The notes under the pieces are model-generated. The model had not been told where the DNA came from. It made no database searches and saw only the letters and a list, made by a program, of their open reading frames with translations. Positions 1 through 64,000 of a DNA stretch of 64,000 nucleotides are shown in pieces (position 1 is the first letter of the stretch; each line of letters starts with the position of its first letter). The translations under genes and the position numbers were made by a program. Origin of the DNA: Flavobacteriales bacterium (lineage in GTDB: Bacteria; Bacteroidota; Bacteroidia; Flavobacteriales_D; Sanyastnellaceae); the NCBI GenBank assembly GCA_022447625.1, contig JAKVAX010000002.1:1-64000 (forward strand), given 5' to 3'.

Positions 1-77
1 TACTGAAGCGCTGGCGGACTGAATAGGTTTGTGACATTGTGTTTGGTTTTGATGTCAACCTATTTCAGGATGGGACT

Positions 78-521
78 GTTGTTAGTTTTGGTCCATAGTT
101 ATTGGTTATCGATTATAGTTTATCGATTCTAAACCCTAGACACTTGTCTCTCGACTCTCGTCTGCCTCACGTTGAGTCTTGCAGTTAAAGGCGGGAATAG
201 TCAGCCCTTTAGCAAGAATGAAAAATCCACCACCCACCTTGAGCCCGCCGCTCCCGCGGGCCCACCCACCCCCAGACGCGGGCACAATGTATGCCCTATC
301 TGTCTGTTTTCATGCGCTTTAAACGTTTATCTCCGCATGACTTTGTGGGCGTTGGTTCTGGTTTTACGAGTGATGTCTGATTCTTCCTTTTTAGAGGCTT
401 TAGGCATCGGGCATTAGACGTTAGTTATTAGTGGTTGTTGGTTCTTGGTCGTTCGTCCTTAGTTTTTGATTCTCTATCATAGATTATCGATTCTAAACCC
501 TAGTCACTCGACTCTCAACTG
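78..521. repeat. degenerate intergenic direct repeats
   Basis: Two related segments lie at about 78-165 and 423-521. Both contain runs rich in GTTAGT, TTGGTT and GTTATT followed by an identical 20-base core, TTATCGATTCTAAACCCTAG, at 120-139 and 484-503, and then a CTCGACTCTC string. The stretch between them has no convincing gene; an 81-codon open frame at 172-417 has no family resemblance and proline/glycine-rich low-complexity content. The two copies are too diverged for an insertion sequence end. I read them as decayed dispersed repeats in non-coding DNA. Confidence 0.55.
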
Positions 522-926
522 AAATCGTGTCAATTTTGCATCACTTTCTACCTACTGAAGACCGCTTTTTGACTAAAAAATAGGTGCTGAAAAAATGTGT
601 GTTTCTTATCCATCTGTCTGGCAAAGATTTTTCAAAAAAAGCCGTAAGAAGATCTTCAAAAAAGGGCCTGTAAGGCGCGGAAATTCTTGAATCAAACTGA
701 GGTTCACTGACTTAGCAAACAGGCCTGTTTTAGGGCTTGTTTTTATACCCCAAAAAGCGTATTCCAGGCCCAAAATCAGGCTTCAAAAACACCCGAAACC
801 CCCGTCAGCAAAGTGTTCCAGAAGTTACTGTGAACATTGTGTTAATAGCTTCTCCGCGAGTTCCTAGCTTCAGACATATTTCCTTCGAAATTTGTGTAAG
901 TGCTCGTTTAATCAATTCAAATCACC
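522..926 (+). promoter_or_regulatory. long leader upstream of nrdBA, with inverted repeat
   Basis: There is no gene in this stretch, which is long for a promoter region in this window. An imperfect inverted repeat pairs 722-736 (GGCCTGTTTTAGGGC) with 768-782 (GCCCAAAATCAGGCT), 13 of 15 positions pairing if one G-U is allowed. Upstream of it an imperfect direct repeat of about 24 bases, TTCAAAAAA followed by GCC and TAAG, occurs at 631-649 and 655-675. I see no clear TAnnTTTG promoter and no clear NrdR-box pair. A structured 5' leader controlling ribonucleotide reductase expression is an inference only. Confidence 0.3.
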
Positions 927-2201
927 ATGGAAATAACCCACATCATCAAGAGAGATTTCTCTACGCGTCCTTTCAATTTAGACAAGGTCACGAACGCGAT
1001 TATGAAGGCGATGAAAGCCGCCAATCGTGAAGACGTTAAAGGTGCCCATATGGTCGCTGGTGATGTGCATAATCGTCTGCTCGAATTGAAGGTGAAAGAC
1101 CCCGCGTTTACACCGACAGTTGAACAGATTCAAGATATCGTGGAAACACGGTTGATGGAGAGCAACTATCCGGAAGTAGCAAAAGTCTACATCCTTTACC
1201 GTAACAAGCAGGCTGAAAAGCGTAAATCGAACATCTTTGAGAAGCGCATCAACCTCAAGCCTTACGAGTACCCGCAGCTGTACGAATACGTGCCTGCAAT
1301 CCGTCATTCTTACTGGATTCACACAGAGTTCAATTTCACGAGTGACATTCAAGATTTCAAATCGCGCCTAACAGACACTGAGCGCAGCGCGATCAAGAAC
1401 ACTATGCTTGCCATCTCCCAGATTGAGGTAGCTGTAAAATCATTCTGGGGTGACCTATACCACCGAATGCCTAAGCCTGAAATCGGTTCTGTAGGTTCTA
1501 CATTCGCGGAAAGTGAAGTGCGTCACGCTGATGCTTACTCTCACCTTTTGGAGATTCTTGGGTTGAACCAGGAATTCCACGAGTTGAAGCGCAAGCCAGT
1601 GATCATGAAGCGAGTTGCCTACTTGGATACTGCACTTCGCAACTCGAAGAGCACTGATGATAGAGAATAGGCTGAAGCGGTTCTACTGTTCTCATTGTTC
1701 ATTGAGCACGTATCTCTTTTCTCTCAGTTCCTCATTATCATGGGCTTCAACAAGCACAAGAATATGTTGAAAGGGATTTCAAACGTTGTTGAGGCGACAT
1801 CAAAAGAAGAGCAGATTCACGGTGACTTTGGAATCGACTTGATTAAAATTCTGAAGAATGAACACCCAGAGTGGTTCACCGCAGAGTACTTCACATCAGT
1901 TCAGACAATGTGCCAGAAAGCATTCGAAGCAGAATGCGGCCTTCTTGACTGGATTTTCGAAGAAGGAGAACTTGACTTCCTTCCGAAGAATGTGATCATT
2001 GAATTCATCAAAAACCGTTTCAACAACTCACTTGAGAGTATTGGAATCGAAAAAATCTTCGATGTAGATGAGACATTGGTTTCTGAAACTGACTGGTTCG
2101 ATGAAGAGATCACAGGAACTAAGCACGGCGACTTCTTCGTGAAGCGCTCTGTTAACTACAGCAAACGCACCCAAAGTATCACCAGCGACGACCTATTTTA
2201 A
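927..2201 (+). pseudogene. nrdB: ribonucleoside-diphosphate reductase small subunit (NrdB) with N-terminal ATP-cone, interrupted by in-frame TAG
   Basis: This is the radical-generating subunit of aerobic class I ribonucleotide reductase. Residues about 4-93 form an ATP-cone, an allosteric domain normally found on NrdA; the ferritin-like domain follows. Metal ligands by alignment with E. coli are E167, E197, H200, E260, E295 and H298, and the radical tyrosine is Y204 (E-V-R-H-A-D-A-Y). The C-terminus ends in DDLF, the tail that docks on NrdA. Codon 248 is TAG (1668-1670); reading resumes in the same frame with A-E-A-V-L-L-F. The 247-residue first product lacks the last three ligands and cannot form a complete metal site alone. 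Everything downstream is intact, so this is a recent nonsense mutation, a sequencing error, or a readthrough site; a Tyr codon (TAC/TAT) is the simplest ancestor. A second start at TTG 1695 would give a 168-residue fragment. nrdA follows after 3 bases. Confidence 0.9.
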
Positions 2202-2204
2202 GAC

Positions 2205-3998
2205 ATGAAGATCGAAGAAAAAACCACCCAAGAAACGCAACAAGTAACAAGCCTAAACGAGCAACTGATCGATGCTCGTAAGAAATCACTCGCTGAGCAG
2301 CAAGCCACTGAAGGAACTTCAGAAGGATTTGCTTGGTTGAATGAAGAAAGCCGAAAATTCCTACACGCTGGTTACCTATCTCCAGGAGTGTCGGCTGAAC
2401 AACGCATTCGCGAAATCGCTGAACGTGCTGAGACTATTCTCGGTATGCCTGGATTTGCAGATAAATTCTACGGATACATGTCTGAAGGATTCTACTCATT
2501 GGCTAGCCCAGTGTGGTCGAACTTCGGAAAAGAACGCGGTCTTCCAATCAGCTGCTTCGGATCACATATCGATGATGACATCGGTAACATCCTTTATACG
2601 CAGTCGGAGGTGGGTATGATGTCTAAACTAGGCGGAGGTACTTCAGGGTTCTTCGGCAAGATCCGTCACCGTGGTGCGGCTATAAAGAACAATGGTGAAG
2701 CTTCTGGTGCAGTTCATATCATGCGTTTGTTCGAATCAATGGTAGACGTAGTAAGCCAGGGATCTGTGCGTCGTGGTCGATTCTCACCATACCTGCCAAT
2801 CGAACACAAAGACATCATGGAGTTCTTGGAACTCGGTACCGAAGGGAATGCGATCCAAGAGTTGACTCACGGTGTTACGGTGACGAACAGGTGGATGGAA
2901 GAGATGATCGAAGGTGACACTGAAAAGCGCGCTATTTGGGCGAAAGTTCTTCAGCGTCGAGGAGAAATGGGTTACCCTTACATCTTCTTCACTGACAACG
3001 CAAACAACAACGCCGCAGACGTATACCAAGACAAGAATCTTCCGATCTACGCAAGTAACCTGTGTACGGAGATCATGCTTCCTTCAAGTCAGAACTGGTC
3101 GTTCGTTTGTGTACTCTCAAGCATCAACGTGCTCGAGTATGACAAGTGGAAAGACACAGACGCGGTTCAAACAATGATTTACTTCCTAGATGCGATCATC
3201 ACTGAATTCCTTGAAAAACTAGAATCATACCGCGATTCTGCTGACAACGATGACCGTCAGACATTCCTCTTCATGGAGCGCGCTTACAATTTCGCGAAGG
3301 AGAACCGCGCACTTGGAATGGGAGTACTCGGGTGGCACTCACTACTTCAATCGAAAATGTTGGCATTCAACAGCCAAGAAGCATACGACTTGAACAGCAC
3401 AATCTTCAAGACAATCAAAGAACGCTCTTACCAAGCCTCTGAAGAACTTGCAGCACGTTTCGGCGAGCCTGAATTATTGAAAGGATACGGACGTCGTAAT
3501 GCGACATTGAATGCCGTAGCACCAACGACATCATCAGCATTCATTCTCGGACAAGTATCTCAAGGAATTGAGCCGATCTGGTCGAACATCTACGTGAAAG
3601 ACATCGCGAAGATCAAGACCACGATCAAGAATAAGTTCCTTGTAAACCTTCTTCAGGAAAAAGGAATGGATACTCCAGAAGTATGGAAAGACATCCTTAA
3701 GCACGACGGTTCAGTACAGCACGTAGAATTCTTGACTCAAGAAGAAAAAGATGTATTCAAGACCTACTCTGAAATCGATCAGATGGATATCGTTTACCAA
3801 GCGGCTAACCGTCAAAACCATATCGATCAAGGTCAGTCTGTAAATATCATCGTTCACCCTGATATGCCGGTAAAAGAGATTAACAAAATCCATGTTACTG
3901 CTTGGAAACTCGGGTTGAAATCACTCTACTACCAACATAGCATGAACGCTGCACAGAAATTCAAACAGAAGAAAGAGTGTGTAAGCTGCGAAGCTTAG
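2205..3998 (+). CDS. nrdA: ribonucleoside-diphosphate reductase large (catalytic) subunit, without ATP-cone
   Basis: This cytoplasmic subunit reduces ribonucleoside diphosphates to deoxyribonucleotides using a radical received from NrdB. At 597 residues it is shorter than E. coli NrdA because the N-terminal ATP-cone is absent; that domain is on the NrdB encoded just upstream. Catalytic residues are all visible: the redox pair C117 (P-I-S-C-F-G) and C302 (F-V-C-V-L), the thiyl C287 with N285 and E289 (N-L-C-T-E), the radical-relay tyrosines Y575-Y576, and the C-terminal C592-V-S-C595 pair that re-reduces the active site. The cone exchange matches the NrdB-cone type characterised in Leeuwenhoekiella blandensis, where dATP inhibits through oligomerisation of NrdB. 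It is co-transcribed with nrdB, followed by a strong terminator, and its own stop codon is TAG. Confidence 0.95.
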   Translation: MKIEEKTTQETQQVTSLNEQLIDARKKSLAEQQATEGTSEGFAWLNEESRKFLHAGYLSPGVSAEQRIREIAERAETILGMPGFADKFYGYMSEGFYSLASPVWSNFGKERGLPISCFGSHIDDDIGNILYTQSEVGMMSKLGGGTSGFFGKIRHRGAAIKNNGEASGAVHIMRLFESMVDVVSQGSVRRGRFSPYLPIEHKDIMEFLELGTEGNAIQELTHGVTVTNRWMEEMIEGDTEKRAIWAKVLQRRGEMGYPYIFFTDNANNNAADVYQDKNLPIYASNLCTEIMLPSSQNWSFVCVLSSINVLEYDKWKDTDAVQTMIYFLDAIITEFLEKLESYRDSADNDDRQTFLFMERAYNFAKENRALGMGVLGWHSLLQSKMLAFNSQEAYDLNSTIFKTIKERSYQASEELAARFGEPELLKGYGRRNATLNAVAPTTSSAFILGQVSQGIEPIWSNIYVKDIAKIKTTIKNKFLVNLLQEKGMDTPEVWKDILKHDGSVQHVEFLTQEEKDVFKTYSEIDQMDIVYQAANRQNHIDQGQSVNIIVHPDMPVKEINKIHVTAWKLGLKSLYYQHSMNAAQKFKQKKECVSCEA

Positions 3999-4016
3999 TC
4001 AAAGCAAGAAATGATG

Positions 4017-4046
4017 AAAAAGCCCCTTGATATAAGGGGCTTTTTC
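4017..4046 (+). terminator. rho-independent terminator of nrdBA
   Basis: The hairpin has an AGCCCCTT / AAGGGGCT stem with a 5-base loop (4021-4041), flanked by an A-run and a T-run. It lies 18 bases after the nrdA stop. Nothing further is recognisable between it and the next gene at 4300. Confidence 0.9.
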
Positions 4047-4299
4047 ATTTCTGACCATCTATATCTTATCTATTTCGAGTTCATCTGGCGGGAGAAAAGG
4101 CAAGGGATACAAATAGCGAATCGTTCACCTGTCATTCACCTCCGAGAAAAGTAGGTCACTGCCATAAATCCAGCCAAATAGATTATTACCCTGCCTAGCA
4201 AAATCGAAGAGACTTGTCTCTTTGGCTATTTAACTTGGTCAATTTTTCTAGATTAAGCACTTGTGTACCACGGTTAACCTTCCATCCGAACACTAGATT

Positions 4300-6072
4300 A
4301 TGATAACTAATACACCCCGAACCTTCACAAAAACTTTGCTATACCTGGTCTGTATTCTAACTGTTCAAGTTGTCTTTGGGCAGGGTGTTCCAATTGAACC
4401 TGCGGTATCTGACGAAAGGAAAGACGAAGTATACGACCTCATTTATCTCGCTTGGGATTTCGTTTTCGATCAAAACGATAGCGCTCTTATCTACTGCCAG
4501 CAAGCTCTTGAATTGTCGCGAGAATATGGTTTTCTAAGGGGTGAATCGTTATCGATTGAGGCCCGCGGTTTGTATCATGAAAATGTTCGCAATGATTATG
4601 ATAGCGCTAGCTTCTATTATTTCAAAGCAATCACGTTCTGTGAAGAAAACGATCTCCCGCACACCGCAACGCTGTATCATTCCATTGGGGCTATGTTCCA
4701 CAATCTGGATAATTATGAATTAGCCAAGAAATACTATACCATTTCACATGACTTAGGCATCCAAGAGGGAGATTCCATCAACCAAAAACAATGTTTGATG
4801 AACCTCGCCTCCGTTCATTCTTCTCTAGGAGAATATGAAGAAGCAGAACGTCTATTCATTGCCTGTCTCGAATTTGATGCTAGCCATGATCTCGACTATG
4901 GTTGCTATGCCAATTTAGGGAATATGTATGTCCGTATGCAGCTCTACCAAAAAGCCATTCCCTACCTTGAAAAATCGACGATTGAACATCCAGATAATTT
5001 CCTCGCCGACGCCAATATTCGACTACTGTTGGATGCTAAAACCGGCCTAAAAGACACCTCTGGAATGCAGCCTTATCTTCTGAGAGCAGACAGTTACTTG
5101 CGCAACCGTGTTGAATTCAGAAACACTCGCTTAATGTTGAATTCTCTGTCAAAATATCACGAAATGGCTGGGAACTATGAACAGGCACTAGAATACAACA
5201 AGCAAAGTGTCACTATTCATGAAGAACAGCTTGAAAAGCAGAAGGAAGAGGCTGTTTTAAATGTCGAAGCTGCATATCAAACGCAAAAAATAGAGGATGA
5301 ACTACATCACCAAGAATCATTGCAAAGAATATACACTTATTCAGGAGGGGTCGCCTTCATTCTTATTTTGATCTTGAGCCTCCTTTTCGCCATAAACAGA
5401 AAGAAAAACAAAGAGTTAAGCTTGCAGAAAAAGCACCTAGAAAATACCGTCGACGAAAAGAATGTTCTTCTCCGAGAGACTCATCACCGAATCAAGAACA
5501 GTTTCCAATTGGTCTCTAGCTTACTCTATCTTCAATCCGAAAACTCGGCAAATGAAGAGGCGAAAATTGCTATCAAAGAAGCTGAGAACCGAGTTCGTTC
5601 TATGGTATTGATCCACCAAAAACTCTACACTTCAGATCAACTTATTGGCATAGAAAGCAAGGAATACTTCACCAGCCTTTCAGAAGATATTTTTGAAAGC
5701 CATCAATATCAACCAGAAGACCTCAATTATCACTTAGATATTGAATCTATGGTCTTGAGTGTAGAAACAATTACCCCCCTGGGTCTCATCCTCAATGAGT
5801 TGATTGTAAACGTTTTAAAACACGCATTTGACTCTATGACTTCTGATACAAACATGATTGTAACGTTCAAGAAAGCGCAGGACCACTTGATCCTTTCCGT
5901 TGCAGATAATGGGAAGGGAATGGATGGAAATGTACGCGATGGGAGCTTCGGAATCTCACTAATGCGTGCATTAAGCAAAAAAATAGGTGGTGAACTCAAT
6001 TATTCGAGCGCCAGCCAAACAGGAACGGTTGCCACCCTTTTAATCAAGCGATTTGAATTACTAGCCAATTAG
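4300..6072 (+). CDS. TPR-containing sensor histidine kinase, HisKA_2 type
   Basis: This 590-residue membrane sensor kinase has a signal-like hydrophobic N-terminus (about 9-28), an extracytoplasmic region of tetratricopeptide-like helices (about 40-310), a short coiled-coil stretch and one membrane segment (about 347-368). The cytoplasmic part has a HisKA_2 dimerisation domain with phosphoacceptor H396 in E-T-H-H-R-I-K-N, and an HATPase domain with N-box N-E-L-I-V-N-V-L-K-H-A and G-box D-N-G-K-G-M. This architecture is common in Bacteroidota; the ligand is unknown. The LytTR regulator starts one base after its TAG stop, so the two form a cognate pair. The ATG at 4300 is chosen because it opens the export signal. 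Confidence 0.9.
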   Translation: MITNTPRTFTKTLLYLVCILTVQVVFGQGVPIEPAVSDERKDEVYDLIYLAWDFVFDQNDSALIYCQQALELSREYGFLRGESLSIEARGLYHENVRNDYDSASFYYFKAITFCEENDLPHTATLYHSIGAMFHNLDNYELAKKYYTISHDLGIQEGDSINQKQCLMNLASVHSSLGEYEEAERLFIACLEFDASHDLDYGCYANLGNMYVRMQLYQKAIPYLEKSTIEHPDNFLADANIRLLLDAKTGLKDTSGMQPYLLRADSYLRNRVEFRNTRLMLNSLSKYHEMAGNYEQALEYNKQSVTIHEEQLEKQKEEAVLNVEAAYQTQKIEDELHHQESLQRIYTYSGGVAFILILILSLLFAINRKKNKELSLQKKHLENTVDEKNVLLRETHHRIKNSFQLVSSLLYLQSENSANEEAKIAIKEAENRVRSMVLIHQKLYTSDQLIGIESKEYFTSLSEDIFESHQYQPEDLNYHLDIESMVLSVETITPLGLILNELIVNVLKHAFDSMTSDTNMIVTFKKAQDHLILSVADNGKGMDGNVRDGSFGISLMRALSKKIGGELNYSSASQTGTVATLLIKRFELLAN

Positions 6073-6073
6073 A

Positions 6074-6763
6074 ATGAAGGACACCAAAATCTTTATCGTT
6101 GAAGACGAACCCCTGATTGCTATGACTATATCCACGGCATTGAAAAAATCAGGGTTCCTGATTCTGGGCGAACCTGCAACCAGTATTTCAGAGGCGAAAG
6201 AGGGCATAGCCAATATCAGACCTGACCTCGTTTTGATTGACATCAATTTGGAAGGAAGCGAAGACGGCGTGACACTCGCTCACGATTTGGAGGATAGAAA
6301 TATCCCGTACATTTACATCACTTCTCAGACTGATCCCTTGACCTTGAATCGAGTAAAATCAACCAATCCACTAACCTATGTCGTTAAACCTTTCACCGAA
6401 ACCGGATTGCGTACCAGCGTTGAAATCGCATGGCATAATCACGTAAAACTTCAAGCAGATGATTTAGTGTTTACTTCTGACAATGTCCAACACATCGTCA
6501 AGCAAATTGACGTGCTGTATTTAAAGGCTTTTGACAATTACTGCTACTTATTTACACAAGAAAAGAAACACCTTATTCCTAGGACGCTAAAAAGTATCTC
6601 TGAACAGCTCGACCCCCGTTTGTTTGTGCGTTGTCATCGCTCCTTCGTAGTGAATAAGAATAAAGTAATCTCCTTCAATGGCAACATGCTGACTATCGGT
6701 TCAGAATCCATTCCCGTGAGTCGATCCTACCGCAAGGGCGTAAAGGACTACCTCGCACGTTGA
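6074..6763 (+). CDS. LytTR-family response regulator
   Basis: This is a 229-residue DNA-binding regulator. The N-terminal receiver domain (about 4-120) has the acidic pocket E10-D11, phosphorylation site D56 (V-L-I-D-I-N) and conserved K105 (V-V-K-P-F). The C-terminal half (about 128-229) is a LytTR domain with typical blocks such as R-C-H-R-S-F-V-V-N and the terminal I-P-V-S-R-S-Y-R. LytTR domains bind direct repeats upstream of target genes. It is translationally linked to the upstream kinase (one-base gap). Targets are unknown; the exported repeat protein immediately downstream at 6900 is a reasonable candidate, by position only. Confidence 0.93.
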   Translation: MKDTKIFIVEDEPLIAMTISTALKKSGFLILGEPATSISEAKEGIANIRPDLVLIDINLEGSEDGVTLAHDLEDRNIPYIYITSQTDPLTLNRVKSTNPLTYVVKPFTETGLRTSVEIAWHNHVKLQADDLVFTSDNVQHIVKQIDVLYLKAFDNYCYLFTQEKKHLIPRTLKSISEQLDPRLFVRCHRSFVVNKNKVISFNGNMLTIGSESIPVSRSYRKGVKDYLAR

Positions 6764-6846
6764 AAGTGCCATTCACTAAAAAATTCACTTCGCTCACTAA
6801 AACTCTCACCAACTCCTTTAATAGGTAAATACTTTGGTTATCCCAA

Positions 6847-6854
6847 TAAGTTTG
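6847..6854 (+). promoter_or_regulatory. candidate -7 promoter element TAAGTTTG
   Basis: The sequence matches the Bacteroidota sigma-factor -7 consensus TAnnTTTG and lies 45 bases upstream of the ATG at 6900. No correctly spaced -33 TTTG is obvious. Confidence 0.45.
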
Positions 6855-6899
6855 GCGGGTCGGATTTAAGCTTGTCGCCAAACCTTAACTGCGATAGTC

Positions 6900-9800
6900 A
6901 TGAAAAACCTTACACTAACCACCTTCTTAATTCTGCTGTCCTTCACCTTCTTCGGGCAGCCTTATGTTACCACTTGGCAATCAGATCTAGTCCTCAACCC
7001 CTATGTTCCCGTCGATAATACAATCACGATCCTCACAGATTCACTATTAACTTATAATTACACGGTGGACTGGGGAGATGGGACTCAGGATACCAACATA
7101 ACTGGCAACTTCACGCATGCATATTCGAGTGCAGGGACATATACCATCAGTATTACCGGAGTTTTTCCAAGGCTCGCAGTTCCATCTATCGATGGCAATA
7201 AGCTTCTATCTGTTGACCAATGGGGAGGCAATCAATGGACATCCATGGCAGAAATGTTCCGATCTTGCCCTAACTTAAACATTCTTGCAACGGACACGCC
7301 TGACCTGTCCGCATGTACTTCTATGGATTACATGTTTCAACACTGCAGCAATCTCGATTTTGACCCTGGTAATTGGGATGTTTCTAATATTGAAACCTTT
7401 CTTGGAACCTTCTTTGGATGCACGTTATTTGATGCTGATTTGTCTTCGTGGCAAACTTCCAATGCAACGGTCATGGCAGCAATGTTCACTAATGCAGAAA
7501 ATTTCAACCAAGACATGAATAACTGGGATGTTTCTAACGTAGAATATACGTTGTTGATGTTCGCCGGGTGTTCTTCGCTAAATCAATCGTTCGAAGGTTG
7601 GGACATATCATCAGTGCAAGACATGAGCGATATGTTCTGGGATACAGCGATTTCTATTCCCAACTATGACCAAACTCTCTTGGCATGGGGAGATCCCAGT
7701 AATACAGTACAACCCAATGTCCATTTGGATTTTCCGGCGAACTATTGTCTAGGCGATGTTGCACGCCAAAACCTTATAAACAACTTTGGCTGGACCATTA
7801 ATGACTATGGTCAAGATTGTTCAGTAAGCGGATGCATCGAAGAAACAGCCTGTAACTACGACATAACCGCTGCTTTAGATGATGGTTCCTGCGAATTCAC
7901 GATTGATGCCTGTGGCGTATGCGGCGGAACAGCAACCGTGGCCGGATGTACAGATTCTGCCGCTTGTAATTTCGATCCAGCCGCAGATTGTGACGATGCC
8001 AGTTGTGACTACAGCTGTGGATTTATCTCTACTTGGCAGACCAACGCAAATAATGAAAGCATTACGATCCCAACCAATGGTGGAGGATACGATTACAGTG
8101 TAGACTGGGGTGATGGAACAATAACCACCGGCAACACAGGGGATGCAACACACTTCTATACCAATAGCGGGCAGCACACCATTAAAATCACCGGTGATTT
8201 CCCTCGCATCTATTTCTGGTTGCAGTCTGGTGCTTTTAAAATCCACGAAATCAACCAGTGGGGTACTATCCAATGGCAAACATTATCCTACGCCTTTGCG
8301 GGCTGCTATAATCTGGATGTTCTCGCTACAGATGCCCCTGATTTATCGATGGTTACAGAAGTCGATTACGCCTTCTACCAAACAAACATTCAAACGCCTG
8401 ACCTATCGAATTGGAATGTCAGTAACGTGACTGACATGACGTATATGTTTGCTTCTTGCTCCAATTTCACCGGAAATATCAGCTCTTGGGATGTGAGTTC
8501 CCTAGAAAATGCATTTGGCATGTTTCAAGGAGCAATCTATTTCAACGGAGATCTATCTGCATGGGATCTGAGCTCGGTTATTAACCTGAGAGCTATGTTT
8601 AAAAACTGCTCCAGTTTCAATGCCGACATATCAGGTTGGGATGTAAGTTCAGTGACGGATATGAACGCCATGTTTGATGGAGCGAGCTCTTTCAATCAAG
8701 ATCTGAACAACTGGGATGTAAGTTCAGTGACGGAAATGGGCTCCATGTTTGATGGAGCGATCTCGTTCAATCAAGATCTGAACAACTGGGATGTAAGTTC
8801 AGTGACGGATATGAACTACATGTTTAGTGATGCGAGCTCGTTCAATCAAGATCTCAATAACTGGAACGTTTCCTCTTTAGAAGGCATGTCGTTGATGTTC
8901 TATGGGGCAAGTAGCTTTCAAGGCGCCATTTACAATTGGGACATTAACTCTCTTACACTCGGAAACAACGTCTTCCTGAACTCTGGGATCATTCAGGAAA
9001 ACTATGATCTTATTCTAACCCATTGGTCGCAACTTCCTGCGGTGCCAAACGGAATTAGTCTCGGCCAAGTACCTTCATTTTATTGTCAGGGGGCAAGTGG
9101 AAGGGATGTGCTCATCAACACCCATGGATGGAGCATCATTGACTTTGGAAACAATTGTCCTGGGTGCACCGACCCCGCTGCTTGCAATTACGATTCTGAA
9201 GCGGCCGTTGACGATGGGAGTTGCACATTTGTCACTGATGCTTGCGGTATCTGTGGAGGTACAGGTACCATTGCCGGATGCACAGATCCTGCCGCCTGTA
9301 ACTACGATTCGTCTGCAGACTGCGACGATGCCAGTTGCGATTACGGCTGTGGATTCATTACCACTTGGCAAACCACAAGCGACAACGAAAGTATCACGAT
9401 ACCAACTTTTGGTGGAGGGTACGCTTATAGTGTAGACTGGGGAGATGGAACCATAACAACAGGTCATACAGGGAACGCCACTCATACATACGCAACCAGC
9501 GGCACACACACTATTAAGCTTGCCGGGGATTTCCCCCGCATCTTTTTCTTCTTGGCATCCAGTGCCTCGAAAATCTACGAGATCAACCAGTGGGGTAATA
9601 TAGAATGGCAGTCATTTACATTGGCCTTTTTCAACTGCTCAAATCTTGATGTTCTCGCTACAGACGCCCCAGATTTATCAATGGTTTCGAAGATGAATGA
9701 CGCGTTCACAGGCACAAATATTCAGTCCCCAGATTTATCAAATTGGGATGTGAGTTCGGTGACGGAAATGCTTAAAATGTTCAGTAATTGCACCAATTTC

Positions 9801-10703
9801 AACGGAAATATCAGCTCTTGGGATGTAAGCTCCGTTGAGGATGCTGCATATATGTTTGACGGAGCTACGAATTTCAATGGAGATATCTCTGCTTGGGACA
9901 TGAGCTCGGCAATAAAATTACGCTCTATGTTCAACAACGCCACCAGTTTCAATGCCGATATATCCGGGTGGGACGTAAGTTCAGTAACGGATATGAACTT
10001 CATGTTCAAGGGAGCGACTTCATTTAATCAAGATCTCAATAACTGGGACGTTACCGCCGTAGAAGATATATTGGGCATGTTTTGGGGGGCAAGTAGCTTT
10101 CAGGGTGCTATTTACAATTGGAACATCTCCTCTCTTGCCTTCGCGAGTAACTTTCTTCGAGACTCCGGGATCATTCAGGAAAACTATGATCTGATTCTTA
10201 TCAATTGGTCGCAACTTCCGGCCGTACCAAACGGAATTAATCTCGACCAAGTACCTTCATTCTACTGCCCAGGGGCAAGTGCAAGAGCAGAGCTTATCAA
10301 CACTCATGGATGGAGCGTCATTGACTTTGGAATCAATTGTCCCGGGTGCACCGATCCAACGGCTTGTAACTACGATTCCGGAGCGGTCATTGATGATGGA
10401 AGTTGCTTATTTATTGTTGATGCCTGCGGAAACTGCGGCGGAACCAGCACTGCTCCTGGATGTACCGATGAAGATGCCCTGAACTACTGTGGATATGCAG
10501 ACTGTGATGATGGCTCTTGTATCTACGGAGAAGACATCTGTGGAGAGTGTACGATATGGGATGACGTCTCAGGACAATGTATTGCAGATCCAAACTGTCA
10601 GGATTCTGGAACCTGCTTAGGTGACTTCAACGAAGACAACCTTATTAACGCAGCAGACCTACTCACCTTTTTAGGTGTGTTCGGCACCACATGTGCTGAG
10701 TAA
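6900..10703 (+). CDS. secreted BspA-like / DUF285 repeat surface protein with dockerin-like tail
   Basis: This 1267-residue exported protein has a signal peptide (1-19) and three modules, each made of a PKD-like domain (V-D-W-G-D-G motif at about 50, 390 and 830) followed by DUF285 repeats of 25 residues with the pattern W-D-V-S-S-V-T-D-M-x-x-M-F. The modules are separated by Cys-rich linkers of the form G-C-T-D-P-A-A-C-N-Y-D and D-D-G-S-C. DUF285 repeats occur in BspA-like surface proteins of oral bacteria and mycoplasmas, where some bind host proteins. The C-terminus (G-D-F-N-E-D-N-L-I-N-A-A-D-L-L) is an EF-hand/dockerin-like segment; I see no canonical type A or B sorting tail. The role is probably surface or matrix interaction, with partner unknown. 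Confidence 0.85.
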   Translation: MKNLTLTTFLILLSFTFFGQPYVTTWQSDLVLNPYVPVDNTITILTDSLLTYNYTVDWGDGTQDTNITGNFTHAYSSAGTYTISITGVFPRLAVPSIDGNKLLSVDQWGGNQWTSMAEMFRSCPNLNILATDTPDLSACTSMDYMFQHCSNLDFDPGNWDVSNIETFLGTFFGCTLFDADLSSWQTSNATVMAAMFTNAENFNQDMNNWDVSNVEYTLLMFAGCSSLNQSFEGWDISSVQDMSDMFWDTAISIPNYDQTLLAWGDPSNTVQPNVHLDFPANYCLGDVARQNLINNFGWTINDYGQDCSVSGCIEETACNYDITAALDDGSCEFTIDACGVCGGTATVAGCTDSAACNFDPAADCDDASCDYSCGFISTWQTNANNESITIPTNGGGYDYSVDWGDGTITTGNTGDATHFYTNSGQHTIKITGDFPRIYFWLQSGAFKIHEINQWGTIQWQTLSYAFAGCYNLDVLATDAPDLSMVTEVDYAFYQTNIQTPDLSNWNVSNVTDMTYMFASCSNFTGNISSWDVSSLENAFGMFQGAIYFNGDLSAWDLSSVINLRAMFKNCSSFNADISGWDVSSVTDMNAMFDGASSFNQDLNNWDVSSVTEMGSMFDGAISFNQDLNNWDVSSVTDMNYMFSDASSFNQDLNNWNVSSLEGMSLMFYGASSFQGAIYNWDINSLTLGNNVFLNSGIIQENYDLILTHWSQLPAVPNGISLGQVPSFYCQGASGRDVLINTHGWSIIDFGNNCPGCTDPAACNYDSEAAVDDGSCTFVTDACGICGGTGTIAGCTDPAACNYDSSADCDDASCDYGCGFITTWQTTSDNESITIPTFGGGYAYSVDWGDGTITTGHTGNATHTYATSGTHTIKLAGDFPRIFFFLASSASKIYEINQWGNIEWQSFTLAFFNCSNLDVLATDAPDLSMVSKMNDAFTGTNIQSPDLSNWDVSSVTEMLKMFSNCTNFNGNISSWDVSSVEDAAYMFDGATNFNGDISAWDMSSAIKLRSMFNNATSFNADISGWDVSSVTDMNFMFKGATSFNQDLNNWDVTAVEDILGMFWGASSFQGAIYNWNISSLAFASNFLRDSGIIQENYDLILINWSQLPAVPNGINLDQVPSFYCPGASARAELINTHGWSVIDFGINCPGCTDPTACNYDSGAVIDDGSCLFIVDACGNCGGTSTAPGCTDEDALNYCGYADCDDGSCIYGEDICGECTIWDDVSGQCIADPNCQDSGTCLGDFNEDNLINAADLLTFLGVFGTTCAE
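8640..8875 (+). repeat. 75-bp tandem coding repeat (DUF285 units)
   Basis: The 20-mer GATGTAAGTTCAGTGACGGA recurs at 8640, 8715 and 8790, exactly 75 bases apart. Units starting TTCAATCAAG at 8691 and 8766 share an identical stretch of about 44 bases. The near-identity at synonymous sites, against much greater divergence in the other DUF285 units, points to recent duplication or conversion. A more diverged copy lies near 9972. Confidence 0.9.
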
Positions 10704-10723
10704 TAATTCTCTCTTTTGATTGA

Positions 10724-10750
10724 AGCCCTCGCATCTGCGAGGGCTTTTTA
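10724..10750 (+). terminator. rho-independent terminator
   Basis: A perfect 10-bp stem, AGCCCTCGCA / TGCGAGGGCT, with a 2-base loop is followed by TTTTTA. It ends transcription of the 6900 gene. Confidence 0.9.
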
Positions 10751-10794
10751 TTTGCATTAACTTCAGAACCGATAAAACCAAGGGCTTTTCCGCC

Positions 10795-12003
10795 ATGCTG
10801 TTCTACATGTTGTTGATTGACTCAATACTCTTCGACTTCAACGAGAAAAGTGCTGTTCTCGTCCTTTTCGGTGTGCAGTGTCTCCTTTTTGCTGTCTTAT
10901 TCTGGCATATTGGAATCACTGAAAACAAACGTCACCCTAAATGGCTCGCAGCATTTATGCTACTGGGTGCCCTATATCTTGGTCCGTTCTTATTTGGATA
11001 TGCCGGCTGGTATTCACGTGCACCATATCGCCATATCATGTTCTTCGTTCCGTTTAAACAGCTCTTTCTTATCGGACCGGTGTATTACTTCTTCGTCAAA
11101 TCTCTATTGACTCCAAAGGTGAGCTTGAATAAAAAAGACCTGCTGCATTTCATTCCGGCGTTAGCCTATTTTGTTTACAGCTTCATAATATTCATTGTAG
11201 ATAAGCTCATTTTAGATGAATTCTACTTTTATGCTGACGGAAAAGACAAAGACCTTTCAAATTGGTATCAAATCGCCGGATTCATATCCATGGTTTACTA
11301 TCTCGTGCTCAGCTTGAGGTATTATACGCGATACCGAAAGCGATCATTGGAAGAGGTTAGCTTCGCAGATGAAATCGCATTCAAATGGGTCAAACATTTT
11401 GCATTGGCTTTTGGCGTGATCGTTTTTCTGAGAGTCCTATTCTTCATACTAAATCCAGAGTGGTGGAACTTTGGAAATAAGTTTTGGTATTACCTCTGCT
11501 TCTCCATCTCGCTTCACTACATTTCAATTGTGGGCTACACATACATGAAGCGTAGCTACATTCAACCCGTTATTGACGTTCCACTTGATCGTTCTCTTGA
11601 AGGCTCTTCTGAACAGGAAATGACTTCTTCAGAATGTCAGCTTCAAGAACAAGAGTCAGACCTATCTTCTTGGAAAGAGCGCATCTTAGACTTATTCAAG
11701 ACAGATCAACTGCACACCAACCCAAGCCTAACTCTGACTGAACTAGCTCACGAATTGAATACAAATAGAAGTGTTGTCTCAAAGGTGATTAACCAGGAGT
11801 TCGAAATGAACTTTAACGACTTCATCAACAAACAGCGTGTATTTGCGGTCATTGACAAGTTCCAAAACGGGGAGCATAAAGAAAGCACACTGCTAGGCTT
11901 GGCCTATGAATGTGGTTTCAATTCTAAAACCACCTTTAACCGAGCATTTAAGAAGCATTTAGGCATGACTCCTCAACAGTATATTTACAAAAACCAACTT
12001 TAA
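10795..12003 (+). CDS. membrane-anchored AraC-family transcriptional regulator
   Basis: This is a 402-residue protein whose N-terminal half (about 10-255) contains around seven hydrophobic membrane segments, followed by a charged linker and a C-terminal AraC/XylS helix-turn-helix domain (about 305-400) with L-T-E-L-A-H-E-L-N-T-N-R-S-V-V-S-K-V and G-F-N-S-K-T-T-F-N-R-A-F-K-K. Such 7TM-AraC proteins are frequent in Flavobacteriales and are thought to sense signals at the membrane. The open frame extends back to 10720, but that ATG lies inside the preceding terminator, so I take the ATG at 10795; the ATG at 10807 is also possible. The downstream secreted hydrolase at 12075 is a possible target, inferred from adjacency. 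Confidence 0.85.
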   Translation: MLFYMLLIDSILFDFNEKSAVLVLFGVQCLLFAVLFWHIGITENKRHPKWLAAFMLLGALYLGPFLFGYAGWYSRAPYRHIMFFVPFKQLFLIGPVYYFFVKSLLTPKVSLNKKDLLHFIPALAYFVYSFIIFIVDKLILDEFYFYADGKDKDLSNWYQIAGFISMVYYLVLSLRYYTRYRKRSLEEVSFADEIAFKWVKHFALAFGVIVFLRVLFFILNPEWWNFGNKFWYYLCFSISLHYISIVGYTYMKRSYIQPVIDVPLDRSLEGSSEQEMTSSECQLQEQESDLSSWKERILDLFKTDQLHTNPSLTLTELAHELNTNRSVVSKVINQEFEMNFNDFINKQRVFAVIDKFQNGEHKESTLLGLAYECGFNSKTTFNRAFKKHLGMTPQQYIYKNQL

Positions 12004-12008
12004 ACTTG

Positions 12009-12036
12009 GGTTCAAATCGTCATTTGAACCTCTTGT
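12009..12036 (+). terminator. hairpin, probable terminator
   Basis: A perfect 9-bp stem, GGTTCAAAT / ATTTGAACC, with a 4-base loop (12009-12030) lies 5 bases after the AraC-type gene. The following T-tract is weak (TCTTGTAT). Confidence 0.55.
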
Positions 12037-12074
12037 ATCGATTGATTGGTCGAGGTTAGCCGAAAACAAATACG

Positions 12075-13724
12075 ATGGTAAAGCACCTACTCCTCATTAT
12101 TTTGAGTTGCTCCCTCATTCTCAACTCGAGAGCACAGACGGACCAAATAAACACGGCTCAAGCTATTCAAAACATCGTAGAACAATCTGTCAATGAAGAC
12201 GACCCTGGCGCAGCCTTAGGTATCGTAAAAGACGGAGAGATTCTACACGAATTCTATTTCGGTAAAGCAAACCTTGACCACCACATTGATGTTGACGAGA
12301 ATACTCGATTTAACATCGCCTCGAACTGCAAACAGTTCACAGCACTTTGCATACTCAAGTTAATGGAAGAGGGGCGGCTAAAGCTAGAAGAGGATTTCAG
12401 AACATACATTCCTGGTATGCTTGAAAACATCGAACAAACGATTACCATAAATCATCTGATTAGCCACACAAGTGGAATTCGAGATGTTTACGGCCTATAT
12501 GCTTTGCACGGACAGTCTTGGTGGAAACTCTTCATAGACAACGACGATGCGATTGATATGCTGAAGTCTCAAAAAGACTTGAATTTCCTCCCTGGTGAGC
12601 AATTCCTCTACAGTAACTCGAACTACCTCATCTTGGCTGAAATCGTTGAAGTCATCACTGAAGAACGATTCAGTGACTACGCTAAAGCAATGTTTCAGGA
12701 TTTGGGTATGGAGTCAACAGAATTCTTGCGGTACTACAGCCTCATCGTACCGAATAAGGCCAAAGCATACGGAGATTGGGGAAGTGGTTGGCGTGAATGC
12801 CCGGCTGTTGCCTCCGTGCATGGAGATGGGAGCTTATACACCACATTGCATGACCAATTAATTTGGGAACAAACCATCCAACAGAACAACGGGTCAAAAT
12901 TGTCGAAAGACCTCATCAACTTAAGTCAATCAAACATCTATGAGAATCACGGTTTCGGCACCGTTTCTGGAATTGATCGTGGGGTCGATTACATCTACCA
13001 TAACGGAGCTACGTGTGCTTACAATGCCAATTTCTTGCGTCTTCCTGAAGAAGGCATTTCCATTGTAGTAATGTCCAATGGTGCTCGCGCTACCGCGGAA
13101 TACATTTCGTGGCAAGTGGCTGAATTGCTCGTTGATTTTGAGGAAAACGAAGTAATAGAATACCCTGCGAAACCTGCTGCCATTGAACGTCTGCGTAACA
13201 AAGAATCCGTCGTCGGAACCTATCAACATGAAGACGGAACCATCATTCGTATCACCCTGAAGAACGACACCCTCAGCCGTGAAATGTACCAACGAGACCC
13301 TATCGCACTCATTTCTGAAAAAGGTGGTTTGTTCGAATATTCGACCATCACAGACCTCATGCTGAATTTCGAAAATATTGGAGCGTCCAATCAACAATTC
13401 ACCATTTACAAGGCCACTCAAGCTCCAAGCACTTACCATAAAATTCCAGATGTAGAGGAATCGAACTACAATCTAGCGGAAGTGGTAGGCGAATATTATA
13501 ATGACGAAACAGACACTCAAATAATCATCAAACACATAGAAGAGGATCTTTTCGCCATCACCAAAAATGGAAAGGAACGAGAAGCGGTTATGATGAGTCC
13601 TGATCGGTTTAGAATGAACAATTACGTCATTACGACCACACGCAATGATCGAAATGAGGTCACCGGTCTATTGGCCACAAAAGAGAGAATCGTGAACGTC
13701 ACATTTAAGAAACTCAGCCAATGA
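12075..13724 (+). CDS. exported serine hydrolase of the class C beta-lactamase / penicillin-binding family
   Basis: This 549-residue protein has a signal peptide (1-20). The beta-lactamase-like domain (about 25-350) carries the S-x-x-K pair S83-N-C-K86, the Y179-S-N triad and a late H-N-G motif replacing K-T-G, the usual catalytic set for this superfamily (PF00144). The remaining C-terminal region (about 370-549) forms two lipocalin-like beta segments typical of DUF3471-like extensions. Such enzymes hydrolyse peptides or esters rather than necessarily beta-lactams; the substrate cannot be told from sequence. A single ATG with a clear export signal sets the start. It carries one exact CGCTANCGCGGAA motif at 13088. 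Confidence 0.85.
   Translation: MVKHLLLIILSCSLILNSRAQTDQINTAQAIQNIVEQSVNEDDPGAALGIVKDGEILHEFYFGKANLDHHIDVDENTRFNIASNCKQFTALCILKLMEEGRLKLEEDFRTYIPGMLENIEQTITINHLISHTSGIRDVYGLYALHGQSWWKLFIDNDDAIDMLKSQKDLNFLPGEQFLYSNSNYLILAEIVEVITEERFSDYAKAMFQDLGMESTEFLRYYSLIVPNKAKAYGDWGSGWRECPAVASVHGDGSLYTTLHDQLIWEQTIQQNNGSKLSKDLINLSQSNIYENHGFGTVSGIDRGVDYIYHNGATCAYNANFLRLPEEGISIVVMSNGARATAEYISWQVAELLVDFEENEVIEYPAKPAAIERLRNKESVVGTYQHEDGTIIRITLKNDTLSREMYQRDPIALISEKGGLFEYSTITDLMLNFENIGASNQQFTIYKATQAPSTYHKIPDVEESNYNLAEVVGEYYNDETDTQIIIKHIEEDLFAITKNGKEREAVMMSPDRFRMNNYVITTTRNDRNEVTGLLATKERIVNVTFKKLSQ
13088..13100 (+). repeat. motif CGCTACCGCGGAA
   Basis: Exact match to CGCTANCGCGGAA inside the serine hydrolase gene; read in frame as A-T-A-E. 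Confidence 0.9.
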
Positions 13725-13734
13725 TCTCAAAAAA

Positions 13735-13760
13735 AGCCCCGCAAATGCGAGGCTTTTTTT
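13735..13760. terminator. bidirectional rho-independent terminator
   Basis: The stem AGCCCCGCA / TGCGAGGCT, with one mismatch and a short A loop, is flanked by an A-run on the left and a T-run on the right. It can end the plus-strand hydrolase gene and the minus-strand tRNA. Confidence 0.85.
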
Positions 13761-13761
13761 G

Positions 13762-13842
13762 TACCCGGAGTGGGAATCGAACCCACACTCCAAAGGAACA
13801 CGAGTTTGAGTCGTGCGCGTCTACCAATTCCGCCATCCGGGC
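13762..13842 (-). tRNA. tRNA-Leu (anticodon CAA)
   Basis: Read on the minus strand it begins GCCCGGATGGCGGAATTGG and folds into a cloverleaf. The acceptor stem is GCCCGGA/TCCGGGT, the D-loop carries GGTAGACGC, the anticodon stem is CACGA/TCGTG with loop CTCAAAC (anticodon CAA, reading UUG), there is a long class II variable arm, and the T arm is GTGGG-TTCGATT-CCCAC. The 3' CCA is not encoded. The first acceptor pair is a G-U wobble. Confidence 0.95.
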
Positions 13843-13896
13843 TTGGCCTAAGTGTTTAAGGTCTGCAAATTTATTAATTCTTCTTTGACCAACAAG

Positions 13897-15441
13897 CTAA
13901 AATTCAAGACGGCCAAATCGATACTGCTTTCGGAAGCGTGCGTAGATGAATAATTCACCTGATTCAGGAGATATATGAACCTTCGGTTTCAATACCGTTT
14001 CCTCCTTTTTACTCTTGAACATGGTCTCTCGAGTCATCGTCCCATCAAGTCCTACAGCAATCTTCGTGACCACGCTACTCTTCAGTGAATTCAAGGTCTT
14101 CGGTGAATTCTCAGGGTTCTGCTTAAGGTATTCTTCATTCGCCGGGTCGTCATTGAATAGAATGTAAATGCTATCCTGATCAGCGGTCAACGCATAGGAA
14201 CTATACGGACCTTTATCATTCGATGAAATCTGCTCCTTCGCGATTCGATTCGTCCAATTTACTTTACCATCGGCAGCTACATCTACCAGAATAATGTCAT
14301 TGTAGTGATAGTAGTTGATGATCTCTTGACGTCCGGTTGTAATATCACTGCGATAACGCGAAACAATGTAATACTGCTCGGCAACGAGGGTAGCGCCGCC
14401 ATCCGGACGTCTCACCATGTGGTCGAAATAGAAGTCGTTCAATTCATCTCCACGGTCTGCTCGTCGGTCACTCATGAACTTCTTTAAGAAACTCGTTTCA
14501 AAAGGTTCAAGGCCTGAGGAAATCACCTTCTTTGTTTCTGCGCTAACGCGGAAAAAAAAACTACCAGCAATGGAAAAGTAGCGATCGTTACTGTAGAATC
14601 CTCCAATAGCGAGGTCTCCTTGATCATCGATGGCGAAGGTGGTTGCAGTGACCCATTTGTCGCCAAGATCCACCTCCAACTCCTTGACTTTATTCGCTAC
14701 CGGATCAAAGCTAATCACGATGTATCGTTTCTCACTCAAACGACGTTCGTTCTGCGTGTTGTTTCGTTTGTCTGAAGCAATGCCCGACATCATGTGTAAT
14801 TGGCCTTTGCTATCGAGCAAATACTGGTTAATCTCTAACAGTTCTGATCGGTATGGAAGCTCTAGTTCTTTCTTCCAAACGGTTTCTAAATCGAGATCTA
14901 CCACTTTGAATGAGAAGCGCTCATTAGAACGTCGGTCAAGGGTGCTTTCGTTGTAAATGAACACCATGGAACTATCTTCACTGAGCTGAATACCGAATGT
15001 CTGGTTCTCGTTCCTTCTGTTTAAAGTAATCTGGCTCAGTAGCACCGGAAGATCCAAGGCTTGTCCTTCTTTGTTCATCCATGTACCGTACAGCGAGCGG
15101 ATATCACTTCGTTTTTCAATGAATGAGGTGATAAGCAACAAGCGACCATCAACCATCATCAACTGATAAAAGCGTGTCTCTTCACCATCGATGGTTGGAA
15201 GGGTGAGTGAAGCGCTGCTCTTTAGCTTCATAGAAGCCTTGTCAAGCACTTCAATGCGATGTTCTGGCTCTTTACCTGTAATTCCCTTGTAAACGAAGAA
15301 GTCGTCGCCATGAGCCCCTAACATGCGGATGACATTCTCGCGACGTTGGATCTTGTATGAATCTGTCCATGTCACGGGTGATTTCTGCGCTAGCGCGGAA
15401 AGGTTAACAAGTACGACTAAAAGACAAATGATCTGCTTCAT
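13897..15441 (-). CDS. exported protein of unknown function (last gene of a three-gene operon)
   Basis: I do not recognise a family. The 514-residue protein has a signal peptide (1-18, ending L-S-A-L-A-Q) and no membrane segment. The rest is rich in alternating hydrophobic strands with recurring D-x-x-G and aromatic positions, suggestive of a beta-propeller-like fold (about 30-510), similar in feel to Bacteroidota proteins that report values along a chain; no catalytic motif is evident. Its ATG overlaps the stop of the upstream FG-GAP gene by four bases (ATGA), so translation is coupled. Two exact CGCTANCGCGGAA motifs lie within it. Confidence 0.75.
   Translation of the reverse strand: MKQIICLLVVLVNLSALAQKSPVTWTDSYKIQRRENVIRMLGAHGDDFFVYKGITGKEPEHRIEVLDKASMKLKSSASLTLPTIDGEETRFYQLMMVDGRLLLITSFIEKRSDIRSLYGTWMNKEGQALDLPVLLSQITLNRRNENQTFGIQLSEDSSMVFIYNESTLDRRSNERFSFKVVDLDLETVWKKELELPYRSELLEINQYLLDSKGQLHMMSGIASDKRNNTQNERRLSEKRYIVISFDPVANKVKELEVDLGDKWVTATTFAIDDQGDLAIGGFYSNDRYFSIAGSFFFRVSAETKKVISSGLEPFETSFLKKFMSDRRADRGDELNDFYFDHMVRRPDGGATLVAEQYYIVSRYRSDITTGRQEIINYYHYNDIILVDVAADGKVNWTNRIAKEQISSNDKGPYSSYALTADQDSIYILFNDDPANEEYLKQNPENSPKTLNSLKSSVVTKIAVGLDGTMTRETMFKSKKEETVLKPKVHISPESGELFIYARFRKQYRFGRLEF
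14541..14553 (+). repeat. motif CGCTAACGCGGAA
   Basis: Exact match on the strand opposite the coding strand of the 13897 gene; its complement is read as F-R-V-S-A. Confidence 0.9.
15388..15400 (+). repeat. motif CGCTAGCGCGGAA
   Basis: Exact match over the signal-peptide end of the 13897 gene; its complement is read as S-A-L-A. Confidence 0.9.
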
Positions 15442-17291
15442 TCAATAACTACAAAAGGAATATGATGCATTCCGTTTTCATCGATAATGGTGCAATAATA
15501 ATGCCCTAGCCCTAATTCTTGTTCCAATGAAAAACGCTCGCCTGTTGATCTACCGGATGCTGAATACACCAGAGCTCCCTTATGATCACGAATTGTCAAC
15601 TCAAATTCGCCTAGGTGAATACCCAACAACGAGATGTTTCCTTGAGATGGGTTTGGGTAAAGGTGCAGCTCATATGTAGGGTCGCTCCCCGGGACGTAAA
15701 CTCCACATTGTTGCGATAATAGAACGCTTTCATTCAAAGGAATGTTGTCAAACTCTTCCACACATCCATCTGGCCAACGCACCTCAACAAATTCAATACT
15801 CTGAGCATTTCCCACTCCTACGTGCAACACCTTTGAATGTGCACTGGCATAACTCCCTCCCCCAGTGAGTTCTGCAATGAATTCCCCTTCATCAGTATGA
15901 ACGACCACTACTGCTCCAATGCCGTCGCGATTTACGGTATTCATATTGCCTTGCAACCTGACTTGAACCCAATTTGCTTGAGGGGTCTCGTTTAAGTAAA
16001 TCCGCACACGATCATCGTACACAAATTCCTCCTGATATAAGTTGCTCAGCACGATATCTTGATCTCCGTCATTGTCTAAATCGCCGATGGCACAACCTCT
16101 ACCAACACCCTCGTCATTCAAACTACTTTGGGCTGAGGCATTAGAGAAATACCCCGCACCATCATTCATGTAGAGCTGATTCTGATCAAACACCACATTC
16201 TCTAGCATGGGTATGGTTGGCATATGACCATTGACGACATACAAATCGGGATCACCATCACTTTCTACATCAACAAAGGCGCAACCCCATCCCGTATGGA
16301 TCAAGCCATTTATAGGCTCATTTATCACACCTCTAACCAAAGATTGATCATCAAATGTGTCAAGGTTACTGACCATCAAGATATCTGGCCCCATATTCGT
16401 CACATATTGATCGAACACCCCATCGCCATTCACATCTGCTGAAGCAATACCCATTCCATACAAACCCTGATTTAACCCCAATAGCTCTGCTTCTTCGGCG
16501 ACTGTTTCACCACTGGTTGAATACACCTTATTCGGCGAAATGAATTGCCCAAAATCATTAGCGATATAAAGTGACGGCTCAGGAACACCACTCTTCAAGT
16601 GCACATTGCTAAGGGCTAAAACGCAACCTTCATTATTCATTCCTAAGCTTGACGCAGATTCAATGAAATTTCCATAACCATCGCTGAGATAAAGAAGATC
16701 TTCATAGCACTCATGGCCAAAGCCGGTGATTTGCCCTGTTTCGGGGTCAATAATAAACTGGACATTATCGATATAACCTCCCACATGAATGTCTAGCCAT
16801 CCGTCGCCATTAATATCAAGGAAGTTGGCAGTGAAGCTGTTAATTGGCTCATTGATCTCAAGGTCTACAGACACATCTGTGAAGGTGCCATCGCCATTGT
16901 TCTCCCAGAGCATGCACGGAGCCATGGCGTTTCCTGAAGTATAGCGACTCGTACTCAAGAAGATGTCTTGATCACCATCGTTGTCGTAGTCTGCCACCAC
17001 AACGCCTGTTGTATTCGCTTCGGCGGTAGCCAAGATGCCCGCCTCTAACCCTAGCTCTTCGAATGTTCCATCTCCCAGATTGTGGTACAGGCGATCGCGG
17101 GTCAATCCACCGCAGATATAGATGTCTTGCCATTGATCATTATCGTAATCAAAAATGGCCACACCACCACCCATCAGCCCCATCGGAACAGCAACGTCAT
17201 CAACACCTAACGCCAGTGCTTGCTCTGAGAAGGACTGTCCATAGAATTCCGCGCTAGCGAAAAGAAAAATGAAGAGTAGCGCACTTTTCAT
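15438..17291 (-). CDS. FG-GAP/VCBS repeat protein with UnbV/ASPIC domain and type A T9SS tail
   Basis: This 617-residue exported protein has a signal peptide followed by seven or so FG-GAP/VCBS blades with calcium-binding D-x-D-x-D-G motifs (D-Y-D-N-D-Q, D-I-N-G-D-G, D-V-N-G-D-G), forming a beta-propeller (about 25-430). An ASPIC/UnbV domain follows (about 435-510; G-I-G-A-V-V-V-V and V-R-W-P-D-G), as in CRTAC1-like proteins. The last 75 residues are a Por secretion tail (L-Y-P-N-P-S-Q-G-N). It is therefore expected to be exported through type IX secretion and attached to or released from the surface. The ATG at 17291 is preferred over an in-frame GTG at 17306 that overlaps the kinase stop. 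Confidence 0.9.
   Translation of the reverse strand: MKSALLFIFLFASAEFYGQSFSEQALALGVDDVAVPMGLMGGGVAIFDYDNDQWQDIYICGGLTRDRLYHNLGDGTFEELGLEAGILATAEANTTGVVVADYDNDGDQDIFLSTSRYTSGNAMAPCMLWENNGDGTFTDVSVDLEINEPINSFTANFLDINGDGWLDIHVGGYIDNVQFIIDPETGQITGFGHECYEDLLYLSDGYGNFIESASSLGMNNEGCVLALSNVHLKSGVPEPSLYIANDFGQFISPNKVYSTSGETVAEEAELLGLNQGLYGMGIASADVNGDGVFDQYVTNMGPDILMVSNLDTFDDQSLVRGVINEPINGLIHTGWGCAFVDVESDGDPDLYVVNGHMPTIPMLENVVFDQNQLYMNDGAGYFSNASAQSSLNDEGVGRGCAIGDLDNDGDQDIVLSNLYQEEFVYDDRVRIYLNETPQANWVQVRLQGNMNTVNRDGIGAVVVVHTDEGEFIAELTGGGSYASAHSKVLHVGVGNAQSIEFVEVRWPDGCVEEFDNIPLNESVLLSQQCGVYVPGSDPTYELHLYPNPSQGNISLLGIHLGEFELTIRDHKGALVYSASGRSTGERFSLEQELGLGHYYCTIIDENGMHHIPFVVIE
17247..17259 (-). repeat. motif CGCTAGCGCGGAA (minus)
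   Basis: Exact match in the signal peptide of the FG-GAP gene, read as A-S-A-E. Confidence 0.9.
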
Positions 17292-17305
17292 ACACTGAAG
17301 GTACA

Positions 17306-18808
17306 CTATCCCTCGCGCTTAAGTATGATTCTGAATGTCGTTCCTTTTCCAATCTCGGAACGCTTAACGAAGATTTTACCGTCGTGGTAATCTTCTACAA
17401 TTCTCTTGGTCAGAGACAAGCCTAGCCCCCACCCTCGCTTCTTCGTGGTGAATCCAGGCTGAAATACCGTTTTGAACTGGCCCTTTGGCAACCCTTTACC
17501 AGTGTCAGTGATGTCTACGTAGATCATGGTAGCGTCTTCACCAATTTCAGCCTTCAAAGAACCAATGCCTTCCATGGCATCAACAGCGTTCTTGACGAGG
17601 TTCTCCAACACCCAACTAAAGAGCGGAACCGAGACCTTCACAGGGTAGTGATCGACCTGCTTCTCGATGGAGAATTCAACTTTTCTAGAAATTCGCGTTT
17701 TCAAATAATCAAATGACTTCTCAACGAGTTCACCGAGGTCTTCAGAAGTCGGTTCTGGCTTAGATCCGATTTTCGAGAATCGATCAGTAATCGTGTTTAG
17801 TCGATCAACGTCTTTGTTCATTTCAGCAATGGTAGCCGCGTCTACCCCTTGGGCTTCTAACAAGGCCATCCAAGCCATAAGAGAAGACATTGGGGTGCCC
17901 AGCTGATGGGCTGTTTCTTTGGCCATTCCCACCCAAACTTGATTCTGTTCGGCCTTTCGGAAAGTAGAGAAGATCAAATACGAAGTGAAAAGGAAGACCG
18001 CGATCAACACGAGCTGAACGACAGGGAAAAACCGCAGCTGACGAATAACCAAGGACTCTTCATAAAAGATGTAGTTCAATCCGCTTTCGGGAAGGTCAAT
18101 GGCAATTGGTTCGTTCTGATCAGCCATAGAGGCCAACTTCTTCTGTAGTGCCTTCGGATCTTCGAGGGTTAAACTATCAATGCGCTCCGCTCGCAATACT
18201 TGGGTTTGAGAACTGTCTGTGAGGATTACTGGAACGCTGGCACTATTGATCACGGTTTCAGAGATAAAGCTGTTGATGAGATCTTGCATCACGCTCTTTA
18301 ACTCTGAGAATCGATAGCTTTCATTGTAGACAATGGTATGACCTACGTCTTTCAGCAAAATCGGCTCATTTCGCTTGAGCATTTCGGCTCGTAACGAGTC
18401 TGTGTATGCTAGATTTCTCTGTTTCCCGGGTGGTAAATTAATGGCGTACAGAATTGAATCATTGCTGTCATAGATCAACACTGGAATCGTCTTGTTTGAC
18501 CAGAGATACTCTGTGACGAAGGTGAGGTCCATGTCTGGAGGAGGGTCATTGATCAACCCGTATGCTTGAGCGAGGCGGTCTGCTTTATCTCGCTCTTCTT
18601 GTCGCAGAGATTCAAACAGATCTTGGGTATAGTTTACGAGTTCGGCCCGCTGTTGAATGGCTTCAGACCACAGTTGAACCTTCAGCTGCTCTTCTTGTCT
18701 GATCTTTTCCGCGATAGCGTTAGAATACCACAAAGTAATACCTACGATCACCAAAGCAGCAATCAAGAGGAAGAATTTCCAGCGTTGTTTATTGGAATAG
18801 AGGTTCAC
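17306..18808 (-). CDS. membrane sensor histidine kinase, HisKA type
   Basis: This is a 500-residue sensor kinase with two membrane segments (about 11-30 and 250-275) bounding an extracytoplasmic sensor domain. The cytoplasmic half has an atypical H-box, A-K-E-T-A-H301-Q-L-G-T-P-M-S-S, characteristic of a Bacteroidota HisKA branch (Q-L-G-T-P instead of E-I-R-T-P), followed by N-box E-N-L-V-K-N-A-V-D-A-M and G-boxes D-T-G-K-G-L and G-W-G-L-G-L-S. The start is set at GTG 18808 (V-N-L-Y-S-N-K-Q-R-W-K, the conserved beginning of this family); a TTG at 18823 adds five residues. No response regulator is adjacent, so its partner is elsewhere. It heads the operon with the FG-GAP gene 14 bases downstream. 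Confidence 0.88.
   Translation of the reverse strand: MNLYSNKQRWKFFLLIAALVIVGITLWYSNAIAEKIRQEEQLKVQLWSEAIQQRAELVNYTQDLFESLRQEERDKADRLAQAYGLINDPPPDMDLTFVTEYLWSNKTIPVLIYDSNDSILYAINLPPGKQRNLAYTDSLRAEMLKRNEPILLKDVGHTIVYNESYRFSELKSVMQDLINSFISETVINSASVPVILTDSSQTQVLRAERIDSLTLEDPKALQKKLASMADQNEPIAIDLPESGLNYIFYEESLVIRQLRFFPVVQLVLIAVFLFTSYLIFSTFRKAEQNQVWVGMAKETAHQLGTPMSSLMAWMALLEAQGVDAATIAEMNKDVDRLNTITDRFSKIGSKPEPTSEDLGELVEKSFDYLKTRISRKVEFSIEKQVDHYPVKVSVPLFSWVLENLVKNAVDAMEGIGSLKAEIGEDATMIYVDITDTGKGLPKGQFKTVFQPGFTTKKRGWGLGLSLTKRIVEDYHDGKIFVKRSEIGKGTTFRIILKREG
18717..18729 (-). repeat. motif CGCTATCGCGGAA (minus)
   Basis: Exact match in the sensor kinase gene, read as A-I-A-E just after its first membrane segment. 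Confidence 0.9.
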
Positions 18809-18867
18809 GGTCTTGCGATTCAAAAGCCTTAACGGCTAAGATAGGCAAGCAGTATGCAATAGGGCAC

Positions 18868-18896
18868 AAAAAAAGGATCCTGCCATGAGGATCCTT
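18868..18896 (-). terminator. rho-independent terminator of the hybrid kinase gene
   Basis: Read on the minus strand, the stem AAGGATCC / GGATCCTT with an 8-base loop (18873-18896) is followed by a run of seven T. It lies about 150 bases past the hybrid kinase stop at 19048; nothing coding is visible between. Confidence 0.8.
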
Positions 18897-19047
18897 CTTT
18901 CAACTTTTCAGTTTAAGACACAGCTTTTTCGATGAGTCAACCAAAACCTTCACAAATAGCTCGCTGCGTCACTTCCCCTTACGGGCATGATTTGGAATGG
19001 TTTCATTTGAATCAAAAAAAAGTGAAGAAACGGCCGTCAATACGGGA

Positions 19048-21639
19048 TTAGATAGGCTTTGATACCTTGGCTAAATTGCTTCGAATCGCAGAAACAAGCT
19101 TGGAAGTATCGATTGGTTTCAATACGTGTTCATCCATGCCTGCAGCCTTCATGGCTTCCACTTCTTCCGGCAACGCCGAAGCGGTGAGTGCGATAATAGG
19201 AAGCTTTGAAATATTCTTCTTGTTAGATGATCGAATGGCTCGAGTGGCGTCCATACCATCCATTTTTGGCATCTGGATGTCCATCAACACTAAATCATAG
19301 TCACCATTTTCAGCCATCTCGACTGCCATGACTCCGTCAGTAGCGATGTCAAACATCACACGCCAACGCTTCAGAATCGCCCCAATCACAGCTTGATTCA
19401 GCTCGTTATCTTCCGCAATTAAGAATTTACAATCCGAGAACTCTCCTTGTTTCGCATCTTCTTCTTCAAGCAACAAATCTGGAGCGATGACTTCTTCAAC
19501 TGGTAATGAAATCGAGAAGGTAGAACCAACGCCGGCCTCGCTGTTTAAGGTCACATGGCCGTTCATAAGCTCTACTAACCCCCGAGAAATCGATAGTCCT
19601 AATCCTGTGCCCCCGAATGTTCTTGTGGTGGCGTTTGAAGCCTGAGTATAGGCATCGAAAATGGAATGCTGTTTCTCAACTGGAATTCCAATCCCTGTGT
19701 CTATCACAGACAAATCTAGACGAGATTGGTTCATTGTGGCCTTGATGGTGATTGAACCGTTTGGCGTGAATTTGACCGCATTCGAAACGAGATTTGACAT
19801 TACTTGCATCAGCCTCAAGTCATCAATCATCAAGTAATTAGGAAGGTCACTATCAAATGCTTCGATAATCTTCAGCTCTTTTCTGGCTCCCATTGCTTTC
19901 GCCATGTTCACTACCGCATCAAGAAAGGAATAAATTGAAACGGGGTTTTTATTGAGCTCGATCCTACCTTCGTTTAGTTTATTGAAATCGAGAATATCGT
20001 TCAATAGATCTAAGAGGTGTTTCGATGCTGACGCTACCATCTGGAGCTTTTCTACCTGGTCTCCTCGGGGGGCTTCTTTCATTAGCTCTCGATTCATCCC
20101 TATGATACCATTGAGGGGTGTTCGAATCTCATGTGACATCACAGAAAGAAAATCTGTCTTAACCCGGGAAGCCCTGGTTGCCTTGTCTCGAGCAATAATC
20201 AATTCTTCCGCTTGTTCTGAAAGTTGGTCATTCATTTGTGAGAGTCGTGAACGACTGAAAAGAACCCTAGCCATGATGAAAATCAGCAAAAGAATCAACG
20301 CAACGGCAAGAATAAGAATGGTGCGTTCAAAACTACTGCGTTCTTCTTCTTGCGCTAGTTTCGTTTGGAGCACTTCTCTTTCTGCAAGTCGCTGGGTTTC
20401 TTTCTTTTGAAGCTCATTGAGACGACGTGATCGTTCAATGGAACGAACAGATTTCAGGTTGATAAACGACGAGTATTCCTCCTGGAACTTTTCAGAAAAC
20501 TCGTAAGCGCTTTTAAAGTCACCACTTTCTGCAAGCAGATTTGGAACATAAGGAATCAACTGCTCGTAAACATGACGGTCTTTGTCATATTCAACGGCTT
20601 CAAGTGCAAGCTCAATAGCCTTGTCGAGATTTCCCTTATCGTAGTTCAAACGAGAATAAAACAGCAGAATATTTGCCCGTCTGTACTCAGGATACTTTTC
20701 ACCCACCCAGGAGGTCGTTTCAGCTCTTTCCGCATACTGCACAGCCTTGTCTTCCTCACCTCTAATCAGGTAGTAATCTGCTAAATCAAGCAAAGGATTC
20801 GCGGCATTAGGAGAATTATGCTCTTCAAAAAGCTCCACCGCTTGCTCAGTATGACTAATCCACGTCGTTGTATCCCCTTTTTCTCGAGCGATAATTCCGA
20901 TGAAATGCCATGCCTTGGCGTAAATTTCTCTTTCGGCACCATTGTCTATCTCACCCACCTCATCTACTGCGCGTTGGAAAAACTCTTTTGCCGAATCAAA
21001 ATCACCCATTCGGTGGTATAATATTCCAATTCTAAACTGATCATAGAATGCACTCTCACGGTACAATTCAGGAATGTCAAAGTTTAAAATTTCAATGCTC
21101 ATCTCAACCGCCAAATCATATCTTCCAATAGAAGAGTAACCCTGAATAAGTGCTCTATCGATTGTCGTTAGAATAAGATTATAGTATGGTTGTGTCTTGA
21201 CCTCTTGCGCTATGAATCGATCTCTGGCCTTTATGAGAAACTCTAGTGTGTCTCCTTCATATTGATAAGCGGTCATTCGGTATTGAATTCCACTCAACGA
21301 TTTGGCCAAGTAGTTATCTGCATTTTCTCCTCCAGCATACGCCAACCAAAAATTGATGTCTTTTTTCAATTCTTCTCTTCTTTCAGCATAGAGCGCAGCA
21401 CTTAAGTGCTGGCGAAATAGCTCGGCGAAAAGAATTGGATATTTGGTGTTTTGAACGTTGAGAGCCTGACTGGTCAACACCATGTTGGAGTCTGGCTGAG
21501 ATGCTGCCTGTGAATGGAGTCTTTGAAGGAAGGTTTCAAATTCGAGAGAATCAGCAAACACCACTTCTTGCGCCTTTAGATTTGGTGAAACAAACGCTAA
21601 ACCCAGCGCCAAAAGAATATAGCGTACAAAACCTCTCAC
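19048..21639 (-). CDS. hybrid sensor histidine kinase with TPR sensor and receiver domain
   Basis: This is an 863-residue hybrid kinase. A signal peptide leads into an extracytoplasmic array of tetratricopeptide repeats (about 90-390). A coiled coil and one membrane segment (about 430-455) precede a second coiled coil, a HisKA domain with H503 (V-M-S-H-E-I-R-T-P-L-N-G), an HATPase domain (D-T-G-I-G-I and G-T-G-L-G-L-S) and a receiver with D787 (L-M-D-I-Q-M-P). The open frame begins at a TTG (21666), but that codon lies inside a TAAATTTG promoter element, so I choose the GTG at 21639, which starts the export signal directly. No phosphotransfer protein is adjacent. Confidence 0.9.
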   Translation of the reverse strand: MRGFVRYILLALGLAFVSPNLKAQEVVFADSLEFETFLQRLHSQAASQPDSNMVLTSQALNVQNTKYPILFAELFRQHLSAALYAERREELKKDINFWLAYAGGENADNYLAKSLSGIQYRMTAYQYEGDTLEFLIKARDRFIAQEVKTQPYYNLILTTIDRALIQGYSSIGRYDLAVEMSIEILNFDIPELYRESAFYDQFRIGILYHRMGDFDSAKEFFQRAVDEVGEIDNGAEREIYAKAWHFIGIIAREKGDTTTWISHTEQAVELFEEHNSPNAANPLLDLADYYLIRGEEDKAVQYAERAETTSWVGEKYPEYRRANILLFYSRLNYDKGNLDKAIELALEAVEYDKDRHVYEQLIPYVPNLLAESGDFKSAYEFSEKFQEEYSSFINLKSVRSIERSRRLNELQKKETQRLAEREVLQTKLAQEEERSSFERTILILAVALILLLIFIMARVLFSRSRLSQMNDQLSEQAEELIIARDKATRASRVKTDFLSVMSHEIRTPLNGIIGMNRELMKEAPRGDQVEKLQMVASASKHLLDLLNDILDFNKLNEGRIELNKNPVSIYSFLDAVVNMAKAMGARKELKIIEAFDSDLPNYLMIDDLRLMQVMSNLVSNAVKFTPNGSITIKATMNQSRLDLSVIDTGIGIPVEKQHSIFDAYTQASNATTRTFGGTGLGLSISRGLVELMNGHVTLNSEAGVGSTFSISLPVEEVIAPDLLLEEEDAKQGEFSDCKFLIAEDNELNQAVIGAILKRWRVMFDIATDGVMAVEMAENGDYDLVLMDIQMPKMDGMDATRAIRSSNKKNISKLPIIALTASALPEEVEAMKAAGMDEHVLKPIDTSKLVSAIRSNLAKVSKPI

Positions 21640-21663
21640 ACAATCACTTTTGTCTGTTACGCT

Positions 21664-21671
21664 CAAATTTA
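21664..21671 (-). promoter_or_regulatory. candidate -7 promoter element TAAATTTG
   Basis: This matches TAnnTTTG on the minus strand, 24 bases upstream of the preferred GTG of the hybrid kinase. It argues against the upstream TTG start. Confidence 0.55.
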
Positions 21672-21827
21672 GTCAACTATTTCCTACGAGATTGTAGGAA
21701 TTTTCCCTTGTTACCTTGTCCCCGGTGAATACTTTAAATGAAATCCTCTCGAAACTGAAACTATTTATCACTATTCCGTATAACAACGCGTAACTAAACC
21801 GACCCGAAACATTCGGTGATACGAAGT

Positions 21828-24800
21828 ATGATGAATCCTGCCCTACGATTTCGCATGCTGCGATCTGCCTTTTTGATTGCGCTCTGCACCCTTTTCTCCA
21901 CGAGCATTTTTGCTCAGTTCGACACACACTTTTGGATGCCCCCAATTTGGGATACCGGAGGTGGAACCCACAACAACCCTTCAGAGTTGTTCATTACTAC
22001 CCCGTCACCAATACCTGTCGACGTTCACATTGAAACTGCTGACGGCATCACTTTTGTCTTGGATACCACGGTGGTCTCAGGCACACCGCTCCAAGTAGAG
22101 CTCACTCCAACATTGGGACAGCTAGATGTGGCGAATCAGGTGAATATCACCAATTCACTCATCGTAAATTCATCTCAAGCGATTCAATGTGTGCATAAGA
22201 TTTCCGGTGTGCACAATCAAACCTTGGTGACCTTGAAAGGCCGCAATGGTCTAGGACAAGACTTCTGGGCAGGAAGTCAAGTTCGTAACATGAATGCCAA
22301 TTACGATCCGGATGAATACCACTTCATCACCGTGATGGCCACCGAAGACAACACTACCATTGAGATTGAAACACCATTTGCCATGTATGCAGATGGCGGT
22401 GGCAATCTTCCCAATCCCATGACCATTACATTGGATGCGAAGGAATCATACCTCATCCGAGGACACAACCCCATCGAACACGTTTGTGGTTCACACATTA
22501 CCTCTGACAAAGACATTGTTGCTATCTCTGGTTCTACACACACTAGAATCGCAGGTGGTGGTGCCGCTGATGGTGGCACCGATCAGCTGGTTCCTATAGA
22601 ATTGATGTGGAAAGACTTCGTTGTTGTTAAAGGTGATAACGATGATCCATTTGACTACGCTACCATCGTTGCTACCGAAGACAACACAAACATCTATCTC
22701 GATGGAAACGCTACCGCTGTAGCCACCATTGATGCCGGTGAATATTATGACTACACCCTCACAGGAAATTTCGGTGACCCGCATTATCTAAGAACTGATA
22801 AGCGGGCTTACTGCTACCATATGACAGGAGCCTCGCAAGATGACGAGGTGGGAATGTCTGCGATACCACAAATGGATTGTACCGGTAGCCGATATATCGA
22901 GTTCTCACTCTTCGATGTGAATACAGTAAATCAAGTCATGAACCTCATCGTTCCACCTGAGGCAGAAGGAACGCTTCAAGTGAATGGCGTTGACTACCAA
23001 AGTGTACCTGGTGTAACATTTAATAACGTCCCCGGCTTCACAGATTGGACCTCTGTTTCGCTTCCGAATTCATCCTTGGCAACGAACAATATCATTACTT
23101 CTGAAGGCTTCTTCCACGCTGGTTTCATGACCGGTAACGGAGGTGCGACTGGAACCTATGGTTTCCTTTCAGGTTTTAACGACGCCTATGAATTCCAAGA
23201 TCCAGTTACCGGACTTCCAAGTACGGTTTACACCGTTGACACGCTTTGTCCGGGTGAAACGATTGACCACTGTCTACTCGTCTACAGTTGTGCTGATGAT
23301 CACAATATTATTAACGTAGAAGGGAACGATGGAAACGTCGTAGTCACACCTCCTTCGGAACCATTTGACACGTGTTTCAGTTACACAGCACCTTTCGACT
23401 ATGCTGGCAATGATACGATTACATTCACAGTAGAAAACAGATTCGAATTTACAGGAACCATTGATATCGTATTTGTCGTGGTAAACCCAGACACGCCTAT
23501 CAATGCAGGTGACGCTCAAGAAGTGTGTTCCGAAACTACGGGCACCCTTTCAGCAGTTGATCCAGATCCTATGGTGAGCGGAACTTGGACCGTTCTCCAA
23601 GGAGGATCTACCATTACAGACCCAAATTCACCATCAACAGGAGTCACCGATTTGCAACTTGGGAATAATGTCTTCCTGTGGTCGCAAGACTATGGTTGTC
23701 AAGTCAATCAATCCTTGACGCAGATAACGGTCTATGATGGCAATGCGCCCGATGCGGATGCCGGACCAGATGTTGAACTCTGTTCTGATGAGAACAACTA
23801 TGTGATGCAAGCGAATGACCCTGGTGTCACCGCTACAGGTACTTGGGAAATCAACCAAGGAACGGCCACCATCTTTAACATCAATAGTGGCAATGCGACC
23901 GTGACTAACCTCGGAATAGGGGAGAATATCTTCCAATGGAACATTGACAATGGAGCTTGTCCGGGTGAAGCGACTGTAGACGACTTAAGCATCTTCGTGT
24001 TTGACGCGAACCATCCAGACGCTGATGCCGGTGAAGACCAGGAGTTCTGTTCTGGCGCCTTGAATGAGGCGACTATTTCAGCCAATGCTCCAATCTTCCC
24101 CGCTACCGCGGAATGGGCCTTGGTCTCAGGGGTAGGTACCATCGTAACTCCGAACGAAACGACAACCGTAGTAACCAATCTCGGGATCGGTGAAAACGTC
24201 TTCCAATGGAGCATCGACAACGGAGCATGTGGCACATACACTGACACTGTTACAATTACAATTTACGACTCTGGAGTAGTTAGTACCGATGCCGGCGCAG
24301 ACACAGAATACTGTACTCCAACAACCTCTCATGACCTTGACGCAACTGAACCTTCAGGTCCTGGAACAGGTACTTGGACGGTGATTTCTGGTTCTGCAAC
24401 CTTCTCTGATGTGAACGATGCTAATGCAACCGCAAGTAACCTTGGTGTAGGAGAAAACGTGCTTCAGTGGTCGATTGATAATGGCCCTTGTGCGTCAACA
24501 GGGCAATTTGATCAAGTAACAATCACTATTTATGATGATTCCACACCTGATGCAGACGCCGGCGAAGACCAGGAGTTATGCATCGACGTACTTGGTACTG
24601 TTACCCTCGATGCCGTGGGGGTTAATGACCCAGCTACAGGCTCTTGGGCGGTGACAGCTGGTGGGGCTTCGGTTACTGATTCCTCAGACCCGTCTTCAGA
24701 GGTTACTGGCTTGACCGTAGGCGAAAACACCTTCGAATGGACGGTGGATAACGGTTCTTGTGGTGCGCCAACGACAGATTCTGTTACCATCATAGTCTTT

Positions 24801-27800
24801 GACAATTCAATCGCACCTGCCGGTGCCGGAGAAGACGTAGGATTCTGTACTCCAATCAGCACATACATCATGCAAGCCACAGCAGTCGTTGGCCCCGCAA
24901 ATGGCGTTTGGACATTGGAATCAGGAACAGGAACGATCTCTGATGTCAACGACCCCAATGCAGATATTTCAGGACTAGGTATTGGTGAAAACATCTTCCG
25001 TTGGACAGTTGAAAATGGTCCTTGTGTTGGCCCAGACAACTTCGACGAGATGATCATCTACATCTTCGATGAAAACCAACCAGCAGCCGATGCGGGAGAT
25101 GATCAAGAATTCTGTTCTGACAACGTATTGCCTACAGTGACGAACCTCGAAGCAAACGCAGCCATATTCCCTGGTGAAGGCGCCTGGACGTTAATTCAAG
25201 GCTCAGGAAACATCTTAGACGTCAATGACCCAACGACCCAAGTCACCGCACTTGGAATTGGTGAAAACATCTTCGAATGGACGTTAGAAAACGGAGCATG
25301 TGATCCTTCTACCTCAAGTGATCAAGTGAGCATCTTCATCTACGATCAAAACCAAGCCGCAGCTGATGCCGGTGATGATCAAGATGTATGTAGTGACTTG
25401 CCTGAAACATCTCTTGATGGTAATTCAGTGACCTTCCCTGCGATTGGAACTTGGGTTTTGGTGAGCGGTGAAGGAGATATTACAGATCCAAATGATCCGA
25501 GCACCGAAGTGACCGGATTGGGTCTAGGAGAAAACGTATTCGAGTGGTCAATTGCTAACGGACCATGCACTCCAGCCTTAACCACGGATCAAATGACCAT
25601 CACGGTCTATGAAGGAGCCCTTTCTCCTGCTGATGCCGGCGACGATCAAAACATTTGTTCTTCTGAACCAGGAGTGTTCCTAAACGGAAACACACCTATT
25701 TCTCCAGCAACTGGAGAATGGACCTTGGTAGCTGGAACCGGAAGCATTCTTGACGCAACGGATCCAAACTCCGAAGTGACTGGATTGAGCGTTGGAGTGA
25801 ACACTTTCCAATGGGAGGTTTTCAACGGTGCTTGTTCAGGGTCTACCACAGATCAAGTAGACATTATCGTATTCGACACAGACATGCCTGCAGCAGAAGC
25901 TGGAGATGATCAAGAACTGTGTCTTCCGACAACAACAACCAACATGATAGCTACGGCTCCAACCTTCCCGGCAACGGGTACATGGGAGCTCGTATCTGGA
26001 AGCGGCTCAATCACTGATGACAGTGATCCAAACACGGAAATCACCGGCCTAGCTGTTGGTGAAAATGTATTCCGCTGGACCGTGACTAATGCGCCTTGTT
26101 CGCCAGCCACGACGATTGATCTAGTGTCAATTTTCATCTATGACAATACTCAAACTGTTGATGCGGGAGCAGATCAAGAATTCTGTAGCCCCGTGTCTTC
26201 AACAATTCTAGATGGGAATGCGCCAACCTTCCCGGCAACGGGTACATGGACACTCGTGAGTGGGTCTGGTAGTATTGTGAACCCAAGTAACCCGAATTCC
26301 CAGGTGACAGGACTTGGTCTTGGTGATAACGTCTTCGAATGGACGATTGCCAACGGACCTTGTGCCGGACAACCCCTAAGTGATCAGGTTACGATTACCA
26401 TCTTCGATAACATGCAGGCGGATGCCGACGCTGGAGAAGACCAACAGATCTGTACGCCGGCCACCAGCACCACGCTTGAAAGTAATGATGCTGTATATCC
26501 AGCAAGCGGTCAATGGACTGTGGTCTCTGGTACAGCTACTATTACCGATCCTTCTGATCCAACGACAACTATAACAGATCTAATAGTAGGAACAGTTGTT
26601 CTTGAATGGACGATTAACAACGGCCCTTGTTCGCCTTCATCATCCAGCGATCAAGTGACCATCGAAGTGCTAGATAGTGGTGCCGCTTCAGCAGACGCGG
26701 GTCCTGATCAGGAACTCTGTCTCCCGATAGCTAGTGCTACTATGGCCGCGAACAGCGCAGTAGATCCTGCCATTGGGACATGGACACTTGTTTCAGGAGC
26801 TGGTAGTATCGTTGACCCGAACGATCCGAACACGACTATCAACGGTCTCGCTGTAGGAAATAACGTATTCGAATGGAGTATTGATAACGGAGACTGCGGT
26901 GGCGTTTCTACCGACACCGTTACCATTACTGTGTTCTCCAATAACTCACCAGACGCCAATGCCGGACAAGATCAGAACCTCTGTACACCCGAGACGACAA
27001 CGATGCTCGAAGGTAACAGCCCGATCTTTCCAGCAACTGGAACCTGGACATTAGTTTCAGGTACAGGTAATATCACCGACCCTGCCGACCCAGGCTCTGA
27101 AGTAACCGGCTTGTCAATTGGAGAGAATGTCTTCGAATGGACTATTCTCAACGGTCCTTGTGGCAACGCTTCAACGTCTGACCAGGTTTCGATCTTTGTC
27201 TTTGATGGTGGTGCGCCACAGGCTAACGCCGGAATTGATCAGGAACTTTGTACACCAAACACCGCAACAGCGATGGACGCTGACCCGGCTGTTGATCCGG
27301 GTGAAGGAGCTTGGACACTCTTCTCAGGAACAGGAAGTATTGACGACGTCAATGATCCAGAAACGGCCATTACTGACCTCGCCGTTGGTGAAAACATCTT
27401 CGTCTGGACGCTAGACTACTCAACATGTGGTGTTCAGCAAGACTCAATTACGATTACGGTGTTCGATAGCACCCTTCCTCCGGCAAATGCTGGTGACGAT
27501 CAGGAATTGTGCACACCAACAGAAAGCACAATACTTGACGGAAACGCCGTGAATGCTCCTGCAGAAGGAACATGGACATTGATCAGCGGTTCTGGTCAAA
27601 TTGACGACCCGAACGACCCGAACACTTCAGTCAGCAACTTGACCATTGGCGAAAACATCTTCGTTTGGTCTGTCTACAACGGAAACTGCAGCCCGATTGA
27701 AGACCGCACAGATACAGTAAGTGTATTCGTATTTGACTCAACATTACTTGTGGCAAACGCAGGTGATGATCAAGAACTTTGTACACCAAACACCTCTACA

Positions 27801-30800
27801 ACGCTTGAAGGAAGCGAGATTATCTTCCCTGCCCAAGGAACCTGGACGCTGATTAGCGGAGGCGGTGATATTATCAACGCGAACGACCCAAACACTGCAG
27901 TTGACAACCTTCCAGTAGGTGAAAACATCTTCGAATGGACCGTCGACAACGGCTCTTGTCCTGATGGAATTACAACTGACCAAGTCAGCATCTTCGTCTT
28001 TGATGAGACACAAGCAGATGCCGATGCTGGTCCAGATCAGTCATTGTGTACTCCTGTGCCTTCGATCAACCTTGACGCGAACGCAGTGGTCTTCCCAGCA
28101 GAAGGTACTTGGACATTGGTTCAAGGCGCCGGAACGATTGCCGACATCAACGACCCGAACACCGTGGTAACTGATCTTGCGGTAGGTGAGAATATCTTCA
28201 GTTGGGAGATTTCAAATGGCCCATGTGCTGCGCCTACGATTGACTACGTGAGCATCTTCATCTTCAACCAATTCAACCCTGACGCTGATGCAGGAGAAGA
28301 TCAAGAGCTGTGTTCACCAGACTTTAGCACAACACTAGAAGGCAACAGTCCGCAATTCCCAGCTGGCGGAACTTGGACACTCTTCGCAGGTGCTGGTACG
28401 ATTGATAGTCCGAATAACCCGAACACCTTGGTTGCTGACCTTGAAATCGGCGAGAATATCTTCGTTTGGACGGTTGACAATGGCCCTTGTGCCAACGGTA
28501 TTACTTCTGATACTGTGAGCGTGTTTGTCTTTGACGCTAACGCGGAATTGGCTGATGCCGGAGCAGATCAAGAGGAGCTATGTACACCAGGAATGACAAC
28601 AAACCTTGATGGTAACACGTCTCAATTCCCAGGTTCTGGTACATGGACATTAGTGAGCGGAAGCGGAACGATTGTCGATCCTAGCGATCCATCTACTGAA
28701 GTTCAAGACTTGGCTGTAGGTGAAAACGTATTTGAATGGACCATCTACAACGGTCCGTGTGCGCAAAGCGGATCAAGTGACCTCGTGAGTATTTTCGTCT
28801 TTGACGAAAACCAAGCAGATGCTGAGGCTGGACCTGACCAACAACTTTGTACTCCACAGATTAGTACGACCATGGCCGCCAATGATGTAACGTTCCCGGC
28901 AGAAGGTACATGGACGCTATTCCAAGGATCAGGAACGATTGTGGATGAGAACGATCCGAACACCATCATTACTGACCTTGCGCCAGGAACAAACATCTTC
29001 GTTTGGACGATCTCCAACGGTCCGTGTGCGAATGCATTGACTACGGATACGGTGATCATTTCTCTCTTCGAGTTTGATGCCGAAGATGCCGTCGCTGGGC
29101 CAGATCAAGAATTCTGTCTGCCAATCACATCAACTACACTCGATGCTCAAGAACTACTTGGAGCAGCTACAGGAATGTGGACGGTGGTTCAAGGAAACGC
29201 GACCTTCGATGACCCTACGCTGTATAACACTGGAGTTACTGACCTCGGGGTAGGCGAGAACATCCTTGAATGGACAGTAGATAACGGCCCTTGTGGTTCT
29301 ACTTCTGACCTCGTTTCAATTTTCATCTTCGATCCAGAAGCAGAAGAAGCGAATGCGGGTGAAGATCAGTTCTTCTGTACTCCAATCAGCACGACGACTC
29401 TTGAAGGAAACGTGCCAGATGCTCCAGGAGTAGGAACTTGGGAACTCGTTTCTGGAATGGGAACCATCGAAAACCCGAACGATCCGAACACCGCACTTAG
29501 TGGTCTGACCATCGGTGAAAACATCTTCTCATGGACTATTTACAATGGCCCGTGTGAAGATCCAACAACTGACCTGGTTTCAATCTTCATCTACGATGAA
29601 AACATGCCAGAAGCAGATGCCGGAGACGACATCGAACTCTGTTTGCCGGTTTCAACAACAACACTTGACGCGGAAGCAGCCATTTTCCCTGCCTTCGGAA
29701 CATGGGAATTGATTACCGGAAACGGAACTATTGGCGACGTGAACGATCCAAACACGATTGTAAGCGGACTCGAACTTGGAATCAACACCTTCGTTTGGAC
29801 CATCAACAACCTTCCATGTCCTGGAGGAATCTCTAGCGATACGGTAACGGTATTTGTCTTCGAAGAAGGAATTGAAGCAGCTTTCGCTGGTGATGATCAG
29901 TTCTACTGTTCACCTACGAGTACAGCAGTGCTTCAAGCTGATGAACTCACGGAACCGAACACTGGTACCTGGGAGTTGATTACTGGTGACGGTGTCATCG
30001 GTGATCCATTTAGCCCAACTACTCCAGTAAGCGCACTCACTGTAGGTGAAAACATCTTCGCTTGGACCGTTTACAACGGACCATGTGATCTTGCCCTAAG
30101 CAGCGACACGGTTTCGATATTCATCTATGATGAAAACCAACCGCCAGCAGATGCCGGTGAAGATCAAGAGCTATGTCTCCCAACGAATTCAACTTTCTTG
30201 GAGGCCAACAACCCAATCTTCCCAGCTACAGGATTCTGGAACTTGGTAGAAGGAAGCGCCAACATCGTGGATCCATTCGATCCAGAAACGATGGTGACCG
30301 ACCTTGGTTTAGGAGTGAATACCTTCGAGTGGACCATAGACAATGGGCCATGTGAAGACGCTATTACAGTTGATTCAATTACCATTCTGGTCTTCTCAGA
30401 AGATGCTGCAGTAGCAGACGCTGGAGACGACATTGAAATCTGTACACCTGAAAGCCAGGTAACACTTGGAGCGACTGAACCTGAAATCCCAACGACGGGA
30501 AGTTGGGAAGTGATCCAAGGTGATGGAAGTGTTTCTGACGTGAACGATCCGAACGCTGTTTACAGCGGATTGACGGTTGGAGAACACATCCTTCAGTGGA
30601 CGATTTACAACGGTCCTTGTTTGAATACCAATACCTTCGATTTTGTAACAATCCACGTGTACGACGCTACTTCTCCTTTGGCCGAAGCAGGCGATGATCA
30701 AGAACTTTGTTCACCAGAAGAAACAGCACCGCTAGATGCAGCACCACCGATCTTCCCTGCTGAAGGAACGTGGTCTGTGATTCAAGGAGCGGGTTCGATT

Positions 30801-32033
30801 AGCGACGTGAATGATCCGCTTGCTACCATCTCTGGATTAGAGATTGGCGTAACGGTACTGAGCTGGTCTGTAAATAATGGTCCTTGTGGTGGAGAATCAA
30901 TTGACACCGTGACAATCACTGTGTTTGATCCGGACTCACCTGATGCAGATGCTGGTCCTGACCAGAACTTCTGTACCCCGTTTGGTGGAGCTACACTCGA
31001 AGGAAACTTCCCTGCAGAACCAGCCTTCGGTACATGGACACTGATTTCCGGCGAAGCCGAGATTACAAACGCATCATTGCCTAGCACCACGGTATTCGAC
31101 CTTGGCCTAGGTGAGAATGTGTTCGTGTGGGAACTCTACAACGGCCCGTGTGCGAATGGAATCACAACCGATACGGTATCGATCTTCATCAATGATCTGA
31201 GCGTAGCACAGGCAGATGCGGGCCCTGACCAGAGTTTCTGTGGTCTTCAAGATGAAATTCAGATGCAGGGTAGTGAGACCATTGGTAATACTGCCGCTGG
31301 TGAATGGGCGGTGATTGCTGGTGAGGGAATCTTCGAAAATGAAACCAACGAGTTCAGCTACGTTGTCAACGTTCCAGTAGGTGTCAATACTTATGTATGG
31401 ACCGTAGACAACGGTGAATGTGGAACGTCTTCTGACACCGTGAACGTCATCATATACGACCCAGACATACCTTCCGCATTTGCCGGCGGGGACGTCGAGA
31501 TTTGTGAAGATGACTTCATTCCATTCCAACTAAATGCCTCAGAAGCGCCATTCCCTGCAGAGGGTGAATGGACGATTCTGAACGGACCAATCGAACTCGA
31601 CTCGAATACCGACCCAATAGCCGGGGTTCTTGACCTCGGAACCATTGACGGACCGTTCGAAGATGTATTCAGTTCGATCCTATGGACAGTTGATAATGGT
31701 GTGTGTGGAACGACCTCAGACACCTTGAATCTCACATTGATTGATTGTTTGACAATCGAAGTGCCTGATGCCTTCTCACCAAACAGTGATGGTATCAATG
31801 ACTTCTTCGAGATTCCGAACCTCTACAAGTACCCGAACAACTCGATCAAGATTTTCAACCGTTGGGGAGCCTTGGTATATGAAGCTTCACCATACCAGAA
31901 TGACTGGGATGGACGCTCAGACCACCCTGCTACCGTCGGTGACGAACTACCGGTTGGTACTTATTACTACATCCTAGATCTGGGGGTTGACCACCTCGAA
32001 GTAGTGACAGGATATATCTTCCTTAAACGATGA
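21828..32033 (+). CDS. giant repetitive adhesin-like protein with type B T9SS sorting domain
   Basis: This 3401-residue exported protein opens with a signal peptide. Residues about 30-480 resemble the IgGFc-binding N-terminal domain (N-T-T-I-E-I and repeated H-I-T-S-D-K-D-I-V-A motifs). A short Ig-like segment follows (about 480-557). Then come 31 tandem domains of about 89 residues (558-3307), each beginning A-D-A-G-x-D-Q-x-L-C and containing G-T-W-T-L-V-S-G, D-P-N-D-P and V-G-E-N-x-F-x-W-T-x-x-N-G-P-C, so two cysteines per unit. The last 95 residues are a gliding-motility/type B sorting domain (P-N-S-D-G-I-N-D and F-N-R-W-G). It is probably a surface adhesin or motility adhesin. Two downstream T9SS-linked genes follow with an ATGA overlap. 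A GTG at 21816 also opens the frame; ATG 21828 is preferred. Confidence 0.92.
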   Translation: MMNPALRFRMLRSAFLIALCTLFSTSIFAQFDTHFWMPPIWDTGGGTHNNPSELFITTPSPIPVDVHIETADGITFVLDTTVVSGTPLQVELTPTLGQLDVANQVNITNSLIVNSSQAIQCVHKISGVHNQTLVTLKGRNGLGQDFWAGSQVRNMNANYDPDEYHFITVMATEDNTTIEIETPFAMYADGGGNLPNPMTITLDAKESYLIRGHNPIEHVCGSHITSDKDIVAISGSTHTRIAGGGAADGGTDQLVPIELMWKDFVVVKGDNDDPFDYATIVATEDNTNIYLDGNATAVATIDAGEYYDYTLTGNFGDPHYLRTDKRAYCYHMTGASQDDEVGMSAIPQMDCTGSRYIEFSLFDVNTVNQVMNLIVPPEAEGTLQVNGVDYQSVPGVTFNNVPGFTDWTSVSLPNSSLATNNIITSEGFFHAGFMTGNGGATGTYGFLSGFNDAYEFQDPVTGLPSTVYTVDTLCPGETIDHCLLVYSCADDHNIINVEGNDGNVVVTPPSEPFDTCFSYTAPFDYAGNDTITFTVENRFEFTGTIDIVFVVVNPDTPINAGDAQEVCSETTGTLSAVDPDPMVSGTWTVLQGGSTITDPNSPSTGVTDLQLGNNVFLWSQDYGCQVNQSLTQITVYDGNAPDADAGPDVELCSDENNYVMQANDPGVTATGTWEINQGTATIFNINSGNATVTNLGIGENIFQWNIDNGACPGEATVDDLSIFVFDANHPDADAGEDQEFCSGALNEATISANAPIFPATAEWALVSGVGTIVTPNETTTVVTNLGIGENVFQWSIDNGACGTYTDTVTITIYDSGVVSTDAGADTEYCTPTTSHDLDATEPSGPGTGTWTVISGSATFSDVNDANATASNLGVGENVLQWSIDNGPCASTGQFDQVTITIYDDSTPDADAGEDQELCIDVLGTVTLDAVGVNDPATGSWAVTAGGASVTDSSDPSSEVTGLTVGENTFEWTVDNGSCGAPTTDSVTIIVFDNSIAPAGAGEDVGFCTPISTYIMQATAVVGPANGVWTLESGTGTISDVNDPNADISGLGIGENIFRWTVENGPCVGPDNFDEMIIYIFDENQPAADAGDDQEFCSDNVLPTVTNLEANAAIFPGEGAWTLIQGSGNILDVNDPTTQVTALGIGENIFEWTLENGACDPSTSSDQVSIFIYDQNQAAADAGDDQDVCSDLPETSLDGNSVTFPAIGTWVLVSGEGDITDPNDPSTEVTGLGLGENVFEWSIANGPCTPALTTDQMTITVYEGALSPADAGDDQNICSSEPGVFLNGNTPISPATGEWTLVAGTGSILDATDPNSEVTGLSVGVNTFQWEVFNGACSGSTTDQVDIIVFDTDMPAAEAGDDQELCLPTTTTNMIATAPTFPATGTWELVSGSGSITDDSDPNTEITGLAVGENVFRWTVTNAPCSPATTIDLVSIFIYDNTQTVDAGADQEFCSPVSSTILDGNAPTFPATGTWTLVSGSGSIVNPSNPNSQVTGLGLGDNVFEWTIANGPCAGQPLSDQVTITIFDNMQADADAGEDQQICTPATSTTLESNDAVYPASGQWTVVSGTATITDPSDPTTTITDLIVGTVVLEWTINNGPCSPSSSSDQVTIEVLDSGAASADAGPDQELCLPIASATMAANSAVDPAIGTWTLVSGAGSIVDPNDPNTTINGLAVGNNVFEWSIDNGDCGGVSTDTVTITVFSNNSPDANAGQDQNLCTPETTTMLEGNSPIFPATGTWTLVSGTGNITDPADPGSEVTGLSIGENVFEWTILNGPCGNASTSDQVSIFVFDGGAPQANAGIDQELCTPNTATAMDADPAVDPGEGAWTLFSGTGSIDDVNDPETAITDLAVGENIFVWTLDYSTCGVQQDSITITVFDSTLPPANAGDDQELCTPTESTILDGNAVNAPAEGTWTLISGSGQIDDPNDPNTSVSNLTIGENIFVWSVYNGNCSPIEDRTDTVSVFVFDSTLLVANAGDDQELCTPNTSTTLEGSEIIFPAQGTWTLISGGGDIINANDPNTAVDNLPVGENIFEWTVDNGSCPDGITTDQVSIFVFDETQADADAGPDQSLCTPVPSINLDANAVVFPAEGTWTLVQGAGTIADINDPNTVVTDLAVGENIFSWEISNGPCAAPTIDYVSIFIFNQFNPDADAGEDQELCSPDFSTTLEGNSPQFPAGGTWTLFAGAGTIDSPNNPNTLVADLEIGENIFVWTVDNGPCANGITSDTVSVFVFDANAELADAGADQEELCTPGMTTNLDGNTSQFPGSGTWTLVSGSGTIVDPSDPSTEVQDLAVGENVFEWTIYNGPCAQSGSSDLVSIFVFDENQADAEAGPDQQLCTPQISTTMAANDVTFPAEGTWTLFQGSGTIVDENDPNTIITDLAPGTNIFVWTISNGPCANALTTDTVIISLFEFDAEDAVAGPDQEFCLPITSTTLDAQELLGAATGMWTVVQGNATFDDPTLYNTGVTDLGVGENILEWTVDNGPCGSTSDLVSIFIFDPEAEEANAGEDQFFCTPISTTTLEGNVPDAPGVGTWELVSGMGTIENPNDPNTALSGLTIGENIFSWTIYNGPCEDPTTDLVSIFIYDENMPEADAGDDIELCLPVSTTTLDAEAAIFPAFGTWELITGNGTIGDVNDPNTIVSGLELGINTFVWTINNLPCPGGISSDTVTVFVFEEGIEAAFAGDDQFYCSPTSTAVLQADELTEPNTGTWELITGDGVIGDPFSPTTPVSALTVGENIFAWTVYNGPCDLALSSDTVSIFIYDENQPPADAGEDQELCLPTNSTFLEANNPIFPATGFWNLVEGSANIVDPFDPETMVTDLGLGVNTFEWTIDNGPCEDAITVDSITILVFSEDAAVADAGDDIEICTPESQVTLGATEPEIPTTGSWEVIQGDGSVSDVNDPNAVYSGLTVGEHILQWTIYNGPCLNTNTFDFVTIHVYDATSPLAEAGDDQELCSPEETAPLDAAPPIFPAEGTWSVIQGAGSISDVNDPLATISGLEIGVTVLSWSVNNGPCGGESIDTVTITVFDPDSPDADAGPDQNFCTPFGGATLEGNFPAEPAFGTWTLISGEAEITNASLPSTTVFDLGLGENVFVWELYNGPCANGITTDTVSIFINDLSVAQADAGPDQSFCGLQDEIQMQGSETIGNTAAGEWAVIAGEGIFENETNEFSYVVNVPVGVNTYVWTVDNGECGTSSDTVNVIIYDPDIPSAFAGGDVEICEDDFIPFQLNASEAPFPAEGEWTILNGPIELDSNTDPIAGVLDLGTIDGPFEDVFSSILWTVDNGVCGTTSDTLNLTLIDCLTIEVPDAFSPNSDGINDFFEIPNLYKYPNNSIKIFNRWGALVYEASPYQNDWDGRSDHPATVGDELPVGTYYYILDLGVDHLEVVTGYIFLKR
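24101..24113 (+). repeat. motif CGCTACCGCGGAA
   Basis: Exact match in unit 3 of the adhesin repeats, read as A-T-A-E where other units have A-T-G-T. Confidence 0.9.
28535..28547 (+). repeat. motif CGCTAACGCGGAA
   Basis: Exact match at the junction of adhesin units 19 and 20, read as A-N-A-E. Confidence 0.9.
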
Positions 32034-32968
32034 ACATGACTATGAAAGCCTTGAAATACACCCTCGTATTTACCATTGCCGCATTCTCGTTCGGGAAGGT
32101 GTCGGCACAGCAAGATCCGATGTACACCCAGTACATGTACAACATGTTGGTAGTGAATCCTGCCTATGCGGGAAGCGCTGATCTCTTGACCATGAACGCC
32201 ATGTATCGTGATCAGTGGGTTGACTTTGATGGAGCACCAAGAACTCAAACCTTCTCTATGCATTCGCCGCTCAAGCGTGAAAGTATCAGTGTGGGAGGTA
32301 GTGTTATCAATGACTCTCACGGAGTGATGCGTCAAACAATGGTCTTTGGAGACATCAGCTACCGCATCTTCTTCGACAAGAGTAAACTCGCCTTTGGATT
32401 AAAGGCAGGAATCAACTTGTTACAGGCCAATCTTCAAGATTTGAACCCTGTGACCGACGGTGACCCGGCCTTTCAAGAAAACATCAACAACAAACCACTG
32501 CCCAACTTCGGCGCAGGGGTCATGTGGTATACTGACCGAACCTATGTGGGGGTCAGTGTGCCGAAGTTATTGGCGAATAAACTGATCGATGGGAGCCTTC
32601 CTGATTTCAATGCCAATACGGAGAGGCAACACCTCTTCTTGATTGCTGGAACCGTCATTGAAATCAACAACTACGTGCAGTTCAAGCCTTCGGGAGCCTT
32701 GCGCGTTGTGAACGGAGCTCCGCCATCATTTGATGCAACGGCAAACTTCTTGTTGTATGAACGACTGTGGATCGGTGCGATGTACCGTTTCCAGGAATCA
32801 ACGGGAATGTTGTTCCAATATGAAGTAAACAACCGACTGCGTGTCGGGTACTCGTATGATTACTCTCTGACAGACATTGGGAACTATTCATCTGGGTCTC
32901 ATGAGATCATGCTCGGTCTTGACCTCGGTAAAAACGCCGGTGCGGATGTTTCTCCGCGATTCTTTTAA
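32030..32968 (+). CDS. PorP/SprF-family type IX secretion outer-membrane protein
   Basis: This is a 312-residue beta-barrel protein with a signal peptide (1-26) followed by the hallmark Q-Q-D-P-M-Y-T-Q-Y-M-Y-N and N-P-A-Y-A-G of the PorP/SprF family. Family members lie downstream of large type B cargo genes and are needed for secretion or surface attachment of that cargo, as for SprF with the adhesin SprB in Flavobacterium johnsoniae. Its ATG overlaps the adhesin stop (ATGA), implying coupled translation and a dedicated partnership with the giant protein. I give no symbol because many paralogues exist per genome. Confidence 0.93.
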   Translation: MNMTMKALKYTLVFTIAAFSFGKVSAQQDPMYTQYMYNMLVVNPAYAGSADLLTMNAMYRDQWVDFDGAPRTQTFSMHSPLKRESISVGGSVINDSHGVMRQTMVFGDISYRIFFDKSKLAFGLKAGINLLQANLQDLNPVTDGDPAFQENINNKPLPNFGAGVMWYTDRTYVGVSVPKLLANKLIDGSLPDFNANTERQHLFLIAGTVIEINNYVQFKPSGALRVVNGAPPSFDATANFLLYERLWIGAMYRFQESTGMLFQYEVNNRLRVGYSYDYSLTDIGNYSSGSHEIMLGLDLGKNAGADVSPRFF

Positions 32969-32995
32969 TTGCTATTCAGTTATTGGCATCTATCT

Positions 32996-35164
32996 ATGAA
33001 GATCTTCAAATACATACCTATCCTCATGATCCTCGGACTGGCAGCTGTTCCGCTCCATTCGCATGCTCAGAAGTTCAAGCTGAAGCTAGCGGAGGAGAGT
33101 CACAACGCCTTCAACTTCCGCAAGGCAGCTGAGATCTATGAAGACATCATCGAAAAGAACCCTGATGACGCCTCTTCAACTCGCCGCGCGGGAGAGTGTC
33201 GTATGCGCATCAATGATTTCGACTTGGCGGTGCAACACTATCGCACGCTTGACAGCCTGAAGGAGAGCACTCCCGAAGACCTCTTGAACTATGCCTATGT
33301 TCTGAAGGTAACCCAGCAGTATGACGCTGCGGTAGTTGTCTATGAATACTACATGGCCGACAACGAAGACGAATACCTCGTTGGCTACACCGATGTGGAT
33401 TGGGCCAATCGTATTGTTCGAGACAGTTCACGTTTCGAATTGACAGAGATGTCGATTAACAGTGCACAAAGTGATTTTGCACCCGCTTTCGCGGAAGAAG
33501 GAATCGTTTTTTCCAGCGCCCGGAAGCAAGGGAAAGGAAAACGTAACATCTACTCATGGACGGATCAGAGTTACTTGAATCTCTACGAAGCTAAGATCGA
33601 TGCAGATTCCACCTTAATGGATCCGAAGGTGATGAAGAATAAGGCGAATAGTCGTTTCCACGAGGGGGCAATCACTTATGATCTTCAACAGAAAATCATC
33701 TACTTCACACGAAACAACTACCTGAAAGGGAAACAAGACGATGACGGCGGACGATTGAACCTTGGTATCTACTACGCTAGCTATGCTGATGGCAAGATCA
33801 AGAAGCTCAAACCTTTCCCTTTCAATGACCCAACCTACTCTGTAGGACACCCCGTGATTTCTCCGGATGGTAAGGCGATGTACTTCGTCAGCGACCAACC
33901 AGGAGGTCAAGGAGGGACTGATATTTATGTCTCTTACCGAAACCTAGACTTCTGGTCTGAGCCCGAAAACTTGGGTCCAAAAGTCAATACCCCAGGAAAT
34001 GAAATGTTCCCGTTCATTGACGAACAAGGAACCTTCTACTTCGCCTCTGATTGGCACCCTGGTTTAGGTGGGCTCGACTTGTTCTATACAGAGCTCGACA
34101 AAGAAAGCGCACCAGTGAAGAACTTCGGTTACCCGATTAACAGCAGCTATGACGACTTTGGATTGATCACTTACCCTGATGGATTAAGAGGTTACCTCTC
34201 AAGTAATCGTCCGGGAGGTACTGGTGATGATGACATTTATGCCTTCAAAATCAATCCTGCGACCATGGTGCAGATCAGCGGACGTCTGCTCGATCAAGCC
34301 ACCGGAAATCCGATTCCGAATGGAACCATTCTATTGAAAGATCAATTCAACCAGGAAGTTCTTGAGGTGGTTGCAAATACTGACGCAGAAGGACGTTATC
34401 AATTCGACGTTCCGTTCGATGAAACCTATACGATTATGGGGGTCAAGAACGGTTACTTCCAAGCGGAGAAGAAAGTCAATAGTAGTGACAAATCTGGGTT
34501 CCTTGATAGAGTTGATCTAGAGCTGACCGCCTATGATTACGCCGCAGAAGGACGAGTTCTATACAGCGACACAGGTATGCCTGCAGTTGGCGCTACCGTG
34601 ACCTTGACAACTATCGAAGGTGAGGTGCTTCAGCAAATGTTGGCTGAAGAAGATGGAAGCTACTTCTTCGGTCTAGACCCAGAAACGCAATACATGATTG
34701 AAGCGACCAAGGCTGGATATCCACCTCAGAGTATCGAAGTAGACACTCGAGGAAAGCCTGCGACCGTGATTCATTCAGACCTCCGTCTCTTTAAGTATGA
34801 AGAGGGAACCGTAGTACGACTTGATAATATCTACTACGACTACAACAAGTCTGAAATTCGTGACGATGCGCGTCGTGACCTTGACCGGTTGGTTCAGATC
34901 ATGAACGAAAATCCGAAGATGAAAATTGAGCTGAGTTCCCATACAGATGCGCGCGGGACGGACAGCTATAACCTTCGTCTATCAGACCGCAGGGCAAAGG
35001 CTGCAGTGAATTACCTCGTATCGAAAGGAATTGACAAAAATCGATTGACAGCCAAGGGCTACGGTGAAACGAAACTGCTCAACGATTGCGGAAACGACGT
35101 GGAGTGCACAGAACGTGAACATCAATTGAACCGACGAACAGAGTTCAAGATCCTTGACATTTAA
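32996..35164 (+). CDS. OmpA-family protein with TPR, beta-propeller and carboxypeptidase-regulatory domains (PorE architecture)
   Basis: This 722-residue exported envelope protein has a signal peptide, TPR-like helices (about 25-115), WD40/PD40-type propeller repeats (about 150-410; V-S-P-D-G-K-A-M-Y-F and S-N-R-P-G-G-T-G-D-D-D-I-Y), two carboxypeptidase-regulatory-like folds (about 420-600) and a C-terminal OmpA peptidoglycan-binding domain (about 610-722; S-H-T-D-A-R-G and L-S-D-R-R-A). This domain order is that of Porphyromonas PorE, which links type IX secretion to peptidoglycan. ATG 32996 is chosen over a TTG at 32969. It is the third gene of the adhesin module and probably anchors the secretion/adhesin complex to the cell wall. 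Confidence 0.9.
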   Translation: MKIFKYIPILMILGLAAVPLHSHAQKFKLKLAEESHNAFNFRKAAEIYEDIIEKNPDDASSTRRAGECRMRINDFDLAVQHYRTLDSLKESTPEDLLNYAYVLKVTQQYDAAVVVYEYYMADNEDEYLVGYTDVDWANRIVRDSSRFELTEMSINSAQSDFAPAFAEEGIVFSSARKQGKGKRNIYSWTDQSYLNLYEAKIDADSTLMDPKVMKNKANSRFHEGAITYDLQQKIIYFTRNNYLKGKQDDDGGRLNLGIYYASYADGKIKKLKPFPFNDPTYSVGHPVISPDGKAMYFVSDQPGGQGGTDIYVSYRNLDFWSEPENLGPKVNTPGNEMFPFIDEQGTFYFASDWHPGLGGLDLFYTELDKESAPVKNFGYPINSSYDDFGLITYPDGLRGYLSSNRPGGTGDDDIYAFKINPATMVQISGRLLDQATGNPIPNGTILLKDQFNQEVLEVVANTDAEGRYQFDVPFDETYTIMGVKNGYFQAEKKVNSSDKSGFLDRVDLELTAYDYAAEGRVLYSDTGMPAVGATVTLTTIEGEVLQQMLAEEDGSYFFGLDPETQYMIEATKAGYPPQSIEVDTRGKPATVIHSDLRLFKYEEGTVVRLDNIYYDYNKSEIRDDARRDLDRLVQIMNENPKMKIELSSHTDARGTDSYNLRLSDRRAKAAVNYLVSKGIDKNRLTAKGYGETKLLNDCGNDVECTEREHQLNRRTEFKILDI

Positions 35165-35192
35165 TACTGCTTGCTCACACTAAGGTGAAAAA

Positions 35193-35225
35193 AAAGGACG
35201 CTTTGAGAGAGGCGTCCTTTTTTTG
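35193..35225. terminator. bidirectional rho-independent terminator
   Basis: The stem AAAGGACGC (35193-35201) / GCGTCCTTT (35212-35220) has an A-run on the left and a T-run on the right. It separates the convergent OmpA-family and DUF4412 genes. Confidence 0.88.
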
Positions 35226-35248
35226 CTTAGTGATGTAATTCATAGTTT

Positions 35249-36166
35249 TTACTCTTCCGTAGGGAGAGAGAAGGCACCATAACCTTCGGTAGAGATTGTA
35301 TGATTCATGTCTCTTTTGATCTCTACAACTTCCATATGCGTTTCGTTGCCGTCTTCATCGACGACATCCATTTCCATAATCATTCCTTGAGGGTAGCCCT
35401 CAGGGAGTGCATTTTCTTGTTTCTTCTTGTCTTGCGAAGACATTGCCATCAATCCTTTGTAGATCTGTAGATCGTCTTCTTCGTTCACCCAGCAGTTGCC
35501 AGATGACTCTTCACTTTCGAAAACATATTCATGACAAGTGTAACCAAGAATTGTTTTCGTGCGACCCGTTTTTTTAAACTCACCCATGTCATATGACTCA
35601 TCATCTTCTTCAGCAGTTGCATATGCCGCCGGATCATAATCCATAGACATCGCAAGCTTCTGGCCTTCCATATCAGTCAAAATGATCATTTGGTTGCGCG
35701 CCACATCAAAGATCATAGTAGAGTTGACGTCTTCCATCTTCGTCTTCATTGCGAACTCTCCGTTCTCGTCATTGACGAACATGGTAGAACGTACGGTCTG
35801 AGTCTCCTTCTTGTCAGTGATCGTCATATCCATTTTAACCATGTGGTCAAATGAATAACTCTCTTCCATATCGACCTTACTGAAAAAGCCGCCGAATCCG
35901 TCTGAAGTCTCATCTGAATAAGCTTTCTCATTTGAATCCGATGAATCTGAGTCATCGTTCTTCTTATTTGATTTGTCTTTCTTCTTAAACAGACCTTCGA
36001 TGGCGTCAAGGCTCTTGTCGATCCCTTGATCTACCTTTTGGTCGATGCGGTTATTGGTTTTGTTTTTAGCACTCTCTTTTGAGCGGTCAACGACTTGAGA
36101 TTCCGCGTTTAGCGAAAGAAGAAAAACAAGACAAATTGAGAACAGCGTGTGTAGGATAGCTTTCAT
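35249..36166 (-). CDS. exported DUF4412 domain protein
   Basis: This is a 305-residue protein with a signal peptide (1-23), a charged low-complexity linker rich in Lys, Asp and Ser (about 45-95) and a DUF4412 domain (about 100-300). The family signature is visible as repeated M-x-M-T/V and the K-T-I-L-G-Y-T-C-H-E-Y block (about residue 207), with a second cysteine nearby (G-N-C-W-V). DUF4412 proteins are periplasmic or surface-exposed with unknown function. A weak promoter-like TACCTTCG (minus strand, 36184-36191) lies upstream. It is a single-gene unit ended by the shared terminator. Confidence 0.85.
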   Translation of the reverse strand: MKAILHTLFSICLVFLLSLNAESQVVDRSKESAKNKTNNRIDQKVDQGIDKSLDAIEGLFKKKDKSNKKNDDSDSSDSNEKAYSDETSDGFGGFFSKVDMEESYSFDHMVKMDMTITDKKETQTVRSTMFVNDENGEFAMKTKMEDVNSTMIFDVARNQMIILTDMEGQKLAMSMDYDPAAYATAEEDDESYDMGEFKKTGRTKTILGYTCHEYVFESEESSGNCWVNEEDDLQIYKGLMAMSSQDKKKQENALPEGYPQGMIMEMDVVDEDGNETHMEVVEIKRDMNHTISTEGYGAFSLPTEE

Positions 36167-36258
36167 GAGGTTGGTATTTAGAGCGAAGGTATATTCAACG
36201 TTTGAACTCCCCTCGCTTCATTGAGGAGTTGGTCACATCGAATGAGTAATTGGTCAAC

Positions 36259-36996
36259 TTAACCCGCAAACAGTTGTAAAAGGCTGTCTTTTCGGCTTCG
36301 GGAAACGGGAACTTGAGCTTCGTTCTCCATGACGAGATAGCCACCGCTGCCTTTGACATAGCGCGAAACGTAGTTTAAATTCACAATGTGCGAATGGTGT
36401 ACACGGAAGAATCCGTGACCACTGAGCATCTCTTCAATTTCTTTCAATGTGCGAGAAACGAGAATATTCTTGCGCTGCTTGAAAAAAACCATCGTATAAT
36501 TCGACTGTGATTCACAATGCATGATTTCATCCGGTGAGACAAAATCGAGTCCTTCAGATGAAGGAAGTGCAATCTTATTGAACCCGCTGTTTTCCAGTCG
36601 ATTGAAAAGGATATCAAGCTGAGCGTTAGAAAGGCGCGCTGAACCCAATTCCTGAAAACGGGTTACAGCGCGCTTAAGGTCATCGCTACTCACAGGTTTC
36701 AAGAGATAATCTATGGCACTGTATTGAAAAGCGCGCAAGGCGAACTCGTCATAAGCCGTCGTGAAGATGACTCCAAACCTCGGATCATCAATCGATTGCA
36801 AGAGTTCGAATCCATTTAGACGAGGCATTTCGATATCTAAGAATAAGATCTCCGCATCGCTATTGACCAGTGCATCTCTCCCTTCGATTGGGTCATTGTA
36901 TACTCCGATGATTTCGATGTCTGGGACATGGCGAGACATTTCATACTCCAGCGTTGCAGAGCAGTGTTTTTCATCGTCGATAATAATTGCTTTCAT
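36259..36996 (-). CDS. LytTR-family response regulator
   Basis: This 245-residue regulator has a receiver domain (about 1-120) with D7-D8, phosphorylation site D54 (F-L-D-I-E-M-P) and K100 (Y-L-L-K-P-V). The LytTR DNA-binding domain (about 140-243) contains F-F-R-V-H-H-S-H-I-V-N-L-N-Y-V and ends P-V-S-R-S-R-K. It starts 9 bases after the propeller kinase stop, so the two form a two-component pair. The arrangement matches the many LytS/LytTR-type pairs of Bacteroidota, whose targets usually cannot be deduced from sequence. Confidence 0.93.
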   Translation of the reverse strand: MKAIIIDDEKHCSATLEYEMSRHVPDIEIIGVYNDPIEGRDALVNSDAEILFLDIEMPRLNGFELLQSIDDPRFGVIFTTAYDEFALRAFQYSAIDYLLKPVSSDDLKRAVTRFQELGSARLSNAQLDILFNRLENSGFNKIALPSSEGLDFVSPDEIMHCESQSNYTMVFFKQRKNILVSRTLKEIEEMLSGHGFFRVHHSHIVNLNYVSRYVKGSGGYLVMENEAQVPVSRSRKDSLLQLFAG

Positions 36997-37005
36997 TACA
37001 AGTAA

Positions 37006-40000
37006 TCAGTTGATAGGTATAAGCATTTTAATTCTAGTTCCGGCGGGAGAGCCATCTTCATGGTATAAGTCTTCTATAGAGAGTTGACGTTCTGTTTCGC
37101 TTCCGCCTTCCATACGTAATAGGCGGTTTCGTGTGATATCCATCCCCATGCTTTTCTCTCGGGAAACGGTTTTAGAACGCATTTCAGCCGCTTTCACACG
37201 GCCAATTCCATCGTCTTCAATAATGCACACTAGGTGATCTCCTTCAATGGAGATGTCAACCAATAATCGTCCGGCTGACTTCTTGTGCAGCAGGCCGTGC
37301 CAGATGGCATTCTCAACGAATGGCTGGATAATCATGGGGGGTACCTCAATGAACTCAGTCTGCACACCTTGAGCAACTTGAAGATCAAACTCAAATTGCT
37401 GATCAAAGCGCAGTGACTCCAGGTCAACGTAGAGGTCGAGCGCTTCCAGTTCTCCTGAAAGTGGAATCAATTCTGATTTGCTGTTCGTCAAAATCAGACG
37501 AATCAAGCGGCTGAACTTCGTGAGATAGTCGCTTGCTTGATCGGTTTCTTTATTGATAATGAAGAACTTGATGCTATTCAAACAATTGAATAGGAAGTGC
37601 GGGTTCATCTGTGCTCTTAGAGCAGACATCTCTACTTCTACAAGCCTTTGTTGGTATCGTGCACGTACTCGTTCTTCTTTCTTCACACGGCGCAATCGAG
37701 CGGTGTAAATAATGTAGCTGAGGAACACGATCATCAAAAATACCAGAACTGCGAACCATGAGGTTCTGTAGTAAGGAAGTTTGACGTCGATTTGAATCAG
37801 GTATGGGGTTTCCATCATCTCCCCTCGCTCGTTGGAAGCATTTACTTCGAGTGACATTCCCCCTTCCGGAAAGCTGTAAAAACTCAACGTAGGGTCAGCG
37901 AGATAGCTCCACGGTTCATCAGGGCTTTGACGGAAGTAATATTGGTAACTCTCGGGCTTTACAAATCCGATGGCTTGGAAGGTCAAATCAACACGAGAAT
38001 CATAATCTACCTCCAGACTTACAAAGTCAGCTCCGGGCTGTTTCAAACCATCGATTACACACTCGGCAACAATCAGTTTCTCCGGCGTAGGCTGGGGATT
38101 TAGATCGTCAGGGTGGAAGTAACAGATTCCTAGTCCTGCACCTACAACGATTTCCCCCGATGAGAGCGCTGTGATTTCCTTTCGTATCAAGTCTGTAGCG
38201 ACCAGCCCATCGAGCGCATTGTATACAGATAGCGGGTCTTCTTTACTGATGTCAAGACTGAACATTCCTGCGGCTGTCAATCCCCAAACTCGACCTTCAG
38301 TGTCGACTTCCATTTCAGCTACGCGCATATTCGGGAGTCCATCCTTGCGGCTATATCGCGTCAATTCGTTGGTAACAACATTGTAGGTATAGAGTCCTTT
38401 CTCCATAGCCCCAAAAACCACCAAATCTTCTGTGACCACAAGTGACTCAAGGTTGAGGGCTCCTAATTGTTTGTACTCCTCTGATATTTCACTTAGATGG
38501 GTGATTACACCATCTCGAAACCGGTAAACACCTTTACTAGCACCAATCCACACATCCCCATTGTTCGCGATGTCTAATTCGTAGACTAAATTATTCAAGC
38601 CGTCAATCCTGATGGTATCAATAGTATAATGCTCATAGATCTCCGTTTGAGTGTGATACACCCCGACGATATTATCATCAGTTCCGAACCAACAATCATT
38701 TCCAGAAGTCATGAGTGTATTTACACTTGGCGGCATTCCTGTCAAATTCAAATCGCCATATAGATCTACCACTGGAAAAGCGTTGTCTGTGAGGAGGTCA
38801 ATCTCATATAGTCGTCCACGATATTGCGTGAAGACATGTCCATCTCTCGTTGCTCGGATGGTGTTACCCGAGATTCCTTTGTCTACAATCTCATCATATC
38901 CGGTAATTCCTAGGATCTCTTTTGTTTCAGCATCTAGTACATAGAAGCCATTACTCGAAGTAGATGTTACAATCCATTTATCACCCACGTTTTGTACCTG
39001 TTGATAGGCAAAGAGCCGAGGATTTACAGAACCTTCCATCCATCCGATATACTTGTACTTCATTTGATACACGTACGGGCTTCTTAAGCTCAACCCTTCA
39101 GCCATGGCTATCCAAATCAATCCGCGAGAATCAATCAATAGGTCTCTCGAGCTGATATGGAAGATGGAATTCGCTCGAGAAGCATCGTGCTTGTAAAAAG
39201 CAAATGTGGAATCTACCATATTCAATAATCCGAACCCTTTATCTGCTGTATTGACCCAATAATTACCTTCACCATCAGCGGTGAATTTTCTGATGGCGTT
39301 TCGGTTAGAGTCACGTTGATTATTTGGGTCATAAGTCAGTTCCGAATTAAACTCTCTTGTATCAGGATTGAAAGAGACGATTCCGCTTCCCCATGTAGCA
39401 ATCCATATGTGGTCGCCAATCCACTCCATTTGCTGATAGTAATTCCTGCGCCTAGTGTATCTCACGGGGTCTTCAATTATCTCTACCTCTCTAGATTGGA
39501 GATCAAGCAGCATGAAGTCTCTACCTGTAGCCCAAATTTTGTCTGGGTCTGATTTATCTCGAAGCAGAGCCGTGCACTTAGGAACATCCGCAAACACCGG
39601 AGTCTGTTCCATTGTCTGCGTCGATAGCAAAGTCAATCCACCCAAGTAAGGCGACTGTTGTTGATAGGCAATTAGGAACTCATCGCCGTCTAACGGAAGA
39701 ATATCATGTACGTACCTGAAGGCGAATTCAGATCTTTCCTCTGTTAATATGAATTCCTGAAACAGCTCAGTCGCCGGATCATAAAGACAGATTCCACCTC
39801 GTTTTGTGCCTACCAACATTCGGTTATCCGGAAGTACGTGGATAATCGTTATATAATTTCCGACCACAGCACCTTGACCATCATCCTTTAGAAATTGTCT
39901 GAAATTTATTCCATCAAATCGGTTCAATCCTTCTTCGGTTCCAATCCAAATAAAGCCTGTGCTATCCTCAGCCAAACATGTGGTATTCGATGAAGTGAGT

Positions 40001-40101
40001 CCGCTTTCGAAAGTGTAATTCACAAACGACCCGTCGAGTTGCTGCGCAAGCAACCCCCAGGAAACAAGAGTGAACACTACCGTCAGTACAGACCATTTCA
40101 T
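37006..40101 (-). CDS. propeller-sensor histidine kinase (LytS-like His_kinase domain)
   Basis: This is a 1031-residue membrane sensor. After the signal peptide (1-20) come two-component regulator propeller repeats (about 25-690; G-F-I-W-I-G-T-E-E-G-L-N-R-F and similar), a Y_Y_Y domain (about 700-780), one membrane segment (about 790-812), a coiled coil and a His_kinase domain with H835 (L-R-A-Q-M-N-P-H-F-L-F-N). The ATPase part has P-F-V-E-N-A-I-W-H-G-L and D-D-G-I-G-R. The frame opens farther upstream at 40194, but those 31 residues are not signal-like, so ATG 40101 is used. Such sensors often respond to extracellular glycans in Bacteroidetes, though other signals are possible here. It is cognate to the LytTR regulator that follows. 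Confidence 0.92.
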   Translation of the reverse strand: MKWSVLTVVFTLVSWGLLAQQLDGSFVNYTFESGLTSSNTTCLAEDSTGFIWIGTEEGLNRFDGINFRQFLKDDGQGAVVGNYITIIHVLPDNRMLVGTKRGGICLYDPATELFQEFILTEERSEFAFRYVHDILPLDGDEFLIAYQQQSPYLGGLTLLSTQTMEQTPVFADVPKCTALLRDKSDPDKIWATGRDFMLLDLQSREVEIIEDPVRYTRRRNYYQQMEWIGDHIWIATWGSGIVSFNPDTREFNSELTYDPNNQRDSNRNAIRKFTADGEGNYWVNTADKGFGLLNMVDSTFAFYKHDASRANSIFHISSRDLLIDSRGLIWIAMAEGLSLRSPYVYQMKYKYIGWMEGSVNPRLFAYQQVQNVGDKWIVTSTSSNGFYVLDAETKEILGITGYDEIVDKGISGNTIRATRDGHVFTQYRGRLYEIDLLTDNAFPVVDLYGDLNLTGMPPSVNTLMTSGNDCWFGTDDNIVGVYHTQTEIYEHYTIDTIRIDGLNNLVYELDIANNGDVWIGASKGVYRFRDGVITHLSEISEEYKQLGALNLESLVVTEDLVVFGAMEKGLYTYNVVTNELTRYSRKDGLPNMRVAEMEVDTEGRVWGLTAAGMFSLDISKEDPLSVYNALDGLVATDLIRKEITALSSGEIVVGAGLGICYFHPDDLNPQPTPEKLIVAECVIDGLKQPGADFVSLEVDYDSRVDLTFQAIGFVKPESYQYYFRQSPDEPWSYLADPTLSFYSFPEGGMSLEVNASNERGEMMETPYLIQIDVKLPYYRTSWFAVLVFLMIVFLSYIIYTARLRRVKKEERVRARYQQRLVEVEMSALRAQMNPHFLFNCLNSIKFFIINKETDQASDYLTKFSRLIRLILTNSKSELIPLSGELEALDLYVDLESLRFDQQFEFDLQVAQGVQTEFIEVPPMIIQPFVENAIWHGLLHKKSAGRLLVDISIEGDHLVCIIEDDGIGRVKAAEMRSKTVSREKSMGMDITRNRLLRMEGGSETERQLSIEDLYHEDGSPAGTRIKMLIPIN

Positions 40102-40496
40102 GTTCGAATATACCACTTGCCTTGGCTCCTTATAATCGCCATTGAGTAGTTGGTGTATTCCAACGTGTAACTTGCACCGCTCTGAAGCCTGCATCCAGCC
40201 TGTGTTTCGGAAGATGGTGTGGTTTTCTCCAGTTTTTGCTCTGATCCAAAAAACCGTTCCCTTGGATATTTTGACCGTTTACTGGAAAATCGAACCGCTC
40301 CCAAACCCGAGAATCTTGAGCGTACTTCCAACGTATCTTGAAATAAGCTATTGAGGCCTAGTTGTTTTCGAAATATTGAATTTAATACCTCTGTGTCATG
40401 AAGAAATACGATCATCAAATGGAAATGTCTGGCGTACAAAAGATCTGGATCTTCAGTGACCTATGATCAGCGTCAGATTCTATCCTAACTCTCTCC
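40102..40496. other. intergenic region without recognisable gene
   Basis: This stretch separates the propeller kinase from the next minus-strand gene. Open frames here on either strand (up to 113 codons) show no family features. A weak TATATTCG, close to the TAnnTTTG consensus, lies on the minus strand at 40105-40112 just upstream of the kinase ATG. I see no RNA gene. Confidence 0.6.
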
Positions 40497-40524
40497 AAAA
40501 AAGCCTGCGATTGTGGGCTTTTTT
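40497..40524 (-). terminator. rho-independent terminator
   Basis: The hairpin AAAAAAGCC / GGCTTTTTT (40497-40505 and 40516-40524) lies just past the stop of the minus-strand outer-membrane protein gene. Its A- and T-runs allow it to act in both directions. Confidence 0.85.
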
Positions 40525-40529
40525 CGTTT

Positions 40530-43500
40530 TTAGAACGTGGCGCGTATCTGCACACTTCCCACATGTACTGCAGGTGTATCGGCGGCTGTTCTACCGTTGT
40601 AAAGCAAGTTGAGCTGCAACGTTCGAGAAATTGACCGTTGTATGCTCATTTGCCATGTCGCATTTCGCCCGGGTTGAAGCCCTTCCAAAAGCTCAAACGC
40701 CAACGTATTATTCGCCGTTCCATCAAACGCGATGTCTAGCCAGTTGAATCGGGCTTCGAACAACCCTTTTCCCGGATCTGAGAATCGCGCTGCTAAGCCA
40801 ATGTCAGCGATGCGGCTACTTTCGCCAGCACCTTCTTGTTCGTTTACTTTTTCAACCCACCGTCCATTCAAAGTAACTCGGAAGGTATTTGACGGTTGCC
40901 ATTGTAATTCGGGAGATGCAGAGGTGTAATCAATCATGTAGTTCCTGCCCGTAAGGAAATCAGAACTGGTTGATTTCGTTCCCTCCTTCAACGTGACAAT
41001 CAAGGTGAATTCACTCAAGATGCTCTTTCGAATCTTCACCTCATTGAACTCTTCACTTCTGGTCTCAAACCCGTTCGCTAACAATGCCTTATTTCCAAGA
41101 TCTTGGTAGGTGTATTCCAGGCCGAAATTCGGATTAGACCGGTCGAATGAAAGGGTGTTTCGAAGGGATGAGCCAAGACTGATGAGGCTTGTATCAGCGA
41201 GTCCGCGTTCCAGCGGGTTTAGGCGTTCCCACCCCTCTCCATCAGTCGTTTTACGATCAAGGCGAATGGATGCCGCATTGCTAAATCGAGAGATGAATTT
41301 CTTCGTGCCTGTTTCATTCGCCCATGCGCGAGCGGGTTGGAATTGTGCGTTGGCGGTGAATTGATTGGTGAATGTTCGCAGGTATTCATCCGAAGGAACA
41401 AATGTTCGGATATAATTCGCTTCGTAGGCGAAGTTGGCAATCTCGAATTCGTTCAGGTCACGAATGCCGTCGCCGTTGTAATCAACCCAGATGTAGTTTC
41501 CTTGACCGGCGGGAACTTCGATGTAAATGAATTGACGCGCCTGTTCCAGACCTGAACCTGTTTGGTAGAAAACCTGTCCGCTCAAGATATTATTGAAGAA
41601 GCTTCCCGCTCCCTCCAAACGTCCTAACAAGGTTTCTTCTGGTTGGTTCGTTGTCAAGGCAGAATCAACAATCGAAAGACGTCGTTGGCTAACGTTCCAG
41701 CTGATTCTCCGTTGTTTCTTTGATGTCCATCCGCCTTCGACACCGTAGGCTTCAGCTTGGGTAGCCAAAACAAGATCGCTGCTGAGAGGCAATCGATCAG
41801 TACGTTCGCTGTAGAATAATTTCCAATTGAACGCTTGTTCTTCGAGGCTTCCCAACCACCCTTGCCATTCGTGAAAACGATAGGAGTTAAGCGCCAAACT
41901 ATCGCCCACAAAAAAGCGGTTCCACTCAAAGTCATCAATGTACCCGATTCGGACCAGACCCACTGGTATGGCTAGATCAGTTTTCTGTCTCAGGTAATTT
42001 GTTTCTCGCAAACCATCGCTTTGCGTAGCGCTACCTTGCCAGTTCAGCTTTCGACCCTTTTCGGCATAACGGATGAACGAACTTCCGCGATAGCCGGTAA
42101 AGCCTGATCCTGATTGAAAAGTAGAAGCTTCAACGCTCACATTATAGATGCTTGAATTGTTTATCTGAACGGCCACACCCCCTACGTGTTGATCGCTAGA
42201 CAGCACTAGGTCACGCACATTCCAGTCACGATCAAATTCAACGGAACGAAAACGCTCAATTTCACTGAAATTCTCTGAGATATACTCATGAAATACCCGA
42301 ACCCCCCATTTTGCCTTCGATTCTTTATTCCGTGATAGCGAACGTTGAATGCGCCAATCAGTGAAGATTCCTAAACCATTATTGTCTGCAGCATCTAAGG
42401 TGGAGAAGGTATTGTCGTCGCGAGAAGTAATCGCGGCCTCGACATAAAGTTGATGGTCCTCACTCCACGTAATTTTACCCCCTCCTGTAATCATCTGGCG
42501 TTTCTTCGGACTGACTAATTGTCGAACTGGAGCATGGTCACCACTTCGAAGAATGACGTTGTCGACCGTATCAGGCGCCACCCATCGATAGACCCGTCCA
42601 TTCGCTCCAAAACCGTCTTCGATATAGTCTCCATTGCCTGCGCCAACCAAGCTGAAAACCGCACGATACAGGGCCGTTTCTGAATTGTTGCTCAAGACCA
42701 ACACGCTATCATATCCGAGGGTGTCGATAAGTGCATATAGCACTTGATCATCGGTAAATCCTACGCTGTCAATAGCGCTGTTGACGGCTGAAAGTACATC
42801 GTCACCCACATTGCTGAGCAAGGTTCGATCGTCCGCATCCAAGTCTTGTTGTAGCGGCTGGTTTTTGCTGTCTTGTTCTGCCAATGCATGCACAAACCAA
42901 GAGTACTTTCCTTGCTCTCCTTTAATCTCACCCTGTAACAAGGAGCGGGCATAGTTTCGATCAGCATATTGAAACTCTATCACAATTCTTCGATCCTTAG
43001 TGATGAGGTTCTTCGGGGTGAAAGTGACTTCAGCGGTGTTGTAGTCAATCGTGTAGTCAAAGGCCTGTCCGCGTTGGAGTAATTTACCATCAATGAAAAC
43101 ACGTTCCGTTCCTGCCATAATAATGATAAACCGTTCATTTTCAGCACCAATCAAACGATAGGGTCCTTGGTTCCCTTCCACACCTTGGATAATATTTCGG
43201 GCGAACTTTCCCTTGCTAATGGCTGCGCTAGCTGAAGCTTCGTAGGTACCTATTGAATCGCTCCACTCATAACTGGCTGTTCCCCCGCGCGCACGTTTCT
43301 GATACCTCAAAAAATGGTCTTCACGCTCAGTGATCTGAAAGTCTCCCGCCGTGATTAAGGTCTGATCATCAAATACCTGAATGTAAACCTGATCAAAGTC
43401 TTGCAGCTGCTTCGTATTCCCATCAGGTTGGATTGGAATGTTATCGTCTGTGATACTGGCCAAAACACTGAAGCGCTCGGTTATCTTTCCGCTTAATTGG

Positions 43501-43961
43501 AGATTCAAGTTGCTGTTGACAGCCAAGTCTTGACTATTTCCGAAACTGATGCCACGTGCGATGGAACCCGCCTTGACCAAATCTCCTTGCTCGTAACTCG
43601 TCTGCGGAAGGAGGTCATTCTGAAAAACAAAAGGCTGGTAATCATCTGAATCACCGCTTCGAATCAAGGTAGAATCCTTCTTTGCGTAGCTGATTTGTCT
43701 ACGCAGGGCAATGGTGCTGTACTCAACTATTATTGAATCTATTGGAGGTGGATTCAGTCGTAAATAGCCGGTCTTTGGATTGTACGAATACGACTGTGCG
43801 CTGTCACTTAAATGAAGGGTTGATGGGAGCACCAGAAGGGAGTCTAAAAGCAGACTATCTGTCATAGGCGGGATTACGCTTCGGCGCAAGCCAGCATCAT
43901 CCTGTCCGAACACAAATAAGGGACAGATAAAGAGAAATATGAGGATCGTTCTGGTCAACAA
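40530..43961 (-). CDS. large outer-membrane beta-barrel protein of unknown function
   Basis: I do not recognise a named family. The 1143-residue protein has a signal peptide (about 1-20, ending V-F-G-Q). Residues about 130-230 include I-A-R-G-I-S-F-G-N and L-N-L-Q-L-S-G-K, and the long remainder consists of alternating amphipathic strands ending in a terminal aromatic (R-A-T-F), as expected for an outer-membrane barrel. A segment P-A-G-Q-G-N-Y-I-W-V-D-Y-N-G-D-G near residue 840 recurs in several large Bacteroidota outer-membrane proteins including SprA-like ones, but overall length and layout differ from SprA. No ATG is available; two TTG codons lie at 43961 and 43958, next to a promoter-like element. 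It is probably a surface channel or scaffold; substrate unknown. Confidence 0.75.
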   Translation of the reverse strand: MLTRTILIFLFICPLFVFGQDDAGLRRSVIPPMTDSLLLDSLLVLPSTLHLSDSAQSYSYNPKTGYLRLNPPPIDSIIVEYSTIALRRQISYAKKDSTLIRSGDSDDYQPFVFQNDLLPQTSYEQGDLVKAGSIARGISFGNSQDLAVNSNLNLQLSGKITERFSVLASITDDNIPIQPDGNTKQLQDFDQVYIQVFDDQTLITAGDFQITEREDHFLRYQKRARGGTASYEWSDSIGTYEASASAAISKGKFARNIIQGVEGNQGPYRLIGAENERFIIIMAGTERVFIDGKLLQRGQAFDYTIDYNTAEVTFTPKNLITKDRRIVIEFQYADRNYARSLLQGEIKGEQGKYSWFVHALAEQDSKNQPLQQDLDADDRTLLSNVGDDVLSAVNSAIDSVGFTDDQVLYALIDTLGYDSVLVLSNNSETALYRAVFSLVGAGNGDYIEDGFGANGRVYRWVAPDTVDNVILRSGDHAPVRQLVSPKKRQMITGGGKITWSEDHQLYVEAAITSRDDNTFSTLDAADNNGLGIFTDWRIQRSLSRNKESKAKWGVRVFHEYISENFSEIERFRSVEFDRDWNVRDLVLSSDQHVGGVAVQINNSSIYNVSVEASTFQSGSGFTGYRGSSFIRYAEKGRKLNWQGSATQSDGLRETNYLRQKTDLAIPVGLVRIGYIDDFEWNRFFVGDSLALNSYRFHEWQGWLGSLEEQAFNWKLFYSERTDRLPLSSDLVLATQAEAYGVEGGWTSKKQRRISWNVSQRRLSIVDSALTTNQPEETLLGRLEGAGSFFNNILSGQVFYQTGSGLEQARQFIYIEVPAGQGNYIWVDYNGDGIRDLNEFEIANFAYEANYIRTFVPSDEYLRTFTNQFTANAQFQPARAWANETGTKKFISRFSNAASIRLDRKTTDGEGWERLNPLERGLADTSLISLGSSLRNTLSFDRSNPNFGLEYTYQDLGNKALLANGFETRSEEFNEVKIRKSILSEFTLIVTLKEGTKSTSSDFLTGRNYMIDYTSASPELQWQPSNTFRVTLNGRWVEKVNEQEGAGESSRIADIGLAARFSDPGKGLFEARFNWLDIAFDGTANNTLAFELLEGLQPGRNATWQMSIQRSISRTLQLNLLYNGRTAADTPAVHVGSVQIRATF

Positions 43962-43965
43962 TGTC

Positions 43966-43973
43966 CAAATCTA
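43966..43973 (-). promoter_or_regulatory. candidate -7 promoter element TAGATTTG abutting the start codon
   Basis: This matches TAnnTTTG on the minus strand and ends only 4 bases before the TTG at 43961, so the transcript would be leaderless or nearly so. Confidence 0.5.
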
Positions 43974-44011
43974 ACGTTCTGCCCAGAGTTCAACGTATAC
44001 AGAACGTAAGA

Positions 44012-44674
44012 TCAATCGATATCAACGGTGAGTCCTACCAGCAGAATATGCTCTGAAAGCGGGTCATTCGCGAGGATTTCTTCCTGGTACAGATAACCTA
44101 TAGTAAGGTCAAATTTCTTGTTCAACTTCCGTTCAACGCTGGCGACGAAACGCCAATCAGACCAATAGAAACCTTCGGTGCGCTGCGACTGGAAAAACTC
44201 GAGGGAGAGCGCTCCGCGCGTTTTCTTGATGATCTTCCGCTTCACTTTTAACTTGTAACGGAAACCTTCGCGTAGATCAGGAATTCCTTCACTCGCGGCC
44301 ACACCATTTCGCCCCGCTTGATAGCGAATACGGAAGCTCGCTTCTGGTTTACCAAAGTCGTATTTGTAGTTCACATCAATGCTCACACGCTGGCGGATTT
44401 CAAACAGGTTCTGACCATTTTGGCGGTGACCGATACGATAAGTCACCGTGGTGTTCAGCCCTTTCATGATCTTGTATCGCAGACCAAAATCTCCGATGAC
44501 CGCATTGTAACGCGTCATGCCTTGATCAAGACGAGCCTGAACCTCAGCGCGGAGGTCGAGGTCCTTAATAATCTTGTATTTGGTGTCCATACCTATCCAG
44601 GCCCCACCATCGGTGTATTGCGCCTGGCCTGCCAAAGCAAGCAAACAAAATAAAAGGAGGAGATTAATTCTCAT
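44012..44674 (-). CDS. DUF2490 outer-membrane protein
   Basis: This 220-residue protein has a signal peptide (1-18) followed by amphipathic beta-strands with alternating charged and aromatic residues and a final strand L-L-V-G-L-T-V-D, consistent with a small outer-membrane barrel of the DUF2490 family (D-L-R-A-E-V-Q-A-R-L and Y-R-I-G-H-R are typical). Function is unknown. Its ATG lies 11 bases inside the end of the upstream lipoprotein gene, so the two are co-transcribed and probably translationally coupled. Confidence 0.8.
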   Translation of the reverse strand: MRINLLLLFCLLALAGQAQYTDGGAWIGMDTKYKIIKDLDLRAEVQARLDQGMTRYNAVIGDFGLRYKIMKGLNTTVTYRIGHRQNGQNLFEIRQRVSIDVNYKYDFGKPEASFRIRYQAGRNGVAASEGIPDLREGFRYKLKVKRKIIKKTRGALSLEFFQSQRTEGFYWSDWRFVASVERKLNKKFDLTIGYLYQEEILANDPLSEHILLVGLTVDID

Positions 44675-45074
44675 CGTAGATCCAAATCTCTCCTAGGTCA
44701 ATTTCTTCTCTTCGCTCTGTAATCTCTACTTCACGAATGATCGGCATGCGGTTTTGATCAACTCCAACCTGGCCCGTCGTGTCTCCACTGTACACGTAAA
44801 TGGTGTAGTTACCTCGGCGTAAAAATTGGAATTCAAATTGACCGTCATAGCTTGTCAACACACGCTCATCTGGAGATAGGTTGTCTCCGAAAATGACGAA
44901 TACATCTTCATCAGCTGCGGGGTATGTTGCCACTACTGAACCAGGGTTGCTTAGCACGACACGAACCTCTTTCATGATCGTTCCTTTGATCGACGCGCCG
45001 CCGCCTTCACCCGGTTGTTTCTCGCATGACACTAGAAAAATGCCCGCACATAGCAGAAATAATGCTGTTCTCAT
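44664..45074 (-). CDS. small lipoprotein with carboxypeptidase-regulatory-like fold
   Basis: This is a 136-residue predicted lipoprotein with lipobox L-V-S-C17 after a hydrophobic signal. The mature part begins with a Gly-rich linker and then forms a compact beta domain (about 28-125; [11 protein letters not shown] and G-N-Y-T-I-Y-V-Y-S), resembling a SdrD/CarboxypepD_reg-like fold. The open frame runs upstream to 45353 across the thymidine kinase gene, but the lipobox fixes the start at ATG 45074. It overlaps the DUF2490 gene by 11 bases. Function unknown. Confidence 0.82.
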
Positions 45075-45091
45075 AAGGTTCTCATTCCCTT

Positions 45092-45099
45092 CAAAAGTA
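45092..45099 (-). promoter_or_regulatory. candidate -7 promoter element TACTTTTG (minus)
   Basis: This TAnnTTTG match lies 18 bases upstream of the lipoprotein ATG at 45074. It is back-to-back with the plus-strand element at 45110, with only 10 bases between them. Confidence 0.55.
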
Positions 45100-45109
45100 C
45101 GCTTTTGGC

Positions 45110-45117
45110 TAACTTTG
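45110..45117 (+). promoter_or_regulatory. candidate -7 promoter element TAACTTTG (plus)
   Basis: This TAnnTTTG match ends 8 bases before the tdk ATG at 45126, giving a very short or absent 5' leader. Confidence 0.6.
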
Positions 45118-45125
45118 GCCTCTAT

Positions 45126-45803
45126 ATGACTCCAGAAAGTATCGATAAACGAGGAAGCCAGCGCGGTTGGATCGAGGTGATCTGCGGCTCGATGTTCTCT
45201 GGAAAGACCGAAGAGCTCATCCGTAGAATGCGTCGTGCGCAGTTTGCTCGTCAGAACGTTGAGATTTTCAAACCTATGGTAGACGTTCGTTACAGCGACA
45301 CCGAAGTGGTTTCGCATGATAAGAAAGCGATCCCCTCTACCCCTGTCCCTCACAGTTCACAATTGTTATTGATGGGGTCTGGCGTTGATGTCATTGGCAT
45401 CGACGAAGCTCAATTCTTCGATGACGGTTTGCCTGAGGTCTGCGGCCAACTAGCCAACCAAGGCATCCGTGTGATTTGCGCCGGTCTTGATCTTGACTTT
45501 TTGGGTCGTCCTTTTGGCCCTATGCCTGAATTGCTCGCTAGCGCGGAATTCGTCACGAAAGTGCATGCAATCTGCATTAAGACAGGAGATTTAGCCCACC
45601 ATTCATTCCGACTAAATCAAGATAACAGCCTCGTGGCTTTAGGCGAAAAAGACCTTTATGTTCCGCTATCGCGGGAAGCGTTCCAGCGCGCTATGAAGGA
45701 TCCGTCGTACATTACTGAAGAAGATCTTGCTGCTATCCGCAGCGTGCTCGAAAAAGAAGAACCGGAACCAACCGAAGATGCTCAACCTGACGAATTTGCT
45801 TGA
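45126..45803 (+). CDS. tdk: thymidine kinase (type II, TK1-like)
   Basis: This 225-residue cytoplasmic enzyme phosphorylates thymidine in the pyrimidine salvage pathway. The P-loop G21-S-M-F-S-G-K-T, the D-E-A-Q-F-F motif (93-98) with catalytic E94, and the G-L-D-L-D-F block are intact. Of the four zinc-finger cysteines of the family only the first is kept (A-I-C-I-K-T-G); the others are Thr, Ser and Ala (P-L-S-R-E-A-F). I believe this loss is common in Flavobacteria. A Glu/Pro-rich tail ends the protein. ATG 45126 is preferred over a TTG at 45105. The fused murF-alr gene begins within its last 26 bases. Confidence 0.93.
45536..45548 (+). repeat. motif CGCTAGCGCGGAA
   Basis: Exact match in tdk, read as A-S-A-E. 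A variant with one extra G follows at 45664-45677. Confidence 0.9.
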
Positions 45804-48222
45804 ATCGCTTCCAACTGTTGAAGTGGTAGGTGCCTCTCCTGAGGGCTTCAAGCACTTTTCGATTGACACCCGTGTTCTCACTGATCCGAAAAGAGCGTGT
45901 TTCATTGCCTTGACCGGACCAAATCACGATGGACATCAATTCATCACTCAGGCATTTGAACTGGGGGTGCGGCATTTTCTTGTCCATACTGTTGAAGAGA
46001 AATACATATCTGAAGCCACGTTTTACGTAGTTCCAGACACCCGCAAAGCGCTTCAGCAGATTGCTGGTGAACACCGTAAGAGTTTCTCGAACCCGGTTAT
46101 TGGCATTACGGGAAGCAATGGTAAAACCATTGTAAAAGAGTGGCTGAATCATCTGTTAATGGATGAGTTTCAAATTGTACGATCACCTAAGAGCTACAAC
46201 AGCCAGATTGGGGTCGCTTTGAGCCTTTTAAACATCTCTCCGCTTCACGAATTGGCCATTATCGAAGCCGGTATTTCGATGCCTAATGAGATGGTGCGTT
46301 TAGAAGAAATGATTGCTCCCGACATGGCTGTTTTCACTCATTTGGGTTCCGCCCACTTGGAAAATTTTGAAGACCAAAAAGCACTTGCGCTCGAAAAAGC
46401 GCAGCTCTTCAAGAACGCACAAATCGCGGTCTACTGCAATGACGAGGAAGAGGTTGCTGCAGCTCTAAACAAGGTCGGCTTCAAGGGTCAACGTATTACT
46501 TGGGGAAGACAGAAGGGGGACATAATCCTTTCAGAAATCCGTCAAATAGGGGCGGGAGCTGAGTTGAGAATTCGATTTGAAGGAAAAAGCTATGTTACTT
46601 CCATCATTGATAGTAGTGAAGCGTTCATCAGTAATGCCATGACTGCCTTGACAGCCGCTTCATGCTTTACAAAGGAGTTTGACCGAGTGATTGAGGAATC
46701 ATCCAAACTCAGCACTTTGAACATGCGTTTAGAGCGCCTTGATGGTTGGGGAGGCTCAAAGATCATTAGCGATGTCTATTCGAATGACCTTCCTTCTTTG
46801 CGCATTGCGCTTGATGAGCTCTCAAAAATGAAAGCAAGTCAACGTGTTGTTGTGTTGAGCGAAATTCTTCAATCTGGGCTAAGTCAAGAAGAGCTATATG
46901 CTGTTGTCAACGAACAATTAGTGATTCATAACATAGACCTACTTATTACGGTGGGTTCATCTATTTCCAAGCTTGCTTTCGACGTAAAGACGGAAGCACA
47001 TCACAACACCGATAGCGTGATTGTATCGTTAGATCAACTTGATTTAAATGACGCTGCGATTCTATTAAAAGGCGCTCGATCCTTTGGTTTTGAGCGCATT
47101 ACGAACGAACTGCAACAACGAGCACACGAGTCTATTTTGTTGGTCGACCTGCGCAACCTCACCGAAAACCTGAATTTCTATCGATCAAGGCTAGACAATC
47201 AGACGCAAATTATGGTCATGATCAAGGCCTTCGGCTATGGTACAGGTGGTGTTGAGATTGCTGAATTGCTCGAATACAACCGGGTAGATTGCCTAGGCGT
47301 TGCTTACGTGAATGAAGCGATTGATTTGCGGAACAAAGGAATTGGTCTACCCATCTTTGTGTTGAACCCTGACATTGCTTCCTTCTCGCAGATGATCGAC
47401 CACCGCATCGAACCGGAGATTTACAGCATGCGCCAACTGACCGCTTTAGTTCAGGAGTTAAAGCGCAAAGGTCACGATGGGAACTACCCTATTCACTTGA
47501 AGATCGACACGGGAATGCATCGTTTAGGCTTTGTGCAGTCCGAGATTCCAAGGTTAATCGAATTCCTCAATGAACAAAAGGAAATAAAAGTCAAAGGCGC
47601 TCTAAGTCATTTAGCTGCTGCTGATGACCCGACTCATGACGAATTTACAAGAGGTCAAATTGATCAGTTTAAGCACACTGCAAAGCAGATTTCCGAAGGC
47701 GTGGGATATGACTTTACACGTCACATTTGCAATACAGCAGGCCTCATGAGATTCCCAGAAGCGCACTTTGAAATGGTGCGGTTAGGCATCGGATTGTATG
47801 GTGTGAGTTCTTGTGATGAAGATCAAGGGAAACTTGAACAAGTTGGCACCTTAAAGAGTAAAATTTCTCAATTGCATCACATCCAAGCAGGCGAAAGCGT
47901 AGGCTACACCCGATCTGGAGTCTCAGATCAACCAAGAACCATCGCCACTATACCTATTGGCTATGCAGATGGCTATCGCCGATCACTCAGCAACGGAGCA
48001 GGCGTCATCTTGGTGAATGGTCATCGAGCTAAGGTCGTGGGCAAAGTGTGCATGGATATGGTCATGATAGACGTTACAGGATTGCAAGTTGAAGAAGGAG
48101 ATGAAGTGACCATTTTCGGAAGTAATCCTACCCTCAAAGAACTCGCTGCTGCGGCAGACACCATCCCATATGAGATTATATCAGGGATTTCACAGCGCGT
48201 GAAGCGCATTTACCTCTCGTGA
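45778..48222 (+). CDS. bifunctional UDP-MurNAc-tripeptide:D-Ala-D-Ala ligase / alanine racemase
   Basis: This 814-residue fusion, usual in Bacteroidota, provides two steps of peptidoglycan precursor synthesis in the cytoplasm. The MurF part (about 1-450) has the Mur ligase P-loop G109-I-T-G-S-N-G-K-T and the central [10 protein letters not shown] block. The alanine racemase part (about 460-814) has the PLP lysine K483 (V-M-I-K-A-F-G-Y-G) and the catalytic tyrosine Y710 (S-V-G-Y-T), with C-M-D-M in the substrate loop. In the MurF P-loop, T-I-V-K follows instead of the more usual T-T-V-K. The start at ATG 45778 overlaps tdk by 26 bases, so the two genes are probably co-transcribed. Confidence 0.95.
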
Positions 48223-48364
48223 TTTGTCCACTTATGGACCTGAGCCAGTAAATTTTTACCCTTTGCATTAACATCAGCCTTTTGATTTAAGATGAAACTC
48301 AATGAGGGATTAGCCATTCTTCATTGTATTATCGTAGCCCAAAGTATTCGAAACCAAACCTGTA

Positions 48365-51007
48365 ATGATGAAGAATATCTACATTCTAGCATTAGCAACC
48401 TTCTTCGCTCTCGGAGCAACAGCTCAAAGTGAGGCCCCATTTATTGATGGAGAGCTGCTTGTGCAAGTGGTTGACAACAACAAAGTTGACCAGTTAACCA
48501 ATGATCTAAGAGAGGTACAAGGTGTATCTACTCAACTCGAAGCACTAGAGCTTTTGAGTAATCACATGCACATCTGGAAATTCACATTTGATGCGGATGC
48601 GATCAGCACACGTGACATGCGTATTGCTTTCGATCGTCACCCTCTTGTGAGCATTGTGCAATACAACCACTACGTTCAACTTCGTGAAGTACCAAACGAC
48701 ACGAACTATGGAAACCAGTGGCACCACAACGACCCACAGGATAACGACATCGACACCGAAGAAGCATGGGATATCACCACAGGTGGTACGACTGCTTTTG
48801 GTGATGAGATCGTTGTATGTGTGATCGAAGGTGGAAACTTGAACCACGAAGACCTGGAAGCTAACAAGTGGTTCAACGATCAGGAGATTCCTGACAACGG
48901 CATTGATGATGACGGCAACGGATACGTTGATGATTACGATGGTTGGAACGTTGGTAGCGACGATGACAGCGGTGTATTTAACGGAGGTCATGGTACTCAG
49001 GTAATGGGTATGATCGGCGCCAAAGGAGACAACGACCAAGGTGTAGCAGGAGCAAACTGGGATGTGAAAATCATGTCTGTCGCTGGTGAAAATATCTTCA
49101 ACGAAGCTTCAGTAATTGAAGCGTATGACTACCCATTGGAAATGCGCAAGCTGTACAACAACACTGGTGGTGCTCAAGGAGCATTCGTTGTTGCTACAAA
49201 CGCATCTTGGGGTATTGATAACGGAGACCCGAACGACATTCCACTCTGGTGTAACTTCTACGATACGCTTGGTACTTACGGTATCTTGAACTGTGGAGCT
49301 ACAGCAAACAACAACGTAAATATCGACGTGGTTGGAGATATCCCTACCGCTTGCGCTAGTGATTACATGATCTCTGTTACGGCGACAAACAGCAGCGACG
49401 TTCGAACCTTCTCAGCATATGGAGCAACAACGATTGACCTCGGTGCACCAGGAGAAAGCGTTTGGACTACTCAAGGTAGCAACGCTTATGGAGCTACTTC
49501 TGGAACAAGCTTCGCATCGCCATTGACTGCTGGTGCTATTGCGTTGATTTACTCGACGCCTTGTCCTTCTTTCATGGCCCTTGTTCAGGGTGACCCACAT
49601 GCAGGAGCTGACTACGTTCGCCAAGTGCTTTTCGAAGGTACTGATGCTGTAGCTAACCTGGCAGACGAATGTGTGACCGGCGGACGTCTAAACGTAAACA
49701 ACTCAATCAACCTCATCCTGAACTCTTGTAGTGATAGCGAGTGTTTGACTCCATTCAGTGTAGCTATGACTCAAAGTGGTGAAGACTACACCATTACTTG
49801 GGGAGAAACAGCAGCGATGATTTCATTCGGTGTTCGTTACCGCGAAACAGGGGCGGATGAGTGGACTGAAGTAATGGATCTAACAGATTCTTCATACACG
49901 CTTTCGAACCTTCTATGGTGTACTGAATACGAAGTAGAAGTGATGGCCACATGTGAAGAAGGAGACAGTGATTGGAGTAACACCTTGGTATTCACAACAG
50001 ACGGTTGTTGTGAGAACCCAGCGATTGAGTCCATCACAGTAACTGGGATTTCTGAAACCGGAGCGACCATCTCTTGGGAATCAATCCTAGCGGCAGACTT
50101 CTACAACGTGACGATCACTCCTGCAGGTGGTGGAGAGGCTCTTGAATTCCCTGCAGTGAACAACTCACTTCTTGTTTCTGACCTTGATACGTGTACAGTA
50201 TACGAAGTGACGATCGCTACTGAATGTGGTGAAGAACTACTCGACCCAACGGATGCGATTACATTCAACACCGTTGGATGTGGTGCTTGTGCAGATCTTG
50301 ATTTCTGTATTCCTGATGGAAACACTGGTGAAGAGTGGATTGAGAACTTCGAATTTAACACGCTTTCAAACAACTCTGGAGCAAACGAAGGTTACGCAGA
50401 CTACACTGAAAACCCAGCGTTGAGCACTACAGTTGACCCGGGTGCTACTTACCCTATGACCCTAACCCCTGGATTCGAAGGTTTTGCATACACGGAATAC
50501 TTCCTAGTATGGCTAGACATGAACCAAGACGGTGAATTCGAAGATAACGAGATTATCTATGATCCAGGTGCGGGAACAACTGAGGAAATCACTACCAATG
50601 TGAACGTGCCAGCCACTGCTACTCCAGGTTCAAGCCGTCTTCGTGTGGCGATGAAGTATGTTGGTGGTTTCGGTGACCCTGAACTTCCAACACCATGTGA
50701 AGAGGTTGAGTATGGTGAATTCGAAGATTACTGTATCGAAGTAACAGACAACATCATCAGCGTAGAGGAAACAGGGCGTGTGAACTGGAATCTTTACCCT
50801 AACCCGGCAACGGACGTGTTGAACATCACTGTTCCTTCAGGAGCATACAATCTTGAAGTCGTTGAATTGACGGGTCGTATTCTTGAGTCAACAATGATCC
50901 AAGGAAACGCGGTTGTGAATACTTCTGACTACGCTTCAGGAATCTACATCGTTCGTTTGATTCAAGACGGACAAATACTTGGGATGGAAAAAGTGATCAT
51001 CAAGTAA
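48365..51007 (+). CDS. exported subtilase-family protein with FN3, GEVED and type A T9SS tail; catalytic Asp replaced by Glu
   Basis: This 880-residue protein has a signal peptide (1-20), an S8 peptidase domain (about 140-455), two fibronectin-III-like domains (about 460-640; about 90 residues each), a GEVED-type domain (about 660-790; L-D-M-N-Q-D-G-E-F-E) and a Por secretion tail (L-Y-P-N-P-A-T-D-V). In the peptidase, H209 (G-G-H-G-T), oxyanion N279 and S382 (G-T-S-F-A-S-P) are intact, but the position of the catalytic aspartate is Glu155 (V-C-V-I-E-G-G). It may therefore be an altered or weak protease. A signal peptide at ATG 48365 (or 48368) supports the start. It is followed by a terminator and is a single-gene unit. 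Confidence 0.88.
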   Translation: MMKNIYILALATFFALGATAQSEAPFIDGELLVQVVDNNKVDQLTNDLREVQGVSTQLEALELLSNHMHIWKFTFDADAISTRDMRIAFDRHPLVSIVQYNHYVQLREVPNDTNYGNQWHHNDPQDNDIDTEEAWDITTGGTTAFGDEIVVCVIEGGNLNHEDLEANKWFNDQEIPDNGIDDDGNGYVDDYDGWNVGSDDDSGVFNGGHGTQVMGMIGAKGDNDQGVAGANWDVKIMSVAGENIFNEASVIEAYDYPLEMRKLYNNTGGAQGAFVVATNASWGIDNGDPNDIPLWCNFYDTLGTYGILNCGATANNNVNIDVVGDIPTACASDYMISVTATNSSDVRTFSAYGATTIDLGAPGESVWTTQGSNAYGATSGTSFASPLTAGAIALIYSTPCPSFMALVQGDPHAGADYVRQVLFEGTDAVANLADECVTGGRLNVNNSINLILNSCSDSECLTPFSVAMTQSGEDYTITWGETAAMISFGVRYRETGADEWTEVMDLTDSSYTLSNLLWCTEYEVEVMATCEEGDSDWSNTLVFTTDGCCENPAIESITVTGISETGATISWESILAADFYNVTITPAGGGEALEFPAVNNSLLVSDLDTCTVYEVTIATECGEELLDPTDAITFNTVGCGACADLDFCIPDGNTGEEWIENFEFNTLSNNSGANEGYADYTENPALSTTVDPGATYPMTLTPGFEGFAYTEYFLVWLDMNQDGEFEDNEIIYDPGAGTTEEITTNVNVPATATPGSSRLRVAMKYVGGFGDPELPTPCEEVEYGEFEDYCIEVTDNIISVEETGRVNWNLYPNPATDVLNITVPSGAYNLEVVELTGRILESTMIQGNAVVNTSDYASGIYIVRLIQDGQILGMEKVIIK

Positions 51008-51032
51008 TCACTTCCTTACATATTTGATGAGA

Positions 51033-51058
51033 AGTCCTGCAAATGCGGGACTTTTCTT
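51033..51058 (+). terminator. rho-independent terminator
   Basis: The 8-bp stem AGTCCTGC / GCGGGACT with loop AAAT (51033-51052) is followed by TTTCTT, 25 bases after the subtilase stop. Confidence 0.82.
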
Positions 51059-51122
51059 AATGGATTAATATTCTTGCGTTCCTTTTAACAGTTCATAAAG
51101 ACTTCCTTCGCTTATCCCTCGG

Positions 51123-51130
51123 TATCTTTG
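51123..51130 (+). promoter_or_regulatory. candidate -7 promoter element TATCTTTG adjacent to start
   Basis: This TAnnTTTG match ends 4 bases before the ATG at 51135, so the expected transcription start falls at or within a few bases of the start codon. Confidence 0.55.
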
Positions 51131-51134
51131 GGTT

Positions 51135-53678
51135 ATGAGAATGATCATCTTCGCCTTCTTGGCGCTCCTAAGCGTTTCCGCGCTAGCGACAGATGTACCT
51201 GGAGGAAACGTATCAGGAACATGGACCGCTGATAACAACCCATACATCGTTCAAGGAGACATCCGCATTCCCGAAGGAGAAACGCTCTTAATTGAGCCCG
51301 GAGTTGAAGTGCAATTTGCAGGCGCCTACATTCTTCGCGTTGTAGGAAACTTGCATGCAAACGGAGCTGTGGAAGATTCGATCACCTTCACCTCAAGCAC
51401 AGGAAACAACTTGTGGAGAGGCCTGCGCGTAGATTCATTGGCGGCGAGCTCAGATACCGTTCGCATCCATCACTGCCGAATTACCAATATGCAGCAGGGT
51501 AAACTGATCTTCGTATTTAGCGGGAAATTCATCTTTGAAGACAACCACGTATTCAACAACGTAGGGCACTTCGCTGGATGCATGTATACAACGGCTTCCG
51601 CTTCAGGTATCATTCGCCGTAATCGCTTTGCGTACAACGCCACCTCTCTCCAAAGTGATGGTGGAGCCATGTATGTTTGGGATGCGTCGCCGCTCATTGA
51701 AGGCAATGTTTTCATTGGTAATTCCGCCACTTATTCTGGTGGAGCCATTTCTGTCTGGAGGAATGACCAGTGGACCAGCCCGATCATTCGAGGTAACCAT
51801 TTTGAAGCGAATACAGCGCAGTCAGGAGCCGCCATTGTGCTGCACAGTAATACCACGCCCATCATCGAGAATAATGTCTTTTTGAATAACGAGACGTCTT
51901 ATGACGGGGGTGCGATTTGGCAAGGATATGTTCTCGCTGATACCGTGCGTTATTCTGGAACCCTCTTCCAAGGAAATCACAGTAATCAGAAGGGTGGCGC
52001 CATCCGCATTATCGAGTCGAAGGTGAAGTTTGACGGTGACGTATTCGTTGACAACAGTACGAGCAACTTTAGTGGTGGAGCGATTCACGCCAATGATGAG
52101 GCAACGATTGATTTTCGCAATGTCCGCTTTACTGAGAACTACAGCAGCAGCGCTGGTGGTGTGAAGGCTGAATCAAGCTGTGTGTTGAAATTCGACGACT
52201 GTGTCTTTGACAAGAATGACGCAGGAGCCTCGGGTGCGGCTTTTGGCTTCAGTTCATACGTAGAAGCTACATTTAAGAACTGTCTCTTCGTGAACAATAC
52301 CGCCAACTTAGGAGGTGTAGCGAACCTCACGCAGTTCAGTCACCCTCTCTTCATCAATTGCACTTTTGCGAATAACTCAGCAAACACCAATGCGGGTGCT
52401 TTCTACCTGTATTGGGATAGCGACCCTCAATTTGTCAATTGCATCTTTCACGGCAACGAGAGTACGGAAGGATTCAATTTTGTGGTTCAAGATTATATCT
52501 GGCATACCTGCGAACCGAGTTTCGACCACTGTTTGGTGCAAAGTGGCCAGGAATCTCTCGACCTAGGAACCAGTTCTCTTGGAGGCTGGAACGCTGTGGT
52601 AGAAGATGATCCGTTGTTTATTCTTCCTTCCGCTGGCGCGGGAAGCGGATACGACGGCTACAATGCAAATTGGAAGTTCCTGATCGAAGATTCACCCTGC
52701 ATCGACGCTGGAAATTCAGATCACCCTGAACTTCCGATGTTCGACTTTGATGGGGAATCGCGTGTACAAGGAGACGCAGTTGATCTAGGAATCTTCGAAG
52801 GGGGTGAAGCCATTACACCTCCTGAAATCCAAAGCTTGACAGGACCTTCATTGATCTGTTTTCCTGATACTGCTCTCATTACAGTAGAAGTCGCTGGAAC
52901 GGAGCCTTTCGCCTACCAGTGGTATTTCGGAGACCTTGCTTTAGTAGATGAAACAGAGGCAAGTTTATCTGTTGATTGGGGCATGGACAGCGGGGACTAT
53001 TGGTGCGAAGTCAGCAACTTGGCAGGAACTGTTGCAAGTGGCGATTATGCGGTGACTACGAATGCTCAAATCCAGGTGTCTGAGGTGACTATCGTCGAAC
53101 CGGCTTTATGCGATGGCGACGAAGCGTTAGTAGATATTGATATTTCAGGCGGGACTCCTGACTACCTTTTATGGATTGACGGAGCTGAGGCTTCGGTAGG
53201 GCTCAACGTGATCTCAACTGGACCACACGCATTGCTCATGGAAGACGCACTTGGGTGTCAGCAAGAATGGAATATCAACGTTGAAGGTCCTCCGGCGATC
53301 CACCTAGAGTTCGGAGAAATTATAGAGCCTACGTGCCAATTCTGCAGCGATGGTTTCATCTCATGGACGACCAACGGAACTCTTTTGGAGGTCAACGGAG
53401 AAGAACTTGAAGTTGCTGAGTTGATCGATCTGGCTCCAGGTACTTACACGTTCACCGTCTATAACGAGCTTAGTTGTTACTACGAAGAGGTCTTGACCTT
53501 AGAAGACGACGACGATAATTCAGAAATCGACCTCAACGGAGACGGCGAAGTGAATTCTGGAGACCTCCTCGAATTCATTGCCAACTACGGATGCAACGGA
53601 TTTAACTGCGCAGGAGATCTCAATTTCGACGGTATCGTCAATGCGTTTGACTTGATCTTGTTCTTAGGGCTGTACTAG
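51135..53678 (+). CDS. exported parallel beta-helix protein with Ig-like domain and dockerin-like tail
   Basis: This 847-residue protein has a signal peptide (1-18), then a right-handed parallel beta-helix (about 60-510) with recurrent N-x-x-x-x-x-G-G-A-I/A-x motifs (G-G-A-I-S-V-W, G-G-A-I-W-Q-G, G-G-A-I-H-A-N). An Ig-like domain (about 555-640) and a SprB-type repeat region (about 650-780) follow. The C-terminus (L-N-G-D-G-E-V-N-S-G-D-L-L and L-N-F-D-G-I-V-N-A-F-D-L-I) is a pair of EF-hand-like dockerin segments. Beta-helix folds are shared by polysaccharide-active enzymes and adhesins; I see no lyase motif. It has no canonical T9SS tail. Its stop is 4 bases from the convergent 53683 gene. 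Start ATG 51135 sits next to the promoter. Confidence 0.83.
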   Translation: MRMIIFAFLALLSVSALATDVPGGNVSGTWTADNNPYIVQGDIRIPEGETLLIEPGVEVQFAGAYILRVVGNLHANGAVEDSITFTSSTGNNLWRGLRVDSLAASSDTVRIHHCRITNMQQGKLIFVFSGKFIFEDNHVFNNVGHFAGCMYTTASASGIIRRNRFAYNATSLQSDGGAMYVWDASPLIEGNVFIGNSATYSGGAISVWRNDQWTSPIIRGNHFEANTAQSGAAIVLHSNTTPIIENNVFLNNETSYDGGAIWQGYVLADTVRYSGTLFQGNHSNQKGGAIRIIESKVKFDGDVFVDNSTSNFSGGAIHANDEATIDFRNVRFTENYSSSAGGVKAESSCVLKFDDCVFDKNDAGASGAAFGFSSYVEATFKNCLFVNNTANLGGVANLTQFSHPLFINCTFANNSANTNAGAFYLYWDSDPQFVNCIFHGNESTEGFNFVVQDYIWHTCEPSFDHCLVQSGQESLDLGTSSLGGWNAVVEDDPLFILPSAGAGSGYDGYNANWKFLIEDSPCIDAGNSDHPELPMFDFDGESRVQGDAVDLGIFEGGEAITPPEIQSLTGPSLICFPDTALITVEVAGTEPFAYQWYFGDLALVDETEASLSVDWGMDSGDYWCEVSNLAGTVASGDYAVTTNAQIQVSEVTIVEPALCDGDEALVDIDISGGTPDYLLWIDGAEASVGLNVISTGPHALLMEDALGCQQEWNINVEGPPAIHLEFGEIIEPTCQFCSDGFISWTTNGTLLEVNGEELEVAELIDLAPGTYTFTVYNELSCYYEEVLTLEDDDDNSEIDLNGDGEVNSGDLLEFIANYGCNGFNCAGDLNFDGIVNAFDLILFLGLY
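51176..51188 (-). repeat. motif CGCTAGCGCGGAA (minus)
   Basis: Exact match opposite the signal-peptide codons of the beta-helix gene; the coding strand reads S-A-L-A. Confidence 0.9.
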
Positions 53679-53682
53679 ACGA

Positions 53683-56600
53683 TTACTCCTTCACAACCCG
53701 CTGAAATCCAGCACCTAAAATCTCTATTAGGTACATTCCTGAAGCACGATTGCTCAGGTCAATGGCTGTGCTTCGTTGTACTATACCTTGATCTACTAGT
53801 CGTCCTGCGAGGTCTCGTACTTCATAGCTTTGTCCGAAGAGTTGAACTGGGGTGTTTAAGAAGAACTGTCCTGTACTTGGGTTCGGGAATACGGTGAATT
53901 GAAGCTTCTCAATTTCTGATACGCTCACGTTGTCATCAAGTAAGTTCACATTGTCGATCCACGTGTGGTTTCCGTAGCCTCCGATATTGGCGAAGGCTAG
54001 CTCAACACATGATTCTCCAGACAACATGCTCAAATCAACAGAATCTGTTCTCCATACGAGCTCACCACCAAGGTCATACCAGAACCATACGTAGCAGTCT
54101 TCAACAGTCAGGTCGTCTCCAAATTTCGAGTATACTGGTGTCCATTCTCCTGCATCAACACGATACCAGAGCTCTAGTCCGTCTTCATAATCTGCATATT
54201 TCACATGAGCTACATCAAAATGAATGAGCGGTGACGCTACGTCAGTAAAGTCCATTGCTGGCATCACCAAGAGATCAGCCAAGCCTTGCGTATCCACCCA
54301 GTAGTTCGGGAATTGAGCAACACCATTTGAGGCGTCATCGAGCTGCACTGCCGGTTCCCATGTTCCTAGTCCGCTGGTTTCTAGTTTCCAGTTCTCAGGA
54401 GGGAAGATCTCTCCATTAAAATCTTCTACCGCTGGCATTGGAACACCTTCACTAATGACCGTGATCATGTCTTCCCAGGTATAGCTTGCGCTATTGCCTT
54501 CTTCGTCTGTGACCATCAAGCTGACATCGTAAGTACCAGGAGTGTTCCACATAGCCATGGCATTGTAGCCTTCTGATCCAGATTCAACGGCTCCTTCAAA
54601 CGTCCAATCATAGGAAGCTTCAGCACAGCGTAACACGCTGTTGTCTGTGAAGCGGATAGTATCTAGTGCACATTGCAGTGCCAAGTTCACCTCGAGCTTA
54701 TTCGCCGTGAAACCAACTTGCAGCGCTGAAGGCGTGTAGAAATCGTTCTGGTGAACGCTTCGAGAGCCAGCGCAACGCACCTTTCCTTCGCAGTAGTTGG
54801 TTTGAAGGAAGACAACAGGCGTGCGTGCTGGAAGGTTATTTGCGTACAGCTCCCATGAATCCATCGTGTTGTCTTTGTAATACACTGAATGGTCTGAGCC
54901 GAGGTACAAACCTCCGTCCGTTCCTCGCTGGTGAGCGATGGCTGTGATGTACACATTGTTGATCACCTCGTCACCGATATCTTGCCAAGTGTCACCTGCA
55001 TCCGATGATGAAAAGACCTTGTTTCCCGATTGACCACCCAGCAAAATAGCCCATAGTTGATCAGGGTTCTCCCCATCTACATCAATGTAAATAGCCTTGT
55101 TGCTGTTGTTGCCGTTTTCTATTGAGGTCATGCTCACATCTTCCCAATTCTCTCCGCCGTCAGAAGTCCGCCAGATCTTCCAGTTACTTCCGCTCTGTCT
55201 GTGGGTCACGTAGATACGATTCGGGTCGCGCGGTGCGACCTTCACGTGAATGATCTTGTCACCCCCGAAGTTGTTGAGCTCAGTCCAACCTGAACCTCCG
55301 TTGGTGCTCTTCCATAGTGATGACCCATTTGGTGAGTACATGATGTTGTAGCATCTCGGGTCCCATTCCATGTTACCGTATTCGCCCCACCAGTAGCTGG
55401 TGTTGGCTGCCTTGCTATTGTCAAATGGCAACCCGCTGATACGTTCAAAACGCTCTTCTGTATATTTAAACGCGCCACCATCGTGGTAACCAATGGTTGC
55501 GTCTCCCGGATTCACAAATCCTCGGAAGTTATCGCCGGCTAGCTCTGCCAGCCAGCCTCCTGATGTTTCGTCTTCAGCTCCCCAATAGTAAAGATCACCG
55601 TTGCGGATATGTGTTCCGTTATGGTAGGTACCCCCTACCATGACATCACCCTCTTTGATTCCTGATTGCCATCCCCAGAAGTCAGTACCGTGAATTCCGT
55701 ACATGCGTGGTTCGAGGTTGTCTCCCTGGTCTGCGCTGTAGTAGAGTCCACCGTCCGAAGCGACCCACATGTCCACGCCGTTTTCTGTTGAGAAGAACTT
55801 GACATCGTGTACGTCGGCGTGGCTGTATCGCTCTGCGGTAAATTCGCCTGCCCAGGTCACCCAATGGGCATTCAATGACCAATTTGATCCGTAGTCTAGC
55901 GATCTCCACACGTTAATTCCTGCTCCGAAAAGACGTCCTTCTTGATCTGGAGAAACATCTAGGGCGAGGTCATAGTAGAATTGTCCTCCATCTCCGGTTC
56001 CGTCTTCGCTCCAGCCTAGAATATTTGGGTTGCTTCCTGCAGCCCAAGCTCCGCCAGGTCCGCTCCCGCAACATTGGAATTCAAAGTTTTCTCCTTGGTC
56101 TTGGCTTCGGTAGATTCCGAATAAACCGTTTCCACCATCCGCTGCTCCACTGGCTAGGATGTAGATGTCATCTGGATGAAGTGGTGTTACCGCCATCTCG
56201 ATCCGGCGTTGTTCTTCTCCTGAGTTTGGAGTTGGCCAACCTGTGGTTCCAGAGGTCCATGTGTTTCCTCCGTCGGTAGACTTTTTGAATAGCGTGTTGT
56301 TTCCTACGAGCGATGCAGAATACACCGTTTCTGGATTTGTGGGGTGGAACTCGATCTCCATGTGTTCTCCAGAAGATGCGGTATTCCAGTTGGCTCCTGC
56401 GTCTTCGCTGACGAACAAGCCCCCGTTTGTTGCTGCCAACAAGGTGTTGGCGTTATCTGGCTTGATCTTCAAGTCACGAACCCAATTGTTTTGCCCTTGG
56501 AAGTTCGCGTCTCCAGTGAGTGTCCATGTTGCACCACCATCTGTGGTTTTGTAGATCTTTCCGTTCCCTTCACCGAAATAGACAATGTCCGTGTTGTTCG

Positions 56601-57162
56601 GGTCGATGGCAATACTGTAAACACTAGTTACAAGAAGCTCACGCGACATCAACTCCCAGTGCATTCCTTTGTCTACGGATTTCCAAATTCCCGCGGTAGC
56701 GGAACCAGCCCAAACAACGTCTGGATTCGCTGGAGCTTGTTCAACCGTGTAGATGTGACAAGCCCCTGGAGATTGCACTTGAAAGTACATCGCCACTTCA
56801 GGATCATAATGCCATGGGCCCATTTCTTCCCATTCACCGTTTTCACGATTCTGAGATTGGTAGCGCTCCATATATTCTTGCTGATCGCGGAAATCCATTG
56901 CCGGTGCTCCTTGCGGGTTGCCCGTGGCTTGGATGTTCCGCAGCCAACGCTTGTAGTACTGCGTATGCTGGTTCTTTACTAAAGGATGTGAGGCGTAATA
57001 GGCGTCATGCGCTGCTCGAACCTCAGAAGGCTCGGCATTACTGTACATCAGCTGCACCCATTCAGGGTCTGTAGACGAAGCTTTGTATTCAGTTTGTGGC
57101 ACTAGCTGAGCATTACCATAGAAGGCAAGGCACACAGCCATGATCGAAAGAAAGTGACGCAT
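53683..57162 (-). CDS. large sortilin/BNR-repeat exported protein with PKD domain and type A T9SS tail
   Basis: This 1159-residue protein has a signal peptide (1-18). A VPS10/sortilin-like beta-propeller (about 125-790) shows repeated Asp-box motifs such as S-x-D-x-G-x-x-W and K-T-T-D-G-G-A-T-W. A PKD domain (about 805-890), a lectin- or MAM-like beta domain (about 905-1075) and a Por secretion tail (about 1085-1159; V-F-P-N-P-S-T-G-Q-F) follow. Such proteins are common type IX cargo of Bacteroidota; the binding partner or glycan is unknown. It is a single gene, convergent with the beta-helix gene, and carries a one-insertion variant of the 13-bp motif at 56688. Confidence 0.88.
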   Translation of the reverse strand: MRHFLSIMAVCLAFYGNAQLVPQTEYKASSTDPEWVQLMYSNAEPSEVRAAHDAYYASHPLVKNQHTQYYKRWLRNIQATGNPQGAPAMDFRDQQEYMERYQSQNRENGEWEEMGPWHYDPEVAMYFQVQSPGACHIYTVEQAPANPDVVWAGSATAGIWKSVDKGMHWELMSRELLVTSVYSIAIDPNNTDIVYFGEGNGKIYKTTDGGATWTLTGDANFQGQNNWVRDLKIKPDNANTLLAATNGGLFVSEDAGANWNTASSGEHMEIEFHPTNPETVYSASLVGNNTLFKKSTDGGNTWTSGTTGWPTPNSGEEQRRIEMAVTPLHPDDIYILASGAADGGNGLFGIYRSQDQGENFEFQCCGSGPGGAWAAGSNPNILGWSEDGTGDGGQFYYDLALDVSPDQEGRLFGAGINVWRSLDYGSNWSLNAHWVTWAGEFTAERYSHADVHDVKFFSTENGVDMWVASDGGLYYSADQGDNLEPRMYGIHGTDFWGWQSGIKEGDVMVGGTYHNGTHIRNGDLYYWGAEDETSGGWLAELAGDNFRGFVNPGDATIGYHDGGAFKYTEERFERISGLPFDNSKAANTSYWWGEYGNMEWDPRCYNIMYSPNGSSLWKSTNGGSGWTELNNFGGDKIIHVKVAPRDPNRIYVTHRQSGSNWKIWRTSDGGENWEDVSMTSIENGNNSNKAIYIDVDGENPDQLWAILLGGQSGNKVFSSSDAGDTWQDIGDEVINNVYITAIAHQRGTDGGLYLGSDHSVYYKDNTMDSWELYANNLPARTPVVFLQTNYCEGKVRCAGSRSVHQNDFYTPSALQVGFTANKLEVNLALQCALDTIRFTDNSVLRCAEASYDWTFEGAVESGSEGYNAMAMWNTPGTYDVSLMVTDEEGNSASYTWEDMITVISEGVPMPAVEDFNGEIFPPENWKLETSGLGTWEPAVQLDDASNGVAQFPNYWVDTQGLADLLVMPAMDFTDVASPLIHFDVAHVKYADYEDGLELWYRVDAGEWTPVYSKFGDDLTVEDCYVWFWYDLGGELVWRTDSVDLSMLSGESCVELAFANIGGYGNHTWIDNVNLLDDNVSVSEIEKLQFTVFPNPSTGQFFLNTPVQLFGQSYEVRDLAGRLVDQGIVQRSTAIDLSNRASGMYLIEILGAGFQRVVKE

Positions 57163-57200
57163 GATTGCAGGTTTGCCACTAAGATAAGGAGTCTAATCAA

Positions 57201-57569
57201 TCAGACAGAAGCAGGGTGAGATATCTTTCCTCTTCGAATGAGGTTCATCTCAACTCGCTGAGGTCGAAGGATTTCAGCGATAATGTCTTCTACTTGTTCC
57301 GGGTCGAATTCAGCACACGAGAACAGGTCAATTGCGGCATAAGCACGCTCTGGCCAGGTGTGAATACTTAAATGACTTTCAGAAAGTAGGTAGACCCCTG
57401 TAACACCAACAGGCTCAAACTGTTTGTAGGAAGCGTTAAGCACAGATAGGTTAAGTCGTTCGGCGATAGCCTCTAACAACGGTTCTACCGAATTGCGGTA
57501 AGAGATGATGTCTGGATCCACTCCAAACACATCCCAAATTCCATGAAATCCTAATGCTTGCTCCTTCAC
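57201..57569 (-). CDS. speD: S-adenosylmethionine decarboxylase proenzyme
   Basis: This 122-residue prokaryotic-type enzyme makes decarboxylated AdoMet, the aminopropyl donor for spermidine. It cleaves itself at E64-S65 (L-S-E-S-H-L-S-I-H-T-W-P-E) to create the pyruvoyl cofactor; the proton-relay residues H70 and C85 align with Thermotoga AdoMetDC H68 and C83. The start is a GTG at 57569. It lies 15 bases downstream of an unknown lipoprotein gene and close to the membrane SpeE-like gene, forming a polyamine-centred locus with the ATP-grasp ligase at 60268. Confidence 0.93.
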   Translation of the reverse strand: MKEQALGFHGIWDVFGVDPDIISYRNSVEPLLEAIAERLNLSVLNASYKQFEPVGVTGVYLLSESHLSIHTWPERAYAAIDLFSCAEFDPEQVEDIIAEILRPQRVEMNLIRRGKISHPASV

Positions 57570-57584
57570 GTCCGAAAAGATGGC

Positions 57585-58106
57585 TTATTCTGCCATCATC
57601 ATCATAAGGAACTCCTCTTCGTCAGCAAGTTTGAGGAGAGACGCATAGCTTTCAGAAGCGTCGACTTCGATGACTTCAGGAGTTGTTTCACGTGGACCGT
57701 AATCCCACTCGATTGGGTTGACCAATTCACCGATCACTTTGTAAGGACCGTCGAACTCCATTCCTAGGAAGTTCACCGTCTGTTCTGGGATAGAAGATGT
57801 TGCAAAAGCACCCATCGTGCCGTAAATTTCTTCGTACATGATGTACTCTGAGTATGATGGGTTCATCATGTACATATCTTGCACAAAGTCGAACTCAATA
57901 GGCTCTTCACCTGGAACCGTAATTACGTGAACACCGTGACCCATTTCAATCCATGCAACATCACGTGGAGGAATCTCCACGTTCAATGAGTCGATTGAAA
58001 CTTCGATATAGTCATTTGTTGGGTTGTCAACTGCTACAGCAACAAGGTCGGGACCACAAGAAGCGAGTCCAACAGCAACAAAGAGGAAAAGAATAATTCG
58101 GTTCAT
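57585..58106 (-). CDS. unknown lipoprotein co-transcribed with speD
   Basis: This 173-residue predicted lipoprotein has lipobox L-A-S-C17. I do not recognise a family. The mature part has a compact beta-rich stretch (about 20-75; D-N-P-T-N-D-Y-I-E-V-S-I-D and I-P-P-R-D-V-A-W-I), resembling a small C2- or DUF-type beta sandwich, followed by an acidic helical tail with Met-rich end (F-L-M-M-M-M-A-E). A TAAATTTG element sits directly upstream, so it heads the speD operon. Its position between speE- and speD-like genes suggests a role in the same polyamine pathway at the envelope, perhaps as an acceptor or a binding protein; this is inference. Confidence 0.75.
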   Translation of the reverse strand: MNRIILFLFVAVGLASCGPDLVAVAVDNPTNDYIEVSIDSLNVEIPPRDVAWIEMGHGVHVITVPGEEPIEFDFVQDMYMMNPSYSEYIMYEEIYGTMGAFATSSIPEQTVNFLGMEFDGPYKVIGELVNPIEWDYGPRETTPEVIEVDASESYASLLKLADEEEFLMMMMAE

Positions 58107-58110
58107 CGGT

Positions 58111-58118
58111 CAAATTTA
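58111..58118 (-). promoter_or_regulatory. candidate -7 promoter element TAAATTTG
   Basis: On the minus strand this ends 4 bases before the ATG at 58106, making the lipoprotein-speD transcript leaderless or nearly so. It separates that operon from the speE-like gene. Confidence 0.55.
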
Positions 58119-58169
58119 ATCGCAAGCAATATAGATAAATTGCCTATGTCCGCGCGTTAAAGGCGGCAA

Positions 58170-59702
58170 TTAATGTGTTTGACCAGGTTGTGTTTGGAAT
58201 TCGGTCTTCCACTTGTTCCAATCATGGAGGTAATAATCCAAAATGATCGGGTGATCAAGCGAATTGGTTTGCACGTCTTTGATTGGAACGTCAGGCGGTA
58301 ACTTGAATAAGTGCTGCACGAGCTCGGTGTCTAAATACTCCACTCCTTCCACGGCTGTGAAGTTTCTCAGCTGGTGTAGATTATTGTTCTTACAAGCCAT
58401 AATGAATCCCCAGTCGCCAAAAGAAGGTACGTTCGAATGGTAGGCCGTTACGTTTTCAAAAGCTTCTTCCATCGTTCGATAGATGCAGCTGAAAACGCTG
58501 TTTGCAAAGTAGATCTCACCTGCTTGGGTCACAAATACCCCGTCTTTCTTTAAAAGGTTATTCGCCAGAAAATAGAACTGACGACTGTATAACTTCGCTA
58601 AGCTTTGATCGCTCGGGTCGGGAAGGTCTGCGATAATAACATCATATCTCTCCTCGTTTTGCACAAGATAGGTGAAGGCATCCCCTTGAATCAACTTCAC
58701 TCGAGGATCACTCGCTGCCCCTTCATTGATCGTGACCAAGAAGGGATTGGTCTTCGCCAAATGAAAGATCATGGTGTCAATGTCAACCACATGTACCTCT
58801 TGAATATTCGCATGTTTCAATGCCTCGCGGCTCGCTAGATTCTCTCCACCACCAAGAATAAGCACACGTTCAACGTCTCCCTTCAATGCAATAGGAACGT
58901 GTACCAACGGCTCGTGATAACGGTGTTCGTCTTTGGATGAAAACTGGATAATGCGATTGAGGTACAAACGCAGGTCGTCTTCCTTCTGCGTCAATACAAT
59001 CTTTTGGTACGGCGTCTGCTCGTTATATACGATGGGGTGCTTGTAGATCTTCTGATCCCAGACCTGCAAGAGATGTGATGCTTTATAGGTAAGTCCTCCT
59101 AATACTATCAGTGCCGTAACCCCTAAAACCATGCCTCTTCGCTGTTCGCGGAAATGGACATAATTCAACACCAAGCCCAGAATAATATTCAAAGCGCCAA
59201 ACATCAGCGAAGAATAAAAGAGCCCTACAAACGGAAGAAGAATAAAGGGGAATACAAGGGTTGCCAATAAACCTCCGATATAGTCTAGTGACAAGATCTT
59301 CGAAAGTGAATCTTTGAGGCTGTCGTTGTCAGAATAGGTCAACAGCGGGACTTCCATCCCTGTAAGGAAGCCGATCAAAAAGACAATCCCGAGGCAGAAA
59401 AGCTGCAAACTTTGGGGACTAACCGTTACAAAGAGCCAATAAACAAGGGGTACAGATATTCCGCCAATGAGTCCTAATAGGTATTCAATACGCACGAAAT
59501 ACATCAGCGATCTTCCTGAGTGAAATTTCGAAACATAGGCTCCAATACCCATTGAAAAAAGGTAGACACCAATAACGATTGAGAACTGCTTCACACCGTC
59601 TCCTAAAAAATAGGTTGCGGCCGTGCTAATCAAGAGCTCATAAACGATCGAACAGAGGCCGGCAATAAAGACAGAAGCTGAAAAAAGAATTTTATTTCCC
59701 AA
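58170..59702 (-). CDS. membrane-fused spermidine synthase-like protein
   Basis: This 510-residue protein has about seven membrane segments (about 5-205) followed by a cytoplasmic spermidine synthase domain (about 225-470). The nucleotide-binding loop reads L-I-L-G-G-G-E-N-L, with Glu where SpeE has Asp (G-G-G-D-G), and the catalytic region reads V-I-I-A-D-L-P-D-P-S, keeping both aspartates. Members of this TM-SpeE group occur beside SpeD-like genes; whether they make spermidine or another aminopropyl product is not settled by sequence. No ATG is in frame; translation must start at TTG 59702, preceded by an in-frame stop. It is divergent from the lipoprotein/ATP-grasp pair across 45 bases. Confidence 0.85.
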   Translation of the reverse strand: MGNKILFSASVFIAGLCSIVYELLISTAATYFLGDGVKQFSIVIGVYLFSMGIGAYVSKFHSGRSLMYFVRIEYLLGLIGGISVPLVYWLFVTVSPQSLQLFCLGIVFLIGFLTGMEVPLLTYSDNDSLKDSLSKILSLDYIGGLLATLVFPFILLPFVGLFYSSLMFGALNIILGLVLNYVHFREQRRGMVLGVTALIVLGGLTYKASHLLQVWDQKIYKHPIVYNEQTPYQKIVLTQKEDDLRLYLNRIIQFSSKDEHRYHEPLVHVPIALKGDVERVLILGGGENLASREALKHANIQEVHVVDIDTMIFHLAKTNPFLVTINEGAASDPRVKLIQGDAFTYLVQNEERYDVIIADLPDPSDQSLAKLYSRQFYFLANNLLKKDGVFVTQAGEIYFANSVFSCIYRTMEEAFENVTAYHSNVPSFGDWGFIMACKNNNLHQLRNFTAVEGVEYLDTELVQHLFKLPPDVPIKDVQTNSLDHPIILDYYLHDWNKWKTEFQTQPGQTH

Positions 59703-59712
59703 CGGATTAGGC

Positions 59713-59720
59713 TAAGTTTG
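59713..59720 (+). promoter_or_regulatory. candidate -7 promoter element TAAGTTTG
   Basis: This TAnnTTTG match is 27 bases upstream of the ATG at 59748. It drives the lipoprotein/ATP-grasp pair from the 45-bp divergent spacer. Confidence 0.55.
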
Positions 59721-59747
59721 AATTCGTTGAAACAGACACGACCAAAG

Positions 59748-60299
59748 ATGACTAAATTTCCTTCAACACGCCTATTTGGCCTCTCAATGGTTTTCGCACT
59801 AGGTATTACCCTGACCCTCAGCGGCTGTGCTGAAGATGACGGGCACCCTCGTCTGATGGAATACGATGAGAAAACTGTACACGAAAGCACGAAAGGAGTC
59901 GAAACTGAACTCGAGGAGCAAGAGCCCGGTGGCGAATACCTCATTCTTGATGAGCGCATGATCGATGAAAAAGAAGATTCTCGCGCTATCGTTCACAACC
60001 TTGATGGAACTGCAGACACACTGTCTTTTTCGAGCCTTGCGAACGACGACGGTTCAAACCCTCGTTACTCACCAATGCGTGCCGTATTGATGTTTGGTCT
60101 TGCTCGTTCATTCTTCAACCCGAACATGGGGAATGTTCGTCCTGATCCTAGCTACTACAAAACGCCTGGTGCCTACAACAAGTCTGCTGGTCTTCGTGAA
60201 GACATGATGTCTTCATCACGTACACGCAGCGTGCGCACTCCAAAAGGATCTTCTAAAGGATACGGAGGTGGAAAGTCGTTCCGTTCTTCTGGAGGATGA
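59748..60299 (+). CDS. lipoprotein with Ser/Gly-rich tail ending in Gly-Gly (YgiB-like arrangement)
   Basis: This 183-residue predicted lipoprotein has lipobox T-L-S-G-C27. The mature chain is acidic at first (about 28-90), then carries a Met/Phe stretch (M-R-A-V-L-M-F-G-L-A-R) and a basic, Ser/Gly-rich tail ending K-S-F-R-S-S-G-G. The layout - lipobox, Ser/Gly tail, adjacent glutathionylspermidine synthetase-like gene - resembles E. coli ygiB (DUF1190) next to ygiC, though I cannot confirm homology. The ligase gene starts inside its last 32 bases. A free C-terminal glycine is what the ligase family amidates in glutathione, so this tail is a candidate acceptor. ATG 59748 is chosen because the TTG at 59718 lies inside the promoter. 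Confidence 0.8.
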   Translation: MTKFPSTRLFGLSMVFALGITLTLSGCAEDDGHPRLMEYDEKTVHESTKGVETELEEQEPGGEYLILDERMIDEKEDSRAIVHNLDGTADTLSFSSLANDDGSNPRYSPMRAVLMFGLARSFFNPNMGNVRPDPSYYKTPGAYNKSAGLREDMMSSSRTRSVRTPKGSSKGYGGGKSFRSSGG

Positions 60300-61452
60300 T
60301 CGCTTTCGCGAAGTCCGCCTTCCAAAGAAAAAACACATCCCAGCAAAACTGCACTGGTTCCTCGGTGAGGAGTACTTCAGTGGAGAATTGTTGAGCGTAT
60401 ACCCGAGTGAAGTGCGTGCTTTTAAGGCGGTTGCCGAAGAAGCGTTCGATATCTTCCTCAAAGCTACTGATCACATTATCGAGCACAAGGGCCTCGAAGC
60501 TCTTGGCATCCCCGCACTATTTCACCCAGTCATTGAATACACTTGGAAAAACCGAGATAGACACTCCTTTCTGTTAGGGCGTTTCGATATCAATGGAGTA
60601 TTTGATCGTGTCAAAGGAAAGGTCATTGAGTTCAACGCCGACACAATGAGTTCGATTCGGGAAACCATAAAGTGGCAGGAATTCCAGCGCAAGCAACTCG
60701 GAGAAAACGAATATCAATTCAACGAGCTCGCCATTCGTTTAGAGCAACAGCTTCGCACGATTCGCAGTCGTTTCCCTGGAGAAGAGTCTAACCTCACCGG
60801 AAGTTCATTTGGATATATTGAAGACCAACTCAACATTGACGCGGTTATGGAACAGGCTTACAAAGCTGGGTTCCTCGTTCAAAATATTGACGTGCCTGAA
60901 ATTATCTTCTCAGAAGAAGGTGTCTTTTACGAAGCAGGTAGCGAATACCAACGCGTAGACGTCTGGTACAAAATGGCCCCGTGGGACTGGACCTTCAACG
61001 AAGAGCCTGGGTTGGCGCAAATCTTGTCAGACCTCATCATGAATGAGTTGGTGTTGGTGCTTAACCCTCCTTACACTGCGATCTGGCAGAACAAACGCTT
61101 CCTTGCATACATCACAGAGCACTTCCCGAATGACGTCATTGCCAAGACATACTTGGAGCGACCAACAGATATGCGTGAAGGACTGGTAGAGAAGCCAATC
61201 TATGGCCGAATCGGTGAGAACATCGTACTTCACGATCCTGATGGTGACCTGCAACGTAGTCAAGGCGACTTCGGCGATCAGCCAAAGATTTATCAAGAAT
61301 ATCTACCGCTAGCCGTTGATGAAGAAAAACACTACTACCAAGCTGGTGTTTTCATGTGCGACGGCCCTGCAGCACTCAATTTACGTTGTCAAGAGTCTAA
61401 GATCATGACAGACGACTGTGAGTTTATGTCACACGTCATTTCAGAGTACTAG
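60268..61452 (+). CDS. glutathionylspermidine synthetase-like ATP-grasp ligase (YgiC/YjfC type)
   Basis: This 394-residue cytoplasmic protein belongs to the GSP_synth group of ATP-grasp carboxylate-amine ligases, which join a glycine carboxylate to a polyamine amine. Key blocks are visible: L-L-G-R-F-D-I-N-G, V-I-E-F-N-A-D-T-M-S-S (about 105-135), Y-K-M-A-P-W-D-W-T-F (about 232-241), L-V-E-K-P-I-Y-G-R-I-G-E-N-I-V (about 308-322) and Y-Q-E-Y-L-P-L. It lacks the amidase domain of E. coli Gss. It starts with GTG 60268 within the lipoprotein gene (32-base overlap), so expression is coupled to it. The SpeD and SpeE-like genes nearby suggest a polyamine co-substrate; the carboxylate acceptor may be the lipoprotein or a peptide. 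Confidence 0.87.
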   Translation: MESRSVLLEDDRFREVRLPKKKHIPAKLHWFLGEEYFSGELLSVYPSEVRAFKAVAEEAFDIFLKATDHIIEHKGLEALGIPALFHPVIEYTWKNRDRHSFLLGRFDINGVFDRVKGKVIEFNADTMSSIRETIKWQEFQRKQLGENEYQFNELAIRLEQQLRTIRSRFPGEESNLTGSSFGYIEDQLNIDAVMEQAYKAGFLVQNIDVPEIIFSEEGVFYEAGSEYQRVDVWYKMAPWDWTFNEEPGLAQILSDLIMNELVLVLNPPYTAIWQNKRFLAYITEHFPNDVIAKTYLERPTDMREGLVEKPIYGRIGENIVLHDPDGDLQRSQGDFGDQPKIYQEYLPLAVDEEKHYYQAGVFMCDGPAALNLRCQESKIMTDDCEFMSHVISEY

Positions 61453-61547
61453 ACCAACATTCGGCGCTAGTTAATGCGGTCCGAATACTGCCTACAGCCT
61501 GCCGCATGCGTTCATCCGGGTTAAGGAAATACACCTCAAAAAAAACG

Positions 61548-61555
61548 TACCTTTG
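61548..61555 (+). promoter_or_regulatory. candidate -7 promoter element TACCTTTG
   Basis: This TAnnTTTG match is 23 bases upstream of the ATG at 61579. The rest of the 61453-61578 spacer shows nothing else recognisable. Confidence 0.55.
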
Positions 61556-61578
61556 CATCCCAGCACAGGGCACCTCCT

Positions 61579-63480
61579 ATGAGCGACGCAATCAAGCACG
61601 AATGTGGTATCGCGCTTCTGAAATTGAAGCAACCACTGTCTTATTACCGTCAGAAGTACGGCACTTCTTTTTACGGCCTAAATAAAATGTATCTCCTGAT
61701 GGAGAAACAGCACAACCGCGGTCAAGATGGCGCGGGATTGGCCAACATCAAACTTGACGTAGCACCCGGACAACGATACATCTCCCGAATGCGATCAAAC
61801 AATGATCGCCCGATTCAAGATGTGTTTGCACGTGTGAATGCACGCTTCAAGGATCTAGAGGAGAAAGCCCCTGACAAGTTGAACGAAGTAGCATACCTGA
61901 AAGAGAATTTCGGATTCACCGGTGAGGTATTCCTCGGACATCTTCGCTACGGAACCTTTGGAAAGAACTCCATTGAGAGTATTCACCCTTTCCTCCGTCA
62001 GAATAATTGGATGACCAGAAACCTTGTGGTAGCTGGAAACTTCAACTTGACGAACGTTGACGAACTCTTCGGTCAACTTGTTGAGCTTGGTCAACACCCA
62101 AAAGAGAAAGCAGACACAGTCACCGTGATGGAGAAGATCGGGCACTTTCTCGATGAGGAGAACGAGCGCCTGTTCCGCATCTACAAAGATCAAGGGTATG
62201 CTAACGATAAGATCTCACGCCTCATCGCTCAGAACATGGATGTGGCGGAAATTCTGCGACGCTCAGCTGACAAGTGGGACGGTGGGTACGCCATGGCCGG
62301 AATGATGGGCCACGGTGACGCTTTTGTATTGAGAGATCCAAGTGGAATTCGTCCGGCTTACTGGTACGAAGACGACGAAATCGTTGTTGTCGCCAGCGAA
62401 CGCCCGGTGATCCAGACAGCTTTCAATGTACCTATGGAAAAAGTGCAAGAAATCGACCCAGGACACGCCTTGATCATTCGTAAAGACAACCGTGTTTCGA
62501 TTGATCAGATCCGCGAACCGTTAGAGCGCAAAGCATGTAGTTTCGAGCGCATCTATTTCTCACGAGGAAGCGACTACTCGATCTACTCTGAGCGTAAAGA
62601 GCTTGGTCGCCTTGTGGTGCCAAAGACCCTGGAGGCCGTAGACCACGACCTTGAAAACTCCGTGTTTAGCTTTATTCCTAATACCGCTGAGACTTCATTC
62701 TACGGTATGGTAAAAGGACTAGAAGACTACCTTAATCAATGGAAGTTTGACGAAATCCGTAAGGAAGGGGAAGGCATCTCTGCTGAACGCCTTGAGAAAT
62801 TGATTTCTGTGCGTCCTCGAGTAGAGAAGATTGCTATTAAAGACGCCAAGCTTCGTACCTTCATCACGCAGGATGATGCGCGGGATGACATGGTTGCTCA
62901 CGTATACGATATTACCTACGGAACGGTCAAAAAAGGCACTGATAACCTCGTGGTTATCGATGACTCTATTGTTCGTGGAACGACACTCAAGAAGTCGATC
63001 ATCCGCATCCTTGACCGTCTTGGGCCTAAGCGTATTATCGTGGTGTCAAGTGCACCTCAAATTCGCTACCCTGACTGCTACGGTATCGATATGGCTAGGA
63101 TGGGTGATTTTATTGCGTTCCAAGCTGCGATTTCCCTCTTGAAAAAGCACAGCAACGAAGGTTTGATTGACTCTGTTTACCGCAAGTGTAAGGAGCAGGA
63201 GAACCTTCCGAAAGAACAGGTTAAGAACTACGTGCAAGAGATCTACGAGCCGTTCACAGACGAGCAGATTAGCGACGAAATTTCTGAATTGCTCACCCCA
63301 AAGAACATTAATGCCGAAGTGAAAATCATCTACCAAAGTGTAGACAATTTGCACCAAGCATGTCCTGGAAACTTGGGTGATTGGTACTTCACAGGAAACT
63401 ACCCAACCCCAGGAGGAAATAAGGTAGTCAACCGCGCATTCATTTACTACGTAGAAGGACGAAACGAGCGCGCCTACTAA
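61579..63480 (+). CDS. amidophosphoribosyltransferase-family protein (PurF-like, class II glutamine amidotransferase)
   Basis: This 633-residue enzyme combines an N-terminal class II glutamine amidotransferase domain with a phosphoribosyltransferase domain. The nucleophile is C9 (H-E-C-G-I), exposed after removal of a short propeptide. R-G-Q-D-G-A-G and G-H-L-R-Y-G-T mark the glutaminase. The PRPP-binding motif is L-V-V-I-D-D-S-I-V-R-G-T-T (about 456-468). PurF makes phosphoribosylamine in the first step of purine synthesis. It is about 130 residues longer than typical PurF, with insertions between glutaminase and transferase parts and a C-terminal extension, as in a second PurF-like type of Flavobacteria; whether it serves purine synthesis or a related reaction is uncertain. 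Confidence 0.88.
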   Translation: MSDAIKHECGIALLKLKQPLSYYRQKYGTSFYGLNKMYLLMEKQHNRGQDGAGLANIKLDVAPGQRYISRMRSNNDRPIQDVFARVNARFKDLEEKAPDKLNEVAYLKENFGFTGEVFLGHLRYGTFGKNSIESIHPFLRQNNWMTRNLVVAGNFNLTNVDELFGQLVELGQHPKEKADTVTVMEKIGHFLDEENERLFRIYKDQGYANDKISRLIAQNMDVAEILRRSADKWDGGYAMAGMMGHGDAFVLRDPSGIRPAYWYEDDEIVVVASERPVIQTAFNVPMEKVQEIDPGHALIIRKDNRVSIDQIREPLERKACSFERIYFSRGSDYSIYSERKELGRLVVPKTLEAVDHDLENSVFSFIPNTAETSFYGMVKGLEDYLNQWKFDEIRKEGEGISAERLEKLISVRPRVEKIAIKDAKLRTFITQDDARDDMVAHVYDITYGTVKKGTDNLVVIDDSIVRGTTLKKSIIRILDRLGPKRIIVVSSAPQIRYPDCYGIDMARMGDFIAFQAAISLLKKHSNEGLIDSVYRKCKEQENLPKEQVKNYVQEIYEPFTDEQISDEISELLTPKNINAEVKIIYQSVDNLHQACPGNLGDWYFTGNYPTPGGNKVVNRAFIYYVEGRNERAY

Positions 63481-63504
63481 GAACCATCCTAGCGGTTCAT
63501 TTTT
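63481..63504 (+). terminator. weak terminator hairpin
   Basis: A 5-bp stem, GAACC / GGTTC, with an 8-base loop is followed by ATTTTTTA directly after the stop codon. It is a modest hairpin but well placed between convergent genes. Confidence 0.5.
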
Positions 63505-63517
63505 TACTATTCATTCT

Positions 63518-64000
63518 TTATTCTCCAACCGGTCTGTTCCCTTGCAGGCCACCGGTATGAATAGCTAGGATCGATTCCGCGCTAGCGAGTTTACCTTGCT
63601 TCAGAAAATCTTCAAGACCGAACATCATTTTGGCGGTGTAAACGCGGTCAAGTGGTAAGCCCGCTTGTGCTTTTTGATGCATGAAGGATTGAAGCTCTGG
63701 AGGACATTTTGCAAAGCCTCCGAAGGTATAGTCCCAAATCCACTCTACTCGTTTGCTTAATTCTTGTGCAAGTTCTTCATCAAAAAGCGCCCAAAGCAAT
63801 TGTTGTTGTAATCGTGCAGGAAGCGATTCGTCTTTCAACGCTGGAAATGCCAATATGCGTTGCCCTTGTTTCGCTGAAAGTAAGATACCCGCCAGGGTGG
63901 TTCCGGTGCCTACAGAAACCGCGATGACGTCAGCATCCTTGTCCTCATCGTCTAAGATCTCCATACAACCGTTGATGCCTAAGAAGTTGCTACCGCCCTC
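63518..64000 (-). CDS. ACC deaminase / D-cysteine desulfhydrase-like PLP enzyme (C-terminal part)
   Basis: This is the C-terminal 160 residues of a fold type II PLP enzyme; the gene continues past the right edge of the window. In-frame codons run from 64000 (E-G-G-S-N-F-L-G-I-N-G-C) into the later part with V-S-V-G-T-G-T-T-L-A-G (phosphate-binding loop), F-G-G-F-A-K, V-Y-T-A-K-M and the family-typical H-T-G-G-L-Q-G-N near the end. Members deaminate 1-aminocyclopropane-1-carboxylate or desulfurate D-cysteine; the substrate cannot be assigned from this portion. The catalytic lysine lies beyond the window. It contains an exact 13-bp motif at 63575. Confidence 0.85.
   Translation of the reverse strand, partial: EGGSNFLGINGCMEILDDEDKDADVIAVSVGTGTTLAGILLSAKQGQRILAFPALKDESLPARLQQQLLWALFDEELAQELSKRVEWIWDYTFGGFAKCPPELQSFMHQKAQAGLPLDRVYTAKMMFGLEDFLKQGKLASAESILAIHTGGLQGNRPVGE
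63575..63587 (-). repeat. motif CGCTAGCGCGGAA (minus)
   Basis: Exact match in the PLP enzyme gene, read as A-S-A-E. Confidence 0.9.

Follow-up and report, generated by a model that had tools for sequence, protein, structure and literature searches.

The closest described systems are the E. coli pairs YgiB/YgiC and YjfM/YjfC, in which each of the two ligase genes directly follows a DUF1190 gene, the products ending with ...SRSMGG or ...RGHWGG. The RefSeq name of both YgiC and YjfC is "peptide--spermidine ligase", and a 2023 paper by Pederick et al. reportedly deals with their peptide-spermidine ligase activity, as its title indicates. In view of that title, the statement of an earlier note on this DNA that the chemistry is not established is out of date. 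Since the nearest solved relatives of the ligase analyzed here are YgiC and YjfC and carry this name, the idea of polyaminylation at a C-terminus is for the most part not new. In the glutathionylspermidine synthetase family, an amide bond links the glycine carboxylate with spermidine.

PspA-CesT/Tir operons carrying an ATP-grasp peptide ligase, DUF1190, DUF350 and DUF2491 appear in the operon descriptions of Ravi et al. (2024; PMC11237479), with a membrane-fused spermidine synthase present in a different operon group. In eukaryotes, SUMO/ubiquitin-spermidine conjugates are described in a passage of PMC12270671 as carrying spermidine on the C-terminal Gly-Gly carboxylate of the protein; for SUMO-spermidine, that paper states a mass increase of +127.15 Da.

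The locus analyzed here lies in a stretch of 64,000 nucleotides from a Bacteroidota-type bacterium, referred to as the window. The five genes claimed for positions 57201 to 61452 could be confirmed as open reading frames at these coordinates, which establishes the gene content as follows:

57201..57569, minus strand: speD, S-adenosylmethionine decarboxylase proenzyme (122 aa; pyruvoyl region SESHLSIHTWPE; PF02675, TIGR03330)
57585..58106, minus strand: lipB, second lipoprotein (173 aa; lipobox LASC; predicted beta sandwich)
58170..59702, minus strand: speE-like membrane aminopropyltransferase (510 aa; hydrophobic N-terminal part and spermidine-synthase domain at residues 259-441)
59748..60299, plus strand: lipA, lipoprotein and proposed acceptor (183 aa; lipobox LSGC; Gly/Ser/Arg-rich tail with the end SFRSSGG)
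60268..61452, plus strand: ATP-grasp ligase of the GSP_synth family, YgiC/YjfC-like (394 aa; start codon GTG at 60268 or CTG at 60289)

This locus is probably a protein-polyamination module of the YgiB/YgiC kind with its own spermidine supply. We infer its chemical steps, the kind of polyamine, the acceptor role of LipA, the timing before export and the role in the envelope as follows. SpeD would produce decarboxylated AdoMet, from which, together with putrescine, the membrane-bound SpeE would form spermidine or a close polyamine. Two enzymes, one resembling arginine decarboxylase and the other an agmatinase, could probably provide the putrescine; their genes overlap each other elsewhere in the genome. 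The ATP-grasp ligase would activate the C-terminal glycine carboxylate of LipA and join a polyamine amine to it, as reported for YgiC and YjfC with peptides. Tagging could take place before export, since the ligase gene overlaps lipA; the topology difficulty that had been raised earlier, namely that the acceptor needs to be modified prior to export, still stands. Tagging would give the envelope lipoprotein LipA a tail of strongly cationic character. LipB is a putative accessory envelope lipoprotein. It appears doubtful that SpeD and the membrane SpeE of these Bacteroidota mainly make polyamine for the C-terminal glycine of this one exported lipoprotein, which would thereby acquire a polyamine end; in that case, the Gly/Arg-rich, small-ended tails found next to GSP_synth ligases of several phyla would be a general polyamine-acceptor tag.

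The proposed identities of SpeD, SpeE and the GSP-synthetase-like ATP-grasp enzyme were borne out by family matches above the respective cut-offs. SpeD matches the Pfam profile AdoMet_dc (PF02675, E 7.8e-32) and the bacterial AdoMet decarboxylase family TIGR03330 (109.8 bits, cut-off 75.65). In a PDB search, its pyruvoyl serine region SESHLSIHTWPE aligned with the solved enzymes 2iii and 1tlu over the ESH(L/I)(S/T)IHTWPE stretch. The SpeE-like protein belongs to the polyamine aminopropyltransferases (NF002956; 541.4 bits, cut-off 472) and contains the Spermine_synth domain (PF01564, E 1.2e-39), and its motifs GGGE and DLPDP are invariant across 13 aligned sequences including that of the window. 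Residues 2-184 form a run of hydrophobic segments, so SpeE is very probably membrane-embedded, as had been claimed. This membrane type would also suit a polyamine-independent aminopropylation, in which the aminopropyl group is passed by SpeD and SpeE to an acceptor different from putrescine, be it a lipid, some protein or the tagged lipoprotein itself. We consider this very unlikely, since the catalytic motifs resemble those of ordinary aminopropyltransferases and the cell probably has a source of putrescine. The window genome contains one SpeD and one SpeE, both at the cluster, and no match for nspC.

The ligase matches GSP_synth (PF03738) with an E value of 1.3e-65 and 222.5 bits (cut-off 29.3) over model positions 18-371 of 371. 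Its top PDB matches are YgiC (7uk8, 8.1e-18, the best) and YjfC (7uk6), and 23 alignment columns are invariant over 24 ligases, E. coli included. In the trees, the window ligase falls outside the group holding YgiC and YjfC and is thus a sister type of those peptide--spermidine ligases. By its nearest solved relatives and its conserved core the enzyme is YgiC/YjfC-like, with a predicted spermidine-joining activity.

The family takes its name from glutathionylspermidine synthase, and matches of the ligase domain also include trypanothione synthetase and the synthetase/amidase of E. coli. Both points would fit a ligase that makes a small-molecule conjugate (glutathionylspermidine-like or another peptide-polyamine amide), the lipoproteins being unrelated envelope-stress partners. 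This is improbable for several reasons. The score against the 619-residue bifunctional synthetase/amidase model was 86 bits, far below the cut-off of 882, with the best stretch covering positions 474-615 only, and Pfam detects GSP_synth alone in the 394 aa and no amidase domain. In different phyla the ligase has a Gly/Ser/Arg-rich, small-ended tail beside it, the rows being partly hand-picked. A table in PMC12506659 states, with reference to Sui et al. (2012), that YgiC lacks the activity of glutathionylspermidine synthetase.

In 17 of the 18 module loci examined, SpeD, membrane SpeE, LipA and the ligase form a cluster, which occurs in three different gene orders; the remaining locus is truncated at a contig end. 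Since the same genes stay together through these rearrangements among relatives, the arrangement is more than chance. The module ligases form one clade, supported with 100/99 in a first tree containing 14 of the 18 and with 100/100 in a second tree containing 17 of the 18 (three long-branched rows omitted; calculated without L054, L072, L073 and L074); long branches were flagged in both trees. Winogradskyella and Cellulophaga relatives, including several named strains, also carry the module. In one genome that shares the flanking genes (G226), SpeE, LipA, ligase and SpeD are missing as a block between collinear flanks, and no ligase, SpeD or Spermine_synth match was found in that genome.

SpeD and SpeE may, against the module reading, simply feed the cellular polyamine pool, with the ligase tagging LipA and the adjacency resulting from shared regulation or co-inheritance. 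The cluster holds the only SpeD and SpeE of the genome, which must therefore also cover whatever aminopropyl chemistry the cell needs in general. In two other genomes SpeD lies near SpeE and at a distance from the ligase (about 2 Mb in G166, about 12 kb in G096). Phylum-wide, SpeD was found in 80 and the ligase in 32 of 395 genomes; both occur in 5, compared to 6.5 expected by chance, so this pairing was discarded as support. A ligase with SpeD and SpeE next to it was found in just 3 of the 32 genomes. In an order-level sample of 100 genomes SpeD was present in both ligase genomes, yet also in 34 of the 98 others. We nevertheless regard an ordinary supply as unlikely, since the linkage was kept through three gene orders and G226 lacks all four genes together with no SpeD or Spermine_synth match remaining. 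The co-occurrence of the five genes, named as a check in the earlier note, is found as linkage within the module loci (four genes in 17/18, LipB in 16/18), and not as an excess of SpeD/ligase pairs in the phylum.

LipB did not reach the cut-off of any family. Its AlphaFold model is a beta sandwich (pLDDT 79), with structure matches to the PepT1 extracellular domain (Z 7.9), an AlgF domain (7.8) and the lipoprotein TssJ1 (6.4); according to the tool's note these Z scores are not above the level of unrelated models, so no function was read from them, and Foldseek found nothing at E 0.001 with this model. G226 keeps LipB without the rest of the module, and LipB is thus not strictly tied to it. 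This orphan LipB has changes at 4 of 32 otherwise invariant sites. Among the 15 other sequences, 13 have 0-2 changes, while 9/41 were counted for the window and 16/48 for L054. The single case of G226 hints at a possibly relaxed constraint on the orphan protein.

LipA ends with ...GGGKSFRSSGG, and homologues are present in all 18 module loci (partial in L050). The conservation of the C-terminal Gly-Gly expected for an acceptor was observed in 18/18; the rows L041-L054 had first been drawn with a GG filter, and a filter-free listing still gives GG in all 18. The tail is more invariant than the mature body (9 of 13 compared to 33 of 143 columns in 14 sequences, Fisher p 0.001). The Gly-Gly codons of all 18 loci lie in an overlap with the start region of the ligase gene, which is a second possible cause of their conservation and weakens the module Gly-Gly as independent proof of an acceptor role.

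The overlap of the two genes in the window amounts to 32 nt with the GTG start at 60268 and to 11 nt with the CTG at 60289-60291, the position at which the ligases of relatives carry TTG or ATG. It is thus real under either start, as had been proposed, the exact ligase start being uncertain. Among 27 overlap bases compared in 16 loci, 9 vary, distributed as 2, 2 and 5 over the LipA codon positions and as 2, 5 and 2 over those of the ligase, which points to a probable constraint on the LipA frame. The hexamer GGAGGA within this overlap never varies.

LipA reached the cut-off of no family. Its assignment to DUF1190 (PF06693) was rejected since Pfam gave no match for the window LipA, and the homologue in L060 scored 13.3 bits against that model (cut-off 22). 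Profile comparison with YgiB likewise spoke against this assignment (probability 2.0%), as did that of a bridging set with YgiB and YjfM (2.9%). LipA is clearly homologous to the lipoproteins of the f9/f10 ligase genomes, which mostly lie beside the ligase (profile comparison 99.5%). The AlphaFold model of LipA has a pLDDT of 37.5 and is therefore of no use.

Tails beside other ligases were compared as well. Among annotated DUF1190 proteins beside proteobacterial ligases, 6 of 7 end with Gly-Gly, and their genes do not overlap the ligase start. The proteobacterial rows number 10 in total, consisting of these 7, one unnamed gene directly upstream (Acinetobacter) and two rows (Paracoccus, Indioceanicola) from records lacking annotation, which a script had picked out by such tails; hence the fair count is restricted to the 7. 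For plasmid sources, 12 regions out of 158 and 139 matching records were covered. No counterpart was found in the Halomonas, Arthrobacter and Azospirillum plasmid regions, and a Paraburkholderia downstream protein ending with GGG was excluded from the counts. All 8 Bacteroidota lipoproteins encoded directly upstream of YgiC-like ligases (including L069, which ends with SS) lack Gly-Gly and end with SS, HA or GS. The counterparts beside diverged ligases, hand-picked as adjacent ORFs with such a tail, lack GG in 6 of 10 cases, a count that omits L076, L084 and L088 (no tail protein seen) and L078 (cut). As a background, 5 of 1282 other mechanical ORFs of at least 100 aa, many of which are not genes, end with GG. 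Outside the LipA family, 7 GG-ended ORFs exceed 150 aa, and 5 of these adjoin a ligase. Taken together, the C-terminal polyaminylation suggested earlier is favored by the linkage, the Gly-Gly in 18/18 loci and the YgiC/YjfC kinship; against it stands that the Gly-Gly is confounded and missing from one Bacteroidota group.

In outline, the chemistry proposed for the locus is of a known kind, and the arrangement and the conserved tail make the target testable. New here is the combination of SpeD, membrane SpeE, Gly-Gly lipoprotein and ligase in one conserved locus, the polyaminylation idea being largely known already. The open-licence literature searched names no in vivo acceptor for YgiC-type peptide-spermidine ligases, and the locus gives a compact prediction of one ligase, one tail and one polyamine source. 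If the LipA C-terminus carries a polyamine, bacteria would have a protein modification that is served by its own dedicated supply and may play a part in the charge of the envelope. Such a modification would also go some way to account for SpeD and membrane spermidine synthases adjoining lipoproteins.

Compared to known systems, the window shares with E. coli YgiB/YgiC and YjfM/YjfC the ligase family, the nearest solved relative and the position of the lipoprotein gene directly before the ligase gene. The tails of YgiB, YjfM and LipA end with GG and share an Arg, which does not vary among 23 aligned proteins. Unlike YgiB and YjfM, LipA is not recognized as DUF1190 and the profile comparison with YgiB fails; the window ligase groups apart from YgiC and YjfC in the tree, and SpeD and SpeE belong to the locus, unlike in E. 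coli. Homologues of YjfI, YjfJ (PspA), YjfK and YjfL (DUF350) were not found among the window ORFs (phmmer, E 0.01), and the locus is accordingly not of the Yjf/PspA operon type, which has PspA, YjfI, YjfK and DUF350 nearby.

The ATP-grasp domain is also common to glutathionylspermidine synthetase/amidase and trypanothione synthetase, to which the window ligase is less similar than to YgiC and YjfC. It differs in having no amidase match, and its proposed acceptor is a protein tail. The PspA-CesT/Tir operons, as described in PMC11237479, resemble the window in combining a GSP synthetase-like ATP-grasp enzyme with a lipoprotein and, in variants, an AdoMet decarboxylase; in these descriptions the membrane synthase and the ATP-grasp belong to separate operon groups, whereas the window holds both in one locus, with no PspA homologue found among its ORFs. 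The SUMO/ubiquitin-spermidine conjugates described in PMC12270671 are formed by E1/E2 enzymes and not by an ATP-grasp ligase; no common ancestry is implied, and they share with the proposed tagging of LipA the C-terminal Gly-Gly carboxylate as the attachment point.

The earlier note had claimed five genes at 57201-61452, and its coordinates match open reading frames found in the window:

57201-57569, minus strand: SpeD, strong family match
57585-58106, minus strand: LipB, a second lipoprotein; lipobox LASC, no family match above the cut-off
58170-59702, minus strand: SpeE-like protein, strong family match
59748-60299, plus strand: LipA, the lipoprotein proposed as acceptor; lipobox LSGC, end ...GGGKSFRSSGG, no family match above the cut-off
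Downstream of LipA, ending at 61452, plus strand: ATP-grasp ligase, strong family match

The order of transcription is SpeE-like, LipB, SpeD on the minus strand and LipA, ligase on the plus strand. The tested cut-offs were reached for membership of GSP_synth, SpeD and NF002956, the membrane-type aminopropyltransferase model that matches the window SpeE. Just past speD, the minus-strand ORF at 53683-57162 encodes a large protein that matches Sortilin-Vps10 and PKD and carries a Por secretion tail. This tail, like the named relatives of the ligase, suggests Bacteroidota, which is also the presumed identity of the phylum searched. The product of 61579-63480 (plus strand; 633 aa) resembles a divergent PurF, its matches to class II glutamine amidotransferase and phosphoribosyltransferase all being weak.

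The module is real and conserved. SpeD, SpeE, LipA and the ligase occur together as neighbours, in three orders. The 18 loci compared are that of the window, L057 from G412 (same genus as the window), 14 from named relatives (L041-L054, from Winogradskyella, Aquimarina, Cellulophaga and a Saprospiraceae) and L058 and L059 from one other genus. All 18 were located via the ligase, so its presence is not an independent count. SpeD was found in 18 of 18 loci and so was LipA, with a partial copy in L050; SpeE is present in 17 (L050 stops at a contig edge) and LipB in 16 (absent from L058 and L059). The LipA of L053 and L059 was found in one homologue search and masked by an overlap filter in another. 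The order, with strand signs, is SpeD-, LipB-, SpeE-, LipA+, ligase+ in the window and L057; SpeE-, LipA+, ligase+, SpeD-, LipB- in L041-L054 (L050 without SpeE); and SpeD-, ligase-, LipA-, SpeE+ in L058 and L059. One extra ORF separates ligase from SpeD in L044, L045 and L049. In the tree, ligases adjoining SpeD and SpeE form one clade, separate from the E. coli group, with a support of 100/99 (14 of the 18 loci) or 100/100 (17 of the 18, long-branched rows removed).

Phylum-wide counts speak against the proposed link: of 395 genomes, 32 have the ligase and 80 have SpeD, and both occur in five (G000, G064, G158, G166, G096), compared with 6.5 expected. Among 34 genomes (the 32 with ligase, G226 and G412), 11 have a Spermine_synth match at E 0.001 and six one above 100 bits, these six being the genomes with SpeD. 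The SpeD/SpeE pair sits away from the ligase in G166 and G096. Most GSP_synth ligases therefore have no adjoining SpeD/SpeE pair, or no pair at all, and the module is a variant of one clade.

The genome G226 carries a LipB gene, and its flanking genes are those seen in Winogradskyella. Its alignment with L044 runs to 3904 and resumes at 8237, two points that lie only 18 bases from each other in G226; the absent stretch is SpeE-LipA-ligase-SpeD. No ligase, SpeD or Spermine_synth match was found in the G226 genome (E 0.001). In this one genome, the four-gene absence may reflect loss or ancestral absence. The orphan LipB (L097, 8376-8918), which stays where the other four genes are gone, is changed at four sites invariant in 15 aligned module LipBs, with W to R and G to P among the changes.

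The top solved relatives of the window ligase are E. coli YgiC (7uk8, 8.1e-18) and YjfC (7uk6), above trypanothione synthetase and glutathionylspermidine synthetase/amidase. An alignment of 24 ligases, both E. coli enzymes included, has 23 invariant columns, among them R105, D107, E121, N123, K309 and R314. In the synthetase, an R-x-D ... E-x-N pattern serves magnesium and substrate binding. In RefSeq, YgiC and YjfC are named 'peptide--spermidine ligase', a name apparently originating with Pederick et al. (Biochemistry 2023); in PMC12568646 the two are described as 'recently characterized bacterial peptidylpolyamine synthetases'.

The window SpeD retains the pyruvoyl serine region, and the GGGE and DLPDP motifs of SpeE are invariant in 13 aligned sequences. 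The window genome has one SpeD and one Spermine_synth match, both at the module locus, and no match to nspC, which argues against the carboxyspermidine route. Elsewhere in the genome, an arginine decarboxylase-like gene (178 bits, under the 369-bit equivalog cut-off) is overlapped by an agmatinase gene (197 bits, cut-off 174), and putrescine is therefore probably available in this organism. The same genome encodes two agmatine deiminase-like (PAD_porph) domains in large proteins, at L092 (contig C7) and L093 (C23). Both seem to begin with signal-peptide-like stretches, which probably places them outside cytoplasmic polyamine synthesis.

The earlier note had made the C-terminal Gly-Gly a point on which its reading could fail; LipA ends in Gly-Gly at 18 of 18 module loci. 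This conservation is to be read with caution, since the ligase start region lies within the same codons: a start-like TTG or ATG, or CTG in the window (60289-60299), followed by G-N-G-GAT, is nested in the (F/Y/S)-G-G-stop codons of lipA. In 14 module loci, the tail of LipA has 9 invariant columns out of 13 and its mature body 33 out of 143 (Fisher p 0.001). The homologues at L058 (11648-12241, minus strand) and L059 (11037-11624, minus strand) begin with a hydrophobic stretch without lipobox cysteine and retain a tail ending RSYGG. Acidic residues after the cysteine are a surface-export signal of Bacteroidota lipoproteins, and the acidic stretch of the window LipA (CAEDDG) and most module relatives resembles it.

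Where no such overlap exists, the evidence on Gly-Gly tails is mixed. Six of seven annotated DUF1190 proteins adjoining proteobacterial ligases end GG (E. coli YgiB and YjfM, Rhizobium, Sulfitobacter, Pseudomonas fluorescens, P. psychrotolerans), the Asticcacaulis protein alone ending CG; three more proteobacterial neighbours end GG, two of them located by their tails. The same ending was found in 4/6 LipA homologues from families f9/f10 and in 4/10 exported-looking proteins adjoining the most diverged ligases; in Bacteroidota, 0/8 lipoproteins encoded immediately upstream of a YgiC-like ligase have it. A looser feature holds better than the Gly-Gly end: with some proteins chosen for their tails, 48 of 52 carry a G-(F/Y/W)-(G/F) motif within the last 40 residues, versus 54 of 1282 other mechanical ORFs, and 51 of 52 have G, S or A as the last residue, versus 275 of 1282.

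At L077-L089, most of the diverged ligases adjoin a protein some 460 aa long that has a twin-arginine-like start (e.g. RREANLRLAKLG) and a tail of the type GSFGRSGGF. Weak DUF350 (YjfL) matches lie nearby in eight of these loci; to the eye, one gene in L077 and in L080 resembles PspA, but phmmer with YjfJ gave no match.

In the proposed mechanism, SpeD and SpeE would act at the membrane to produce spermidine or a closely related polyamine, the ligase, made together with LipA, would join the C-terminal glycine of LipA to the polyamine by an amide, and the tagged lipoprotein would then be exported. All chemical steps of this LipA polyamination we infer by homology. The C-terminal polyaminylation of a lipoprotein tail put forward in the earlier note is plausible, and it has partly been anticipated in print.

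The proposed working is like that of YgiB/YgiC, the E. coli pair of DUF1190 lipoprotein and ligase. By the tested model LipA does not belong to DUF1190, and no homologues of PspA, YjfI, YjfK or DUF350 of the Yjf operon were found in the window. In the accessible text of Ravi et al. (2024; PMC11237479), the membrane spermidine synthase operon and the ATP-grasp/DUF1190 operon are separate PspA-linked groups, variants of these operons contain AdoMet decarboxylase, and the ATP-grasp association is credited to an earlier AdoMet decarboxylase linkage study (Li et al., 2019). Unlike these operons, the window combines membrane SpeE and ATP-grasp without PspA, a combination not found in that text, although Li et al. 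(2019) may already contain it; what is new is that a polyamine supply adjoins one likely acceptor.
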